In this document: in pieces, positions 1 to 55,465 of the stretch
How the letters are laid out: the number at the start of each line of letters is the position of its first letter
Numbering within the stretch: position 1 is the stretch's first letter
Source: Acidobacteriota bacterium
GTDB lineage: Bacteria; Acidobacteriota; Thermoanaerobaculia; Thermoanaerobaculales; Sulfomarinibacteraceae
Assembly: GCA_013152925.1 (NCBI GenBank)
Contig: JAADFK010000135.1
Location: forward strand, 1-55,465
Direction: 5' to 3'
DNA: 55,465 bases
Program-made: the position numbers and the translations under genes
The notes under the pieces: model-generated
Databases searched by the model: none
Told to the model about the DNA's origin: nothing
Seen by the model: the letters and a program-made list of their open reading frames with translations, nothing else

Positions 1-558
1 CTGACCTTTCCGGCCCGCTTTCAGCTCGTCGCCGCGGCCAACCCCTGTCCCTGCGGACACCTCGGTGATGGCAACCGGCCGTGCACCTGCACGCCCACCA
101 TGATCCACCGGTACCGGTCCCGTCTGTCGGGACCGCTGCTGGACAGGGTTGATCTGCAGGTGATCGTTCCGGCCGTACCCTGGCGGGAGCTGTCCGAGTC
201 GCGCCGGGGAGAGGCGTCGTCGGTGGTGGCGGAGCGGGTGGGCACGGCCCGGAAGCTGCAGGCACGGCGGCTCGAGGGAACCGGGATCGCCTGCAACGCG
301 GGGATGGGACCCCGGGAGATCGATCGCTGGGCACGCGCGGACACGGCCGGGCACCGTCTGCTCGAGCGTGCGGCGGCCTCCCTGGGGCTTTCGGCCCGGG
401 CCTTCCACCGGATCCTCCGCGTCGCCCGGACCATCGCCGATCTCGACGCGTCGGAGACCGTGCAGGCCCATCACGTGGCCGAGGCCATCGCCTACCGGGC
501 GCTGGACCGGGAGGAGCTCCCGGCGCGAGGGGAGGCGGCGGCCGCCGGAGGGGCCTGA
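1..558 (+). CDS. YifB/ComM family Mg chelatase-like AAA ATPase, C-terminal part (5' truncated by window)
   Basis: Frame 1 is open from base 1: LTFPARFQLVAAANPCPCGHLGD...C.C.....I.RY..RLSGPLLDRVDLQ, the characteristic YifB/ComM motif, plus the C-terminal Mg_chelatase_C-like region. Confidence 0.93.
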   Translation: MTFPARFQLVAAANPCPCGHLGDGNRPCTCTPTMIHRYRSRLSGPLLDRVDLQVIVPAVPWRELSESRRGEASSVVAERVGTARKLQARRLEGTGIACNAGMGPREIDRWARADTAGHRLLERAAASLGLSARAFHRILRVARTIADLDASETVQAHHVAEAIAYRALDREELPARGEAAAAGGA

Positions 559-676
559 TCTGGGCTCGATCGCTCTGTGGAGATCTTCTTGCTCCGTTGA
601 AGGTGGTGGGGTGTGATCGCCTCTTCGGGTGGAGATGGGAGCCGTGCCGATCGGGTTTCCCGGATAGAATGGGGGC

Positions 677-3010
677 ATGGGCAACGGGGAGAGCCGCCGG
701 AACACGCTGGACGAGTTGCTGAGCCGGGATCTCCGCGATGCCCGCTACCTGACGGCGGAGGAGGTGGCGGGGTCGTGGCGCAATGTATTTCCCGAAATGG
801 CGTCTTCCGTGCCGGCGCCGTACCCCATCTATACCCCCGATGAACGCCGCGTGGTGACCTATGGTTACCCGATCCTGGCGACCCAGGCCCTGGACCAGCT
901 CCGCCGGGAGCTGGCGACCATTGTCCGCACCGAGGTCTCCCAGCGCCTGGCCGACGAGAGGATCGACCAGGAAACGCGGGAGCGGATCATTGCCAACCGG
1001 ATGCGTTTCCTGGCGCGCGTCCAAAAGCTCATGGTCAACACCATGCTGACCGACTGGGGGCGGGGCCTGCTCGAGGTGCTGATACTCCACCTGACGGCGG
1101 AGGTGGCCGGAGCGGTCAGCCGGATTCCCGTGGTGGTCCGCCGTGCGTCGTCCGGTGTGGCCCAGGAAACGGCGGAGCGAATCCGGTACCAGGTGGCGTC
1201 CGTCTTTGCCGACCTGCTCCAGCGGGCCGGCCGGGAAGCCGGCGACCACCTCCAGGGTCTGGCGGGGAGCAAGGAGGCGCCGCGCCGATCCCGCTTCCTG
1301 GCAGCCCTGGCAATGGACCTGCTGCCCTTTGCGCGCCAGAGCCCGCCGGTCAACCCGGAGGAGCTCAGCGGCCTGCTGGAGGTCCGGTACCGGGATGAGG
1401 ATCCGCGGACGATCCATGCGGGCCGCCAGGCGCTGGTTCGCCTGGGAAAGCTCCTGGCCCACCGTCCGGAGCTGGCGGCCGCCCTGCGGGTCGCGACGGG
1501 AAACCAGTTCCCGCTGACAGCTCTGACGGCGCTTTTCCAGCCGGCCCTGTGGAAAGCGCTGCGCGAGATGGGTCTTCTCCGGGAGCTGGGCTTCGACGAA
1601 CGCCGGGCCGAGCTGCTCTCGGATCTCGGCCAGCGGGTCAAGCGTTTCGAGTTGGTGGCGGTTCTGCGCCGCCACCTGGAGATGGTCACCACCAGGGGCC
1701 GGGAGTACGTTCTGGCCTCCTCCCACCCCCCGAAGACAATCGCACGCTCCACCCGGCCCTTCGATTTCGCCCGGCCCGGCGTCGTGGGAACCGCCGTCCA
1801 GCGCTTCGGCCTTGTCTACGATCTGACGGCCTTCACGGAAACACTGGAGGTTGTCCGGAAGCAGGGGCCACTCGCCGAGGAGCGGGCCCTCCAGTTCATG
1901 TACGTCTTGCAGCAGCGGCTTGACGCCATTCGCCGCCGGCACCGCCTGACCTTCGAGAAATTTCTCGGGGACGGCGCCTTCTACTCCTCCCGGCGGGCGG
2001 TGAGGCTCCTGGCCGCCGGGGCCGAGATCCAGGTGGCCTACGACAGGCTGCGGCGCGCCGGATTTCCCTTCGATCGCGGGTTGAGGATGGCGTTGAACTA
2101 CGCCACCTACCACCTGCTTCCCATGGTTCCGGCGGGGGGCAGGGCCTCCCGCTTCGAGTTTTTCGGCCACGGGGTCGTCGAGCTGGCACGCCTGACCACT
2201 GGGAAGAGCGCGCGGGAAATCGACGAGATCGCCGAGTTTCTTCTGCACGCCGGGTACCCCTCGGCGGCGGTCGAGGATTTCCTGGCACCTCTGATCCAGG
2301 CCCGCCAGGGGATGGCGCCGCGGCCGGGCCGCGTGTACACGGCGCGCCTCGACGAGCACGGTGAGCTGATCAATGAGGGCATCGTCCTGACGGCGACCTT
2401 TGTGGAGGAGCTCCACCGGGAGCTCGGCGAGGCGCCGCTGCTCGTGGCCGACCTGGGGGACGAGGCGGCGCACGTGGTGCTCTCCCTGGACGAGGAGGCC
2501 ACCTCCCCGATCTTCGTCGCCCTCGGGTATCTGGGTGTGGCACGGCTCAAGGGCCTGCCTCCCCTGGAGATCGTCGAGGCCGTGGTGCTCGACGGGCCGC
2601 CGGCCCACGTGGCCTCGGCGCCCCAGGGAATTCGGCTGTTGAGCTTCCTCCGCCAGCTGGCGGCGAAGGGAGGTTCCACGCCGGTGGAGGTGCCGCAGGA
2701 TGTGCCGCCCGACCTGCTGGTGGCCACCTATCTTGGACCGGAGGGACGGCGGTTGTGGCTCTTCGGCCGCTACCGGGAGGCCGACGGCCTCCTGACCGAC
2801 GCCGTGGAGGTACCCCTCAAGCCGCCCGACATGGAGCGCGGCGAACCGGTGGAGATGTGGCTCTTCCGGCAGCGTGCCGACCTCTACCGCCTCTACCAGG
2901 GACTGTGCCGCACCGGTGAAGACGGCGCCACGCTCCCGCTGGCGTCCTTGCGACAGCGCCAGGGTTACATGGGGTTCTTCCTGACGGCGCCCCACCGCTC
3001 GCCGGCCTGA
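677..3010 (+). CDS. Uncharacterised 777-aa protein containing a divergent class III nucleotidyl cyclase-like domain
   Basis: Single long ORF; residues encoded at ~1795-2220 read LVYDLTAFTETLE / EKFLGDGAFYSS / FEFFGHGVVELARLTTG, parallel to the canonical cyclase motifs in the 49369 gene (LFADIVGFTSRCE / DKFIGDAVMAFF / YTVLGNTVNVAARLEEF). Confidence 0.8.
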   Translation: MGNGESRRNTLDELLSRDLRDARYLTAEEVAGSWRNVFPEMASSVPAPYPIYTPDERRVVTYGYPILATQALDQLRRELATIVRTEVSQRLADERIDQETRERIIANRMRFLARVQKLMVNTMLTDWGRGLLEVLILHLTAEVAGAVSRIPVVVRRASSGVAQETAERIRYQVASVFADLLQRAGREAGDHLQGLAGSKEAPRRSRFLAALAMDLLPFARQSPPVNPEELSGLLEVRYRDEDPRTIHAGRQALVRLGKLLAHRPELAAALRVATGNQFPLTALTALFQPALWKALREMGLLRELGFDERRAELLSDLGQRVKRFELVAVLRRHLEMVTTRGREYVLASSHPPKTIARSTRPFDFARPGVVGTAVQRFGLVYDLTAFTETLEVVRKQGPLAEERALQFMYVLQQRLDAIRRRHRLTFEKFLGDGAFYSSRRAVRLLAAGAEIQVAYDRLRRAGFPFDRGLRMALNYATYHLLPMVPAGGRASRFEFFGHGVVELARLTTGKSAREIDEIAEFLLHAGYPSAAVEDFLAPLIQARQGMAPRPGRVYTARLDEHGELINEGIVLTATFVEELHRELGEAPLLVADLGDEAAHVVLSLDEEATSPIFVALGYLGVARLKGLPPLEIVEAVVLDGPPAHVASAPQGIRLLSFLRQLAAKGGSTPVEVPQDVPPDLLVATYLGPEGRRLWLFGRYREADGLLTDAVEVPLKPPDMERGEPVEMWLFRQRADLYRLYQGLCRTGEDGATLPLASLRQRQGYMGFFLTAPHRSPA

Positions 3011-3028
3011 AGCACGTCTGCTGCGGTC

Positions 3029-4138
3029 TCAACGGTTCCGGGACGGCAGCATCCCGGCGGCGCCGGCCAGGATTTCCCGGAAGCTCTCCCGGTCGTTGCG
3101 TTCCACCGCGGCGGTGAGCTCGCCGATGGCCGTATGCAGGGCGGCGTAGACCTCGCCGCGGTGGGGGTTGAGGCGCTGGATGGTGAAGTAGAGATCGGGG
3201 TTGCCGTCGAGCACGGACCGGGAGGTGGCTGACTGCCGCTTGAAGGAGGTGGAAGCCACCCGCTCCAGCATGGCGGGATCGAGCCCGGAACGTTCCAGGG
3301 CGCGCGCGAAGACCATGCCTGTGAGGTGGGAGAGGCCCAGGAGCCAGCCGGCCAGCCGGTCGTGGAGCTCGAAGGGCAGGCTGACCAGGTCCAGATAGGG
3401 GTGTTGCAGCAGGTCCAGGATGCGCTCCCGTTCGGCCCCCTCGTCTTCCCACACGGCGTGGATGACCGTCAGCGGCTCGTAGGGGTTCTTGGAGGGGCCG
3501 AACATGGGGTGGATGGAAACGGCAGGCGTGCCGGCGTCATGGAGAGCGGCGAAGGCAGGCCGCAGGTGGTCCTTGACCGAAGCGATCTCCACCACCGTCG
3601 TCCGGGGCGCCCGCCGGGCCAGCTCCTCCAGCACGCCCGGCATGCGGTCCAGGCTGACGGAAACGAGGATGGCGTCGTAGCGGTCCAGGTCGGCGATCTC
3701 ATCGAAACCGGCGTAGCGGCCCTCCCCCTCGGGAAGGGAGCCCCAGGCGGGATCGACCCCTTCCACCCGGTGGCCGATCCCCTCGAGGAAGCGGCGCAAC
3801 CATCCCCCCATGGCCCCGCCCGCACCGGCGACGAGAATCCGGCCGCCACCCCGGGCCTCCCGGGCCACGCCCACCCGGTGCTGGCGCTCCACCGAGCCGC
3901 GGATGATGGCGCCGAAGATGGCCTCCATGACCTCGGGCGTGACACCGCAGAGCTCGGCGGCGTCCCGGGCCCGGCCGAGCACACGCTGCTCCACCTCGCG
4001 GACCACCACCGGCCGGCCCGCCTCGGCCTTGAGCTCGCCCACGCGGGCCGCCAGGCGGAAACGCTCCCCCAACAACTCGAGCAGCGCCCGGTCCAGCTCG
4101 GCGATCCGGTCGCGCAGGGTTCCGATCTCGTCGTTCAT
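3029..4138 (-). CDS. tyrA: T-protein: AroQ-type chorismate mutase fused to prephenate dehydrogenase
   Basis: MNDEIGTLRDRIAELDRALLELLGERFRLAARVGELK (chorismate mutase) followed by ILVAGAGGAMGGWLRRFLEGIGHRV (NAD-binding) and SIHPMFGPS. Start placed at 4138 rather than the 4366 ORF start. Confidence 0.9.
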   Translation of the reverse strand: MNDEIGTLRDRIAELDRALLELLGERFRLAARVGELKAEAGRPVVVREVEQRVLGRARDAAELCGVTPEVMEAIFGAIIRGSVERQHRVGVAREARGGGRILVAGAGGAMGGWLRRFLEGIGHRVEGVDPAWGSLPEGEGRYAGFDEIADLDRYDAILVSVSLDRMPGVLEELARRAPRTTVVEIASVKDHLRPAFAALHDAGTPAVSIHPMFGPSKNPYEPLTVIHAVWEDEGAERERILDLLQHPYLDLVSLPFELHDRLAGWLLGLSHLTGMVFARALERSGLDPAMLERVASTSFKRQSATSRSVLDGNPDLYFTIQRLNPHRGEVYAALHTAIGELTAAVERNDRESFREILAGAAGMLPSRNR

Positions 4139-4274
4139 GAGGCCTCCCGGCCTCAAAGCTACCATGGTGGAAGTCCGCGGGGGTCGACGGCCGGGGACCG
4201 GGGCCGTCCGGGCGTTCCATCGGGAGCGGGGACGGTGATACCCTGGCCCCGTCTGCCGGAACGGGAGGTGTGCC

Positions 4275-5501
4275 ATGACCCTGGAGAAGCTCGACGCATC
4301 GTTGATGGACGAAATCCGCGCCCTGGAGGCGGAGGGACGCGCCAAGCCCCCCGAGCGGGTGATCACGGGCTACGTCCCACCCGAGGCCAGCCGCGGCCCG
4401 CGCTATCGCCTGCGGGGCTCGGACACCCTGTTCATCCGCATGAACTCCAACAGCTACCTCTCGCTCTCGCACCATCCGAAGCTCCTCGAGGCCGCCGACC
4501 GCGCCACACACGGCTTCGGCGTGGGGCCGGGCGCCGTCCGCTTCATCGACGGCACCTTCGCCCACCACGTGGAGCTCGAGGAGCGCATCGCCGCCTACAT
4601 GGGACGGCCGGCGGCCAGGATCTTCAACTCGGCTTACACGGCCAACCTCGGCCAGGCCTTGGCCATCGCCTCGCCGGGCACGTACTGGATCGGCGATGCC
4701 CTCAACCACAACTCCATCATCCGCGCCATGCGCATCGCCGGCGTGCCGAGGGAGAACAAGGCCATCTACCCCCACAACGACATGGAGGCCCTTGGCCGCT
4801 GCCTGGAGGAGGTCCCCGACGGGATGGATCGCGTGGTGGTCATCTTCGACGGCATCTTCTCCATGCGGGGCGATTACGCCCCCGTGGACGAGATCCTCCG
4901 GCGCTGCGAGCCCCACCGTGACCGTTTTCCGAAGGGCCTGGTGACGGTCATCGACGACAGCCACGGCATCGGGGCCTACGGCGTCACCGGCCGCGGCACG
5001 GAGGAGCACGCCGGGGCGCGGGCGGACATCGTCGTGGGCACCTTCGGCAAGGCCTTCGGCGTCAACGGCGGTTTCGTGGCCTCGAGCGCGGCGCTGGTGG
5101 AGGCCATCCGCCAGAAGTCCGACACCTACATCTACACCAACCCCCTGGGCGTGGCCGACTGTGCCGCGGCCTCGGCGGCCCTCGAGATCGCCGACGGCCC
5201 CGAGGGGGCCGAGCGCCTCGAGCACCTCCATGCCATGACACGCCGCTTCCGGGAAGGAGTCACCCGGCTGGGCTGGGAGTCCATCCCCGGCCCCCACCCC
5301 ATCGTGCCGCTGCTGGTCCGGGACACGGCGCGGACCCGGAAGCTTGTCCGGCACTTCTACAACAACGGCGTCCTCGTGGTGGGCCTGACCTTCCCCGTGG
5401 TGCCCCGGGGCGACGAGACCATCCGCTTCCAGATCAACGCTGCCCACACCGAAGCCGATATCGACTGCGCCCTGGCGGTACTGGAGTCCTTCGGGGGCTG
5501 A
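4275..5501 (+). CDS. PLP-dependent alpha-oxoamine synthase family protein (KBL/BioF/SPT-like)
   Basis: NSNSYLSLSHHPKLLEAA, GPGAVRFIDGTFAHHVELEERIAAYMG, DDSHGIGAYGVTGRG, GTFGKAFGVNGGF (PLP lysine). Substrate not assignable. Confidence 0.9.
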   Translation: MTLEKLDASLMDEIRALEAEGRAKPPERVITGYVPPEASRGPRYRLRGSDTLFIRMNSNSYLSLSHHPKLLEAADRATHGFGVGPGAVRFIDGTFAHHVELEERIAAYMGRPAARIFNSAYTANLGQALAIASPGTYWIGDALNHNSIIRAMRIAGVPRENKAIYPHNDMEALGRCLEEVPDGMDRVVVIFDGIFSMRGDYAPVDEILRRCEPHRDRFPKGLVTVIDDSHGIGAYGVTGRGTEEHAGARADIVVGTFGKAFGVNGGFVASSAALVEAIRQKSDTYIYTNPLGVADCAAASAALEIADGPEGAERLEHLHAMTRRFREGVTRLGWESIPGPHPIVPLLVRDTARTRKLVRHFYNNGVLVVGLTFPVVPRGDETIRFQINAAHTEADIDCALAVLESFGG

Positions 5502-5518
5502 GGGGTGAAAAGTGCGGG

Positions 5519-7795
5519 TCAGGGTTTTTCCCGGAAGAAGACCCAGAGGGCGGCCGGCAGCGCCGTGAAGTCGGCGAGCATGGCCAGCAGGAAGGCCAGG
5601 GAGGCGACGATGCCGAACTGGCGCATGGGGGGGAAGGGCGAAAAGGACAGGGCCAGGAAGCCGCCGGCGTTGATCAGCGTGGCCAGGACGATGGCGTAGC
5701 CCGCCACGCGCAGCGTATGCTGCAGCGCGCCCGCCGTGTTGAGGCCGAGCCGCCGCCGGCCATCCTGGAAGTGGTGGAAGAAGTGGATCTGGTCGTTTTC
5801 CGAGGCGCCGAGCACGGTGGTGGCGATGAGTATTGTGGCCATGTTGAGGGGAATCCCGACGACGCGCATCACCAGGAAGGTCGTCAGGATGGCGAAAAGG
5901 GAGGGCACCATGGCGTTCAAACGGGCGGCCCCGCTCCGGAAGATCAGGAGAAACGTGCCGAAGATGATGACGAATGTGATGGCGAAGGATTGGGTCAGGG
6001 TCGGCACCAGGTGGGCCGAGATGGAGCTCTCGAGCACCCCGCTGCCCACGAGCTGCCACGAGCATTTCCGGAGAACGGGCTGGCGTGCGGCCGCCCGCCT
6101 CCAGGCGGTGGCGACGTGGCGGTGGAGCGCGGCGGCATCGAGGTTGGTACCGGCGGCCGAGGTGACGGAGAACCAGGTGGAAGCCAGGCTCTTCATGTCC
6201 ACCCACCGCCTGAGGGACGGCTCCGTCATCAGCAGCTGCTCGAGGTCCCCGGACAGGCGCTCGAGGGCCGGCTCGTCGGTGGGAAGCTCCTCGGATCTTC
6301 CCGCCGCCCAGCGCCGCAGCCGCAGCACCTCGGGCAGGCCCACCACGGAGCCGATGGCCGGGTCGGCCTCGAGCCCGGACGCGAAGGCGTCGAGGCCCCG
6401 CAGGGTCTCGGGATCGAGCACGGCGAGCTGGGGCGTGTGGATCCAGATCTCGCCGTGGGTCAGGCCAAGGACCTCCCGCGAGAACTTCCGGATGTCGCGA
6501 GCCACCGGGAGCTTCGAGTCCAGGTAGTCCAGGCCGTTGGTCTCGAGGGGCATGGGCGACAGCAAGCCGGGCACGCCGAGAAGTGCCGCCAGGCCCGCCA
6601 GGGACAGGAGCCCGAAGGCCAGGAGCAACGGCCAGCGCCACCGGTATGACCAGCGGGGAAGTCCTCGGGCTACACTCTCCATGGCGTTGCCGCCCGCCAT
6701 TCGCCCCCGACCCGCCGGGGGCTTCAGGATGCTCTGGAGGGCCGGGTAGAGGGTGAAGCAGACGATCCACCCCAGGACCAGGCCGGCGGCGGTCCACAGC
6801 CCCAGCTGGCGGATGGGGGGGATGGGCGAGACCACGAGCGCCGCGAAGCCGGCACCCGCGGCCAGCACGGAGGCGCTGACGGGCAGGAGCTTCTCGGCCA
6901 GCGCCCGCGCCCTGTGCTCGGCCAGGGGCAGGCCGTCGCCGTGGTCCACGTAGTGGGAGTGCAGGTAGACCAGCCCCGCCGTGGTGGTCACCATCAGCAT
7001 CAGCGGCACGAGCCCGGAGACGATGGTGAAGGCAAACCCGGCGGCACCGCCGAAGGCAACGCCGACCAGCACGGAGACAGCCAGCGGGATCAGGATGGCC
7101 AGCAGCGCCCGCCAACTCCGGAAGAGAAAAAGAATCAGCAGGACGACGAAGACGCCGAGGAGGGGGAAGAAACGGACCGTGGAGGCCGCGGACTGCCGCT
7201 CGAGCCAGGCGTTGATCCACGGCGATCCCACGCGGCCAACGTGAACGCCGGGCGGCACGGTCAGCGCGATGGCCCGGTCCACCTCCCGGAGCATCCGGTC
7301 CCGCTCTGCCGGGCCGTGGAAGTCCAGCTCCAGCACCAGCCCGAGGAAGCTCTCCCCCCAGAGCCCCTGTCGCCGGAAGAACTTCGTGCCTGTGGCCATC
7401 TTCCGGAGCTCCCCGGCTGGCGGCAGGCCCCGCGCCCCGGGGTGGAATCGCCGCCAGATGGTGAGGAGCGAGTAGGCTTCGACGCCTTCGATACCGCCAA
7501 CCCGGTGTTCCAGGCGATCCATGATCCCGGCAGACGTGGTGGAGAAGGGTTGCGGGACCTCGAGGAGCAGCTCGGCTGGCCGGGTTTCAGGGAACGCCGC
7601 ACGGAACGCCCGGGTGGCCGCCACCGCAGGATCACCCGGCGGCACCATCTCCTCCAGGGAGCTGGCGTTGGGTATGCTCAGGAGAAGCGCGACAGCCAGG
7701 GGTATCGCCACCAGGTACGGCGCCACGACCCACCACGGGTGGCGGCCGATCCAGCGAAAGAGGCGCCGGGAGCGGGGCTCGGGAGGGGCATCCAT
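5519..7795 (-). CDS. RND superfamily (MMPL/patched-like) transporter
   Basis: MDAPPEPRSRRLFRWIGRHPWWVVAPYLVAIPLAVALLLSIPN start; two large extracytoplasmic loops each followed by a block of TM helices. Start chosen at 7795 inside the longer ORF. Confidence 0.88.
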   Translation of the reverse strand: MDAPPEPRSRRLFRWIGRHPWWVVAPYLVAIPLAVALLLSIPNASSLEEMVPPGDPAVAATRAFRAAFPETRPAELLLEVPQPFSTTSAGIMDRLEHRVGGIEGVEAYSLLTIWRRFHPGARGLPPAGELRKMATGTKFFRRQGLWGESFLGLVLELDFHGPAERDRMLREVDRAIALTVPPGVHVGRVGSPWINAWLERQSAASTVRFFPLLGVFVVLLILFLFRSWRALLAILIPLAVSVLVGVAFGGAAGFAFTIVSGLVPLMLMVTTTAGLVYLHSHYVDHGDGLPLAEHRARALAEKLLPVSASVLAAGAGFAALVVSPIPPIRQLGLWTAAGLVLGWIVCFTLYPALQSILKPPAGRGRMAGGNAMESVARGLPRWSYRWRWPLLLAFGLLSLAGLAALLGVPGLLSPMPLETNGLDYLDSKLPVARDIRKFSREVLGLTHGEIWIHTPQLAVLDPETLRGLDAFASGLEADPAIGSVVGLPEVLRLRRWAAGRSEELPTDEPALERLSGDLEQLLMTEPSLRRWVDMKSLASTWFSVTSAAGTNLDAAALHRHVATAWRRAAARQPVLRKCSWQLVGSGVLESSISAHLVPTLTQSFAITFVIIFGTFLLIFRSGAARLNAMVPSLFAILTTFLVMRVVGIPLNMATILIATTVLGASENDQIHFFHHFQDGRRRLGLNTAGALQHTLRVAGYAIVLATLINAGGFLALSFSPFPPMRQFGIVASLAFLLAMLADFTALPAALWVFFREKP

Positions 7796-7816
7796 CGGGC
7801 TGCTATCATACCGGGC

Positions 7817-8665
7817 GTGGTGCGTTCGGGAAGGTCCTTTGCGATCCTGGCGGCGCTGGCCCTGTTTGCGGCCGGTCCGCTGGCCGCCGGCTCGCCGGTG
7901 ACCGGCCTCGTGGTCTGCGCGCCCGGCTACCCCGGCTCCACCGCCGAGGCCCAGCCGGTCATGGACGCCTTGGCCGCCGCCCTGGCCACCGCCGCCCACC
8001 GGCCGGCGGGAAGCGTGAGGGCATCCTACGAGGCCTCGGAGGCAGGTGGCGTGGCGGCCATGGGCTCCCCCCGGACCGCCCTGGCCCTGGTGACCCTGCC
8101 CTTCTTCCTTAAGCAACGGAAGGAGCTGGGCCTCAAACCCGTGGCGCAGGCCGTTCCAGCGGGGCGCGCCGCCCTGGAGCCCTGGACCCTGGTGGTCGGC
8201 AGGGGGACGGTGAACGACCCCGCGGACCTGGCGGGCTGGGAGCTCCGCAGCCTGGCGGGTTTCTCGCCCCGCTTCGTCCGCCGCGTGGCCCTGGGCGGGT
8301 GGGGAAGGCTTCCCGAGACGGTGCACATCCGCTTCACGGGGGCCGTGCTCTCGGGCCTGCGCCGCGCGGCGGCGGGCCGGCACGTGGCGGTGCTGCTGGA
8401 CGGTGAGCAGGCGGCGGCCCTGGACGGGCTGCCCTTCCGCAGCTCCCTGGCGATTCTCCACCGCTCCCCGCCGCTTCCCGTCTCCCTGCTCTGCACGGTG
8501 CACGGCCGTGGCTCCGGGCTGGCAAAGGCCGCCCTGAAGCTTTCGGGCACGGCCGCCGGCTCGAGCGCGCTGGCTGGCCTGCACCTCGACCGCTTCGAGC
8601 CCGTGGACACCTCGGCCGTGGCCGCCGCCGCCCGGGCCTTCGGCGGGACGGCCCCCGCTTCATGA
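7817..8665 (+). CDS. PhnD-like phosphate/phosphonate-type periplasmic binding protein
   Basis: GTG start, signal peptide (RSGRSFAILAALALFAAGPLAAGS), solute-binding protein fold pattern; 4-bp overlap with the next gene. Confidence 0.65.
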   Translation: MVRSGRSFAILAALALFAAGPLAAGSPVTGLVVCAPGYPGSTAEAQPVMDALAAALATAAHRPAGSVRASYEASEAGGVAAMGSPRTALALVTLPFFLKQRKELGLKPVAQAVPAGRAALEPWTLVVGRGTVNDPADLAGWELRSLAGFSPRFVRRVALGGWGRLPETVHIRFTGAVLSGLRRAAAGRHVAVLLDGEQAAALDGLPFRSSLAILHRSPPLPVSLLCTVHGRGSGLAKAALKLSGTAAGSSALAGLHLDRFEPVDTSAVAAAARAFGGTAPAS

Positions 8666-9486
8666 GACGGGCGCTGGCCGCGGCCTGCGTGGCCTTGAGC
8701 CTGTGGGGCGTCGGCTGCGCCCCGGCGCTCCACGAGCATCCGAAGCTGGCGAGCGGCGTGCAGGCCGGCTCCGGGCGAGCGGTAACGAGGGAAGCTCTGC
8801 TCGAAGAGGCGCGCCATGCGTGGGCAAGCCGGCCGGATGTGGCGGCGGTCCTGCGGGCGCGGCAGCTCTTCCTGGAGGCGGCGCAACGGGGCTCCGAAGG
8901 GATCGAGGGCCTCCTCGGTGCCGCCGGCGCCACGGCCTGGCTCGTTGAGCACCTGGAGGATCCGGAAGAGCGCGGCCGTCTGGCCGGTGAGGGGGTCGGC
9001 CTGGGCCAGCTCTGCCTTCAGCGGGCGCCGGGCGATCCGCGCTGCCGCTACCGGCTGGCCCTGGCCCTGGGCCAGCAGGCGCGTGAGCGGCCCTCCACCG
9101 GCCTCGACGGTGTGCGCCGCATGGTCAAGCTGTTGCGCGGCCTGACGAAGGAAGCCCCGGCCCTGGACCATGGCGGTCCCGAGCGCGTCCTGGCCCTGGT
9201 GCTGCTGCGGGCGCCGGGCTGGCCCGCAGGCCCCGGCGATCCCGAGGAGGGTCTCGAGCAGGCCCGGCGGGCCGTCGCGCTGGCGCCGGAGGACGCACGA
9301 AACCGCATGGTCCTGGCCGAGGCGCTGCTGGCAGACGGCCAGAAGAGGGCGGCCCGGAAGGCGCTCGAACGGGCGCGGGAGCTGGCCCGGAAGGCCGCGG
9401 CCTCGGGCGATCCTGACGCCCCCGCCCGGCTCCGCGAGATCGAGCGGCTCGCAAAACGGTGTAACGGCCAGCGGCAGGGGCGGTGA
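8662..9486 (+). CDS. TPR-containing lipoprotein, possibly TRAP-transporter T-component (TatT)-like
   Basis: Lipobox LWGVGC; helical repeat region ...APGWPAGPGDPEEGLEQARRAVALAPEDARNRMVLAEALLADGQKRAARKALERA. Confidence 0.6.
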   Translation: MRRALAAACVALSLWGVGCAPALHEHPKLASGVQAGSGRAVTREALLEEARHAWASRPDVAAVLRARQLFLEAAQRGSEGIEGLLGAAGATAWLVEHLEDPEERGRLAGEGVGLGQLCLQRAPGDPRCRYRLALALGQQARERPSTGLDGVRRMVKLLRGLTKEAPALDHGGPERVLALVLLRAPGWPAGPGDPEEGLEQARRAVALAPEDARNRMVLAEALLADGQKRAARKALERARELARKAAASGDPDAPARLREIERLAKRCNGQRQGR

Positions 9487-9750
9487 GTCCCTCCCGGGGC
9501 CGGTTGGCCGCCGGCACGGGCGATGGGTGGGCGTTCGCGGCCATGGTCCGCCGTCTGTGACGGCGGCCACGGGCCGCTCGGTGCGGGTCACCCGTGAGCC
9601 TTCGGCTCCCGGCGCCCCTTCCCTCGCGTCCCTGCGTCCCGTCCCTTCGGGCCGGCCCGCCCATGCCCGCTCTGCTGCCAGGCATCGTGGTCGTTTCGAC
9701 GGTACCGGCGCCCCTCCCTCTCCCCATCCCCCCATCGTACTGACTAGCCT

Positions 9751-9801
9751 GTCATTCCGACCAAGCGAGCGCAGCAAGCGCGCGGAGGAATCTCCCGGCC
9801 G
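9751..9801. repeat. REP-like half element (GTCATTCCGACCAAGCGAGCGCAGCAAGCGCGCGGAGGAATCTC)
   Basis: Same layout as the elements at 51.5 and 54.5 kb: gtcat(c/t)ccgacc ... gcg(c/g)ggagg(g/a)atctc. Confidence 0.6.
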
Positions 9802-9828
9802 AGTGGAGTCATCCCATCGCCCCGCCCC

Positions 9829-10404
9829 TCACACCTCCGCTGGCAAACCCAGCTGAGCGGCGATGCCGGCCATGGCGTCGCGGACGAAGACGATGTGCTC
9901 GTCGAGCTCGACGCCGAGCTCCTCGGCGCCGCGGCGGACATCCTCGCGGCTGACGCCCCGGGCGAATGCCTTGTCCTTGAGCTTCTTCTTGGCGGACTTG
10001 AGCTTGACGTTGGCGATGGCCTTGTCCGGCCGCACCAGCGCACAGGCGGTCAGAAAGCCCGTCAGCTCGTCCACGGCGAAGAGCGCCCTGGCCATGGGCG
10101 TGTCCCGGGGGATACCCATGTAGTCGGCGTGGGAGCAGACGGCGAGGATCCACTCCTCGGGCCACCCCAGCTCCGTCAGGATGCGCCGGGCGGCGTGGAG
10201 GTGGGTGTCCTCGGTGGGGTTCTGCTCGTAGTCGAAGTCGTGGATCAGGCCGACGATGCCCCAGGCCTCCTCGTCGCCGCCGAGCTTGCCGGCGTAGGCG
10301 CGCATGGCGGCCTCCACCGCCAGGGCGTGCTTGATCAGGTTGGGGTTGCCGGTGTGCTCGTTGAGGAGCTTCCAGGCGTCGTCACGGGTCGGTGTGGTGG
10401 TCAT
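9829..10404 (-). CDS. HD-domain hydrolase (HDIG family)
   Basis: NPNLIKHALAVEAAMRAYA...GLIHDFDYEQNP...HLHAARRILTELGW...CSHADYMG. Confidence 0.85.
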   Translation of the reverse strand: MTTTPTRDDAWKLLNEHTGNPNLIKHALAVEAAMRAYAGKLGGDEEAWGIVGLIHDFDYEQNPTEDTHLHAARRILTELGWPEEWILAVCSHADYMGIPRDTPMARALFAVDELTGFLTACALVRPDKAIANVKLKSAKKKLKDKAFARGVSREDVRRGAEELGVELDEHIVFVRDAMAGIAAQLGLPAEV

Positions 10405-10500
10405 GCTCGTGCCTCCCCCGACAGTTTACATCCGAAACCGGTGATAAGGTGCGACTTGCAGAGTGCACACCAAGACGATGTCATTATGCAAGAAAACCGC

Positions 10501-10529
10501 TTGACATGACCGCTGTACGGGCGTATAAC
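10501..10529 (+). promoter_or_regulatory. Sigma70-type promoter for glnA: TTGACA-17 bp-TATAAC
   Basis: Direct sequence: ttgaca (10501-10506), 17-bp spacer, tataac (10524-10529), followed by AAGGAGG upstream of the glnA ATG. Confidence 0.7.
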
Positions 10530-10559
10530 GTGCATATTGACGTTGAAGGAGGTTGCATC

Positions 10560-11891
10560 ATGCCAAAACGCAAGGCCGAGATCCTGAGAATCTGTGAGGA
10601 GGAGGACGTCCACTTTCTCCGCCTCCAGTTCATCGACATCGACGGGATCATCAAGAACGTCGAGATACCCAGGAGCCAGTTCGAGAAGGCCCTGGACGGC
10701 GAGATCATGTTCGACGGCTCCTCCATCGAGGGCTTTACACGGATCGAGGAGTCCGACATGCTGCTGCTGCCGGACCTGGACACCTTCGGCGTCTTCCCCT
10801 GGGAGACCGAGCACGGCAGGGTCGGCCGGCTGATCTGTGACATCGCCAACCCCGACGCGTCCGAGTTTGCCGGCTGCCCCAGGACCCAGCTGAAGAAGAT
10901 CGTCGCCCGGGCCAAGAAGATGGGGTACACCATGATGGCCGGCCCCGAGGCGGAGTTCTTCCTCTTCGCCGGCAACGGCGAGACCGGCGGCGGCCCCTCC
11001 ATCCACGACAAGGGCGGCTATTTCGACCTCAGCCCGCTGGACCGGGGCGAGGAGGCGCGCCGGGACATCACCCTGGTCCTCGAGGCCATGGGCTTCGAGG
11101 TGGAGGCGGCCCACCACGAAGTGGCGCCGGGCCAGCACGAGATCGACTTCAAGTACGCGGACGCCGTCACCACGGCGGACAACGTGGTGACGTTCCGCTT
11201 CGTCGTCAAGAAGGTCGCCCTGATGCACGGCCTCCACGCATCCTTCATGCCCAAGCCGCTGGCAGGCCTCAACGGCTCCGGCATGCACACGCACCAGTCG
11301 CTCTTCACCCTGGACGGCGAGAACGCCTTCTGGGATCCCAAGGCCCAGTGGGAGCTCTCCACGGTGGCACGCCAGTACATCGGCGGCCTGCTGCGCCACG
11401 CCCGGGCCATGGTGGCCGTCACCAACCCGCTGGTCAACTCCTACAAGCGGCTCGTGCCGGGTTACGAGGCGCCGGTCAACGTCGCCTGGTCGGAGAAGAA
11501 CCGTTCACCCATGGTCCGCGTTCCGGCGCGGCGCGGCGTGGGCACCCGCTGCGAGGTCCGCGTCCCCGATCCCTCGGCCAACCCCTACCTGGCCCTGGGC
11601 GTCATGCTGGCGGCCGGCCTCGACGGCATCGAGAAGGGGATCGACTGCGGCGAGCCCGTCAACAAGAACATCTTCGAGATGAGCCAGCGGGAAAAGCGGC
11701 GCCTCAAGATCGTCCAGCTGCCGGCCAACCTCGAGGAGGCGCTGGTCTTCCTGGAGAAGGACGAGGTGCTCAAGGCCGCCATGGGCGAGCACATCTTCGA
11801 GCACTTCCTCCACAACAAGCGCCGGGAGTGGGCCGAGTACATCCAGGTCATCCACCCCTGGGAGCAGGAACGGTACTTGGATCGCTATTAG
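10560..11891 (+). CDS. glnA: Type I glutamine synthetase (443 aa)
   Basis: DGSSIEGFTRIEESDMLLLPDLDTF, GPEAEFFLF, NGSGMHTHQSLF, YKRLVPGYEAPVNVAWSEKNRSPMVRVP. Start corrected to 10560 with strong SD. Confidence 0.97.
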   Translation: MPKRKAEILRICEEEDVHFLRLQFIDIDGIIKNVEIPRSQFEKALDGEIMFDGSSIEGFTRIEESDMLLLPDLDTFGVFPWETEHGRVGRLICDIANPDASEFAGCPRTQLKKIVARAKKMGYTMMAGPEAEFFLFAGNGETGGGPSIHDKGGYFDLSPLDRGEEARRDITLVLEAMGFEVEAAHHEVAPGQHEIDFKYADAVTTADNVVTFRFVVKKVALMHGLHASFMPKPLAGLNGSGMHTHQSLFTLDGENAFWDPKAQWELSTVARQYIGGLLRHARAMVAVTNPLVNSYKRLVPGYEAPVNVAWSEKNRSPMVRVPARRGVGTRCEVRVPDPSANPYLALGVMLAAGLDGIEKGIDCGEPVNKNIFEMSQREKRRLKIVQLPANLEEALVFLEKDEVLKAAMGEHIFEHFLHNKRREWAEYIQVIHPWEQERYLDRY

Positions 11892-11901
11892 CCCGAAACG
11901 C

Positions 11902-12056
11902 CCGGCAACTTCCTGCTGCGACCGGCGAGACGCACATCATTGCGGCGTTTCTCCCGGCGGCGCCGCCTGCGGCGTACGGAAGTACGCATCGGCGGCGCCT
12001 TGGTCGAAACACCACACTGACGCACGTCTCGCCGGTCTCGCGACGGAAGTTGCCGG
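11902..12056. repeat. ~155-bp imperfect palindrome (arms ~77 bp, centred at ~11979)
   Basis: CCGGCAACTTCC, GACCGGCGAGACG and GGCGCCGCC are perfectly repeated in inverted order on both arms; the centre is GCGTAC-GGAA-GTACGC. Confidence 0.85.
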
Positions 12057-12180
12057 CCGTTCCGGACTTGGGAACCAGAGTGGGCTACGCCTCGTTTGCT
12101 CGCTTCGATTCCCTCCCCGCCTGATTGGGCTGGGGGAGAGTGAGAGTGAAAGAGCAGTCCCCAATACCAATACAAAATAC

Positions 12181-12193
12181 AAGGGACATTGTT
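12181..12193. repeat. Left 13-bp inverted repeat of RAYT element (AAGGGACATTGTT)
   Basis: Perfect inverted match to 13388-13400. Confidence 0.8.
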
Positions 12194-12381
12194 GTTCTCG
12201 CTTTCCTCCCCGAGGCGGCGTGTATTGCCCCTTTCCCCAGCCTTTCGAGGCATTCTCGGCGGTTGTGAACCCGTGCTCCGGGGCCTGGTGCCTGCCAACC
12301 ACAGAGGCTCCTGCGTTTCCGAACACACGTGTCCCGAAATTCCGGCCCCCGTTTCGGTCGGTCGGTGTTACCCTGGCTAGG

Positions 12382-13323
12382 TCAGAAGATGATGGCGTTG
12401 CTGCGCTGCTCTCTCAGCGAGAGGTGGACGCCTCCCAGCTGGCGGATGGGGTTCTTCCGCCTCCGGTACCGGCCCTGCTCCCTGAGGAGCCCGATCTGCT
12501 CGCGGAGGAACGCCTCGGTCCCGATGGCCACGCCCTCCACGAAGTACACCAGCCGCTTGCGGAATACGCCGCTGCTCTCGTAGCCCCGTGCGGCCTCCTG
12601 CTCAAGGATCTCCGGGGAGATGGCCGCTTGGCCCTCCCTGGTGGGCACCGCACCGCGGTGGTACAGCAGCTGACGGAGCTCCAGCATGGCGGACTTCCGG
12701 TCCGGCTGATGGAACAGCTCCTCGATGGGAATCAGCCAGCCATCCTGACCGATCTCACGTAGATACACCGACGACGCCTCCCACTCCTCCGGCCGCTCCA
12801 CGATCCCCGCCCGCACCGGGTTGAGCTCCACGTAGAGCAGACAGTCCAGCACCGCCCGGGCATCGCCTAGCACGGTGGACTTGAACCGCTGGTCCCACAG
12901 CCGGCCGCGGCGGTCGAAGCTCCGGTTGTACCAGCGGGCGAAGGCAGCCTGTACGTTGCGCATGAGCTCCGACACGTCGAAGAGCCGCCGGCGGTAGTGT
13001 TCCCAGCGCTCATCGTCCCACAGATCGATCTGCTGCTGGGCCTTGGCGCTCGGGTACATGAGCCGCGAGCGGGCACGGAGCTCCTCGCGATCGACTTCGC
13101 GCTCGGCGTCAAACCGAAGCACCAGGTGGTAGTGGTTGCCCATGACGCACAGGGCCGCCACGTGGCAGAAGTAGATGCTGCAGTAGTGTTTGATGGTGCT
13201 GATGAGCTGGCGCTGGACTAGGAGTTTGGCCAGCGGGAGCTCATCGCGATGGGCGGGAACCCGGCTGTAGAGGTGGTACCAGGTGTCCCTGTCGGAAAAC
13301 TTGAGCCGCGCCATCCGCGCCAT
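12382..13323 (-). CDS. REP-associated tyrosine transposase (RAYT, Y1_Tnp/IS200-like HUH)
   Basis: HUH motif CVMGNHYHLVLRF, RRGRLWDQRFKSTVL, LLYVELNPVRAGIV. Start at 13323 preceded by CTGGGAGG SD. Confidence 0.9.
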   Translation of the reverse strand: MARMARLKFSDRDTWYHLYSRVPAHRDELPLAKLLVQRQLISTIKHYCSIYFCHVAALCVMGNHYHLVLRFDAEREVDREELRARSRLMYPSAKAQQQIDLWDDERWEHYRRRLFDVSELMRNVQAAFARWYNRSFDRRGRLWDQRFKSTVLGDARAVLDCLLYVELNPVRAGIVERPEEWEASSVYLREIGQDGWLIPIEELFHQPDRKSAMLELRQLLYHRGAVPTREGQAAISPEILEQEAARGYESSGVFRKRLVYFVEGVAIGTEAFLREQIGLLREQGRYRRRKNPIRQLGGVHLSLREQRSNAIIF

Positions 13324-13387
13324 GACAAACCTCCCAGGGCTGTGATGAAAGAAGGGTAGCCCAAGAGTGGAGAGATGTCGAGAGAAA

Positions 13388-13400
13388 AACAATGTCCCTT
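13388..13400. repeat. Right 13-bp inverted repeat of RAYT element (AACAATGTCCCTT)
   Basis: Perfect inverted match to 12181-12193; near-identical to 51927-51939 (aacagtgtccccaa). Confidence 0.8.
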
Positions 13401-13597
13401 ATTCATTTTCCCTTATTCATTTCATTTGGGGGGGTTCCCCATCTCCGGTGACCCCGGTCCCGTCACATTCCGGGATCGCCCCGTCCTCGCCGGCTGTACT
13501 GTTGCCGCGTTCTCTTGCCAAGTCTCGCCCGGCGCTTCATATTGGAGAAAACTTTCAAGCGAAAGCTGGGGGCACGGGCGACGGAAAGGAGCACAGG

Positions 13598-15373
13598 ATG
13601 CCTGAATCGACGATTCTCGATTTCTACCGGAAGGAGATGGAGCACGACCGGGCGGACCAGTACACCCGCTTCACGGTGGAAGGCAGGACCGTCTGGTCCA
13701 CGGAGAAGTTTTTCTCGGCCACGGCCGCTTTGGCAGCGGCCCTGGAGGAGCTGGGGGTGCGGCACGGTGACCGGGTGGTGCTGATAGCCAACAACCGCCC
13801 GGAGTGGCACGTGGCCGACCTGGCCATTCTCGATCTTGGCGCCGTCGACGTGCCCTTCTACCCCAATCTGACGCCGGAGCAGGTGGCCTACCAGGTCGAG
13901 GACTCAGGGGCCACGGTCGCCATTGCCGAGGACGGAGAGCAGATGGAGAAGCTCCTCCACGCCAGGGAGCGCGTTCCCGGACTCGAGCACCTGATACAGA
14001 TCGATGGCCCGGCGGACGACGATGTCCTGACCCTCGAAGAGCTCCTGGGAGGCCCGCGCGGGCCCGGCGCGGAGAACCGGTTCTGGGAGCGGGCACGGGA
14101 GGTCCGGCCCGCCGACCTGGCCACCATTGTCTACACCTCCGGGACCACGGGCCGGCCCAAGGGCGTCATGCTGTCCCACCGCAACTTTACGAGCAACGTG
14201 GAGGCGTTCATCCCCAGGGTCCCCGTGACGGCGGAGGACCTGGCGCTGGAGCTCCTGCCGCTGTGCCACGTCTTCGAGCGGACGGGCGGCTACGCCTACA
14301 TGTACGCCGGGTGCCGCCGGGCGTATTGCGCCACGGCCGTGGTGGGCGAGGTCATCGCCGAGGTCGCACCGACCGGATTCGCCTCCGTGCCGCGTCTCTT
14401 CGAGAAGATCCACGCCACCATCATGTCCAGGGTGGAGGGAGCGCCCGCCACCCGGCGGAAGCTCTTTGCGTGGGCGGTGGACACGGGCTGGAAGGTGGCC
14501 CGGCTCCGGCTCGAAGGCTCCAACCCTGGGCCGCTGCTGGGTCTTCAGCACGGCCTGGCCGATCGGCTGGTGCTCTCGAAGATCCGTGCCGCCCTGGGCG
14601 GACGGGTCCGTTTCTGCATCTCCGGCGGCGCTCCCCTGGCGGGTTCCCTCAACCGGTTCTTCCATTCCATCGGCATTTCGATCCAGGAGGCCTACGGCCT
14701 GACCGAAACCTCCCCGGGAATCAGCATCTCCGGCGCGGCGCCCGGAGAGAACCGCCTCGGCGCTGTGGGCAAGGCGCTTCATAACCTCGAAGTCAAGCTG
14801 GCCCCCGACGGCGAGCTCCTGGTGCGGGGCCCCAGCGTCTTCTCGGGCTACTGGAACAACCCCGAGGCCACGGCCGAGGCCTTTGACGAGGACGGGTTCT
14901 TCCGCACCGGGGACATCGCCCGCATTGACGAGGACGGCTTCATCTGGATCACCGACCGCAAGAAGGACCTGATCGTCACGGCCGGCGGCAAGAACATCGC
15001 CCCCCAGCCCATCGAGAACGAGCTCAAGAAGAGCCCCTGGATCGACAACGCCGTCCTCATCGGCGACCGCCGTCCGTACGTGGTGGCCCTGCTTTCCCCG
15101 GCCGCCGAGGAGCTTCAGACCTGGGCGGCCCGGCGCGGAATGGCTGGCCGTGAGCTTGCCGAGCTGCTGGCTGAGCCGGCGGTTCAAGGGCTTTTCTCGG
15201 AGGCCGTGGAACGGGTCAACGGCAGCCTGGCCCGCTTCGAGCAGATCAAGAAGTTCCGGGTGATCCCCATGCCGCTGAGCGTCGAGGGAGGCCACCTGAC
15301 CCCCACCCTCAAGGTCAAGCGCCGCGTCGTGGAGCAGGAGCTCGCCGGGCTTATCGAGGAGCTCTACCAGTAG
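13598..15373 (+). CDS. AMP-binding long-chain acyl-CoA synthetase
   Basis: IVYTSGTTGRPKGVMLSHRNF, QEAYGLTETSPGIS, GFFRTGDIARIDEDGFIWITDRKKDLIVTAGGKNIAPQPIEN. Confidence 0.95.
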   Translation: MPESTILDFYRKEMEHDRADQYTRFTVEGRTVWSTEKFFSATAALAAALEELGVRHGDRVVLIANNRPEWHVADLAILDLGAVDVPFYPNLTPEQVAYQVEDSGATVAIAEDGEQMEKLLHARERVPGLEHLIQIDGPADDDVLTLEELLGGPRGPGAENRFWERAREVRPADLATIVYTSGTTGRPKGVMLSHRNFTSNVEAFIPRVPVTAEDLALELLPLCHVFERTGGYAYMYAGCRRAYCATAVVGEVIAEVAPTGFASVPRLFEKIHATIMSRVEGAPATRRKLFAWAVDTGWKVARLRLEGSNPGPLLGLQHGLADRLVLSKIRAALGGRVRFCISGGAPLAGSLNRFFHSIGISIQEAYGLTETSPGISISGAAPGENRLGAVGKALHNLEVKLAPDGELLVRGPSVFSGYWNNPEATAEAFDEDGFFRTGDIARIDEDGFIWITDRKKDLIVTAGGKNIAPQPIENELKKSPWIDNAVLIGDRRPYVVALLSPAAEELQTWAARRGMAGRELAELLAEPAVQGLFSEAVERVNGSLARFEQIKKFRVIPMPLSVEGGHLTPTLKVKRRVVEQELAGLIEELYQ

Positions 15374-15594
15374 AACGGGCAGGCCCTTACGCCCTGTGGC
15401 CGGCCAGCGGCTGAGGCAACGGCTGAAGGCGGTGGCCCCGGGCGACGGCCAGAGAGGCCTGAAGCTCGACGAGATCATGATCGAGGTCCGATATGGGCTC
15501 GTGGCGCTCGCCCAGCCGGATGGTCCGAGTAGCCACAGTCCAAGGCCACGGGCACGATGGCTCCGCGTCGCGTGGACGTCGGTTCAGCGGCTGC

Positions 15595-15978
15595 TCATCC
15601 GGTCTCCCCGGGGGCGGTCTTGATATCCACCGGCACGGGCGTGGGCGCCACCACCAAGCTTTCCTGGGCGACCAGCCCGGATCGCTGTGCCTCGGCCTCG
15701 ACGAGCCAGCGTAGCGTCACGATCCGGCCCTCGAAGCTGTACGGTCCCGGTGGGACGGACAGGCGAAAGCTCAGCTTTCCGGAAGATTCTGGCGCCTCGA
15801 AGCCTTCCCTTCGTACAACGCCCACATCGCGGCTGCCCCGGCCCTCCGTGTACCACAGGAGCCGTAGCTCCAGGCGACCCGGCGGCTCGTCCAGCTCCCA
15901 GCGGACCGTTCCCGAGAGCACGGCTCCGGGCCGCGCCCAGCTCCTGCCGCCCGCGAGCTCGATCCTCAGCTCTCCCAC
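15595..15978 (-). CDS. Small hypothetical protein, possibly arrestin-like beta-sandwich fold
   Basis: ORF overlaps the upstream gene end by 13 bp; pattern G..LSGTVRW...GRLELRLLWYTEGRG...SFRLSVPPGPYSFEG. Confidence 0.55.
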   Translation of the reverse strand: MGELRIELAGGRSWARPGAVLSGTVRWELDEPPGRLELRLLWYTEGRGSRDVGVVRREGFEAPESSGKLSFRLSVPPGPYSFEGRIVTLRWLVEAEAQRSGLVAQESLVVAPTPVPVDIKTAPGETG

Positions 15979-17672
15979 GGGTCCTCCTCCCCGGCCGGTG
16001 CGGGTGTCACCTCGATCTCCCAGCTGTCCGACGCATCGGGCCAGTGTCGCACCTCACCCTCCACCTTGAGCTGCCACAGAATCTTGTTGCTGGCAGCGTG
16101 GAAGGTATGCATGGTGTCCTGCGGGATCTCCAGTGACGCCTCGCCGGCCACCATCTCGAGCCGCTGGGACAGATCGGCCAGTGGAAACACGGCGAAGACC
16201 CGCGTGTCCGTGCGGGAGTTATTACCTCTCCGATAGGTGGCCGACTCGCTGCCCTCCAGCACAAGCCGAAGGCGCTGCAACCGGCCGGCGGCCCCGCGCG
16301 TTCGCCACGCGACGCGGATCCTGCCGCCCAGCCTCGGGGTCCCGGGCGTCACGGTGAGCGTGGTGGCGGGGTTGGCCAACCCCAGCACCGCATAGACGAA
16401 GAGACCGGCGCAGAACAGGCCCACGAGGACGAAGGGCGCCATGAACAGGGTGAGAAACCAGTCGGGCCGGCCCGCCCGGAACCCCTGCACCACCTGCCAC
16501 AGGAACACCGAAATGATCCCGTTCCAGATCAGTGTGAACAGCAGGATTCCCACCACCTTCCAGATGCGGCTCCGGCCGGGCGTGAGCACGAGCGGCCCCT
16601 CGGTCCGGCGCTCTTCCCCCGCCGGTGGGGCAGCGCCTTCGTACGGCTTCGAGGCAAAGGCCCGGCCGGAAAGGCGGTAGAGCAGTCCCGCGCCGAGGGC
16701 GGCGGCCAGGGGGATCAGGAAGAGGAGGTGCCCCAGGGTGTAGCCGCGCACCGCCACGGCGCGGGTGGGGTCGCCGGGGTCCACCCAGACCGTCAGCGTG
16801 GACCCGCGCGGATGGCGCCGGACGAGCTTCCGCTTGGAGGTGGAGCCACTGGACGAGCCGGTGACCCATCCCCAGCGGTTGCTCCGGTAGCGGTGGCCGC
16901 CCACCTCGTACTCGTACAGAATGTCCGCGTTCCAGGTGACGCTTCTGCGTCCATCGTTGTTGGTGCTCTCATGGCGCCGGATGTTGGAAGCGATGACCCG
17001 CGCCGTGACAGGTTTCCACATGCGTGCGCGCAGCGGGCCCGTCATCCAGGGGAGCATGGCCGCCGCGCCGCCGAGGGCGATCACGCCAAAGACCAGGCAG
17101 AAGATACGGGCCGCCTTCCGCGCCTTTTGGACCGTACCGGAGGCGTGTGCCAGGGCCTCGGGACCTGCCGGCCCGGTGGCGCTCTTCCGCCACGCCAACG
17201 CGATGATTCCGGCGCCGACCGCCACGAAGAGCAGCGGGAAGAGCACGATGAGGCCGAAGAGCAGGGACCGCTGCTCCAACACCGCCTGGGAGGGGTTTTC
17301 GGGGTTGACCCAGCAGGTGGCACGGGCGCCCGTCGGATAGCGAAGGAGAAGGAGCTGGACCTTGCGGAAGTCGCTGCCGCCCGTGTAACCCCGCCGCATT
17401 ACGCTGCTGGCATACTCGCGTCCGCCGAAGCGGTAGCGATACCTCACCCGGAAACTGTACGGGCGCTCGTCCGGACCGTTCAGAGCTGCGAAGCTGGAAA
17501 CCACCCGGCAGGGCGTCCTGGTCCAGCCGCGCGCTTCGATGTCCCTCCAAACCTCCCGGCCCATGAACCCGGTGAAGAACAAACCCGCCAGGAGAAACAC
17601 CAGGCCGAACACTGTACCCATGGTCCGGACGGCACACCCGCCGCCGGCGCGGCGCGCCACCCGAAGCTTCAC
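15966..17672 (-). CDS. Membrane protein with two DUF3592-like repeats
   Basis: Two copies of the pattern (A.VV.S...........Y...V.Y.Y..GG..Y.S.............L...YP.G....WVNP.NP..AVL) separated by TM helices. Confidence 0.7.
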   Translation of the reverse strand: MKLRVARRAGGGCAVRTMGTVFGLVFLLAGLFFTGFMGREVWRDIEARGWTRTPCRVVSSFAALNGPDERPYSFRVRYRYRFGGREYASSVMRRGYTGGSDFRKVQLLLLRYPTGARATCWVNPENPSQAVLEQRSLLFGLIVLFPLLFVAVGAGIIALAWRKSATGPAGPEALAHASGTVQKARKAARIFCLVFGVIALGGAAAMLPWMTGPLRARMWKPVTARVIASNIRRHESTNNDGRRSVTWNADILYEYEVGGHRYRSNRWGWVTGSSSGSTSKRKLVRRHPRGSTLTVWVDPGDPTRAVAVRGYTLGHLLFLIPLAAALGAGLLYRLSGRAFASKPYEGAAPPAGEERRTEGPLVLTPGRSRIWKVVGILLFTLIWNGIISVFLWQVVQGFRAGRPDWFLTLFMAPFVLVGLFCAGLFVYAVLGLANPATTLTVTPGTPRLGGRIRVAWRTRGAAGRLQRLRLVLEGSESATYRRGNNSRTDTRVFAVFPLADLSQRLEMVAGEASLEIPQDTMHTFHAASNKILWQLKVEGEVRHWPDASDSWEIEVTPAPAGEEDPWES

Positions 17673-17732
17673 CGCGCCTTCCCCGAGCGCCCGCCGGCGC
17701 GATTTCCACGTTTGAGTGAATCCATCAATCCA

Positions 17733-18060
17733 TCATACGACGGCGTGACCCCTCCAATTCCAGCAGCCGAGCCCGAGGCCGGTTTCCGGGGAATGAGAGC
17801 CATGGGCAGGGCGGGACGCGGCCCTGACCGGGATGGCGCCCCAGTCTGGCGCGACCACGGAACCCGCGAGCAGGCGGTCGAGGCCCCAGCTGGGAAACGA
17901 GTCAGGGGATTCTTTGTGCAGTTGTGCGCTATTGGCAAGAACGCTCGTCATGACTTCGGCATCGATCAATCCCCGCCCGTCAACCCTGTCACCAGTACAC
18001 AATGGCTCCCCTGGCTCCTTCCGGAGACGCCTCGGGTGTGCCGAGGAGTCGACGCTCAGG
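17733..18060 (-). pseudogene. Possible remnant of a subtilase-type (S8) gene 3' end
   Basis: Reverse frame reads GDRVDGRGLIDAEVMTSVLANSAQLH, resembling the conserved C-terminal G.G.IDAE..V of S8 peptidases; no start or catalytic motifs. Confidence 0.25.
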
Positions 18061-18084
18061 TGCGGGAGAGGAGAATGAGCCGGG

Positions 18085-19518
18085 TCAGGCGGCGTCAGTG
18101 GCGGCTTGGGCCTTGGGGAGCAGGTGGGCGATGGAGTTCGCGTAGTAGGCGAGGAGGCGGTCCTCTTCAGGAACGGCGGTGTAGAGGCCGTCATGCTGGA
18201 CGACGATGTGGCGGAGGGTGAGCATGCGAAGGCCCACCTCGATGGCGTACTCGCGGTCGCTGCGCGGAATGTACGTTCGAGCGCCGCGGGCTTCGAGGTC
18301 CGCCATGAGGCGCTGCGCTTCCGCCTTCAGCTCGAGCTCGCTCAGAGGGCCGGCGCTGCGCTGGAAGACGGTGGCGACGATCGGTACGGGGACGACCGGA
18401 ATGACGTCCGCCAGCGATTCCATGAGGCGGTCGGCGATCCGGCCGACAGCGGCGAAACGTTCATCGCCGCCGAGCTCGGCGGGGCGCAGTCCGTGCTCGC
18501 GGCAGTAGGTGCGCATGGAGACCGGGGTACCGAAGTTGACGCACACGTAGCCGAAGCGGTGCCACCGGCCGAGGGCCATCTGCCATACGTTGCGCGCAAG
18601 GAAGCCAGTGGTGGTGGCCGCTGCCCTCAGACGCCCCGGATTTTTCTCCGGGTCCTTGGCGCCGAGCAGGAGGGTGCGGTCTTCGAGGACGCGGTCGTAG
18701 TTGATGCCCACGGGGACGAAGACCAGATCGCGTTCGCCGTCGGGATCGAAGGAACGCAACATATAGTCCAAGAGGCCCTTCTTGGGCTCCGCCAGGCGGC
18801 CGTCGCGGGTCAGGCCGCCCTCCGGATACATGGCCTGTGTGACACCGCCGCTGGTGGCCATGTGGATGTAGCGCGCGAGAACACGGCGGTACAAGGGATC
18901 GCGCGACCGTCGGCGCACGAAGTACGCTCCCATGCTTCGAATGAGGGTTTGCAACGGCCAGATGCGCGCCCACTCGCCGACCGCGTAGCTCAGGGCGGTC
19001 TGCGCGGCCGCCAGATACGCCACCAGGATGTAGTCCATGTTGCTGCGGTGGTTCATGATGAAGACGACGGTGGAGTGTTGGTCGACGGTCGCCAAGCCCT
19101 CCTCGTCGGTGATGCCGAGGCGCACGCGGTAGAGGAGCTGCGCCACCCGGCGCGCGACCCAGTAGCCGATGCGGAAGTAAAAGTAAGCGTTGAAGGCGGG
19201 CACGATCTCCCGCGCGGCGCGCTCGACCCGGGCCATGGCGACCTCGCGAGGCATCCCCTCCATGCTGGCGAACGCTGTGGCGGCTTCCATGACCTCCGGG
19301 TCGAAGACCAGACGGTCGATCAGCACCGCCCGCTTGGTCAGCCGGAACGGCTCGATCTTGATCCGCAGGTGTTGGCCCACGTCTTCGAGGACACGGTTGA
19401 CCTTGCGGCGAAGGAACCAGCGCACACTGGGAACGAGCAGCCGGTCGAGGGCCGCCCACGCGGCGAGAACGGCCAGCAGCACCAGCGCCCAGAGAGGAAC
19501 GTCGACGGTCTGGAACAT
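18085..19518 (-). CDS. plsB: Glycerol-3-phosphate 1-O-acyltransferase (PlsB-like)
   Basis: Acyltransferase block VVFIMNHRSNMDYILVAYL (HX4D), GAYFVRR, AMYPEGGLTRDGRL; start at 19518. Confidence 0.85.
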   Translation of the reverse strand: MFQTVDVPLWALVLLAVLAAWAALDRLLVPSVRWFLRRKVNRVLEDVGQHLRIKIEPFRLTKRAVLIDRLVFDPEVMEAATAFASMEGMPREVAMARVERAAREIVPAFNAYFYFRIGYWVARRVAQLLYRVRLGITDEEGLATVDQHSTVVFIMNHRSNMDYILVAYLAAAQTALSYAVGEWARIWPLQTLIRSMGAYFVRRRSRDPLYRRVLARYIHMATSGGVTQAMYPEGGLTRDGRLAEPKKGLLDYMLRSFDPDGERDLVFVPVGINYDRVLEDRTLLLGAKDPEKNPGRLRAAATTTGFLARNVWQMALGRWHRFGYVCVNFGTPVSMRTYCREHGLRPAELGGDERFAAVGRIADRLMESLADVIPVVPVPIVATVFQRSAGPLSELELKAEAQRLMADLEARGARTYIPRSDREYAIEVGLRMLTLRHIVVQHDGLYTAVPEEDRLLAYYANSIAHLLPKAQAATDAA

Positions 19519-19582
19519 CTGCCGCCATTGTCGCACGCACCGGCCCCGGGTCCCGCCCGGTGGTCTCGCTGGAGCCGGGCTT

Positions 19583-19750
19583 TCAGGATTCCACCGTTTT
19601 GTGGAGGTTTCCCGACTCCTGCATGGCGACGAGGCGGGCGAAGGCGTCGCCGGCGGCCATGAGCGTTTCATAGCTGCTGCGTTCGACGATACGGCCGCCT
19701 TCGAGGATGCCGATGGCCGTGGCGTTGCGGGCCGTTGAGAGGCGGTGACA
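19583..19750 (-). pseudogene. 3' remnant of an ABC exporter ATPase gene
   Basis: Reverse frame CHRLSTARNATAIGILEGGRIVERSSYETLMAAGDAFARLVAMQESG = H-loop and downstream C-terminus; Walker A, signature and Walker B absent upstream. Confidence 0.75.
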
Positions 19751-20005
19751 CAACGGTGTTGGCGGTCGACAGTGTCCTTGGGGGGTAGGTCCACGGGCGA
19801 TTCGGCCAGACCTTCGCTGTTTCTTCCCCATCCATCGGGATTCGCGGCGGTCTGGACGCCCTGGGCTGCGTCCCGCGAAGGACGGGGGACATCGAGGAGC
19901 GGGCTCGGAAGCGCGGTGCCTGCCTGCGCCAGCGGGGCAACGGACCTGGCAGGAGGGTTCTCCTTCCCGGCTTCCGCCGGTGTACCATTCCCGGCGGGAG
20001 GGGCC

Positions 20006-20521
20006 ATGAGCGTCTTCGAGGAGATGTCGCGCGGGGAGCTGCTGACGACGGTGGAGGTGTTTGCCAGGAACTGGCTGGCACACGACGGGTGCTGGTTCCT
20101 GGCGGCGGAAGATCGGTACGGGATGGAGGTGGCCATCGAGCTGGACACGGCCTCGTGGGCCCGCTTCGCGGCGGCGGAGGCCTCGCGGATCAAGCGGGCC
20201 TTCAGCATTGCCGACCGCGGCGGCCTCGAGGCGCTGGAGAGGGCGCTCCGCTACCGCATGTACGCGGCCATCAACGAGCAGCACGGCGAGTGGTCGGCCG
20301 ACCGGAAGGTCTACCGCTTCTTCATGGATACCTGCCGGGTCCAGGAGACGCGCCGGCGCAAGGGCCTGCCGGACTTCCCCTGCAAGAGCGTGGGGATCGT
20401 CGAGTTCTCCACCTTCGCCAGGACCATTGATCCCAGGATCCGGACGGTGTGCCTGCACTGCCCGCCGGACGCGGCGGAGGGTCAGAGCTGCGGCTGGGAG
20501 TTCACCCTCGAGGAGGGATGA
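20006..20521 (+). CDS. DUF6125-like hypothetical protein
   Basis: MSVFEEMSRGELLTTVEVFARNWLAHDGCWFLAAEDRYGMEVAIELDTASWARFA...; Cys-containing C-terminus. Family name is tentative. Confidence 0.65.
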   Translation: MSVFEEMSRGELLTTVEVFARNWLAHDGCWFLAAEDRYGMEVAIELDTASWARFAAAEASRIKRAFSIADRGGLEALERALRYRMYAAINEQHGEWSADRKVYRFFMDTCRVQETRRRKGLPDFPCKSVGIVEFSTFARTIDPRIRTVCLHCPPDAAEGQSCGWEFTLEEG

Positions 20522-21609
20522 TGATGCGGACACCCGCCGGGCGAGCAGCTCTCAGCAACCGGGCCCTGGCCGAGGCGCTGTTCGCCCTGGCCGACCAGGA
20601 GAGTCCTGGTGACCGGAGGGTGGACCTGCTCAAGGCGGGGTACCGGGCGCTGGACGCCAGGGGCCCGGCGGGGCGGGAGGTGTTGGGAAGTGCCCCGGGA
20701 TGGCTCCGGCCGCTGGTGGCCCAACTTGTCGCCTGCCACGGTGAGGGTGCATTGACGGCCGCGGTCGAGCGGCTGGGGGCCGGGAGGAAGGCAGGACGGC
20801 GGCCGGCCCGGGAACGCTTCCTGTCGAGGACCGACGTCGAGTCGATCCTTGCTTCTGCCCCCGAGGAGTTGCTTCCCCAGCGGATGCGGGGCGCCTTCCA
20901 CTGGCACACCCGGGATTCGGACGGGCGGGGCACACTGGAAGGCATGGCCCGTGCCTGCCGGCGGCGGGGCGCCTCCTGGGCGGTGGTCAGCGACCATTCG
21001 AGGGGCCTGGAGGTGGCGTCGGGGCTGGATCGCGAGGGCGTGCTGCTCCAGCGGCACAAGGTCCGGCGCTGGAACGACACCCACGGGGAGGATCTCCTTC
21101 TGCTCCAGGGCCTCGAGGTGGAGATCCTGGAGGACGGCACGGTGGACGTGCCCCGGGTGGAGCGGAACGAGCTCGACCTCGTGATCGCGGCGGTCCACCG
21201 GCGGCTGGAGCCGGGCCCCGACCAGACGGAACGCCTGCTCCGGGCGGTGGAGACGCCGGGCGTCCGGGTGCTGGCCCATCCCAGGGGGCGGCTGTTCCAC
21301 CGCCGCCAGGGGATCCGCGCCCGCTGGGAGACCGTGTTCGCCGCCTGTGCGGAACGTGGCGTGCTTGTCGAGGTCAACGGCTTTCCCCGGCGGCAGGATC
21401 CGGACTGGGAGCTGACCCGGCTGGCGTCCGAGGCCGGCTGCTCCTTCGTGCTGGCATCGGACGCCCACGCGGTGGCGCACCTGGAGTACGACGCCTTCGC
21501 CTGCGCCATTGTGGCCCGCGCGGGCGTGCCGGCCGGACGTATCCTCAACTTCGCGCAACGGGAGGCGGTGGAGGACTGGATCGGAAACCCAGGAGCTGGG
21601 GTATGGTGA
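20518..21609 (+). CDS. PHP-domain phosphoesterase (PolX-type C-terminal region)
   Basis: RGAFHWHTRDSDGRGTLEGMARACRRRGASWAVVSDHSRGL...AHPRGRL...VEVNGFPRRQDPDWELTRLASEAGCSFVLASDAHAVAHLEY. Confidence 0.85.
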   Translation: MMMRTPAGRAALSNRALAEALFALADQESPGDRRVDLLKAGYRALDARGPAGREVLGSAPGWLRPLVAQLVACHGEGALTAAVERLGAGRKAGRRPARERFLSRTDVESILASAPEELLPQRMRGAFHWHTRDSDGRGTLEGMARACRRRGASWAVVSDHSRGLEVASGLDREGVLLQRHKVRRWNDTHGEDLLLLQGLEVEILEDGTVDVPRVERNELDLVIAAVHRRLEPGPDQTERLLRAVETPGVRVLAHPRGRLFHRRQGIRARWETVFAACAERGVLVEVNGFPRRQDPDWELTRLASEAGCSFVLASDAHAVAHLEYDAFACAIVARAGVPAGRILNFAQREAVEDWIGNPGAGVW

Positions 21610-22151
21610 AACGGGAGGGACACACCATGGTACGACGCTGGATGAACGTGCTGTTGACGGTTGCGGTGGTGGCCGGCTTGGGAGGCCTCGCGGGGTGCCA
21701 CGAGAAGAAGCCTGCGAAGGCCGGCGGAACGGCCGTGGAACGGGCCCCAACCCAGGAAGAGCCAGCAGCCGCCGGGCCGGCTGCCGAGTCTGGGGTGGAA
21801 GCGCCGGCCGAAGAGCCGGCCGGTCCTCCGCCGACGCCGGCGCCCAAGGGCCCGGTGGCCTATCCCGCCGGGGAGGAGCCGGTGGTGATCGCGGGTGCGC
21901 ACATCGGGGAAAAGGTCCGGGAGCCGGGTCACTGGCACCTAACATACACCGTGGATGTTGCGCCGCAGCGAGTGCTGAGCTTCTACCGCCAGGAGGCGGG
22001 GAAGCGGGGTTGGACGGAGAGAAGCTTCCAGGCCATGGGGCCGGGCGGGTTCATCACCTGGGAGACCACTCACGGGGAGTTGCAGCTGATCGCAGGACGA
22101 AGTCCCGCGGGAGGCAGCTCGGTGGACCTCAACTGGAACCAGGCCCAGTAG
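21603..22151 (+). CDS. Hypothetical lipoprotein
   Basis: Signal plus lipobox GLGGLAGC, then Pro/Ala/Glu-rich linker and a small C-terminal domain. Confidence 0.65.
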   Translation: MVKREGHTMVRRWMNVLLTVAVVAGLGGLAGCHEKKPAKAGGTAVERAPTQEEPAAAGPAAESGVEAPAEEPAGPPPTPAPKGPVAYPAGEEPVVIAGAHIGEKVREPGHWHLTYTVDVAPQRVLSFYRQEAGKRGWTERSFQAMGPGGFITWETTHGELQLIAGRSPAGGSSVDLNWNQAQ

Positions 22152-22218
22152 CTGAGATCGCGAGGGCGGTTCACGGCCCCACGCTGTTCGTCCGAAGCCG
22201 CCCCCGCCGGGCCGCCGC

Positions 22219-23517
22219 TCAGTACAGCGGAAAGCGGCTCGTCAAGGCGTGGACCTCTTCGGCGATACCCGCCATCTTGTCCTGGAAGGCCTTGAGCTTG
22301 ACGGGGTCCTCCTTGTCCTCCTCGGAACGCAGCACGCGGTCGATGAGCTCGGCGATGATCTTCATCTCCCCGGGACCCATGCCGCGGGTGGTGACGGCGG
22401 GGGTTCCGATGCGGAGGCCCGAGGCGATGTAGGGCTTCCTGGTGTCGAAGGGTACCGTGTTCTTGTTGACCGTGATGTCGGCCAGCCCCAGCCAGCGTTC
22501 GGCCTTCTTGCCGGAGATGAAGTCCGTGCCCAGGTCGATCAGGAAGAGGTGGTTGTCAGTGCCACCGGAGACGATCCGCCAGCCGCGGGCCTTCACCTCC
22601 TCGCAAAGGACGGCGGCGTTCTCGACGATCCGTTTCTGGTACTCCTTCCACTCGGGGAGGAGCGCCTCGGCGAAAGCGACGGCCTTGGCGGCGATCACGT
22701 GCATCAGCGGGCCGCCCTGGACACCGGGGAACACGGCCTTGTCGATGGCCTGGGCCCACTCCTCGGTGCAGAGGATCATGCCGCCGCGGGGCCCGCGGAG
22801 GGTCTTGTGGGTGGTGGTGGTGACGAACTGGCAGTGGGGCACCGGCGAGGGATGGAGCCCGGCGGCCACGAGGCCGGCGATGTGGGCGATGTCGGCCATC
22901 AGCAGGGCGCCGGCCTCGTCGGCGATCTCCCGGAGGAGCGCGAAGTCGATGACCCGGGGGTACGCAGAGGCGCCACAGACGATGAGCTTGGGCCGGTGCT
23001 CGAGGGCCAACTTGCGGATGCTGTCATAGTCGATGGTCTCGGTGTCCCGGCGCACCATGTAGGGGATGACGTTGAACTCCTTGCCCGAGTAGTTGAGAGG
23101 GTGGCCGTGGGAGAGATGCCCGCCGTGAGAGAGGTCCATCCCCATCATGGTGTCGCCCGGCTTGAGAACGGCCATGTAGACGGCCATGTTGGCCTGGGCG
23201 CCGGAGTGGGGCTGCACGTTGGCATGCTCGGCGCCGAAGAGCTCCTTGGCCCGCTGGCGCGCGAGCTCCTCGGCCACGTCGACAAACTGGCAGCCGCCGT
23301 AGTAGCGCTTGCCGGGATAGCCCTCGGCGTACTTGTTGGTCATGACGGAACCCATGGCGGCGAGCACCGCCGGGGAGACGAAGTTCTCCGAGGCGATCAG
23401 CTCGAGGCCGTCGTTCTGGCGGGCGCGCTCGTCTTCGAGCGCCCGCGCGACCGCGGGGTCGATCTCCTGGACGAGCTCGTTGTGGACGGTAAACAACTGG
23501 TCCTTGAGGCTGCTCAT
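22219..23517 (-). CDS. glyA: Serine hydroxymethyltransferase
   Basis: [58 protein letters not shown]. Confidence 0.98.
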
Positions 23518-23963
23518 GGTTCCTCCCGGTGATGTTCTGGCAACTCGATCTTGCCGACCCGCCGCTGGTGGCGCCCACCCTCGAAGGCGGTCGACAGGAA
23601 TACCCGGACGATCTGCTCGGCGACGCCGGGGCCGACGACCCGTCCCCCCATGCAGAGGAGGTTGGCGTCGTTGTGCCGGCGGGCCATCTCGGCCGTGTAG
23701 GCGTCGTGACAGAGGGCGGCGCGGACGCCGGGGTGCCGGTTGGCCGCCATGCTCATGCCCAGGCCCGTTCCGCAGATCAGGATGCCCAGGAGATTCGGCC
23801 CCGCGGCGATGCGCTCGGCGACGGCGTGGGCGTAGTCGGGGTAGTCGACGGAGCATTCCTCCTGGACGCCGAGATCCTCCACGGATCTGCCCAGCCTGGC
23901 AAGCACCTCGAGGACGTGCCGCTTGAGGGCCAGGCCGGCGTGGTCCGATCCGATGACGATCAT
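23514..23963 (-). CDS. rpiB: Ribose 5-phosphate isomerase B
   Basis: [17 protein letters not shown]...[48 protein letters not shown]. Confidence 0.96.
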
Positions 23964-25318
23964 GAGACCTCCCCCGCGGGCCAGTGATCGGGCCCGGGAA
24001 GCTCCAGCGACCGGTACTCCTCGAGGGCGAAACGGTCACTCATCCCCGCGATGTGGTCTGCTACGAGGCGTGCGAACCCGGGGCTCGAATGGTACCGGCC
24101 GGCGACCTCTCCCGCAACCTTGGCCATGGGCAGGTCGCGGAGGTAGGGGAAGCCCAGCTCGTCCCGGGCCCTGAGCAGCACGTAGGAGGGCAGGTTGAGC
24201 GGGTTCGACCAGAAGGCGCGGAAGAGGGCCGTGATGACCCGGTGTGCCCGCCAGTCCTGGCGGTTGACCTGGGGGTGGTTGATGATGAACTGGTAGATGA
24301 AGGCCTTGAGCTCCTCGAAGAGGGGTTGAACGGCGCTGGAAAACCAGACCGTGGTCTGGGAGTAGCTTCGTCCGGCGGCCACCATGGCCCCGTGGGATTC
24401 GATTCCCTCCCGGTCCAGGAAGCGCCCAAGCCGCCCGGCGGCGGCGGTGATCACGTCGGTGACCAGAAGGTGGATCATGCCGCGGACCAGCAGGTTCTGA
24501 CGGCGCCACCGGTGACGTTCCGAGGTCCACGCCTCCCCCAGGCGCTCGATGATCTGACGGGAGATGGCCAGGCGTTCCACGCGGCCGAGCTCCACCGAAC
24601 CGGCCCGGAGCCCGTCCTCCAGGTCGTGGGTCTGCTGGGCGATTTCGTCGGCCACCGCCACCACCTGACCCTCCAGGTGGCAGGCCTCCCCGAGGTGGAG
24701 GCCGGCCGGGTCGGGCAGCGGGAAGGGGAAATCGCGTTTCCATGCCGTGTGCTTGAGGATTCCCTCCCGCACCTGGTCCGTCAGGTTGAGGCCGGGACCG
24801 GCGTAGCGCCGCTCCAAAAGATCGACCACGCGCACGGATTGGTAGTTGTGTTTGAACGTGCCCACCTGCTGGACCACCTCGCCGGGGAGAGGGACCTCGT
24901 CCTCCTGTCCCGCGAGAATCCGCTGCAGAACGGCCTCGCCGGTGTGGCCGAAGGCCGTGTGGCCAAGGTCGTGGCCCAGAGCGATGGCTTCCACAAGATC
25001 CTCGTTGAGGGCCAGGGCGCGGGCGATGGTCCGGCCGATCTGGGACACTTCCAGGGTGTGGGTCAGGCGGGTGCGCGGATGGTCGGCAAGGTGGGGAACG
25101 AACACCTGGGTCTTGTGCTTGAGCCGCCGGAAGGCCCGGGAGTGGAGGATGCGGTCCCGGTCCCGCTGGAAGGCCAGGCGGTAGTCGTAGTGGCGGCCCT
25201 CCTCGCCGAGAGGCCTCCGGCGCGTGGCCTCGGTCGACCGGGTCGCGAAAACGGCCAGGGTGGCGGCCTCACGGTCCTCGAGAGCGTGGCGGTCGAGCAG
25301 GAGCTTCGAAGGCGTCAT
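23960..25318 (-). CDS. dgt: dGTPase-like HD phosphohydrolase
   Basis: [63 protein letters not shown]. Confidence 0.93.
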
Positions 25319-26535
25319 CGTTTGATTCCGTCGCTCTTCAAAGCATACTCCAAAAGGGCGCCGGCGACGCGCAAGCTGCCCGCGGCAACAACGGGGTCCG
25401 GAAGCAAGGTCAGCGCCTCGAGCGGTCCGGACGCCGTGCGGGCCGCCGGAAAGGCCCGCTGCAGGCGGTCCAGCGGCATGGCACGCTCCGAATCCAGTGG
25501 GAAGACGGCGACGTCCCGCACCACCGGCATCAGCAGGGCCGCCATGGCCTCCACGGGTTTGTCGTCCAGGCAGGAGAAGAGGAGGTTGTAGGGGGGATCG
25601 CAGCCCTCCAGGTGCCGGGCCAGGCTGGCGGCGGCCTCGCGGTTGTGAGCGCCGTCCAACAGCACGGTGCGTCCTCCGACGGTGTGTGTCGACAACCGGG
25701 CGGGCCACCGGACGGCGCGGAGACCCCTCCGGACCGCTCCTGGGTCCAAGCTCTCGAGGATGCCCAGGTCCACGGCGGCATGGGCCATGGCCAGCGCCAG
25801 GTGGAGGTTGTCCCGCTGGTGGGCACCGGAGAGCGGGAGGGGAAGGTCCAGCGGGCCGTCACCCCAGTCCACCGTGACGGCGCCTTTTGCCCCGGGCTCG
25901 AGGGACACCAGCTCGGCGGCGTCGACGGCGTGGAAACCGCCGGTCCGGGGCAAGAGCTCCCGGTCCACGCCCGGGCCGAGGACGGCGATCATGGCGCCTT
26001 TGAGCGCCGCGGCCTTCTCTGAGGCGACCTTCCGCCGGTCGTTGCCGAGCCAGCGGGCGTGGTCGGTGCCGATATTGGTCAGCGCGGCCACGGCACAGGG
26101 GGCGATGGACGTGGCGTCCCAACGTCCCCCGAGGCCGACCTCGAGGATCGCTGCGTCCAGGCGAGCCTGCCGGAAGATGAGCCAGGCGGCCAGGGTCATG
26201 GTCTCGAAGAAGCTCAGGTTTGGGAAGGCGTCGAGCCGTTCGACGGCCGCTTCCAGGGCGTGGGCATCGACGTCCCGGCCGGCAAGGCGGATACGCTCCT
26301 CGATACGGACCAGGTGGGGTGAGGTATAGAGCCCCGTCCGCAGCCCGTGTGCGCCGAGGATGGCGTCCAGCATGGCGGCCGTGGACCCCTTGCCGTTGGT
26401 ACCGGCGATGCGGAACGCCGGCACGGCCGTTTCGGGATGGCCCAGGGCGGCGGCGGCCGTACGGATCCGCTCCAGTCCTGGATTGATCAGTCCCGGACGG
26501 CGCGCTCCCAGCCTCAGTGGAAGTAGTTGAGGCAT
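25315..26535 (-). CDS. folC: Folylpolyglutamate/dihydrofolate synthase
   Basis: RIAGTNGKGSTAAMLDAIL, YTSPHLVRIEERI, EVGLGGRWDATS, VLLDGAHNREAA. Confidence 0.95.
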   Translation of the reverse strand: MPQLLPLRLGARRPGLINPGLERIRTAAAALGHPETAVPAFRIAGTNGKGSTAAMLDAILGAHGLRTGLYTSPHLVRIEERIRLAGRDVDAHALEAAVERLDAFPNLSFFETMTLAAWLIFRQARLDAAILEVGLGGRWDATSIAPCAVAALTNIGTDHARWLGNDRRKVASEKAAALKGAMIAVLGPGVDRELLPRTGGFHAVDAAELVSLEPGAKGAVTVDWGDGPLDLPLPLSGAHQRDNLHLALAMAHAAVDLGILESLDPGAVRRGLRAVRWPARLSTHTVGGRTVLLDGAHNREAAASLARHLEGCDPPYNLLFSCLDDKPVEAMAALLMPVVRDVAVFPLDSERAMPLDRLQRAFPAARTASGPLEALTLLPDPVVAAGSLRVAGALLEYALKSDGIKR

Positions 26536-27314
26536 CGCACCAGGGTGGGCTTGAGCTCGTGGCGCGGCACGACCAGGTCCAGCATCCCGTGTTCAACGAG
26601 GAACTCGGAGCGCTGAAACCCCTCGGGGAGGGTCTGACGGATCGTCTGTTCGATGACCCGGGGGCCGGCAAAGCCGATCAGGGCGTTGGGCTCGGCGATG
26701 TTGACATCTCCCAGCATGGCGAAGCTGGCCGTGACGCCCCCGGTGGTGGGGTCGGTCAGAACCGAGATGAAGGGAATGCCGCGGTCCCGCAGGCGGGCCA
26801 GGCCGGCCGAGATCTTGGCCATCTGCATCAGGGAGAGGACGCCCTCCTGCATGCGGGCTCCACCGGAACAGGCCACGGAGATCAGCGGCGTCTTCCTGAC
26901 CAGGCACCGCTCGATGGCCCGGGCCATCTTCTCGCCAACGGCAGAGCCCATGGATCCGCCCATGAAGCGGTACTGCATGGCCGCAACGACCGCCTGGTGT
27001 CCTCCGATGGCTCCGCGGGCCACCAGCAGGGCGTCGCCGGGACCGTTCTTGGCCGTGTAGGCTCGCAGGCGCTCGGTGTAGGGCTTGGTGTCGACGAACT
27101 TCAGGGGGTCGGTGGAGCGCACCTTCTGGAAGAGAAGCCTGTAGCTTGCGCCGTCGAAGAGCAGGCTGAGCCTCGACTCGGCGCTCATGCGGAAGTGGTG
27201 GGAGCACCGTGGGCACACCTCCAGATTGTCCTGGACCTCCTTGTAGTACAGGATCTCCTTGCAGCTTTCGCACTTGACCCACATCCCGGGCGGGACGGAG
27301 ACGGCGTTCGCCAT
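26514..27314 (-). CDS. accD: Acetyl-CoA carboxylase carboxyltransferase subunit beta
   Basis: Zn ribbon CESCKEILYYKEVQDNLEVCPRCSHHFRM; SVACSGGARMQEGVLSLMQMAK; TDPTTGGVTASFAMLGD. Confidence 0.97.
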   Translation of the reverse strand: MANAVSVPPGMWVKCESCKEILYYKEVQDNLEVCPRCSHHFRMSAESRLSLLFDGASYRLLFQKVRSTDPLKFVDTKPYTERLRAYTAKNGPGDALLVARGAIGGHQAVVAAMQYRFMGGSMGSAVGEKMARAIERCLVRKTPLISVACSGGARMQEGVLSLMQMAKISAGLARLRDRGIPFISVLTDPTTGGVTASFAMLGDVNIAEPNALIGFAGPRVIEQTIRQTLPEGFQRSEFLVEHGMLDLVVPRHELKPTLVRCLNYFH

Positions 27315-27431
27315 ACCACACTCCCTCGCACGTCTCCCCGGTAGAAGGGCCCTCCCGGCCTGCCGAAGGGCTGATGCTTCGGGAGCTACGTTTCGTCAGC
27401 TGGCCGGAAGAGCCCTGAGGAGACGGGGCGC

Positions 27432-27653
27432 TCAGCCCTGGTTGCTCTCTTCTTCCAGATCGTTGGGGATCCCCAGGCGCTGACACGCGGCGTCGTACAT
27501 CTGGCGGGCCGCCTTCTGCGCCGACTGAAGATCGGCGATCTTCTGCTTGACCTTGGCAAGCTCCTCCTGGATCTGGCCTTCCAGCTCCTGGATCTCCTGC
27601 TTGGTCGTGTTCAGGGCCTCTTCGTAGAACTTTTTCTGGGCATCGGTGAGCAC
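27432..27653 (-). CDS. Small (73 aa) coiled-coil protein
   Basis: Complete ORF with strongly coiled-coil composition in the gap between accD and the kinase gene. Confidence 0.55.
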   Translation of the reverse strand: MLTDAQKKFYEEALNTTKQEIQELEGQIQEELAKVKQKIADLQSAQKAARQMYDAACQRLGIPNDLEEESNQG

Positions 27654-27680
27654 TGTCTCAAACTCCTTCCTTGACCTCGA

Positions 27681-30359
27681 TCACTTCGTCATGAACGGGA
27701 TGCGGATCGGAACCCACATCTTGACCTTAACACCCTTCTTGGTGGCGGGCCGGTACCGCCACTGCCGAACAGCCGTCTCGGCGGAGGTCTCGAAGCCGAC
27801 CCCGGCGCGTGTGACCTTGAGGATCTGCACCTTTTCCACCGAGCCGTCGATCCCGACGAGGGCGCGAAGCCGGACCTCACCGCTGGCCTTCGCCCGCCGG
27901 GCAAGGGGAGGATAGACCGGCGTGACCTGCTTGATCAACACGGGCGGCCTGACCCCCGGACCCTCGGAGACGATCTCTCCCTCGCGGACCGAAGGCGTGG
28001 GTGTCGGTGGGACCGGCGTGGGTGTCGGCGGGACCGGCGTCGGTGTGGCCGAGGGGATCGGGGTTGCGGTGGCGGTCGGTTCCGGCGTCGGCGTCTCGGT
28101 CGGCGTTGCCGTCGGTGGGATCGGCGTCGGGGTGGGGAACTCCTGCTCGAGCCGCTTCCGCATCTCCGCCTCCTTGGCAGCGACCACGGCCTCGGCCTGC
28201 TTCCGGATCATCTGCTTGAGCTCTTCCGTCGGCGTCGCCGTCGGCGGTGCAACGACGGGCGTCGGCGTGGCGACGACGGCGGGTACTGCGCTTCCGCCAC
28301 CGCCGCGGAGCACGAAGAAGAGGACGACCACCGCGGCAACCAGGACCGCGAGGCCAATAATCAGCGGTACGGGCGATTTCTTCGTGGCCGACTCCAGCTT
28401 CTCCTCGAGGAGACCGGCGCGTGTGTCCGCACCGGGCACGATGACCGGAGGCGGCGCCTCCCCGTCTCCCTCGCCGGCGGGCTCCGGCTCCTCGGGCGGC
28501 TTGGCGGGAGGCTCCTCGGGCGGCTCCGGAGGGGGCCCGAGGGGCGTGACGGGCACCGGCGCACCGGGTTTGGGCGAATCCGGCGCCGCTTCGGGCGCCT
28601 CGTGACCGGTGGACGCGAAGAGCTCCTCGACGAAACCCTGCAGGTCTGCGTTGCCGGCGGACCAGCCGTGCTCCCGCATGGCTCGTTCGAGCTCCTCCTG
28701 CATCTGCCGTGCGGACGCGTAGCGGTCCTCGCGGTTGGGCTCCAGCGCCTTGAGCACGATGGCGTCCACGTCGGGGGGGATATCGCGGTTGTAGGTGGAG
28801 GGGGGCGAGACCTCGGGGTTCCGGACCTGTTCCAGGATGGAGAGCTCGGAATCGCCGGCAAAGACCTTGCGCCCGGTCAGCATTTCGAAAAGCACGAGAC
28901 CCAGGGAGAAGATGTCCGACCTGGGGTCGATGTCCTTGCCCCACGCCTGCTCGGGCGACATGTACTGGAGCTTGCCCTTGAGGGCGCCGGCCCGTGTGTG
29001 GGAGGCCTTGGACGCCGCCTTGGCGATCCCGAAGTCGCAGAGCTTGATGTCGCCATCCTGGGAGATCAGGACGTTCTGGGGAGAGACATCCCGATGGACC
29101 AGCCCAAGCGCGCGATCCTCGAAGTCCTTCTTGTGATGGGCGTAATCGAGGGCCGCGGCGATCAAGGTGGCCACGTGGAGGGCCACGGGGATGGGGAAGG
29201 TGACCCCCTTGTCCTGGCAGTTGGACAGGATCGAGCGGAGGTCCCGCCCCTGGATGTATTCCATGGCGATGTAGTAGAAACGGTCGATCTTTCCGAGGTC
29301 GTAGATGTGGATGATGTTGTTGTGGTTGAGCTGGGCCGCCAGCTTGGCCTCGTCGATGAACATGGTGACGAACTCATCGTTGTCCGTCAGATGAGGAAGG
29401 ATGCGCTTGATGGCCACGGTCTTCTGGAATCCCTCCATCCCGACCATGCGGGCCTTGAACACCTCGGCCATCCCGCCGGTCGCGATATGCTCCATCAGAA
29501 TGTACTGGCCGAATCGCTCCCCTTCTTCCTGTGGCTCTTCCTCAGCCGCGGCGGGCGGTTCGGGCTCCCTTGGAGCTTCCGGTGATTCCGGAGGTGCCGG
29601 GGTCAATGGCGGCGCTGGTGCCGGCGGGGCGGCTTTCTTGGCGGGCTGGAGATCGAGGCCGGCAAGGGTTTCGGAGAGAATCGCATCCACATCGCTATCC
29701 GCCGTGGAGTGGTCGGTCTTCGTGACGGCGGGTTGCTCGAGGTCTCCCAGAACGTCGGCCAGGGTCTGTTCGACGCTCTGCTCCGCCGTGGAAGGCGCCG
29801 GCTCCCCGGCGGCCGGCTGGCCCGTCTCCTCGGGATGTTCCTCCTCGGACGCATCTTCCACGTCGGAGAGAATATCTCCGAAGAGATCGTCGGAGGTCAG
29901 CGAGGCCGCGCCCTTGTCCAGGCCGGCGTTGCGACGGAGCGTTTCCAGCATGTTCTGTGGGATGGCCTGGGTCGCGGCGGGGCTGACCGCCAGGTCCAAC
30001 AGGCGCTGCACCTTCTGGGACAGGGTCTCCCCGGAGAAAGGCCGCTCGAGGATGTCCTGTGCCCCGTAGTTGACGGCGTCGGCCGCGGGATCCGCCCCAC
30101 GGTATCCCGACATCAGGATGAGAAACGGCGTGTTTCGCAAACCAGCCCGCGCCCGGAGCTGAGTGATGGCGTCTTCCAGCTTGAGGCCGGGAAGGACCGA
30201 GGTCATGATGACGAGCTGTGGCTCGAAGTGGGCACAGCTGGCCACGGCCCGATCGATGTCGGGTACGACCTCGATGGAAGCGCCGCTTGGCTCCAGTGCC
30301 TTTCTGACGCGATCGATGTATCGAGCTTCGTACTCAACGAGAAGGATTTGTGTCTTCAT
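27681..30359 (-). CDS. Receiver-like domain / Ser-Thr protein kinase / TM / Pro-Thr-rich spacer / TonB C-terminal domain fusion (892 aa)
   Basis: N-term ILLVEYEARY...LVIMTSVLPG...ILMSGYRG...ILERPFS; kinase VAIKRILPHL, HRDVSPQNVLI, DFGIAKA; TM PLIIGLAVLVAAVVVLFFVL; (PT)n spacer; C-term PVLIKQVTPVYPPLARRAKASGEVRLRALVGIDGSVEKVQI...AVRQWRYRPATKKG. Confidence 0.93.
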   Translation of the reverse strand: MKTQILLVEYEARYIDRVRKALEPSGASIEVVPDIDRAVASCAHFEPQLVIMTSVLPGLKLEDAITQLRARAGLRNTPFLILMSGYRGADPAADAVNYGAQDILERPFSGETLSQKVQRLLDLAVSPAATQAIPQNMLETLRRNAGLDKGAASLTSDDLFGDILSDVEDASEEEHPEETGQPAAGEPAPSTAEQSVEQTLADVLGDLEQPAVTKTDHSTADSDVDAILSETLAGLDLQPAKKAAPPAPAPPLTPAPPESPEAPREPEPPAAAEEEPQEEGERFGQYILMEHIATGGMAEVFKARMVGMEGFQKTVAIKRILPHLTDNDEFVTMFIDEAKLAAQLNHNNIIHIYDLGKIDRFYYIAMEYIQGRDLRSILSNCQDKGVTFPIPVALHVATLIAAALDYAHHKKDFEDRALGLVHRDVSPQNVLISQDGDIKLCDFGIAKAASKASHTRAGALKGKLQYMSPEQAWGKDIDPRSDIFSLGLVLFEMLTGRKVFAGDSELSILEQVRNPEVSPPSTYNRDIPPDVDAIVLKALEPNREDRYASARQMQEELERAMREHGWSAGNADLQGFVEELFASTGHEAPEAAPDSPKPGAPVPVTPLGPPPEPPEEPPAKPPEEPEPAGEGDGEAPPPVIVPGADTRAGLLEEKLESATKKSPVPLIIGLAVLVAAVVVLFFVLRGGGGSAVPAVVATPTPVVAPPTATPTEELKQMIRKQAEAVVAAKEAEMRKRLEQEFPTPTPIPPTATPTETPTPEPTATATPIPSATPTPVPPTPTPVPPTPTPSVREGEIVSEGPGVRPPVLIKQVTPVYPPLARRAKASGEVRLRALVGIDGSVEKVQILKVTRAGVGFETSAETAVRQWRYRPATKKGVKVKMWVPIRIPFMTK

Positions 30360-30495
30360 GGGCCCGCCTTATCCCCCGCCGGAAAGAATATGATGCCAAA
30401 CTCATTATCGGAGTCTGAGCATCAAAGTCAACCATGGAAAGGTTCGAGTATAATGGCGGCCCGCCACGAGGGAGTTGTGCGCGCAGGGAGGCGTG

Positions 30496-31245
30496 ATGTC
30501 CGGCCATAGCAAATGGAGCACTATCAAGCACAAGAAAGCCCGCGAGGATGCCAAGCGGGGGAAGATCTTCACCAAGATCATCCGGGAGATCACGGTTTCG
30601 GCCCGGGAGGGCGGCGGTGATCCCGAGGCCAATCCGAGGTTACGGGCGGCCGTGGCGGCGGCCAAGTCCGCCAACATGCCCGCGGACAACATCAAGCGGG
30701 CCATCCAGCGCGGCACGGGAGAGTTGCCGGGCGTCAGCTACGAGGAGGTCAGCTATGAGGGCTACGGGCCCGGTGGCGTGGCGGTCCTGGTGGAGGTGTT
30801 GACGGACAACCGGAACCGCACCACGGCGGAGATACGGCACCTCTTCTCCAAGAATGGCGGGAATCTCGGGGAAAACGGCTGTGTCGCCTGGGTTTTCACC
30901 CGCAAGGGGCAGATTCTCGTTCCGCGGGCGGGAGGGCCGGACGAGGACGAGCTGATGGAGCGCGTTCTCGAGGCGGGCGCCGAGGATCTCGATACGGACG
31001 ATGACGAGTACTACAGGATCATCACAGCGCCGGAAGAGCTGCACCAGGTCAAGAGCGCCCTGGAAGAGGCCGGCATTCCGGTGGAGACCGCGGAGTTCGA
31101 CATGGAGCCCTCGACGACCGTCCGTCTCGAAGGCAAGCAGGCCCAGCAGATGATCCGGTTGATGAACGCCTTCGACGATCACGACGACGTCCAGAACGTC
31201 TGGGCGAACTTCGATATCGACGAGGAGATCCTGGAAGCGGTGTGA
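30496..31245 (+). CDS. yebC: YebC/PmpR family regulator
   Basis: [75 protein letters not shown]. Confidence 0.98.
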
Positions 31246-31742
31246 TGCGGGTCCTCGGCGTCGACCCCGGCTCGGCGGCCACCGGATGGGCGGTCGTGGA
31301 GCGGCGGGGGAGGCGGCTTCACCTGACGGCCTCCGGTGTGATCAGGTCCGGAAAGGGGAAGCGATCCGAGCGGCTGGCGCGGCTGGCCGGTGCCCTTCAG
31401 GATGTGATCGAGACCTTTCTTCCCGAAGCGGCCGCCGTCGAGACCCCCTTCTTCGGCCGCTATCCGAAATCTGCGCTACAGCTGGCGGAGACGAGGGGCG
31501 CGATCCTCGCGGTGCTCGGAGGGGCAGGCATCCCGGTGAGCGACTACTCGCCGGCCCAGGTGAAGATGACCGTGGTCGGTTTCGGGGGCGCCGAGAAAGG
31601 CCAAGTGGTGTACATGGTTCGGAGGTTGCTGGGGCTTGAAGACGATCCGCCGACGGATGCCGCCGACGCCATGGCCGTGGCATTGGCATACATCCAAACT
31701 GCGCCGTTCCGGGCGGTTGCGGATCATCTTGACCCGAGGTGA
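31245..31742 (+). CDS. ruvC: Holliday junction resolvase RuvC
   Basis: [19 protein letters not shown]...AAAVETPFFGRYPKSALQLAETRGAIL...PTDAADAMAVALAY. GTG at 31242 is an alternative start. Confidence 0.95.
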   Translation: MRVLGVDPGSAATGWAVVERRGRRLHLTASGVIRSGKGKRSERLARLAGALQDVIETFLPEAAAVETPFFGRYPKSALQLAETRGAILAVLGGAGIPVSDYSPAQVKMTVVGFGGAEKGQVVYMVRRLLGLEDDPPTDAADAMAVALAYIQTAPFRAVADHLDPR

Positions 31743-31923
31743 TGCCCGTGGTAGCCTCTTTTTCCTTCCATCATATGGAGACATCATGGTGGGAGTTGTC
31801 GGAAAGGACGGAACGGTGTCTCAGGTCACGGGCGCTCTTGTGCTCAGCTCTGAGTTCGGTAACAATGTCCACCTGAGCGGGCGCTAGCAGTCCGCCGGGA
31901 ACTTCGCAAAGGGAGGATTCATC

Positions 31924-32592
31924 GTGCACTTCGGAGGACAACTCGTCACATACTTTCGCCAGGGTGGCCCCGTTATGTGGCCGCTGCTCTTCTTCTCGTT
32001 GCTGGCAACGGTGTTCATCATTGAGCGCTACATCGCCCTGACCAAGGCCAAGGTCAATGTCAACGAGTTCCTGACGAAGATTCGCAAGGCGCTTCTGGTC
32101 AACCGGAACGTCAAGGAAGCCATCAAGGTCTGCGAGCAGTACCAGGGTCCCGTGGCCTCGGTCATGAAGGCCGGCATGCTCCGCTACGGGCACAGCCGCG
32201 AGGATATCGAGAAGACCATCGAGAACGCCGCCCTCTACGAGCTCGACCGCCTCGAGCGTGGGCTCGGCGTGCTGGCCACCACGGCCAACGTGGCACCGAT
32301 GCTCGGCTTCCTGGGAACCGTCACCGGCATGATCAAGTCCTTCGCGACCCTGGCATCGTCGGGTCTGACCAACCCCGGGAAGGTGGCCGCCGGTATCTCA
32401 GAGGCGCTGCTGACCACGGCTGCCGGTCTGATTATCGCCATTCCGGCCCAGCTGGCCTACAACTGGTACACCACCAAGATCAACCGCTTCGTGCGCGACA
32501 TCGAGACCGCCACCAACATGCTCCTGGAGACCTTCAGCGAGATGGACAGCCAGCGCTACGGTGGTCAGGGAGGCGAGGGCCAGCAGGCCTAG
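31924..32592 (+). CDS. exbB: ExbB/TolQ/MotA-family proton channel protein
   Basis: GTG start with AAAGGAGG upstream; LGVLATTANVAPMLGFLGTVTGMIKSF...ISEALLTTAAGLIIAIPAQLAYN. Confidence 0.95.
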   Translation: MHFGGQLVTYFRQGGPVMWPLLFFSLLATVFIIERYIALTKAKVNVNEFLTKIRKALLVNRNVKEAIKVCEQYQGPVASVMKAGMLRYGHSREDIEKTIENAALYELDRLERGLGVLATTANVAPMLGFLGTVTGMIKSFATLASSGLTNPGKVAAGISEALLTTAAGLIIAIPAQLAYNWYTTKINRFVRDIETATNMLLETFSEMDSQRYGGQGGEGQQA

Positions 32593-32605
32593 AAGGGAGG
32601 CCTCG

Positions 32606-33043
32606 ATGGCAATCATCCAGGGACGCGCCAGAAAGACGGAGGCCGGTATCTTCACGGCTTCCATGGCCGATATCGTCTTCCTGCTGATCGTGTTTTTCGT
32701 CCTGACCTACAACGTCGAGGTGGATCATACCCAGGTGCAGCTGCCCAAAACGTGGGTCCGTACCGATATCCCCAAGCACGCCGCCTTCGTCTCCATCGAC
32801 AAGAATGGGCTGATTCGCGTCTCTACCGGCAAGGAGATGTCGTTGCCGGTGGGTTCGGATGAGGAGGTGGTGACCTTCGCGTCCAACGTGGTGGCCGCCA
32901 ACCCCAACAAGGAGTTTGTCCTCAAGGCGGACAAGGAGACCAAGTACGAGTACGTCGACAAGGTGCTGGACGCGTTGAAACAGGCCAAGGCCAAGGTGAT
33001 CTTCCTGCTTTCCGAGCAGAAGACCGTCGAAGACACACAGTAG
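32606..33043 (+). CDS. exbD: ExbD/TolR family protein (first copy)
   Basis: FTASMADIVFLLIVFFVLT with intramembrane Asp; C-terminal periplasmic domain. Confidence 0.93.
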   Translation: MAIIQGRARKTEAGIFTASMADIVFLLIVFFVLTYNVEVDHTQVQLPKTWVRTDIPKHAAFVSIDKNGLIRVSTGKEMSLPVGSDEEVVTFASNVVAANPNKEFVLKADKETKYEYVDKVLDALKQAKAKVIFLLSEQKTVEDTQ

Positions 33044-33057
33044 ACCGGGGGAATCCG

Positions 33058-33510
33058 ATGAGAATTAACAAGAAAACGATCGAGTCGGAGATCTTCACGG
33101 GGTCGATGGCCGACGTCTCGTTCCTCCTCATCATCTATTTCATGGTGACCTCCGTGTTCTCGGCGACCCGCGGGCTCGACTTTCAGCTCCCGGAGGACAA
33201 CACCAACACGCCGGAGATCAAACGCGAGGATTCCATTGACATCCACGTGATGGCTGGAGACGTCATCAAGGTCGACGGGAAGCAGATGTCGATCGACCAG
33301 ATCTTGCCGTACATCGCTGACAAGTTGAAGCAGAACCCGGACAAGCCGGTGATCTTGAGGACCGATCCAGACGCCACCTACAACGACATGATTCAGGTTT
33401 TCGACCTGCTGCGGCAGGCGCCGGACAAGATCGGCATGGAGATCAAGACCATCTCCATCCCGACACAACGGGAGATCCAGAACGTCTGGGCCCTGTTCGG
33501 GATGCAGTAG
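33058..33510 (+). CDS. exbD: ExbD/TolR family protein (second copy)
   Basis: FTGSMADVSFLLIIYFMVTSVF with intramembrane Asp; DKPVILRTDPDATYNDMIQVFDLLRQA. Confidence 0.93.
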   Translation: MRINKKTIESEIFTGSMADVSFLLIIYFMVTSVFSATRGLDFQLPEDNTNTPEIKREDSIDIHVMAGDVIKVDGKQMSIDQILPYIADKLKQNPDKPVILRTDPDATYNDMIQVFDLLRQAPDKIGMEIKTISIPTQREIQNVWALFGMQ

Positions 33511-33524
33511 GTGCGGGGGGCATC

Positions 33525-34253
33525 GTGAGTGAAACCAAGAAAACGACCGGGCAACAGCCGGCGAACGAGCCCAAGCTGCCGCCGACGGTCATCGAAATCA
33601 TCGCCGAAGAGGAGGAGCAGGAGAAGAAGCTCTTCCGCTGGTCCATCGGCATCGCCGTGGTCCTGCATATCATCTTCTTCGTGGTGACATGGCCGTCGTT
33701 CGCGGGGAGCTCCGCCAACGCCGCAAAAAAGAAGACCAAGATCTTCGTCGTCAAGCAGGTGAAGTTCAAGCAACCTCCCAAGCAGGAGTTGCAGAAGATC
33801 CCGAAGCCGAAGATGAAGATGGTTCCCATTCCGGATCCGACACCGGACGAGCCGGAGCCCGTTCGCGAGAAACAGCCGGAAGAGGACATCGACTTCGTGC
33901 CCGACGACAATCTTGTGCTTGGCGTTCCCAACGCACCGCCACCGCCGGAGCCGAGCGGACCGCTGCGCTACGTGGCCGGCGGCAACATCACCGAGCCCGT
34001 CAAGATCAACGCGCCGCAACCGGTCTATCCGGAAGCGGCCCGGCGGGCGAGGTTGCAGGGAGTTGTCATTCTCGAGTGTGTCATCGACAAGCATGGCAAC
34101 GTCAAATCGGTCAAGGTATTGCGAGGAATGCCGCTGGGTTTGACGGATGCAGCCGTCGCCGCGGTCAAGAAGTGGAAGTTCAAGCCGTCGACCATGAACG
34201 GGAAGCCCGTCGAGGTCATCTACGTGTTGACCGTTCGCTTCCAGATCACGTAA
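33525..34253 (+). CDS. tonB: Energy transducer TonB
   Basis: GTG start; single TM, Pro/Lys-rich linker, PVYPEAARRARLQGVVILECVIDKHGNVKSVKVLRG...AAVAAVKKWKFKPSTMNGKPV. Confidence 0.93.
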   Translation: MSETKKTTGQQPANEPKLPPTVIEIIAEEEEQEKKLFRWSIGIAVVLHIIFFVVTWPSFAGSSANAAKKKTKIFVVKQVKFKQPPKQELQKIPKPKMKMVPIPDPTPDEPEPVREKQPEEDIDFVPDDNLVLGVPNAPPPPEPSGPLRYVAGGNITEPVKINAPQPVYPEAARRARLQGVVILECVIDKHGNVKSVKVLRGMPLGLTDAAVAAVKKWKFKPSTMNGKPVEVIYVLTVRFQIT

Positions 34254-34265
34254 CGGTGCCGAGGC

Positions 34266-35117
34266 ATGGCTCTCCAGGGATCGCTCGCGGAGCTCTCGCT
34301 TCCTGACGTCATCCAGCTGGTGGCCGTGTCCGGGAAGAGCGGTGCCTTTCACCTGGAGCGGGGTACCGAAAAGGGTGTCATCTACCTGCACGAGGGCCGG
34401 ATCGTCGATGCGACCGTCGGAGAGCTGGTGGGTGAGCATGCGGTCTACGAGATGGCCATCTGGTCGGACGGGGAGTTCGTCTTCACGCCGGGTGAAGCGC
34501 CACCCCAGGTGAGCATCCAAAAATCCAACGCCAACCTGATGATGGAAGCGGCCCGGCGGCTGGACGAGTGGCGGGTCCTGTCGAGGAAGATCCCGTCCCT
34601 CGATCGCGTGCCCTACTTTCCGGAGCGCACAAGTCACCGCGACCAGGTGACCTTGAGCCCGCAGGAGTGGGTGCTGGTGACCCGTATCGATGGGGAGCGG
34701 AGTATCGAGGAGATCGCGAAGGTCCTGCGCTGGTCGGCCTTTGACGTCTCCAAGCTGCTCTTCGGCATGATCACGTCCGGTCTCGTCGCCCTGCGGAACA
34801 AGAACGAGTCCCAGGGTGGAGAGAGCTTCGCCGGAGGGCTGAGCGCCGTGACGCTCCTCGGCCTGGCCGAGAAGATCCGGAGCATGGCCTTGCAGGTGAT
34901 CGGGGAATCCGGTCAACGGACCATCGAAAGCCAGTACCGGGAGGCGCGTACCCGCATCGAACGCGGTGAGGGTCTCGAGGCCATCCGCGAGATCGTGGCC
35001 CAACACAGCCGGGCCATTTCCCTTCTCAAAGGGGCGGACATGGCCGCCATGTTCGACGAACAGGTTCAGCCGCTCCTGGGAGAGACACAGAGCAGCACAG
35101 CGGGCCAAGGGGCCTGA
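34266..35117 (+). CDS. DUF4388 domain protein (PatA-type N-terminal)
   Basis: MALQGSLAELSLPDVIQLVAVSGKSGAFHLERGTEKGVIYLHEGRIVDATVGELVGEHAVYEMAIWSDGEFVFTPGE. Confidence 0.85.
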   Translation: MALQGSLAELSLPDVIQLVAVSGKSGAFHLERGTEKGVIYLHEGRIVDATVGELVGEHAVYEMAIWSDGEFVFTPGEAPPQVSIQKSNANLMMEAARRLDEWRVLSRKIPSLDRVPYFPERTSHRDQVTLSPQEWVLVTRIDGERSIEEIAKVLRWSAFDVSKLLFGMITSGLVALRNKNESQGGESFAGGLSAVTLLGLAEKIRSMALQVIGESGQRTIESQYREARTRIERGEGLEAIREIVAQHSRAISLLKGADMAAMFDEQVQPLLGETQSSTAGQGA

Positions 35118-35133
35118 GCGAGGAGGCAGAGGA

Positions 35134-36354
35134 ATGAAACGGAGCAGCAGGCTCTGGGTTGGCGTTCTTGCGGCGATGATCGTCGTGCTGTCCCTGGCGG
35201 CGCCGAGCTTCGCCGACTGGGAAAAGGGCGTTGCAGCCTTCAAGAAGAAGGACTACAAGACCGCCGTGAAGGAATTCACGGGCGTCACCAAGACCAACCC
35301 GGACTATGCCGGCGGTTTCTACATGTTGGGCCTGTCACAAAACCAGCTGGGACAGAAGAGCCAGGCTGTTGGGAACCTGCGCAAGGCCGTCAAGCTGGAC
35401 CCGAAGAATCCCCAATACCAGGTTGCGTTGGCCCAGGTCCTGGTGGAGGCCAAGCAGTACAACGACGCGTACGGTGTGCTCAAGGGCATCAATACCGGCA
35501 AGCTGGGGAACCGTCAGAGGGATCTTTACGCGCTGCTCTTCGCCCAGGCCGCGACCAAGACGAATCGCGGCAGCGAGGCGGTGAAGGTGCTCAAGCGCCA
35601 GATCCAATCCCAGCCGAAGAACGCTCGGCTCTACAAGGCCCTCGGCGTCGCCTATGCCGGCGCCGGGAACGATGCCCAGGCCTACACGGCCTACGCCAAG
35701 GCCTACCGCCTGAACCCGCGGGATCTCGACGCCGGACGTTCCGCGGCCTACGCGGCGATCGCAGCGGGCCGGCGCAGCGGCTCGGCATCGGCCAAGGTCA
35801 ACTACTACAGCAAGGCGGCCGCCATCGCCGAGAAGCTCGCCACCGCCAAGCCGAGCTTTGAGCACCAGCTCCTGGCGGGCGAGTCGTGGCTCGGGGCCAA
35901 GCAATTCCAGAAGGCACTGGGGTGGTTGACGAAAGCCGAAGCCAAGAACCCGCAAAACGCCCTGGTGCGCTACTACAAGGGACAGTGCCATTCCCAGTTG
36001 GGCCAGTACAAGCAGGCGCTGGCGAGCCTCCAGAAGGCCCTCAAGCTCGGTCCCAACGCCAAGCTGCGCAAGCTGATCTACAACAACCTCGGTTTCGTCT
36101 ACGCCAAGCAGAAGAAATACGAGACGGCCCTGGAGATGTACAAGACGGCTGGGAACTCGGCAAAGGTCCGGGAGATGCAGGACGCCATCAAGACGGCGGC
36201 GAAGAACAAGGAAGCGAAGAAAGAGATGCGGGAGTTCAAGCAGAAGATCAAGGCGCTCCGCGCCCAGGCCGACGAGCTCGAGAAGCTCGGTCAGGTGGAA
36301 GAAGCCCGCCAGCTGCGCGAGCAGGCGGACAAGCTCTCGGCATCAGTCAAGTGA
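35134..36354 (+). CDS. Secreted TPR protein
   Basis: Signal peptide (VLAAMIVVLSLAAPSFA) and multiple TPR units (e.g. YAGGFYMLGLSQNQLGQKSQAVGNLRKAVKLDPKNPQYQ). Confidence 0.9.
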   Translation: MKRSSRLWVGVLAAMIVVLSLAAPSFADWEKGVAAFKKKDYKTAVKEFTGVTKTNPDYAGGFYMLGLSQNQLGQKSQAVGNLRKAVKLDPKNPQYQVALAQVLVEAKQYNDAYGVLKGINTGKLGNRQRDLYALLFAQAATKTNRGSEAVKVLKRQIQSQPKNARLYKALGVAYAGAGNDAQAYTAYAKAYRLNPRDLDAGRSAAYAAIAAGRRSGSASAKVNYYSKAAAIAEKLATAKPSFEHQLLAGESWLGAKQFQKALGWLTKAEAKNPQNALVRYYKGQCHSQLGQYKQALASLQKALKLGPNAKLRKLIYNNLGFVYAKQKKYETALEMYKTAGNSAKVREMQDAIKTAAKNKEAKKEMREFKQKIKALRAQADELEKLGQVEEARQLREQADKLSASVK

Positions 36355-36380
36355 TCCTCCCCGGCCGACGACGCCAAGCC

Positions 36381-36414
36381 AACGGCGCAACCTCCGGGTT
36401 GCGCCGTTTTTCTC
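36381..36414 (+). terminator. Rho-independent terminator after the TPR gene
   Basis: 12-bp perfect stem AACGGCGCAACC-TCCG-GGTTGCGCCGTT followed by TTTCTC. Confidence 0.92.
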
Positions 36415-36540
36415 TTGGCGACCCCATGGCACCTCCAGTCGGGGTCCGCAGGCACAGCCTCCCGCCCGCCGCCCTCCCCCGGGTCGTTTCGGCTCCCGGG
36501 AGCTCGGGGCGTGTGCCTCCAGCGTGCAGGGGAGCGCTGG

Positions 36541-37395
36541 TCAGTCGAGATTCAGCTCGGAGTGACGGGCCAGGGCGATCCAGGCGGAGCCCAGCGGCAA
36601 CAGCACGGCGAGCATGATCTGAAGCACGGGGATCCAGGGGGCAAGGCGAGGTTGGGGCAGGCCGAGGGTCCGGGCCATGTCCTGGACCTCGTGGACCATG
36701 AGCAATGTGCCGCCGGCGGCCAGCAGGCCCGCCACGGCGCCCATGACACAGATGACGGCCAGGAAGGGCCCGCGCACGGCGGCCTCGGTGGCGCCGACCA
36801 GCCGTTGGATGGTGATCTCGTCGGCGTGACGGTAGATCTCCAGGTGAGTCCAGACCGCCGCCAGCAGGAGGGAGGCGAGAAGGAGAACGACGGTCAGGCC
36901 GAGGAGTCCCGCGGCGATGCGGCGGCCGGCCCTTTCCACGGCCCGCCGCAAAGATGTGGTCGGCCCGACGGCCAACACCTTCGGGTCGCGGGCCAGCAGG
37001 GTCACCTGGTCCGGCTCGGGCGCCCGAACCTCGACCAGGGGGGGCAGCAACTCCTCGTTGCCATTCTGCATCAGCCCCTGCAGGTACGGGAACCAACGGG
37101 AGAGCCGGGCCGCGAGATCCTGTGGCGGCACCTCGCGCAGCTTCCAGTCGGGGTGGTGCTCGGCCACGTCGTGGATCCACGCGCTTCGCTCGCCAGGGTC
37201 GAGCTCGGGGCGGAGCAGCACCTCGACGATGACGGTCGGCTGGCCGTGTCCCACGTAAGGACGAAGCCAGCTTCCCAGGAAGAGGGTCAAACCGCCGAGA
37301 GCGATGGGAACTGCCAGCGCTGCGGCAAGCGCCAGACCGATGAGCGCCCTCTGACGGAGCAGGCCCGTGGCCTCGGAGATGGAATGCCGTATCAC
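36541..37395 (-). CDS. ftsX: FtsX-like cell division permease
   Basis: Four-TM permease layout, translationally coupled (ATGA) to ftsE. Confidence 0.9.
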   Translation of the reverse strand: MIRHSISEATGLLRQRALIGLALAAALAVPIALGGLTLFLGSWLRPYVGHGQPTVIVEVLLRPELDPGERSAWIHDVAEHHPDWKLREVPPQDLAARLSRWFPYLQGLMQNGNEELLPPLVEVRAPEPDQVTLLARDPKVLAVGPTTSLRRAVERAGRRIAAGLLGLTVVLLLASLLLAAVWTHLEIYRHADEITIQRLVGATEAAVRGPFLAVICVMGAVAGLLAAGGTLLMVHEVQDMARTLGLPQPRLAPWIPVLQIMLAVLLPLGSAWIALARHSELNLD

Positions 37396-38075
37396 GGGGG
37401 CCAGCTCCCGTCGTACTGGATGGCGCCCCGGTGGAGAACCAGCGTCCGCGCGGGGATGGACTCCAGCAAGCTGTGGTCGTGGGTCGCCACGAGGACAGTT
37501 GCTCCCTGGTAGTTGATGTCGCAGAGCAGGCTCATCAGCTCGGCCGCCAGCTCGGCGTCCAGGTTGCCCGTGGGCTCATCCGCGAGGATCACCCGGGGCT
37601 GGTAGGCCAGCGCCCGGGCGATGGCCGTCCGCTGCTTTTCGCCGCCGGAGAGCGCGTCGGGAAGGGCCGACTGCCGGTGCTGAAGCCCCATGCGCTTGAG
37701 GGAGAGGTAGGCCCTCCGCTGGGCCTCCCGGGAGGACAGGCCGTGGAATCTGAGAACGAAGGTGATGTTCTCGAGAACCGTCTTGCGGCGCAGGAGCTTG
37801 AAGTCCTGGAAGATGATGCCCATCTGCCGGCGAAGCTCGGGGAGATCCTTGCGGGTCATGGTGTCCACACGCCGCCCGCCGATCCAGACCTCCCCGGAGG
37901 TGGGCCGCTCCGCGGCGTAGAGAAGGCGCAGGAATGTGCTCTTCCCGGCTCCGGACGGACCGGTCAGGAAAACGAATTCACCGGCTTCGATGTGAAGGTT
38001 GATCCCCCTGAGGATCTCTCTGGTGTCGTACGCCTTGTGAAGCTCACGGAGCCGAATCACGATTCCTGCCGGCAT
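37392..38075 (-). CDS. ftsE: FtsE cell division ATP-binding protein
   Basis: LTGPSGAGKSTFLRLLYAAERPTSGEV, FQDFKLLRRKTVLENI, LSGGEKQRTAIARALAYQPRVILADEPTGNLD. Confidence 0.95.
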   Translation of the reverse strand: MPAGIVIRLRELHKAYDTREILRGINLHIEAGEFVFLTGPSGAGKSTFLRLLYAAERPTSGEVWIGGRRVDTMTRKDLPELRRQMGIIFQDFKLLRRKTVLENITFVLRFHGLSSREAQRRAYLSLKRMGLQHRQSALPDALSGGEKQRTAIARALAYQPRVILADEPTGNLDAELAAELMSLLCDINYQGATVLVATHDHSLLESIPARTLVLHRGAIQYDGSWPP

Positions 38076-38268
38076 GTTGTTGCGGACGGTTCCAGGGCAT
38101 CACCCCGCGCCCGGCCACCGGGACGGCTCGCCGAACACTGGCGTTCGAGAGGTCCTTCTGTCACCATTCCTCCACCGGTTGGATTGTACCATCGGGTCTG
38201 TGGACCGGAGGTGGCGTCATGGTGCCGGCCGGGACGTTCCGGGCTCCACGGAGCCGGGGGGAGGTCTC

Positions 38269-39006
38269 GTGAAGGGAAGGACCGGATGGCGGGATGGCGA
38301 GGTCGGGGGCACCCCGGTGATGGCCGGTACGTGGCCGGGCGTCCACCTTGTATTCGGGCTGGGCCCACGCTGGCCAGGTGGGAGCGTCGAGGACCGGGCG
38401 AGGGATCTTCTCCTGGCCCTGGGACCCGAGCTTGCCGCCCTCAGATGGTGTGACCAGATCCACGGGCGCCTCATGGCCTCGCTGTCCGCCGGGAAGGAAC
38501 ACCCGGTATCGGGCGCCGCCTCCGTGGGCCGTTGCGACGGCCTGATGACCGGAGAGCCCGGGATCGGCGTTCTGGTCTGGACCGCCGACTGTGTCCCCGT
38601 CCTGCTCCACGGTGGCGGCGTGGTTGCCGCGGTTCACGCCGGGTGGCGCGGCATCGTCGCTGGGATCGTCCCGGCGGCCGTGCGACGCCTTGGAATCGAG
38701 TACGGCGTGCCCGCACACGAGCTGCGTGCCGCCATGGGGCCCTCTGTGGGACCCTGCCACTACGAGGTCGGTCAGGAGGTCCTGGATGGGATCACCGCGG
38801 CGTGCCCCGATGCCTCGGCATGGCGGCGCGGTAGAAGCGTCGACCTCAGGGCCGCCGTCGAGGGGCAGCTGACCACGGCCGGCCTGCGGCCCCAGGCGGT
38901 GGAGCGTGTCGGCGGATGTACTGCCTGCGACGCCCGGCTGGCGTCCTACCGGCGGGACGGGGAGAGATCCGGACGGCAGTGGTCCGTGGCGTTCGTCCGC
39001 CCCTGA
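38269..39006 (+). CDS. yfiH: YfiH/DUF152 (multicopper polyphenol oxidase / purine nucleosidase-type) protein
   Basis: QIHG...DGLMT...GVLVWTADCVPVLL...VAAVHAGWRGIVAGI...MGPSVGPCHYEVG; GTG start with GGAGG. Confidence 0.92.
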   Translation: MKGRTGWRDGEVGGTPVMAGTWPGVHLVFGLGPRWPGGSVEDRARDLLLALGPELAALRWCDQIHGRLMASLSAGKEHPVSGAASVGRCDGLMTGEPGIGVLVWTADCVPVLLHGGGVVAAVHAGWRGIVAGIVPAAVRRLGIEYGVPAHELRAAMGPSVGPCHYEVGQEVLDGITAACPDASAWRRGRSVDLRAAVEGQLTTAGLRPQAVERVGGCTACDARLASYRRDGERSGRQWSVAFVRP

Positions 39007-40022
39007 TGCCGGCCCTTGAGCTGGCCGCAGGCGGCAGCCACGTCGTTCCCCCTGGAACGGCGCACGGTGACCACGAGCCCCGCGCGGCGGATTCGCTCGG
39101 CGAAACGGTCGACCGTCCCAGCGTCGGGGCGGAGAAGGCCGGGCAGGTGAACGGCATCCTCGTTGAGGGGAATGACGTTGACCTTGGAGGGAAGGCCGCC
39201 GAGGAGGCGTACCAGGGTGGTAGCATCCTCCACCCGGTCGTTGAAGCCACGGATCATCACGTACTCGAAAGTGATGCGGCGTCCCCGCTCCAGTGGAAAG
39301 GCCCGGAGGGCGTCCATCAGCTCGGCGAGGGGGTACTTCCCGGCGATGGGCATGATCTCCTCCCGCCGGACCTGGTCTGGCGCGTTGAGGGAAACAGCCA
39401 GCTTCGGGCGTCTCGGAAGCCCGGCGAGCCACCGGATGCCGGGGATGACGCCGCTGGTGGATACGGTGACCCGCTTCGGGCTGACGGTCTCGAAGAGGGA
39501 CTCCAGGGCGAGCTCCAGGTTTTCCAGGTTGAGCAGCGGCTCTCCCATCCCCATGAAGACGATGTTCACCCGGTCCGGAGCTGTTGCCATGTCGCGGATC
39601 ATCAGGCGGTACTGGCCCGCGATCTCCCACGAGCTCAGGTTCCGGCCGGCCCCGAGAGCTCCGGTGACGCAGAAGGTGCAGCCGACCGCGCAACCGGACT
39701 GGGAGGAGAGGCACAGCGTCAGCTTCTGGTCCTCCGGCATGGCGACGGACTCGACGGTCGTGCCATCATCGAGCTCCAGGAGGTACTTGCGGGAGCCGTC
39801 CGAGCTCCGCACGATGTCCAGGATCCGCGGCTCCGCCAGGGTGAAGTGCTCGGCGAGACGGGACCTCAGCTCCTTTGGAAGGTCGGTCATCTCCCCGAAG
39901 CTCCGGGCGTTCCGTTGGAGGACCCAGAGAGCCACCTGCCGCGTCCTGAAGGGACGGTCGACCCAGGGCGCCACGAGGCGGGAGATCTCCGCCGCGCTCC
40001 TACCCGTCAGCGGTGTCGTCAT
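38946..40022 (-). CDS. rlmN: 23S rRNA (adenine2503-C2)-methyltransferase
   Basis: Radical SAM CAVGCTFCVTG, NIVFMGMGEPLLNLENL, LAVSLNAPDQVRREEIMPIAGKYPL, NVIPLNE. Confidence 0.96.
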   Translation of the reverse strand: MTTPLTGRSAAEISRLVAPWVDRPFRTRQVALWVLQRNARSFGEMTDLPKELRSRLAEHFTLAEPRILDIVRSSDGSRKYLLELDDGTTVESVAMPEDQKLTLCLSSQSGCAVGCTFCVTGALGAGRNLSSWEIAGQYRLMIRDMATAPDRVNIVFMGMGEPLLNLENLELALESLFETVSPKRVTVSTSGVIPGIRWLAGLPRRPKLAVSLNAPDQVRREEIMPIAGKYPLAELMDALRAFPLERGRRITFEYVMIRGFNDRVEDATTLVRLLGGLPSKVNVIPLNEDAVHLPGLLRPDAGTVDRFAERIRRAGLVVTVRRSRGNDVAAACGQLKGRHQGRTNATDHCRPDLSPSRR

Positions 40023-40371
40023 GGGATGGCGATGGGGAGGCCGCCGGTGGCGAGGGAAGGGACCGGTGGCGGGAGGGTGAGATGCCGAGGGAGGCGAGAA
40101 ACGCGGCGTCCCGGTGGCTGAGGCGGTAGGCGGGCTCCTCCGGTGAGGGAGCCGCCTCGGCGTGCACGTGGAGCGAGGCCTCCCTGGAGACCGGCTGGCC
40201 GTCGTGACGGCAGACGACCGAGGCCTCGAGGAGCATGACAGCATCCCAGCCGGCCTCGTGGAGCTCCCGGAGACACCGTTGGACCTCCTCGGACTCCACG
40301 ACACCGCCGTGCAGCGCCTCACCAAGGCGTTTCATCAACTGGTGCAGCCATTGCGTTCGCGATTCGCTCAT
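40000..40371 (-). CDS. Hypothetical protein (123 aa)
   Basis: ORF overlapping the rlmN start by 23 bp; MSESRTQWLHQLMKRLGEALHGGVVESEEVQRCLRELHEAGWDAVMLLEASVV. Confidence 0.6.
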   Translation of the reverse strand: MSESRTQWLHQLMKRLGEALHGGVVESEEVQRCLRELHEAGWDAVMLLEASVVCRHDGQPVSREASLHVHAEAAPSPEEPAYRLSHRDAAFLASLGISPSRHRSLPSPPAASPSPSHDDTADG

Positions 40372-40470
40372 CGGCCCTCCGGCGATCGAAACAATCGAGC
40401 GCGCCCATCCCTTCACAATGGTACACCACTGAAGGGGCGTGCCATACTTCCTGCCAGGGTGGGAGGGCCG

Positions 40471-41436
40471 ATGCGTGTGGCGTGTCTGGAGGATGGTTCG
40501 TTGCTGCCGGGCCTGGAGGAACGACCCCTGGCCGGGGACGCTTCCACGCGGCGCTACAGCCGCGTCAGGGCTCCGGACGGTTCAACCGCCATCCTGGCTC
40601 GCTATCCTGCGGAGAGCCTCGCGCAGTTTGAACGGGACATCGCCGTTGCCGCCTGGTGCGAGCAGCATGGCCTCCGTGTTCCGCGCAGGTACCAGGTGGT
40701 CGCCAACGCGGGAGTCTGCTGTTTCGAGGACTGGGGGGACGATGACGCCGAGGCCGTTCTCCGGCGGCTGGACCGGCGCAGCCGGGAAGCTCGTGCGCTG
40801 GAGCTGATCGGGCCACTGGAAACGCTGGCATCGATCCCAGCCGAAGACCTGCCGCCCTGGAACCCGCCACTCGACGAGACCCGCCTGCGGCGCGAGCTCG
40901 AGGGTTGCGAGACGTGGTTCTTCAAGGGGGTCTTGAAGTGGCAGCGGAGCGCCGCGTTCGGCCGCTGGTTCGACCACCTGGCGGCACGGGTGGCGCGCCA
41001 CCCGATTCGGGTCTGCCATCGCGACTACCACCTCAACAACCTGTTCTTCCTGCCGGAAGGAACCGTCGGGATGCTGGACATCCAGGATATCCTGGCGGGA
41101 CCCGACACCTACGATGCCGTCTCGCTCCTCGGGGACCGGACGTTTCCTGAGCTTCTCGATTCCCACTTCCAACGGGGATGGCTGGAGCACTGGGCGCGGC
41201 GGACCGCGGCCGGGCCCGGCTGGGAGCAACGGGCGCGTGAAACCCAGGCCCAGCGTGGATTCAAGGTTCTGGGCACCTTCGCCAGGCTGAGCCGTCAGAG
41301 GCGCGGGAGCTACGTTCGCTGGATGGCTCCGCTGGCCCGCCGCATGGCAGGCCTCGGCGAGGCGCTCGGCGCACCGCCCCGCCTGGTGGCGCTTCTGATA
41401 GACTGGGCGGTGGAAGGAGAGCTCCCCGGGCGATAG
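40471..41436 (+). CDS. Aminoglycoside phosphotransferase-fold sugar kinase (AmgK-like)
   Basis: GDASTRRYSRVRAPDGSTAILARYP, VCHRDYHLNNLFFLPEGTVGMLDIQDILAGPDTYDAVSLL. Confidence 0.85.
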   Translation: MRVACLEDGSLLPGLEERPLAGDASTRRYSRVRAPDGSTAILARYPAESLAQFERDIAVAAWCEQHGLRVPRRYQVVANAGVCCFEDWGDDDAEAVLRRLDRRSREARALELIGPLETLASIPAEDLPPWNPPLDETRLRRELEGCETWFFKGVLKWQRSAAFGRWFDHLAARVARHPIRVCHRDYHLNNLFFLPEGTVGMLDIQDILAGPDTYDAVSLLGDRTFPELLDSHFQRGWLEHWARRTAAGPGWEQRARETQAQRGFKVLGTFARLSRQRRGSYVRWMAPLARRMAGLGEALGAPPRLVALLIDWAVEGELPGR

Positions 41437-41523
41437 CAGGAGCTTTCCGGTCCGTGTTTCTACCGCCTCCGGTCCGCGCTGGAAAACCGGCCAGCGGGGA
41501 TCGCCGGCGGGACGGAGGTTCTC

Positions 41524-41709
41524 ATGTTGGGCAGCCTGGGTTTCCCCGAGCTTCTGCTTCTCCTGCTGATCGTCGTCATCATCTTCGGCGCGTCGAAGCT
41601 CCCCCAGTTGGGGAAGGGCCTCGGCGAAGGGATCAAAAACTTCCGCGAGTCCGTCAAGAGCGGTGGCGAGGACAAGCCCAAGAACGGCGACGAGGACACA
41701 CACGACTGA
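41524..41709 (+). CDS. tatA: Twin-arginine translocase subunit TatA
   Basis: [45 protein letters not shown]. Confidence 0.96.
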
Positions 41710-41862
41710 CGTGGTTCACGGCCCGGCGGAGCGAGCCCACTGGAATGACGTCGGCCCACCGTTTGCAGCCCTTTGGGTTGGGCGCATGTCCCGGGAGACA
41801 ATGAGGCCAGGTGCGGCGTTCCTGTTCCTCACGATGAGTTGGGTCGAACCGTGCGGAGCAAG

Positions 41863-41892
41863 CAACCGGCCCGCCGCATGGCAGGCCGGTTG
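41863..41892. terminator. Hairpin between convergent tatA and LysM genes
   Basis: 9-bp perfect stem CAACCGGCC/GGCCGGTTG with an inner GCC-GCAT-GGC; no clear T-tract. Confidence 0.5.
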
Positions 41893-41918
41893 GGCCGCTA
41901 TCGATCAGAGAGCCGTGG

Positions 41919-43007
41919 CTACTTGAGCTCCACCCGGTAGCCAACGTGGGTGACAGCCTTGGCCGAGAGGATGCGACCGGTGGAGTAATGTTCCCCGGAG
42001 CGCAGGAGGCCGACCTCGGCGTCGAGGAGCGGCGGCATCCCCGCGACGGGGTTGTCGTGGAAGATGGTCGCGAAGGCGCCCGGATACGCGCCATCGGCGG
42101 TACCGAGGTCGATCATGATCAGATCCTCGTTGGCCGTGGCCACGGTGTCGTCCTTCTGGTAGATCACGTAGCCGGTCGGCTTCCCGCTCGGTTTCCCGCA
42201 GATGGCCCGCGGCGGCGTCTTGACGGCCAGCGGCACGGGGATGGGCTGGAAGGGGCGCAGCACGGAACCGATGGGAATGGGATCGCAGCTGAAGGTGATC
42301 TCGCAGATGCTGGTGTGCTCCTGGGCGCAGAGGACCTTGAGCTGGCCCAGCTGCTGGTACACGTCGCCCATGTAGGCCTTGGACACCGGATGCTTGAGCT
42401 TCCGGAGGGGCAGGAGGATAAAGAACCGATCCCCCGCCGCGATCCCCTCTTCGGTACCGCCGTTGATGTACACGACATCGCCCGATGTGAAGTCGCGCTG
42501 AATCTCCATCTTCTCCGCAGAGACGATCTTGAAGGGGTAGAGCGTGGGATCGTTGACCAGCTCGGCGAAGCAGTAGACGTCCGAGGTGCTCCCGAGGGGC
42601 TCGGCCTCTCCGAAGCTCATCTCCTCCGGCTTCGGGGCCGGCGCCGGTGTCGGCACCTCACTGGGTTGGACGGGGGTCTCCTCCACGGGCGATTCCTGGA
42701 CGGCGATGTCGATCACCACTGGGTCGCCGGGGTAGATCCAGTGGGAATCCCTGATGTACGGGTTGCGCTCCCAGATCTGGGGCCACAGATACGGATCCCC
42801 AAGGTAGTGCTGGGCGAGATCCCAAAGGGTGTCGCCCTTGACGATGGTGTGGACCCTCGCACCCTCGGGGAGCTCCGTGGGTGGGTCGTAGGGTGTCCAG
42901 TGATCGCCCACCAGGTGGAGGGGCCGTGGAGGCGGCGCCACCGTTTGCGCCGCGACCAACACCGGAAGGACGGTGAGCAAGACTGCCAAGCGAATGCCGG
43001 TTTTCAT
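41919..43007 (-). CDS. Secreted LysM-domain protein
   Basis: Signal peptide; LysM VHTIVKGDTLWDLAQHYLGDPYLWPQIWERNPYIRDSHWIYPGDPVVI. Confidence 0.88.
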   Translation of the reverse strand: MKTGIRLAVLLTVLPVLVAAQTVAPPPRPLHLVGDHWTPYDPPTELPEGARVHTIVKGDTLWDLAQHYLGDPYLWPQIWERNPYIRDSHWIYPGDPVVIDIAVQESPVEETPVQPSEVPTPAPAPKPEEMSFGEAEPLGSTSDVYCFAELVNDPTLYPFKIVSAEKMEIQRDFTSGDVVYINGGTEEGIAAGDRFFILLPLRKLKHPVSKAYMGDVYQQLGQLKVLCAQEHTSICEITFSCDPIPIGSVLRPFQPIPVPLAVKTPPRAICGKPSGKPTGYVIYQKDDTVATANEDLIMIDLGTADGAYPGAFATIFHDNPVAGMPPLLDAEVGLLRSGEHYSTGRILSAKAVTHVGYRVELK

Positions 43008-43064
43008 AGGACTTCTCCCAGTTTCCGGAAACACATCCAAGGTTAACCCACGTTCACACTATCG

Positions 43065-43886
43065 TCAATCTTCCTTCGTCGTTCCTTCCCCAGCGGAAGG
43101 TGCTTGTGAAGAGCCATTTTTCGCCGTTTTCCCAGCCGCTTGTCCGGCTTCTCCCTTTTTCAGTCTTTCCTTCGATTTCTTCTTGAGTTTCTCGATCTCC
43201 TCGTTCACAGCTTCTTCCTTGGTTTTTGCCTCCTGCAGCAGAGCGTTTACCCGGTCCATTCGTGAGTAGTTTGGGTAGTGTTCCTTGAGGTACTTCAGAC
43301 GGGCTTCAGAGGCTTTCCAGACCTTGTTCCTGGCGTAATAACGGGCCACGAGCCACTCGTGCCGGGCCAGCACTTCTTGGACCTGGTTGATGCGAACCTG
43401 GGCATCATCGAAGTAGGGTGAGCGAGGGTAAAGTGTCACCAGCTGGCGGTACGCCTTGAGGGCCTCCAGAGCGTTCGTCAGCTCACGGTCGGGGTAGAGC
43501 TTGAGCGCCGTGTAGGTGTTGCCCAACATCAGCAGGGCGTAGTCACGATCGGGGTCGTTGGGGAAGCGGTTGGCGAAATCGCGGTAGCGGAGCCGCGCCT
43601 CGGTCAGGCTCTCGACGTTCTTGGTCTGGTAGTAGGTATCGGCGACGCGCAGGGCCGCCTTGTGTCCCAGGGGATCGTTGGGGAAGGTGTCATAGAGGAA
43701 AGAGTAATAGGTGCGGGCCTTCTTGAAGTCTCCATCGGCGTAGAGGGTCTCGGCCTTCTTGTAGATGGAGGTCTTGTCCATGTTGTTGATGTTTGTCAAG
43801 AGGCTGTCTTGGGAGGAGCTCTTGCAGGAGCCAAGGCTCCCGGCCACGAGCACTGCGGCGAGTACGGTGAACGCCAACCGTTTCAT
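43065..43886 (-). CDS. bamD: BamD-like outer membrane assembly lipoprotein
   Basis: Lipobox GSLGSC; YKKAETLYADGDFKKARTYYSFLYDTFPNDPLGHKAALRVADTYYQ; charged coiled C-terminus. Confidence 0.88.
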   Translation of the reverse strand: MKRLAFTVLAAVLVAGSLGSCKSSSQDSLLTNINNMDKTSIYKKAETLYADGDFKKARTYYSFLYDTFPNDPLGHKAALRVADTYYQTKNVESLTEARLRYRDFANRFPNDPDRDYALLMLGNTYTALKLYPDRELTNALEALKAYRQLVTLYPRSPYFDDAQVRINQVQEVLARHEWLVARYYARNKVWKASEARLKYLKEHYPNYSRMDRVNALLQEAKTKEEAVNEEIEKLKKKSKERLKKGEAGQAAGKTAKNGSSQAPSAGEGTTKED

Positions 43887-44542
43887 CTATCGACTCCTGT
43901 CGTGGCGTCCCGGAGAGCCGCCACGGCGGCGGCCCGATCCGATGCGCCGAAGATTGCGCTGCCGGCGATGAGCGTCGTTGCCCCGGCCTCGACCAGTCCC
44001 GGCGCCGTGAGGGCTGTGACCCCCCCGTCGACGGCGATTTCCAGGCCATCCCGAGGAGCCAGCCGCACCAACCGCCGGATCTTGTCGAGACTCTCCGGGA
44101 TGAAGGTCTGGCCCCCAAATCCCGGGTTGACCGACATGACGAGAATGTAGTCGATCCAGGGGCTCGCTTCCAGTGCTGCTTCCAGCGGCGTGGCGGGGTT
44201 GAGGGCGACGCCGGGGCTCATACCCGCGTCGCGGATGGAGGCCAAGGTCCTGTGAAGATGGTGACACGTTTCCACGTGGACGGCCACGCGGGCCACCCCG
44301 GCGTCCGCGAGGTCGGGGATCAGGGGGTCGGGGCTCGCCACCATCAGGTGGGCGTCGAGCGGGAGAGAGACACGGCCGCGCAGCCACCGGACCACCGGCG
44401 GGCCGAAGGTCAGGTTGGGCACGAAGCGGCCGTCCATGATGTCGAGGTGCACGAGATCGGCACCGGCGGCCTCGACCTGGCGGATCTCCTCCAGCAGGCG
44501 GCCGAAGTCCGCCGACAGGATGGACGGTGCGATCCGGAGCAT
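43883..44542 (-). CDS. rpe: Ribulose-phosphate 3-epimerase
   Basis: IAPSILSADFGRLLEEIRQVEAAGADLVHLDIMDGRFVPNLTFGPPVV; VMSVNPGFGGQTFIP; IAVDGGVT. Confidence 0.97.
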   Translation of the reverse strand: MLRIAPSILSADFGRLLEEIRQVEAAGADLVHLDIMDGRFVPNLTFGPPVVRWLRGRVSLPLDAHLMVASPDPLIPDLADAGVARVAVHVETCHHLHRTLASIRDAGMSPGVALNPATPLEAALEASPWIDYILVMSVNPGFGGQTFIPESLDKIRRLVRLAPRDGLEIAVDGGVTALTAPGLVEAGATTLIAGSAIFGASDRAAAVAALRDATTGVDR

Positions 44543-45243
44543 CACTGACTCACCCACAGTGCGATGATATCCGAGCGGGAGAGCGGGCTTCCGGCCGGGG
44601 GATACTGGCGAAGCACGGTGCCAGGCCGGAGGCCCGGGTAGGCGACACGGTGGACCTGGCCGATCCGGAACCTGTGCCGCCGGCAGAATTCCCGGACGCG
44701 ATCCAGCGGGAGGGAGAGGAAGGCCGGCGTGACCCAGAGCTCCTGCCTGGGCGCCACGTTGAGCAGCAGGTCCACGTCGCTTCCCGGAGCCACCTCGGCT
44801 CCGGAGGAGGGACGGGTCGCCAGCACACTGTCGGCGGCCGCCTGGCCGCGGACGGTCACGCGCCGGCCGGGGTGAAGACCCTCGTTGTCCAGGAGGGCAA
44901 TGGCCGCTTGCAGCGAATCCCCGGTCAACCGAGGGACGGCGACCCGTTCGCTCCCGAGGCTCAGGCGCACGGAAACCACGGCCCCGCTCTTCACGTGAAA
45001 GCCCGGAGGCGGTTCCTGGGAGGCGATGGTCCCCGGCGGAACCGAGGGTGAGAACACACCCGGCGACGTGACCTTCACGGTCAGGCCCCGGTCGTGCGCC
45101 AGTTTCTGGGCCTGCTCCACGGTGGCGCCCGCCAGGTTCGGCACGGCCAGCGTGCCCCGGTGGACGGTCCTGACCAGCGCGACCCAGAAGAAGGTCCCAA
45201 AGGTCAGCACAAACACCGTCGCGATCAGTAGTCTCCGGACCAT
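44542..45243 (-). CDS. Membrane-anchored PASTA-domain protein
   Basis: One TM then three PASTA-like repeats (VPNLAGATVEQAQKLAHDRGLTVKV...; VPRLTGDSLQAAIALLDNEGLHPG...). Confidence 0.85.
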   Translation of the reverse strand: MVRRLLIATVFVLTFGTFFWVALVRTVHRGTLAVPNLAGATVEQAQKLAHDRGLTVKVTSPGVFSPSVPPGTIASQEPPPGFHVKSGAVVSVRLSLGSERVAVPRLTGDSLQAAIALLDNEGLHPGRRVTVRGQAAADSVLATRPSSGAEVAPGSDVDLLLNVAPRQELWVTPAFLSLPLDRVREFCRRHRFRIGQVHRVAYPGLRPGTVLRQYPPAGSPLSRSDIIALWVSQ

Positions 45244-45314
45244 ATCAGGACTGTATCACGGTGGAGACGGCTCGCCTGGTGACGAGGCATACAGGGAGAC
45301 CCGGTCAGTACCCC

Positions 45315-46667
45315 TCATGGCGTGCCCCCGCCGTGGAACAGCTTGTGGTAGAGGCTGTTGGGGAGGATCTTGACGATATCGTTGAAAATCACCACGACCA
45401 TCAACAACATCAACAGGACGAAACCGATCTCGAGGATACGCTCCTTGAGCTTCATGGGGAGGTTCCGCCGCATGGCGATCTCCACGGCGAGGATGGTCAG
45501 GTGGCCGCCGTCCAGGATCGGAATCGGCAGGAGGTTGAAGATGCCCAGCTGCAACGAAATGAACCCCAGGAGCCAGATCAAGGTGCGGATTCCAGCCCGG
45601 GCGGCCTGCCCGGAGATCCTGGCGATGTCGATGGGTCCGGAGAGCTGGCTCATGGAGGCCTTTCGGGTCAGGAGGCGTCCGATGATGCGGAAGGTCTCGG
45701 CGGTCATCCGTTTACATTCGCGAACCGCCTCGCCAACGGCCGCCGCCGGTCCCAGCTTCTCCATGGTGGTCGGGTAGATGACCGGAATGCCGATTTTCCC
45801 CTCCCCGCCGACATCCTTGGGCGTCACCTCGAGATGCACGGTCTGTCCGCCACGTTCGACCGTGAGATCGAGGGTCTTCCCGGGGTTGGGCGAGATCAGG
45901 CGGATCAGGTCGTAGAACTGGCGCACGGGCTGGCCGTCGACGGCGACGATGCGATCGCCGGGTTTGAGCCCCGCACGCTGGGCCGGTGAGTTGGGTTGGA
46001 GCTGGACCACGACGGGGTCGAGGGGGGGCATGATTCCCGAATACCCGATGCCGTAGCGGGTGACCTTCTTGGGCGTGATGGGTACCTCGACCGTGCCGTC
46101 CGCCCGGTCGATCTTGAGCCGCACCTGCCGGCCCCCGGCGCTCATCAACGTGGACTCCAGGTCGCGCCAGGTCGCCATTGTCCTGCCGTCCACCGCCACG
46201 ATCCGGTCGCCGGCCTGGATTCCAGCTGCCGCGGCGGGGGACTCGGGCTCCACCCAGCCAACCACGGGAGGCTGGCTCTGGTACGCCGGGACCTGGACGC
46301 CGAGCACGAAGGCGAAGGCCAGGAAGGCCACCGCCGCGATGATGTTGGTCAGCGGGCCCCCGAGGAAGATCAGGACCCGCTTCCAGCGGGGCAGGAGCTC
46401 CGGTTCCCCGGCCTCCGCGTCGCCGCTCCCGGTGACCGTCGATTCGTCGGGACCGAGGCCGATCACGTGGACGTAGCCCCCGAGAGGAATCAAGCTCAGG
46501 CGATAGTCGGTGCCGCCCCGCTCAAACCCCCAGATTCTCTTGCCGAATCCGACGGAAAACACGTCCACCGGCGCCTTCAGGAGCCGGGCGACGAGGAAAT
46601 GACCGCTCTCGTGCAGCACGATCAGCACGCCGAGAACGAAAACGAAGGCCAGCAGATTGATCAACAT
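45315..46667 (-). CDS. rseP: M50 family site-2 protease (RseP), two PDZ domains
   Basis: LIVLHESGHFLVARLLKAPVDVFSVGFG (HExxH); two GDRIVAVDG PDZ motifs; NLLPIPILDGGHL. Confidence 0.95.
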   Translation of the reverse strand: MLINLLAFVFVLGVLIVLHESGHFLVARLLKAPVDVFSVGFGKRIWGFERGGTDYRLSLIPLGGYVHVIGLGPDESTVTGSGDAEAGEPELLPRWKRVLIFLGGPLTNIIAAVAFLAFAFVLGVQVPAYQSQPPVVGWVEPESPAAAAGIQAGDRIVAVDGRTMATWRDLESTLMSAGGRQVRLKIDRADGTVEVPITPKKVTRYGIGYSGIMPPLDPVVVQLQPNSPAQRAGLKPGDRIVAVDGQPVRQFYDLIRLISPNPGKTLDLTVERGGQTVHLEVTPKDVGGEGKIGIPVIYPTTMEKLGPAAAVGEAVRECKRMTAETFRIIGRLLTRKASMSQLSGPIDIARISGQAARAGIRTLIWLLGFISLQLGIFNLLPIPILDGGHLTILAVEIAMRRNLPMKLKERILEIGFVLLMLLMVVVIFNDIVKILPNSLYHKLFHGGGTP

Positions 46668-46786
46668 CGTTGGGGTCCAACCTCTTCAGTTACAGTGATA
46701 TTCCCGGAGAGTCTCCTGGCCGTGACCAGAGCCGGGCGGTCCACTGGCCGGATTGGGGGAGCGTCGCGGCGATTCGGTCGCCCCGG

Positions 46787-47605
46787 TCATCGCAGCACTC
46801 CCACAAGGAGCAGGTAGCCGACCACGGGCGGCGCCGAGTAGAACAGAGAGTCCGTGCGGTCGAGGAACCCGCCGTGGCCGGGAAGGAGCCCGGAGGAGTC
46901 CTTCACGCCGGTGGCGCGCTTGAGCTGGGACTCCACGAGATCCCCGAGGGGCGCCGTCACCGCCAGGATGAGCCCTACGGCCAGCGTGTGGAGCGGGGCC
47001 AGCCGAACGCCGAGAGCCCACCACAGGAGGAAGGCGCCGGCGATGGTGGCGGCGACGCCTCCCACCAGGCCTTCCCAGGTCTTCTTGGGACTGATCCGCG
47101 GCGCCATGTGGTGCCGGCCGAGGGTCTTCCCCACGTAGTAGGCCCCCGAGTCGCCGATCCAGATGGTCCCGAGAAAGAGGAGAACGAAGCGGATGCCCCA
47201 GCTGTCCTCCGGCCACTGCCGGAGCCAACCCAGGGCGGCCGCCCCCAATCCCAGGTAGATGGGGACCAGGAGCGCGGCGGCCGTGCCGGTCAGGGCTCCA
47301 TCGGGCCGCGTTGGGCTGGCCAGCTGGAAGGTCGGGAGGACCAACGCCACGGCGAACAGGGTCGCCAGCAGCGCTGCGAGACTCCCGGCCCAGGCGGCGA
47401 TCAGCACGGCGGCCAGGGTGGCCAGGGGCAGCAGCCTGCCACAGGGGATGCCGGCGCCGCGGGCCATGGTCAGGAGCTCGTCGCCCGCCAACATGGCCGC
47501 TGCACCCAGCACCAGGAGAAAGCCCCACGCGGGAGCGAAAACGATGATGACCAGGAGGACGGGAATGGCGACGACCGCCAGGGCCTCACGTGCCGGCACG
47601 GACAT
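46787..47605 (-). CDS. cdsA: Phosphatidate cytidylyltransferase
   Basis: SPKKTWEGLVGG...APLGDLVESQLKRATGVKDSSGLLPGHGGFLDRTDSLFY. Confidence 0.96.
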   Translation of the reverse strand: MSVPAREALAVVAIPVLLVIIVFAPAWGFLLVLGAAAMLAGDELLTMARGAGIPCGRLLPLATLAAVLIAAWAGSLAALLATLFAVALVLPTFQLASPTRPDGALTGTAAALLVPIYLGLGAAALGWLRQWPEDSWGIRFVLLFLGTIWIGDSGAYYVGKTLGRHHMAPRISPKKTWEGLVGGVAATIAGAFLLWWALGVRLAPLHTLAVGLILAVTAPLGDLVESQLKRATGVKDSSGLLPGHGGFLDRTDSLFYSAPPVVGYLLLVGVLR

Positions 47606-48407
47606 CCCCCGTCGGCATGAAGACCCCCTGCTCCTCCGGCGAGAGGCCGCCGAACCGGCGTTCCCGTTGCTGGTAGTCCAGAATGGCCTCGAGGAGGTGG
47701 ATCTTGCGGAAGTCCGGCCACAACACCGGGGTGAAGTAGATCTCCGTGTAGGCCAGCTGCCACAGGAGGAAGTTGGAGATCCTCTGCTCGCCCGAGGTCC
47801 GGATCAGGAGATCCGGATCGGGGATGCCTCCCGTGTCCAGATGACGGCCGATCCATTCCTCGTCGATCGCCTCGGCCCTGAGCTCGCCCCGTTCCGCGGC
47901 GGCGGCGGCCTGGCGGACCAGGTCGGTCAGCTCCTGGCGTCCCGAGTAGTTCAGGGCGATCTGCACCAGCGGACCGGTGCAACGTGCGGTCGCTTCGAGG
48001 GCGTGGTCCAGCTCCTTGCGGACGCTGGCATCGAGGCGGTCGAGCCGGCCGATCGTCCTGAAGCGGAGGTTGTTCTCCAGGAAGGTGTGGAGCTCCTTGC
48101 GCAGGTACTCCTTGAGGAGCGCCATCAGGGTGATCACCTCATAGCGGGGACGCTTCCAGTTTTCCGTGGAGAAGGCATAGAGAGTCAGGATCTCGATTCC
48201 AAGCCGTGAGCTGGTGTCGATGATCTCCCGGACGGATTGAATCCCGGCCCGATGACCCTCGACCCGGGGACGGCGGCGCGCCTTGGCCCAGCGCCCGTTG
48301 CCGTCCATGATCACGGCCACGTGGCGCGGCAGCCGGTCGGGATCGATCCGGTTCAAGACCGCGCGTTCGGGAGCTCCGGGCTCTGCTATTTCGTCCAAGT
48401 GACGCAT
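47586..48407 (-). CDS. uppS: Isoprenyl transferase (undecaprenyl-PP synthase family)
   Basis: HVAVIMDGNGRWAKARRRPRVEGHRAG; TLYAFSTENWKRP; PDLLIRTSGEQRISNFLLWQLAYTEIYF. Confidence 0.97.
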   Translation of the reverse strand: MRHLDEIAEPGAPERAVLNRIDPDRLPRHVAVIMDGNGRWAKARRRPRVEGHRAGIQSVREIIDTSSRLGIEILTLYAFSTENWKRPRYEVITLMALLKEYLRKELHTFLENNLRFRTIGRLDRLDASVRKELDHALEATARCTGPLVQIALNYSGRQELTDLVRQAAAAAERGELRAEAIDEEWIGRHLDTGGIPDPDLLIRTSGEQRISNFLLWQLAYTEIYFTPVLWPDFRKIHLLEAILDYQQRERRFGGLSPEEQGVFMPTGDVRAGT

Positions 48408-48490
48408 ACACTTACCCCTGGGATCTGGAGTCTATCACAATGCTTGTCCGCTGGTCGGGACGATCCAAGATACCTCCGGGCCCGGGCCCT

Positions 48491-49276
48491 TCAGCCGGCA
48501 GAGCCCCGTCGGCCGGGACGTCCCGGCCGACGATAATACACCTTCTCGAGAGTCAGGCCCCGTGCGGGGGCCGTGGCGATCGGGGCGCCGGGGGTGGGCC
48601 GGCGCAGAAGCTGTTCCACCTGGCCTGCCGATCCCTCCGCCGCCGCCGAGAGGATAGCCCCCGCCATCCGCCGGACCTGGTAGCGGAGGAAGCCGTCTCC
48701 GAGGAAGTGCAGGGTCAGGGAGCCGGGGGCCCAGCGGGCCCATGCGGCCAGAAGCCGCTTGGTGGTTGGCCCCTGCGAGGCGTCGGGAACGCTGAAGGAG
48801 GCCATGTCGTGACGGCCCACGAGGAGGGCGAGGGCGGCCTCCAGGGTGCGCCGGTTCCGAACCGGCGGCATGGGCGCGGACCGCAGGCCGGACCACGGCA
48901 ACCGCGCCGGGCCCCAGTGGAGCCGGTAGGCGTAGTGCTTGGCGACGGCGTCGCGCCGTGCGTGGAACGACGGGGCGACGGCCACGGCCCGGAGGACGCG
49001 GATCCCCTCGGGGAGAACGGCGTTGAGGATGACCGGGAGGTCAGCCGTGGGAATGCCGGCGGGAAGATCGGCGTGGGCCGCCTGGGCCCGGGCGTGAACC
49101 CCGGCGTCGGTCCGCCCCGCGCCGACGACGGCGGGCGAGGGCCGTCGCATCACGCGAGCCAGCGCGGACTCCAGCTCGCCCTGGACCGTCCGCTGTCCCG
49201 GCTGACGTTGCCAGCCGTGGAAGCCGGTCCCCAGGTAGGCGACGGTCAGCTTGATCCTCCGCTCCACGGGGCCCAT
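48491..49276 (-). CDS. truA: tRNA pseudouridine(38-40) synthase
   Basis: VAYLGTGFHGWQRQPGQRTVQGELE; GAGRTDAGVHARAQAAH; GDGFLRYQVRRMAGAIL. Confidence 0.95.
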   Translation of the reverse strand: MGPVERRIKLTVAYLGTGFHGWQRQPGQRTVQGELESALARVMRRPSPAVVGAGRTDAGVHARAQAAHADLPAGIPTADLPVILNAVLPEGIRVLRAVAVAPSFHARRDAVAKHYAYRLHWGPARLPWSGLRSAPMPPVRNRRTLEAALALLVGRHDMASFSVPDASQGPTTKRLLAAWARWAPGSLTLHFLGDGFLRYQVRRMAGAILSAAAEGSAGQVEQLLRRPTPGAPIATAPARGLTLEKVYYRRPGRPGRRGSAG

Positions 49277-49368
49277 GTTCGCACGGGCGGCGGGGCGTGA
49301 GAAGCAGGGCTCGCCGACTTGCCCTGGTGTGTCCTTGACACGGCGGGCTGCGATACAATGAATGTCAA

Positions 49369-50949
49369 ATGTTCGACCTGGTATATGAAGACGGCGGGAT
49401 CAGCCACCGGGTGCCTCTCCGGCCCGGCCTCTCCCTGGGAAGGGCCAGTGACAACGATGTGGTGCTGCGCGATTTTTCCGTATCCCGCCACCATGCGCGG
49501 ATCGAGGGCGAAGACGAGTCCCCGAGGATTACCGACCTGGGCTCGACCAACGGCGTCAAGCTCAACGGAGAGTTCGTCACCTCGGCGGCGATCCGTCCGG
49601 GCGATGTCCTGACCATCGGCAGCTTCGAGCTCAACGTGGAGGAGCGCGGGGTGACCGCGGAGGGTCTTTCCTCGGCCACCTACCTGCGCCCCCTGGCGGA
49701 GTTCAAGAAGGAGTACGACCTGGAGGCCCCGCCGTCGGGGGCCGTACGCGGCCTGGGGGAGCGGGAGCGCGTCTTTGAGGTGCTGGCCCAGGTGGCCAAG
49801 GTCCTGCTCCAGGTGGAGGAGCTGCATCCCGTCCTCGAGAAGGTCATGGATCTGGTCTTCGCCCACCTCAAGGTGGACCGCGGCTTCATCGTCCTCTACG
49901 ACGACGAGGGCGAGCCCAAGCTGGAGCTGTGGCGCGCCCGCAAGCTCGAGGATGGTGACGAGCCCGAGGTCCCGCTCTCGCGGACCATCCTTGATATGGT
50001 CTCCGGCAAGAAGGTCGCCCTGCTGACCCACGACGCCCAGACCGACGGGCGCTTCGAGGCCGGACGGAGCATCCGGATCCACCAGATCCGTTCCGCCATG
50101 TGCGTCCCTCTGTGGCACCTCGAGGAGGTCATCGGCGTCATCTACGTGGATTCCCCGCTCCACGTGGGCTCCTTCTCCACGGCGGATCTGGACCTTCTCA
50201 CGGCGCTGGCCAACTACGCCGCCATCGCCATCGAACAGGCCCGGTTACGGGAGCGGATCAAGAGCGAGGAGCTCGTACGGCAGCGCCTGGAGCGCTACCA
50301 CTCCCCGGCCGTCATCGAGGCCGTCCTCACGGGTCCCGAGCACGGCACGCCGCCCGTCATGTCGCGGGAGACCTCCATCCTCTTCGCCGACATCGTCGGC
50401 TTCACCTCGCGTTGCGAGACCCTGCCTCCCGAAGAGGTCTCGGCCTTTCTCAACGAGTTTTTCTCCCGGGCCGCGGACGCCATCTTCAAGTACGGCGGGA
50501 CGCTGGACAAGTTCATCGGCGATGCGGTCATGGCGTTTTTCGGCGCGCCGCTGCCCCAGCCCGATCACGCCGAGCGGGCCGTTCGTGCGGCGATCACCCT
50601 GTCCCGCGCCCTGGAATCGTGGAACCGGGAACGTTCGCTGGAGGGGCTGGAGCCCGTGGAGGTCCGGACAGCGATCCACTCGGGTCCCGTTGTGGTGGGC
50701 GACATCGGCTCGGCGACCCGCGTCGATTACACGGTCCTCGGCAACACGGTCAACGTGGCGGCGCGCTTGGAGGAGTTCGTGGCCAAGCCCGGCTTGATCG
50801 TTCTTGGGGAGACCACCCAGGCCGCCGTCGCCCACATCTTCCCCACCGAGCACCTGGGGAACGTCCAGCTCAAGGGGCTGACGCGGAAGATCGCCGCGTA
50901 CCGGGTCAAGCTGGAGGAGATCAGCCACATCCAGGGGTCGGTTGCATGA
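49369..50949 (+). CDS. FHA-GAF-class III adenylate/guanylate cyclase
   Basis: FHA LSLGRASDNDVVLRDFSVSRHHARI..DLGSTNGVKLNG; GAF region; cyclase ILFADIVGFTSRCE..KFIGDAVMAFFGAP..YTVLGNTVNVAARLEEF. Confidence 0.96.
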   Translation: MFDLVYEDGGISHRVPLRPGLSLGRASDNDVVLRDFSVSRHHARIEGEDESPRITDLGSTNGVKLNGEFVTSAAIRPGDVLTIGSFELNVEERGVTAEGLSSATYLRPLAEFKKEYDLEAPPSGAVRGLGERERVFEVLAQVAKVLLQVEELHPVLEKVMDLVFAHLKVDRGFIVLYDDEGEPKLELWRARKLEDGDEPEVPLSRTILDMVSGKKVALLTHDAQTDGRFEAGRSIRIHQIRSAMCVPLWHLEEVIGVIYVDSPLHVGSFSTADLDLLTALANYAAIAIEQARLRERIKSEELVRQRLERYHSPAVIEAVLTGPEHGTPPVMSRETSILFADIVGFTSRCETLPPEEVSAFLNEFFSRAADAIFKYGGTLDKFIGDAVMAFFGAPLPQPDHAERAVRAAITLSRALESWNRERSLEGLEPVEVRTAIHSGPVVVGDIGSATRVDYTVLGNTVNVAARLEEFVAKPGLIVLGETTQAAVAHIFPTEHLGNVQLKGLTRKIAAYRVKLEEISHIQGSVA

Positions 50950-51506
50950 GAATGGGAGAATTGGTCTTCGTCACCTCGAACCTCGACAAGCTGCGCGAGG
51001 CGGAGGAGGTTCTCGGCGTCAGCCTGGACCATCACGCCCTGGACCTGGACGAGATCCAGTCCCTCGACCTTGAAAGCGTCGTGCGCCACAAGGCGCGCTC
51101 GGCCTGGGAACGGCTCCGGCGGCCGGTTCTCGTGGAGGATACCTCCCTGGAGCTCGCCGGCGCCGCCGGATTCCCCGGCCCGCTGGTGCGGTGGCTGCTG
51201 GTCAGCGTTGGACCCTCGGGGATCGCTCGCGTCGCCCACGCCTTTGCCGATCCCCGTGCCACGGTGCGGTGCATGGCCTGCGCCTGCGACGGCGGCGAGG
51301 AGATCCTGGGTCTCGGCGTGGTCCGCGGCCGGATCGCCGAGGCGCCCAGGGGCCGCAAGGGCTTCGGCTGGGACAGCGTCTTCGAGCCCGAGGGCGCCCG
51401 CGGCCGCACCTACGCCGAGATGAGCCGGGCCGAAAAGAACGCCATCTCCCACCGCCGACGCGCCCTGGAGTCCCTCAAGTCCGCCCTCCTCGGCACCGCC
51501 CCCTGA
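50946..51506 (+). CDS. rdgB: RdgB/HAM1-type non-canonical purine NTP pyrophosphatase
   Basis: LVFVTSNLDKLREAEEVLG; VLVEDTSLEL; GFGWDSVFEPEGARGRTYAEMSRAEKNAISHRRRAL. Confidence 0.93.
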   Translation: MRMGELVFVTSNLDKLREAEEVLGVSLDHHALDLDEIQSLDLESVVRHKARSAWERLRRPVLVEDTSLELAGAAGFPGPLVRWLLVSVGPSGIARVAHAFADPRATVRCMACACDGGEEILGLGVVRGRIAEAPRGRKGFGWDSVFEPEGARGRTYAEMSRAEKNAISHRRRALESLKSALLGTAP

Positions 51507-51559
51507 CGCGGCCGCCGCCACCGTCGGGAAGTCCTCGACCGGAGCTCCCGTCCCATCCC

Positions 51560-51699
51560 GTCATCCCGGCCGTATCGGTGCGGAGCGCCGCGGAGCGGAG
51601 GGATCTCACAGCCCATGGGCGGGGCCGGGTTTTTGGGCGGTTGGCGGTTGTTGAGGAGATCCCTCCACTCGTTCGCTACGCTCGCTCGGTCGGGATGAC
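51560..51699. repeat. BIME-like paired inverted REP elements
   Basis: gtcatcccggcc...gcggagcggagggatctc then gagatccctccactcgttcgctacgctcgctcggtcgggatgac in inverted orientation. Confidence 0.85.
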
Positions 51700-51748
51700 A
51701 GAGGGGGGGCATCCCGGCCGGAGCGGTATGGGACACCAATCCCACCCC

Positions 51749-51873
51749 GTCATCCCGCCCGGAGCGCAGCGTCCAACCCATCCCGTCATCCCGGCCGTAT
51801 CGGTGCGCAGCGCCCGTCCCTTCCTGTCATCCCGACCGGAGCGGTGCGGAGCGCCGCGAAGTGGAGGGATCTC
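51749..51873. repeat. Further REP-like units, ending ...gcgccgcgaagtggagggatctc
   Basis: Three gtcatcccg(c/g/a)cc.g... units in direct orientation. Confidence 0.75.
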
Positions 51874-51920
51874 ACCGGGTGTCGCGGGAGCCGGGGTTCT
51901 CCGGCCGCCGGCCGGTGGTG

Positions 51921-51940
51921 GGGAGAAAAACAGTGTCCCC
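51921..51940. repeat. Isolated copy of RAYT-element end (GGGAGAAAAACAGTGTCCCC)
   Basis: Matches 13381-13400 (agagaaaaacaatgtccctt) at most positions. Confidence 0.6.
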
Positions 51941-52080
51941 AAATCTCCCAAATCTCGCTCGGCAATCTGCACGGCTTTGTGATCATCGAGGGCGGCAGGG
52001 TCTGACCCCTTCACCCCTGCTCCGGAAGTCGTCAATGCTCCGGGCCACTGCCGCAGTCCCCCTGTGCTACCCTCCGCGCC

Positions 52081-52836
52081 ATGCGGGAGGCGTTGCTCTC
52101 CAAACGGTCCGGGGAGATCCGGGGGATGTTCGGGCGGATCGCGCACCGCTACGACCTGCTCAACCGGGTGCTGTCGCTGGGCCAGGACGTGCTCTGGCGG
52201 CGGGCGCTCTCGCGGGCGGTGGTCGGATCGGGCGCGCGGCGGGTGCTCGACGTGTGCACGGGGACGGCCGACGTGGCGCTGGCGCTGCCCGAGGGAGTGG
52301 GCGTGCTGGGAACCGACTTCTGCCTGCCCATGCTGGCCCGGGGTCGGCGGAAGGTGTTGGCCCGCCACCGGCGCGTGCCGCTTTTCGCCGGGGACGCGCT
52401 GGCGCTCCCGGTGGCCGGGGGCTCGGCGGACGCGGTGACGGTGGCCTTCGGAATCCGCAACTTCGAGGACCTGGAAGCCGGCCTCGCCGAGCTCGTCCGG
52501 GTGCTCCGGCCGGGCGGGTGGCTGTTCATCCTGGAGTTCTCGCAGCCGCGTGGGCCCCTGGCGCCCCTCCTTGGCTGGTGGGCGCGGACGGTGCCGCCGC
52601 GGGTGGGCCGCTGGCTGTCGGGCGATCCCGAGGCCTACAGCTACCTTCCCGCCTCGGTGTCCGCCTTTCCGAGCCTGGAGCGGATGACGGGCGTGCTCGA
52701 AGCCATCGGACTCGAGGAGGTCAGCGGCCGGACCTTGACGGGTGGTGTGGCCGCCCTCTACGGTGGCCGGCGTCCGGAGCTCTGGAACGCCCCCGTGCGA
52801 TCCGTGGCGGTGCAGGAACGGGTGGAGGTCAACTGA
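52081..52836 (+). CDS. ubiE: Ubiquinone/menaquinone C-methyltransferase
   Basis: [92 protein letters not shown]. Confidence 0.96.
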
Positions 52837-53756
52837 TGGAAGACAAGATCCTCGACGGCAAGAAGGTCGCGGCCCAGATTCGGGCCGAGGTGGCGGAGCA
52901 GGTGGCCGAGCTGGCGCCGCAGGGCGTGGTGCCGCGGCTCGACGCGGTGCTGGTGGGCGACGACCCGGCCTCCAGGGTTTACGTGGGCTCCAAGGCGCGG
53001 ACCTGTGCCAAGCTGGGCATGGCCTCGGAGACCCACGTGCTGCCCGGTGACACGCCCCAGGCCGGGCTCGAGGCGCTGATCGACCGGCTCAATGCCGATC
53101 CCGAGGTGGACGGGATCCTCGTGCAGCTTCCGCTGCCCGGGGGGATCGACACCCACGCGGTCCTGGACCGCATCGACCCGGCCAAGGACGTGGATGGCTT
53201 CCATCCAGTCAACACGGGCCTTCTCCAGCAGGGCCGGCCGGCCTTGGTGCCCTGCACGCCCGCGGGGATCCTGGAGATGCTCGACCGCGAGAGGATCGCC
53301 ATCGAGGGCCGCCGGGCCGTGGTGGTGGGCCGTTCGGACATCGTCGGCAAGCCTATGGCCATGCTTCTGCTCCACCGGCACGCCACGGTGACCCTCTGTC
53401 ATTCGCGGACGCGGGACCTCCCCGCCGTGACGCGGGAGGCTGACATCCTGGTGGCCGCCGTGGGGCGGCTGGCCATGATCGGCCCCGGGCACGTGAAGGA
53501 GGGCGCCGTGGTCATCGACGTGGGGATCCACCGGCTGACGGAGCTGAGCGAGGTCGAGCGTCTCTTCCCCGGCGATGCCGCGCGAAGGGAGCGTTTCGAG
53601 TCCAAAGGCTCGGTTCTGACGGGGGACGTGGACTTCGTGCGGGTGGCGCCCATCGCCTCCCGGATCACGCCGGTTCCCGGCGGCGTGGGCCCACTGACCA
53701 TCGCCATGCTGATGGCCAACACGGTCCGGGCGGCGCGCGCCCGGCGGGGAGCGTGA
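52836..53756 (+). CDS. folD: Methylenetetrahydrofolate dehydrogenase/cyclohydrolase
   Basis: [85 protein letters not shown]. Confidence 0.98.
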
Positions 53757-53766
53757 GGGGCGTACC

Positions 53767-54429
53767 GTGAACGGTGATGGAGGCGCGCCCGGCCGGCCCT
53801 GCGTGGTGGGGCTGACCGGGGGGCTGGCCTCGGGCAAGAGCTCGGTGGCCCGGATGTTTGCCGGGCTGGGCGCCGCCGTCTTGGACGCCGATGCCGTCGT
53901 GCACGAGCTCTACCGGTCCGGCGAGCCGGGCGCGGAAGCCGTGCGGAAGCTCTTCGGCCCGGCGGTGCTGGACGCCACCGACGGTGTCGACCGTGGCGCG
54001 CTGGCGGCGAGGATCCAGGAGGAGGCCGGTGCATTGGCACGGCTCAACGTTGCCATCCACCCCCTGGTGCGCGAGCGGGTCCGCCGGTGGATCGACGAGC
54101 TGTCCCGGCGGTCCGAGCCGCCCAGGGTGGCCGTGGTCGAGGCGACCCTCATGGTGGAGTCGGGGTCCCACCGGGGGTACGATCTCCTCGCCGTGGTGTG
54201 GTGCCGGCCGGAGCAGCAGCTGGAGCGTGCCGTCGGCCGCGGGATGCCCGAGGCGAGGGCCCGGGCGTTGCTGTCCGGGCAGATGTCCCTGGACGAGAAG
54301 CGCCGCCTGGCCGACCTCGTCATCGACAACTCCGGTGCCCCGGAGGAGCTGCCCGCCCGGGTGGACCACGCCTGGCGGCGCATCCTGGAGATGTGCGGGA
54401 CGAAGGCCCCCGCGAAATGGCGAGACTGA
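53767..54429 (+). CDS. coaE: Dephospho-CoA kinase
   Basis: VVGLTGGLASGKSSVARMFAGLGAAVLDADAVVHELY; GTG start. Confidence 0.95.
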   Translation: MNGDGGAPGRPCVVGLTGGLASGKSSVARMFAGLGAAVLDADAVVHELYRSGEPGAEAVRKLFGPAVLDATDGVDRGALAARIQEEAGALARLNVAIHPLVRERVRRWIDELSRRSEPPRVAVVEATLMVESGSHRGYDLLAVVWCRPEQQLERAVGRGMPEARARALLSGQMSLDEKRRLADLVIDNSGAPEELPARVDHAWRRILEMCGTKAPAKWRD

Positions 54430-54499
54430 CCGGCCCGATCGGCGCCGGGCCCCGGGAGTCCCCGGCATCCCGCCCGGAGCGCAGCGTCCATCCCATCCC

Positions 54500-54816
54500 G
54501 TCATCCCGACCGGAGCGGTGCGAAGCGTTCATCCCTTCCTGTCATCCCGACCGGAGCGGTGCGGAGCGCCGCGGAGCGGAGGGATCTGACGGGACAACCG
54601 GGGGCGGGGTTTTCGGGTTGCCGGAGGTTGTTGGGGAGATCCCTCCACTCGTTCGCTACGCTCGCTCGGTCGGGATGACAGAGGGGGGCATTCCGGCGGT
54701 GGCGGTGCGGAGCGCCGGTCCCATCCCGTCATTCCGGCGGTGGCGGTGCGAAGCATTCATCCCTTCCTGTCATCCCGACCGGAGCGGTGCGAAGCGCCGC
54801 GAAGTGGAGGGATCTC
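54500..54816. repeat. BIME-like REP cluster (second copy; inverted pair at 54541-54679)
   Basis: gtcatcccgaccggagcggtgcggagcgccgcggagcggagggatctg ... gagatccctccactcgttcgctacgctcgctcggtcgggatgac, with loop sequence similar to the 51560 copy. Confidence 0.85.
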
Positions 54817-55061
54817 CTGAACGAAGCCACGTGATCCCATCCCACTTGAATGGGAGGGAATCGCGCGGCGGCGCCAGTTGGCCTGCCTCACCGGGGCCGT
54901 TTTTCAGTTGTCGGTCGCGAAGAAGGCGTTCAGCGGATCTGTGGTCGTCGCATTCGGGTCGAGGGACGTTCAGCCTGACCTCCCGGCGAAGAGGCCCACG
55001 ATACCGTACGAGGGGAGGTCCAGGTTTGGCAGCTGGTCTTCCCCCTCGATCCGGGCAATCG

Positions 55062-55300
55062 GTTCCACCATGGCCAGCAGAGCTGGTGGGATCCCTCGGC
55101 TCCGGTCCTGGCGGACCTTCGCTCGGGATGCCGTTCCACCATGGCCAGCGAAGCTGGTGGGATCCCTCGGCTCCGGTCCTGGCGGACCTTCGCTCGGGAT
55201 GCCGTTCCACCATGGCCAGCAGAGCTGGCGGGATCCCTCGGCTCCGGTCCTGGCGGACCTTCGCTCGGGATGCCGTTCCACCATGGCCAGCAGAGCTGGC
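55062..55300. repeat. 71-bp-period tandem repeat, ~3.4 copies
   Basis: atggccag recurs at 55070, 55141, 55212 and 55283 (exact 71-bp spacing) with near-identical intervening sequence. Confidence 0.95.
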
Positions 55301-55305
55301 CGGTG

Positions 55306-55465
55306 TCACGGCACTTTCTCCAGTTTGGCGATGGTGGGGATCAGGGTCTTTCTGCCGGCGCGGTCGAAGAAGACGATGAGCTTGAGGCCGGGGCCGCGGC
55401 CCTTGCAGGAGAGGACGACACCGGTGCCGAAGCGGGCGTGGCGCACGCGGTCGCCGGGGCGCCAG
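55306..55465 (-). CDS. C-terminal end of UvrD/PcrA-type helicase (5' part outside window)
   Basis: Reverse strand reads WRPGDRVRHARFGTGVVLSCKGRGPGLKLIVFFDRAGRKTLIPTIAKLEKVP*, the PcrA/UvrD C-terminal tail; not in the ORF track because it has no start codon in the window. Confidence 0.85.
   Translation of the reverse strand, partial: WRPGDRVRHARFGTGVVLSCKGRGPGLKLIVFFDRAGRKTLIPTIAKLEKVP

Follow-up and report, generated by a model that had tools for sequence, protein, structure and literature searches.

The P0001 gene and its surroundings

The window analysed here, a stretch of 55,465 nucleotides from an Acidobacteriota bacterium, carries an open reading frame for a 777-residue protein, P0001, between the C-terminal part of ComM and tyrA on the opposite strand, and, farther along, a canonical FHA-GAF-class III cyclase that serves as the reference for comparison (Table 1). 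The frame is as described in the first-pass annotation, which was made from the sequence of the window, and it encodes a real conserved protein: it is open throughout, and its product shares 57% down to about 22% identity with homologues across the class over most of its length.

Table 1. Features of P0001 and the reference cyclase in the window. Fractions are homologues that carry the residue.
Feature	Position	Strand	Remarks
P0001, divergent cyclase-like protein, 777 aa	677..3010	+	ATG start; homologues in 68/101 related genomes
N-terminal region, residues 1-355	677..1741	+	Putative input domain; no named family
Divergent class III cyclase homology domain with insertion, residues ~374-636	1796..2584	+	hhalign 94.9%
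D382, metal Asp 1	1820..1822	+	50/50; YDLtaF aligned to aDIvgF
K428, purine-pocket Lys	1958..1960	+	50/50; EKfLGDG aligned to dKFIGDA
D432, metal Asp 2	1970..1972	+	49/50; Gly in L044 only
E494, second purine-specifying position	2156..2158	+	Glu in 50/50
V501, transition-state Asn position	2177..2179	+	Val 49/50, Thr 1/50, Asn 0/50
R505, transition-state/phosphate Arg	2189..2191	+	49/50; Ala in L044 only
Segment R505 to K625	2192..2548	+	~120 aa vs ~36 in the cyclase at 49369
K625 of LKG	2549..2551	+	49/50; alignment here of low posterior confidence
C-terminal region, residues 640-777	2594..3007	+	Unnamed; conservation mostly inside the order; no cyclase similarity
Canonical FHA-GAF-class III cyclase (reference)	49369..50949	+	Sole PF00211 match in the genome

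The family occurs in all 39 genomes of the order that were searched (P0001's own included) and in scattered families of the class, and a profile of its core matched 17 of 297 genomes of the phylum, every one in the same class. The gene is mostly single-copy; some genomes of taxonomic family f7 hold a second paralogue (L045, L046 and L047) that forms its own clade. In the gene tree of the core, sequences cluster by taxonomic family (f1, f2, f7 and f13 are each monophyletic), which is what vertical descent would produce. Searches of viral contigs and plasmids returned no match to the family, and a scan of GTDB contigs with single-sequence patterns found no relatives of P0001.

Residues P46, P48, E56, G63, P65, N121, L230 and R331 are conserved in the N-terminal region, which has neither cyclase nor GGDEF profile similarity. 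The large flanks had earlier been left without a name, and neither has a family match still. A maximum 19-residue hydropathy of 0.73-1.94 across the homologues indicates that there is no clear membrane helix.

In other genomes the neighbours of the gene include SAICAR synthase, a DinG-type helicase, RsgA and others, and among the neighbours (tyrA, an aminotransferase, ComM, SAICAR synthase, the helicase and other housekeeping genes) no output partner for a cyclic nucleotide was found. In the order, the FHA-GAF-cyclase and the folD gene after it form a conserved block (49369-53756 in the window, and L101-L108). In the sister family, where the P0001 gene and the canonical cyclase lie about 9-11 kb apart, the block also joins coaE, a sulfatase, ComM and the P0001 gene to cyclase-folD, all inside some 10 kb. 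A functional link between P0001 and the canonical cyclase was considered and set aside: we read the linkage as inherited gene order because the block holds folD, coaE, the sulfatase and ComM, and because the window's cyclase also precedes folD.

Proteins with cNMP-binding domains are found in nearly all relatives, including every searched genome that has the P0001 family, with seven matches in P0001's own genome; receptors exist, yet a canonical cyclase could serve them. Genus g24 of family f8 (e.g., G045, G048 and G069) has neither PF00211 cyclases nor the P0001 family and lacks nearly all cNMP-binding domains, as if the whole of cyclic-nucleotide signalling had been lost, whereas other families without the P0001 gene keep both cyclases and receptors. 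Since g24 is a single lineage and these other families lack only the gene, co-occurrence does not discriminate.

A divergent class III cyclase domain

Searches that start from a single sequence miss the domain. P0001 itself returned zero matches in Pfam, NCBIfam and the PDB, even at E values up to 10, and nothing meaningful came from Pfam, NCBIfam, PADLOC or the PDB when the protein, the full alignment or the core was used. Sequence-to-profile searches of the family never reached a cyclase, the PF00211 HMM included, and a single-sequence AlphaFold model was not usable (pLDDT 43.7).

Profile-profile comparison gave a different picture. The family profile was built from 48 homologous cores (residues 340-660), and the cyclase profile from 31 canonical class III domains taken from the same and related genomes and aligned separately from the 50 P0001 homologues. 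The two matched colinearly over 116 columns (hhalign 94.9%, P 4.3e-8, score 60.0), a stretch that takes in the two metal sites, the RIGIN-like R-x-A-x-N strand and the G...R helix. With a low cut-off on the posterior, the alignment runs on, at low confidence, to the final LG..LKG strand. Order-level members alone scored 52.3 and class-level members alone 56.5. By comparison, 150 column-shuffled cyclase alignments scored at most 23.5, the reversed cyclase alignment 17.4, and 28 unrelated family alignments from the gene neighbourhoods at most 23.4, while the N-terminal and C-terminal parts of the family scored 19.3 and 9.8 against the cyclases. A GGDEF profile from the same genome did not match the family (hhalign 0.2%, score 14.9). 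Because the real score stands far above the shuffles, the reversal, the decoys and GGDEF, sequence comparison gives good support to describing the family as conserved proteins that contain a divergent class III cyclase domain. The possibility that the N- or C-terminal part holds another cyclase domain, in the style of paired cyclases, was also considered and rejected (hhalign 0.9% and 0.1%).

These results bear out the cryptic cyclase domain proposed in the first-pass annotation, where three segments of P0001 (residues 376-393, 425-438 and 493-511) had been aligned by eye to the cyclase at 49369; the profile comparison reproduces that alignment. The claims that both metal-binding Asp residues and the Arg are kept, and that the transition-state Asn is replaced, likewise hold for P0001 and for nearly all of the family, in which 48 of the 50 homologues retain the whole catalytic set with V501 included.

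The active site and its known counterparts

Conservation in the family is concentrated at the catalytic motifs, with a mean entropy of 0.8-1.3 bits in the blocks that begin at residues 361, 421, 461 and 501, compared with about 2-3 across most of the flanking sequence. The full signature D-K-D-E-V-R-GK-K is unchanged in the 48 homologues mentioned above, and one other differs by V501T. K625 is presumably the counterpart of the Lys that binds the triphosphate close to the C-terminus of class III domains. Taken together, the sequences support a metal and nucleotide site that is intact in the P0001 family. A distant 569-residue homologue at L044:3391-5097 (+) has Gly for D432 and Ala for R505 and is devoid of the insertion after the Arg; judged by these residues, it is a natural degenerate member of the family, which P0001 is not.

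The metal Asp pair, the pocket Lys, the transition-state Arg and, probably, the LKG Lys are shared with class III cyclases (PF00211) and occur in the same order. Class III enzymes specify their substrate through a pair of residues, Lys-Asp or Lys-Thr for ATP, and Glu-Cys and variants for GTP. P0001 departs from the PF00211 cyclases in lying below Pfam detection, in carrying Glu at the Asp/Thr purine position (Asp in mammalian adenylyl cyclases, Thr in the cyclase at 49369) and in having Val for the Asn. It differs from the cyclase at 49369, too, in that the stretch from the Arg helix to LKG is longer by about 84 residues and FHA or GAF domains are lacking. The segment from R505 to K625 holds a conserved TTGK..E....GY....F..P....R.....GeLiNEGIV motif that is foreign to ordinary class III domains, and R376, E427, R439, Y455 and E502, all invariant in the family, together with the near-invariant G509-K510, lack an obvious equivalent in the canonical cyclases.

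The K428-E494 (Lys-Glu) pair, invariant in the family and non-canonical, is also found in mycobacterial DUF2652 proteins, which carry two metal Asp residues, the Lys-Glu pair, Ile for the Asn, and the Arg (Ramakrishnan et al. 2016, PMC4886424). These are predicted cyclases, and both ATP and GTP were proposed as possible substrates (PMC4886424). P0001 resembles DUF2652 (PF10851) in the D,D / K,E / Ile / R residue set, with Val in place of Ile, and the spacing from the conserved Gly is the same in both (E at G-3, I in DUF2652 at G+4, R at G+8). DUF2652 proteins, however, are mostly single-domain and of about 250 residues, the PF10851 model matched none of 43 P0001 family members, and the direct comparison of the two families was not significant (hhalign 0.9%, with only four DUF2652 sequences used). 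As direct profile similarity is undetectable with four sequences, we treat the resemblance as a shared active-site variant and not as shared membership. In one 508-residue open frame (L155), a DUF2652 cyclase-like domain is in frame with a downstream methyltransferase-like region.

Pycsar enzymes offer a further comparison, as they combine the class III fold and both Asp residues with other base-reading residues (PMC11224242). P0001 is similar in placing the two metal Asp residues on a class III-type core with altered base-reading residues. Pycsar enzymes, however, belong to defence systems with a PycTM or PycTIR effector, whereas the P0001 gene is chromosomal, conserved and set among housekeeping genes; no PycTM or PycTIR effector was found beside it among the neighbours examined, and the PADLOC cyclase models gave no convincing match to the family (one member at E 0.067).

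Possible catalysis and its alternatives

Our reading of the sequences, which we hold at about even chances, is that P0001 is a soluble, divergent and probably catalytic purine-nucleotide cyclase with a putative N-terminal input domain. The protein would stand alone and probably form a homodimer. One chain would supply D382 and D432 to hold two metal ions, and its partner K428 and E494 to read the purine base, the Lys-Glu pair perhaps favouring ATP. R505 and K625 would hold the phosphates, and cyclisation of the nucleoside triphosphate would proceed without the Asn normally present. Control probably lies with an input domain formed by the N-terminal 355 residues, though this is a guess from the architecture.

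Whether a purine nucleotide is in fact turned over is, in our estimate, close to evenly balanced. Glu is unusual at the second purine-reading position, as is Val in place of the Asn, and in combination they could mean binding without turnover; the site could also be altered or blocked by the large insertion that precedes the last strands. On the other side, Ma1120 of M. avium is an active adenylyl cyclase whose Asn position is occupied by Ala, and introducing Asn there drastically lowered or abolished its activity (PMC4215837). P0001 and Ma1120 are alike in being without the transition-state Asn. As Ma1120 is active without it, the Asn is not a strict requirement, and, by this analogy, its loss alone is compatible with activity. 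Since the residues that bind metal and nucleotide are retained in nearly all relatives, a signalling enzyme that has gone unrecognised appears more likely for P0001 than a dead copy.

The first-pass annotation had favoured a catalytically altered or nucleotide-sensing pseudo-cyclase. An altered site is indeed present (Asp/Thr to Glu, Asn to Val), but the 50 homologues hardly vary at the metal Asp residues, the pocket Lys, the Arg and the distal Lys, a pattern not typical of a dead site, and the prefix 'pseudo' does not follow from the missing Asn, given the active Ma1120 and the same residue set in DUF2652. A pseudo-cyclase would bind nucleoside triphosphate and metal without cyclisation, binding serving to switch the flanking regions. 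The absence of the transition-state Asn from all 50 homologues, the changed second purine residue and the large, unnamed flanks would all fit such a sensor, and the loss of D432, R505 and the insertion in L044 implies that catalysis has probably been lost within the family. Both metal Asp residues and the Arg are nonetheless invariant in the other 49, and a pure sensor does not obviously need both Asp residues; an enzyme that is active without the Asn (PMC4215837) weighs on the same side. We therefore consider a pseudo-cyclase possible though somewhat doubtful, and not the better reading of P0001.

The cyclase scaffold might instead support another metal-dependent nucleotidyl reaction, such as cyclisation of a pyrimidine, hydrolysis of a nucleotide or transfer to another acceptor. 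The class III fold does switch substrates, as in Pycsar (PMC11224242), and the family-specific residues between R376 and K510 described above would be in keeping with a different chemistry. The Lys-Glu pair, however, is of the type expected for a purine, and with no convincing PADLOC cyclase match and no adjoining effector gene we regard such a reaction as unlikely. That the similarity reflects another palm-fold nucleotidyl domain such as GGDEF, whose fold is related to that of class III domains, or chance, is highly improbable given the GGDEF score of 14.9 and the ceiling of 23.5 for shuffles and decoys.

Returning to the reading of P0001 as a cyclase, we tentatively extend it, from sequence, to a family of stand-alone class III-type enzymes, restricted to its taxonomic class, with a Lys-Glu/Val-Arg site and a putative sensory domain, which may produce a cyclic nucleotide, purine or other, in a pathway distinct from that of the sole canonical cyclase. 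Although no curated name covers it and neither Pfam nor NCBIfam detects it, the family occurs in every searched genome of the order. If active, it would give genomes with seemingly one cyclase another, overlooked supply of cyclic nucleotide. In that case it would also serve as a natural experiment on the capabilities of Glu and Val at positions called substrate-specifying and transition-state stabilising, for which the degenerate relative L044 provides a built-in comparison.
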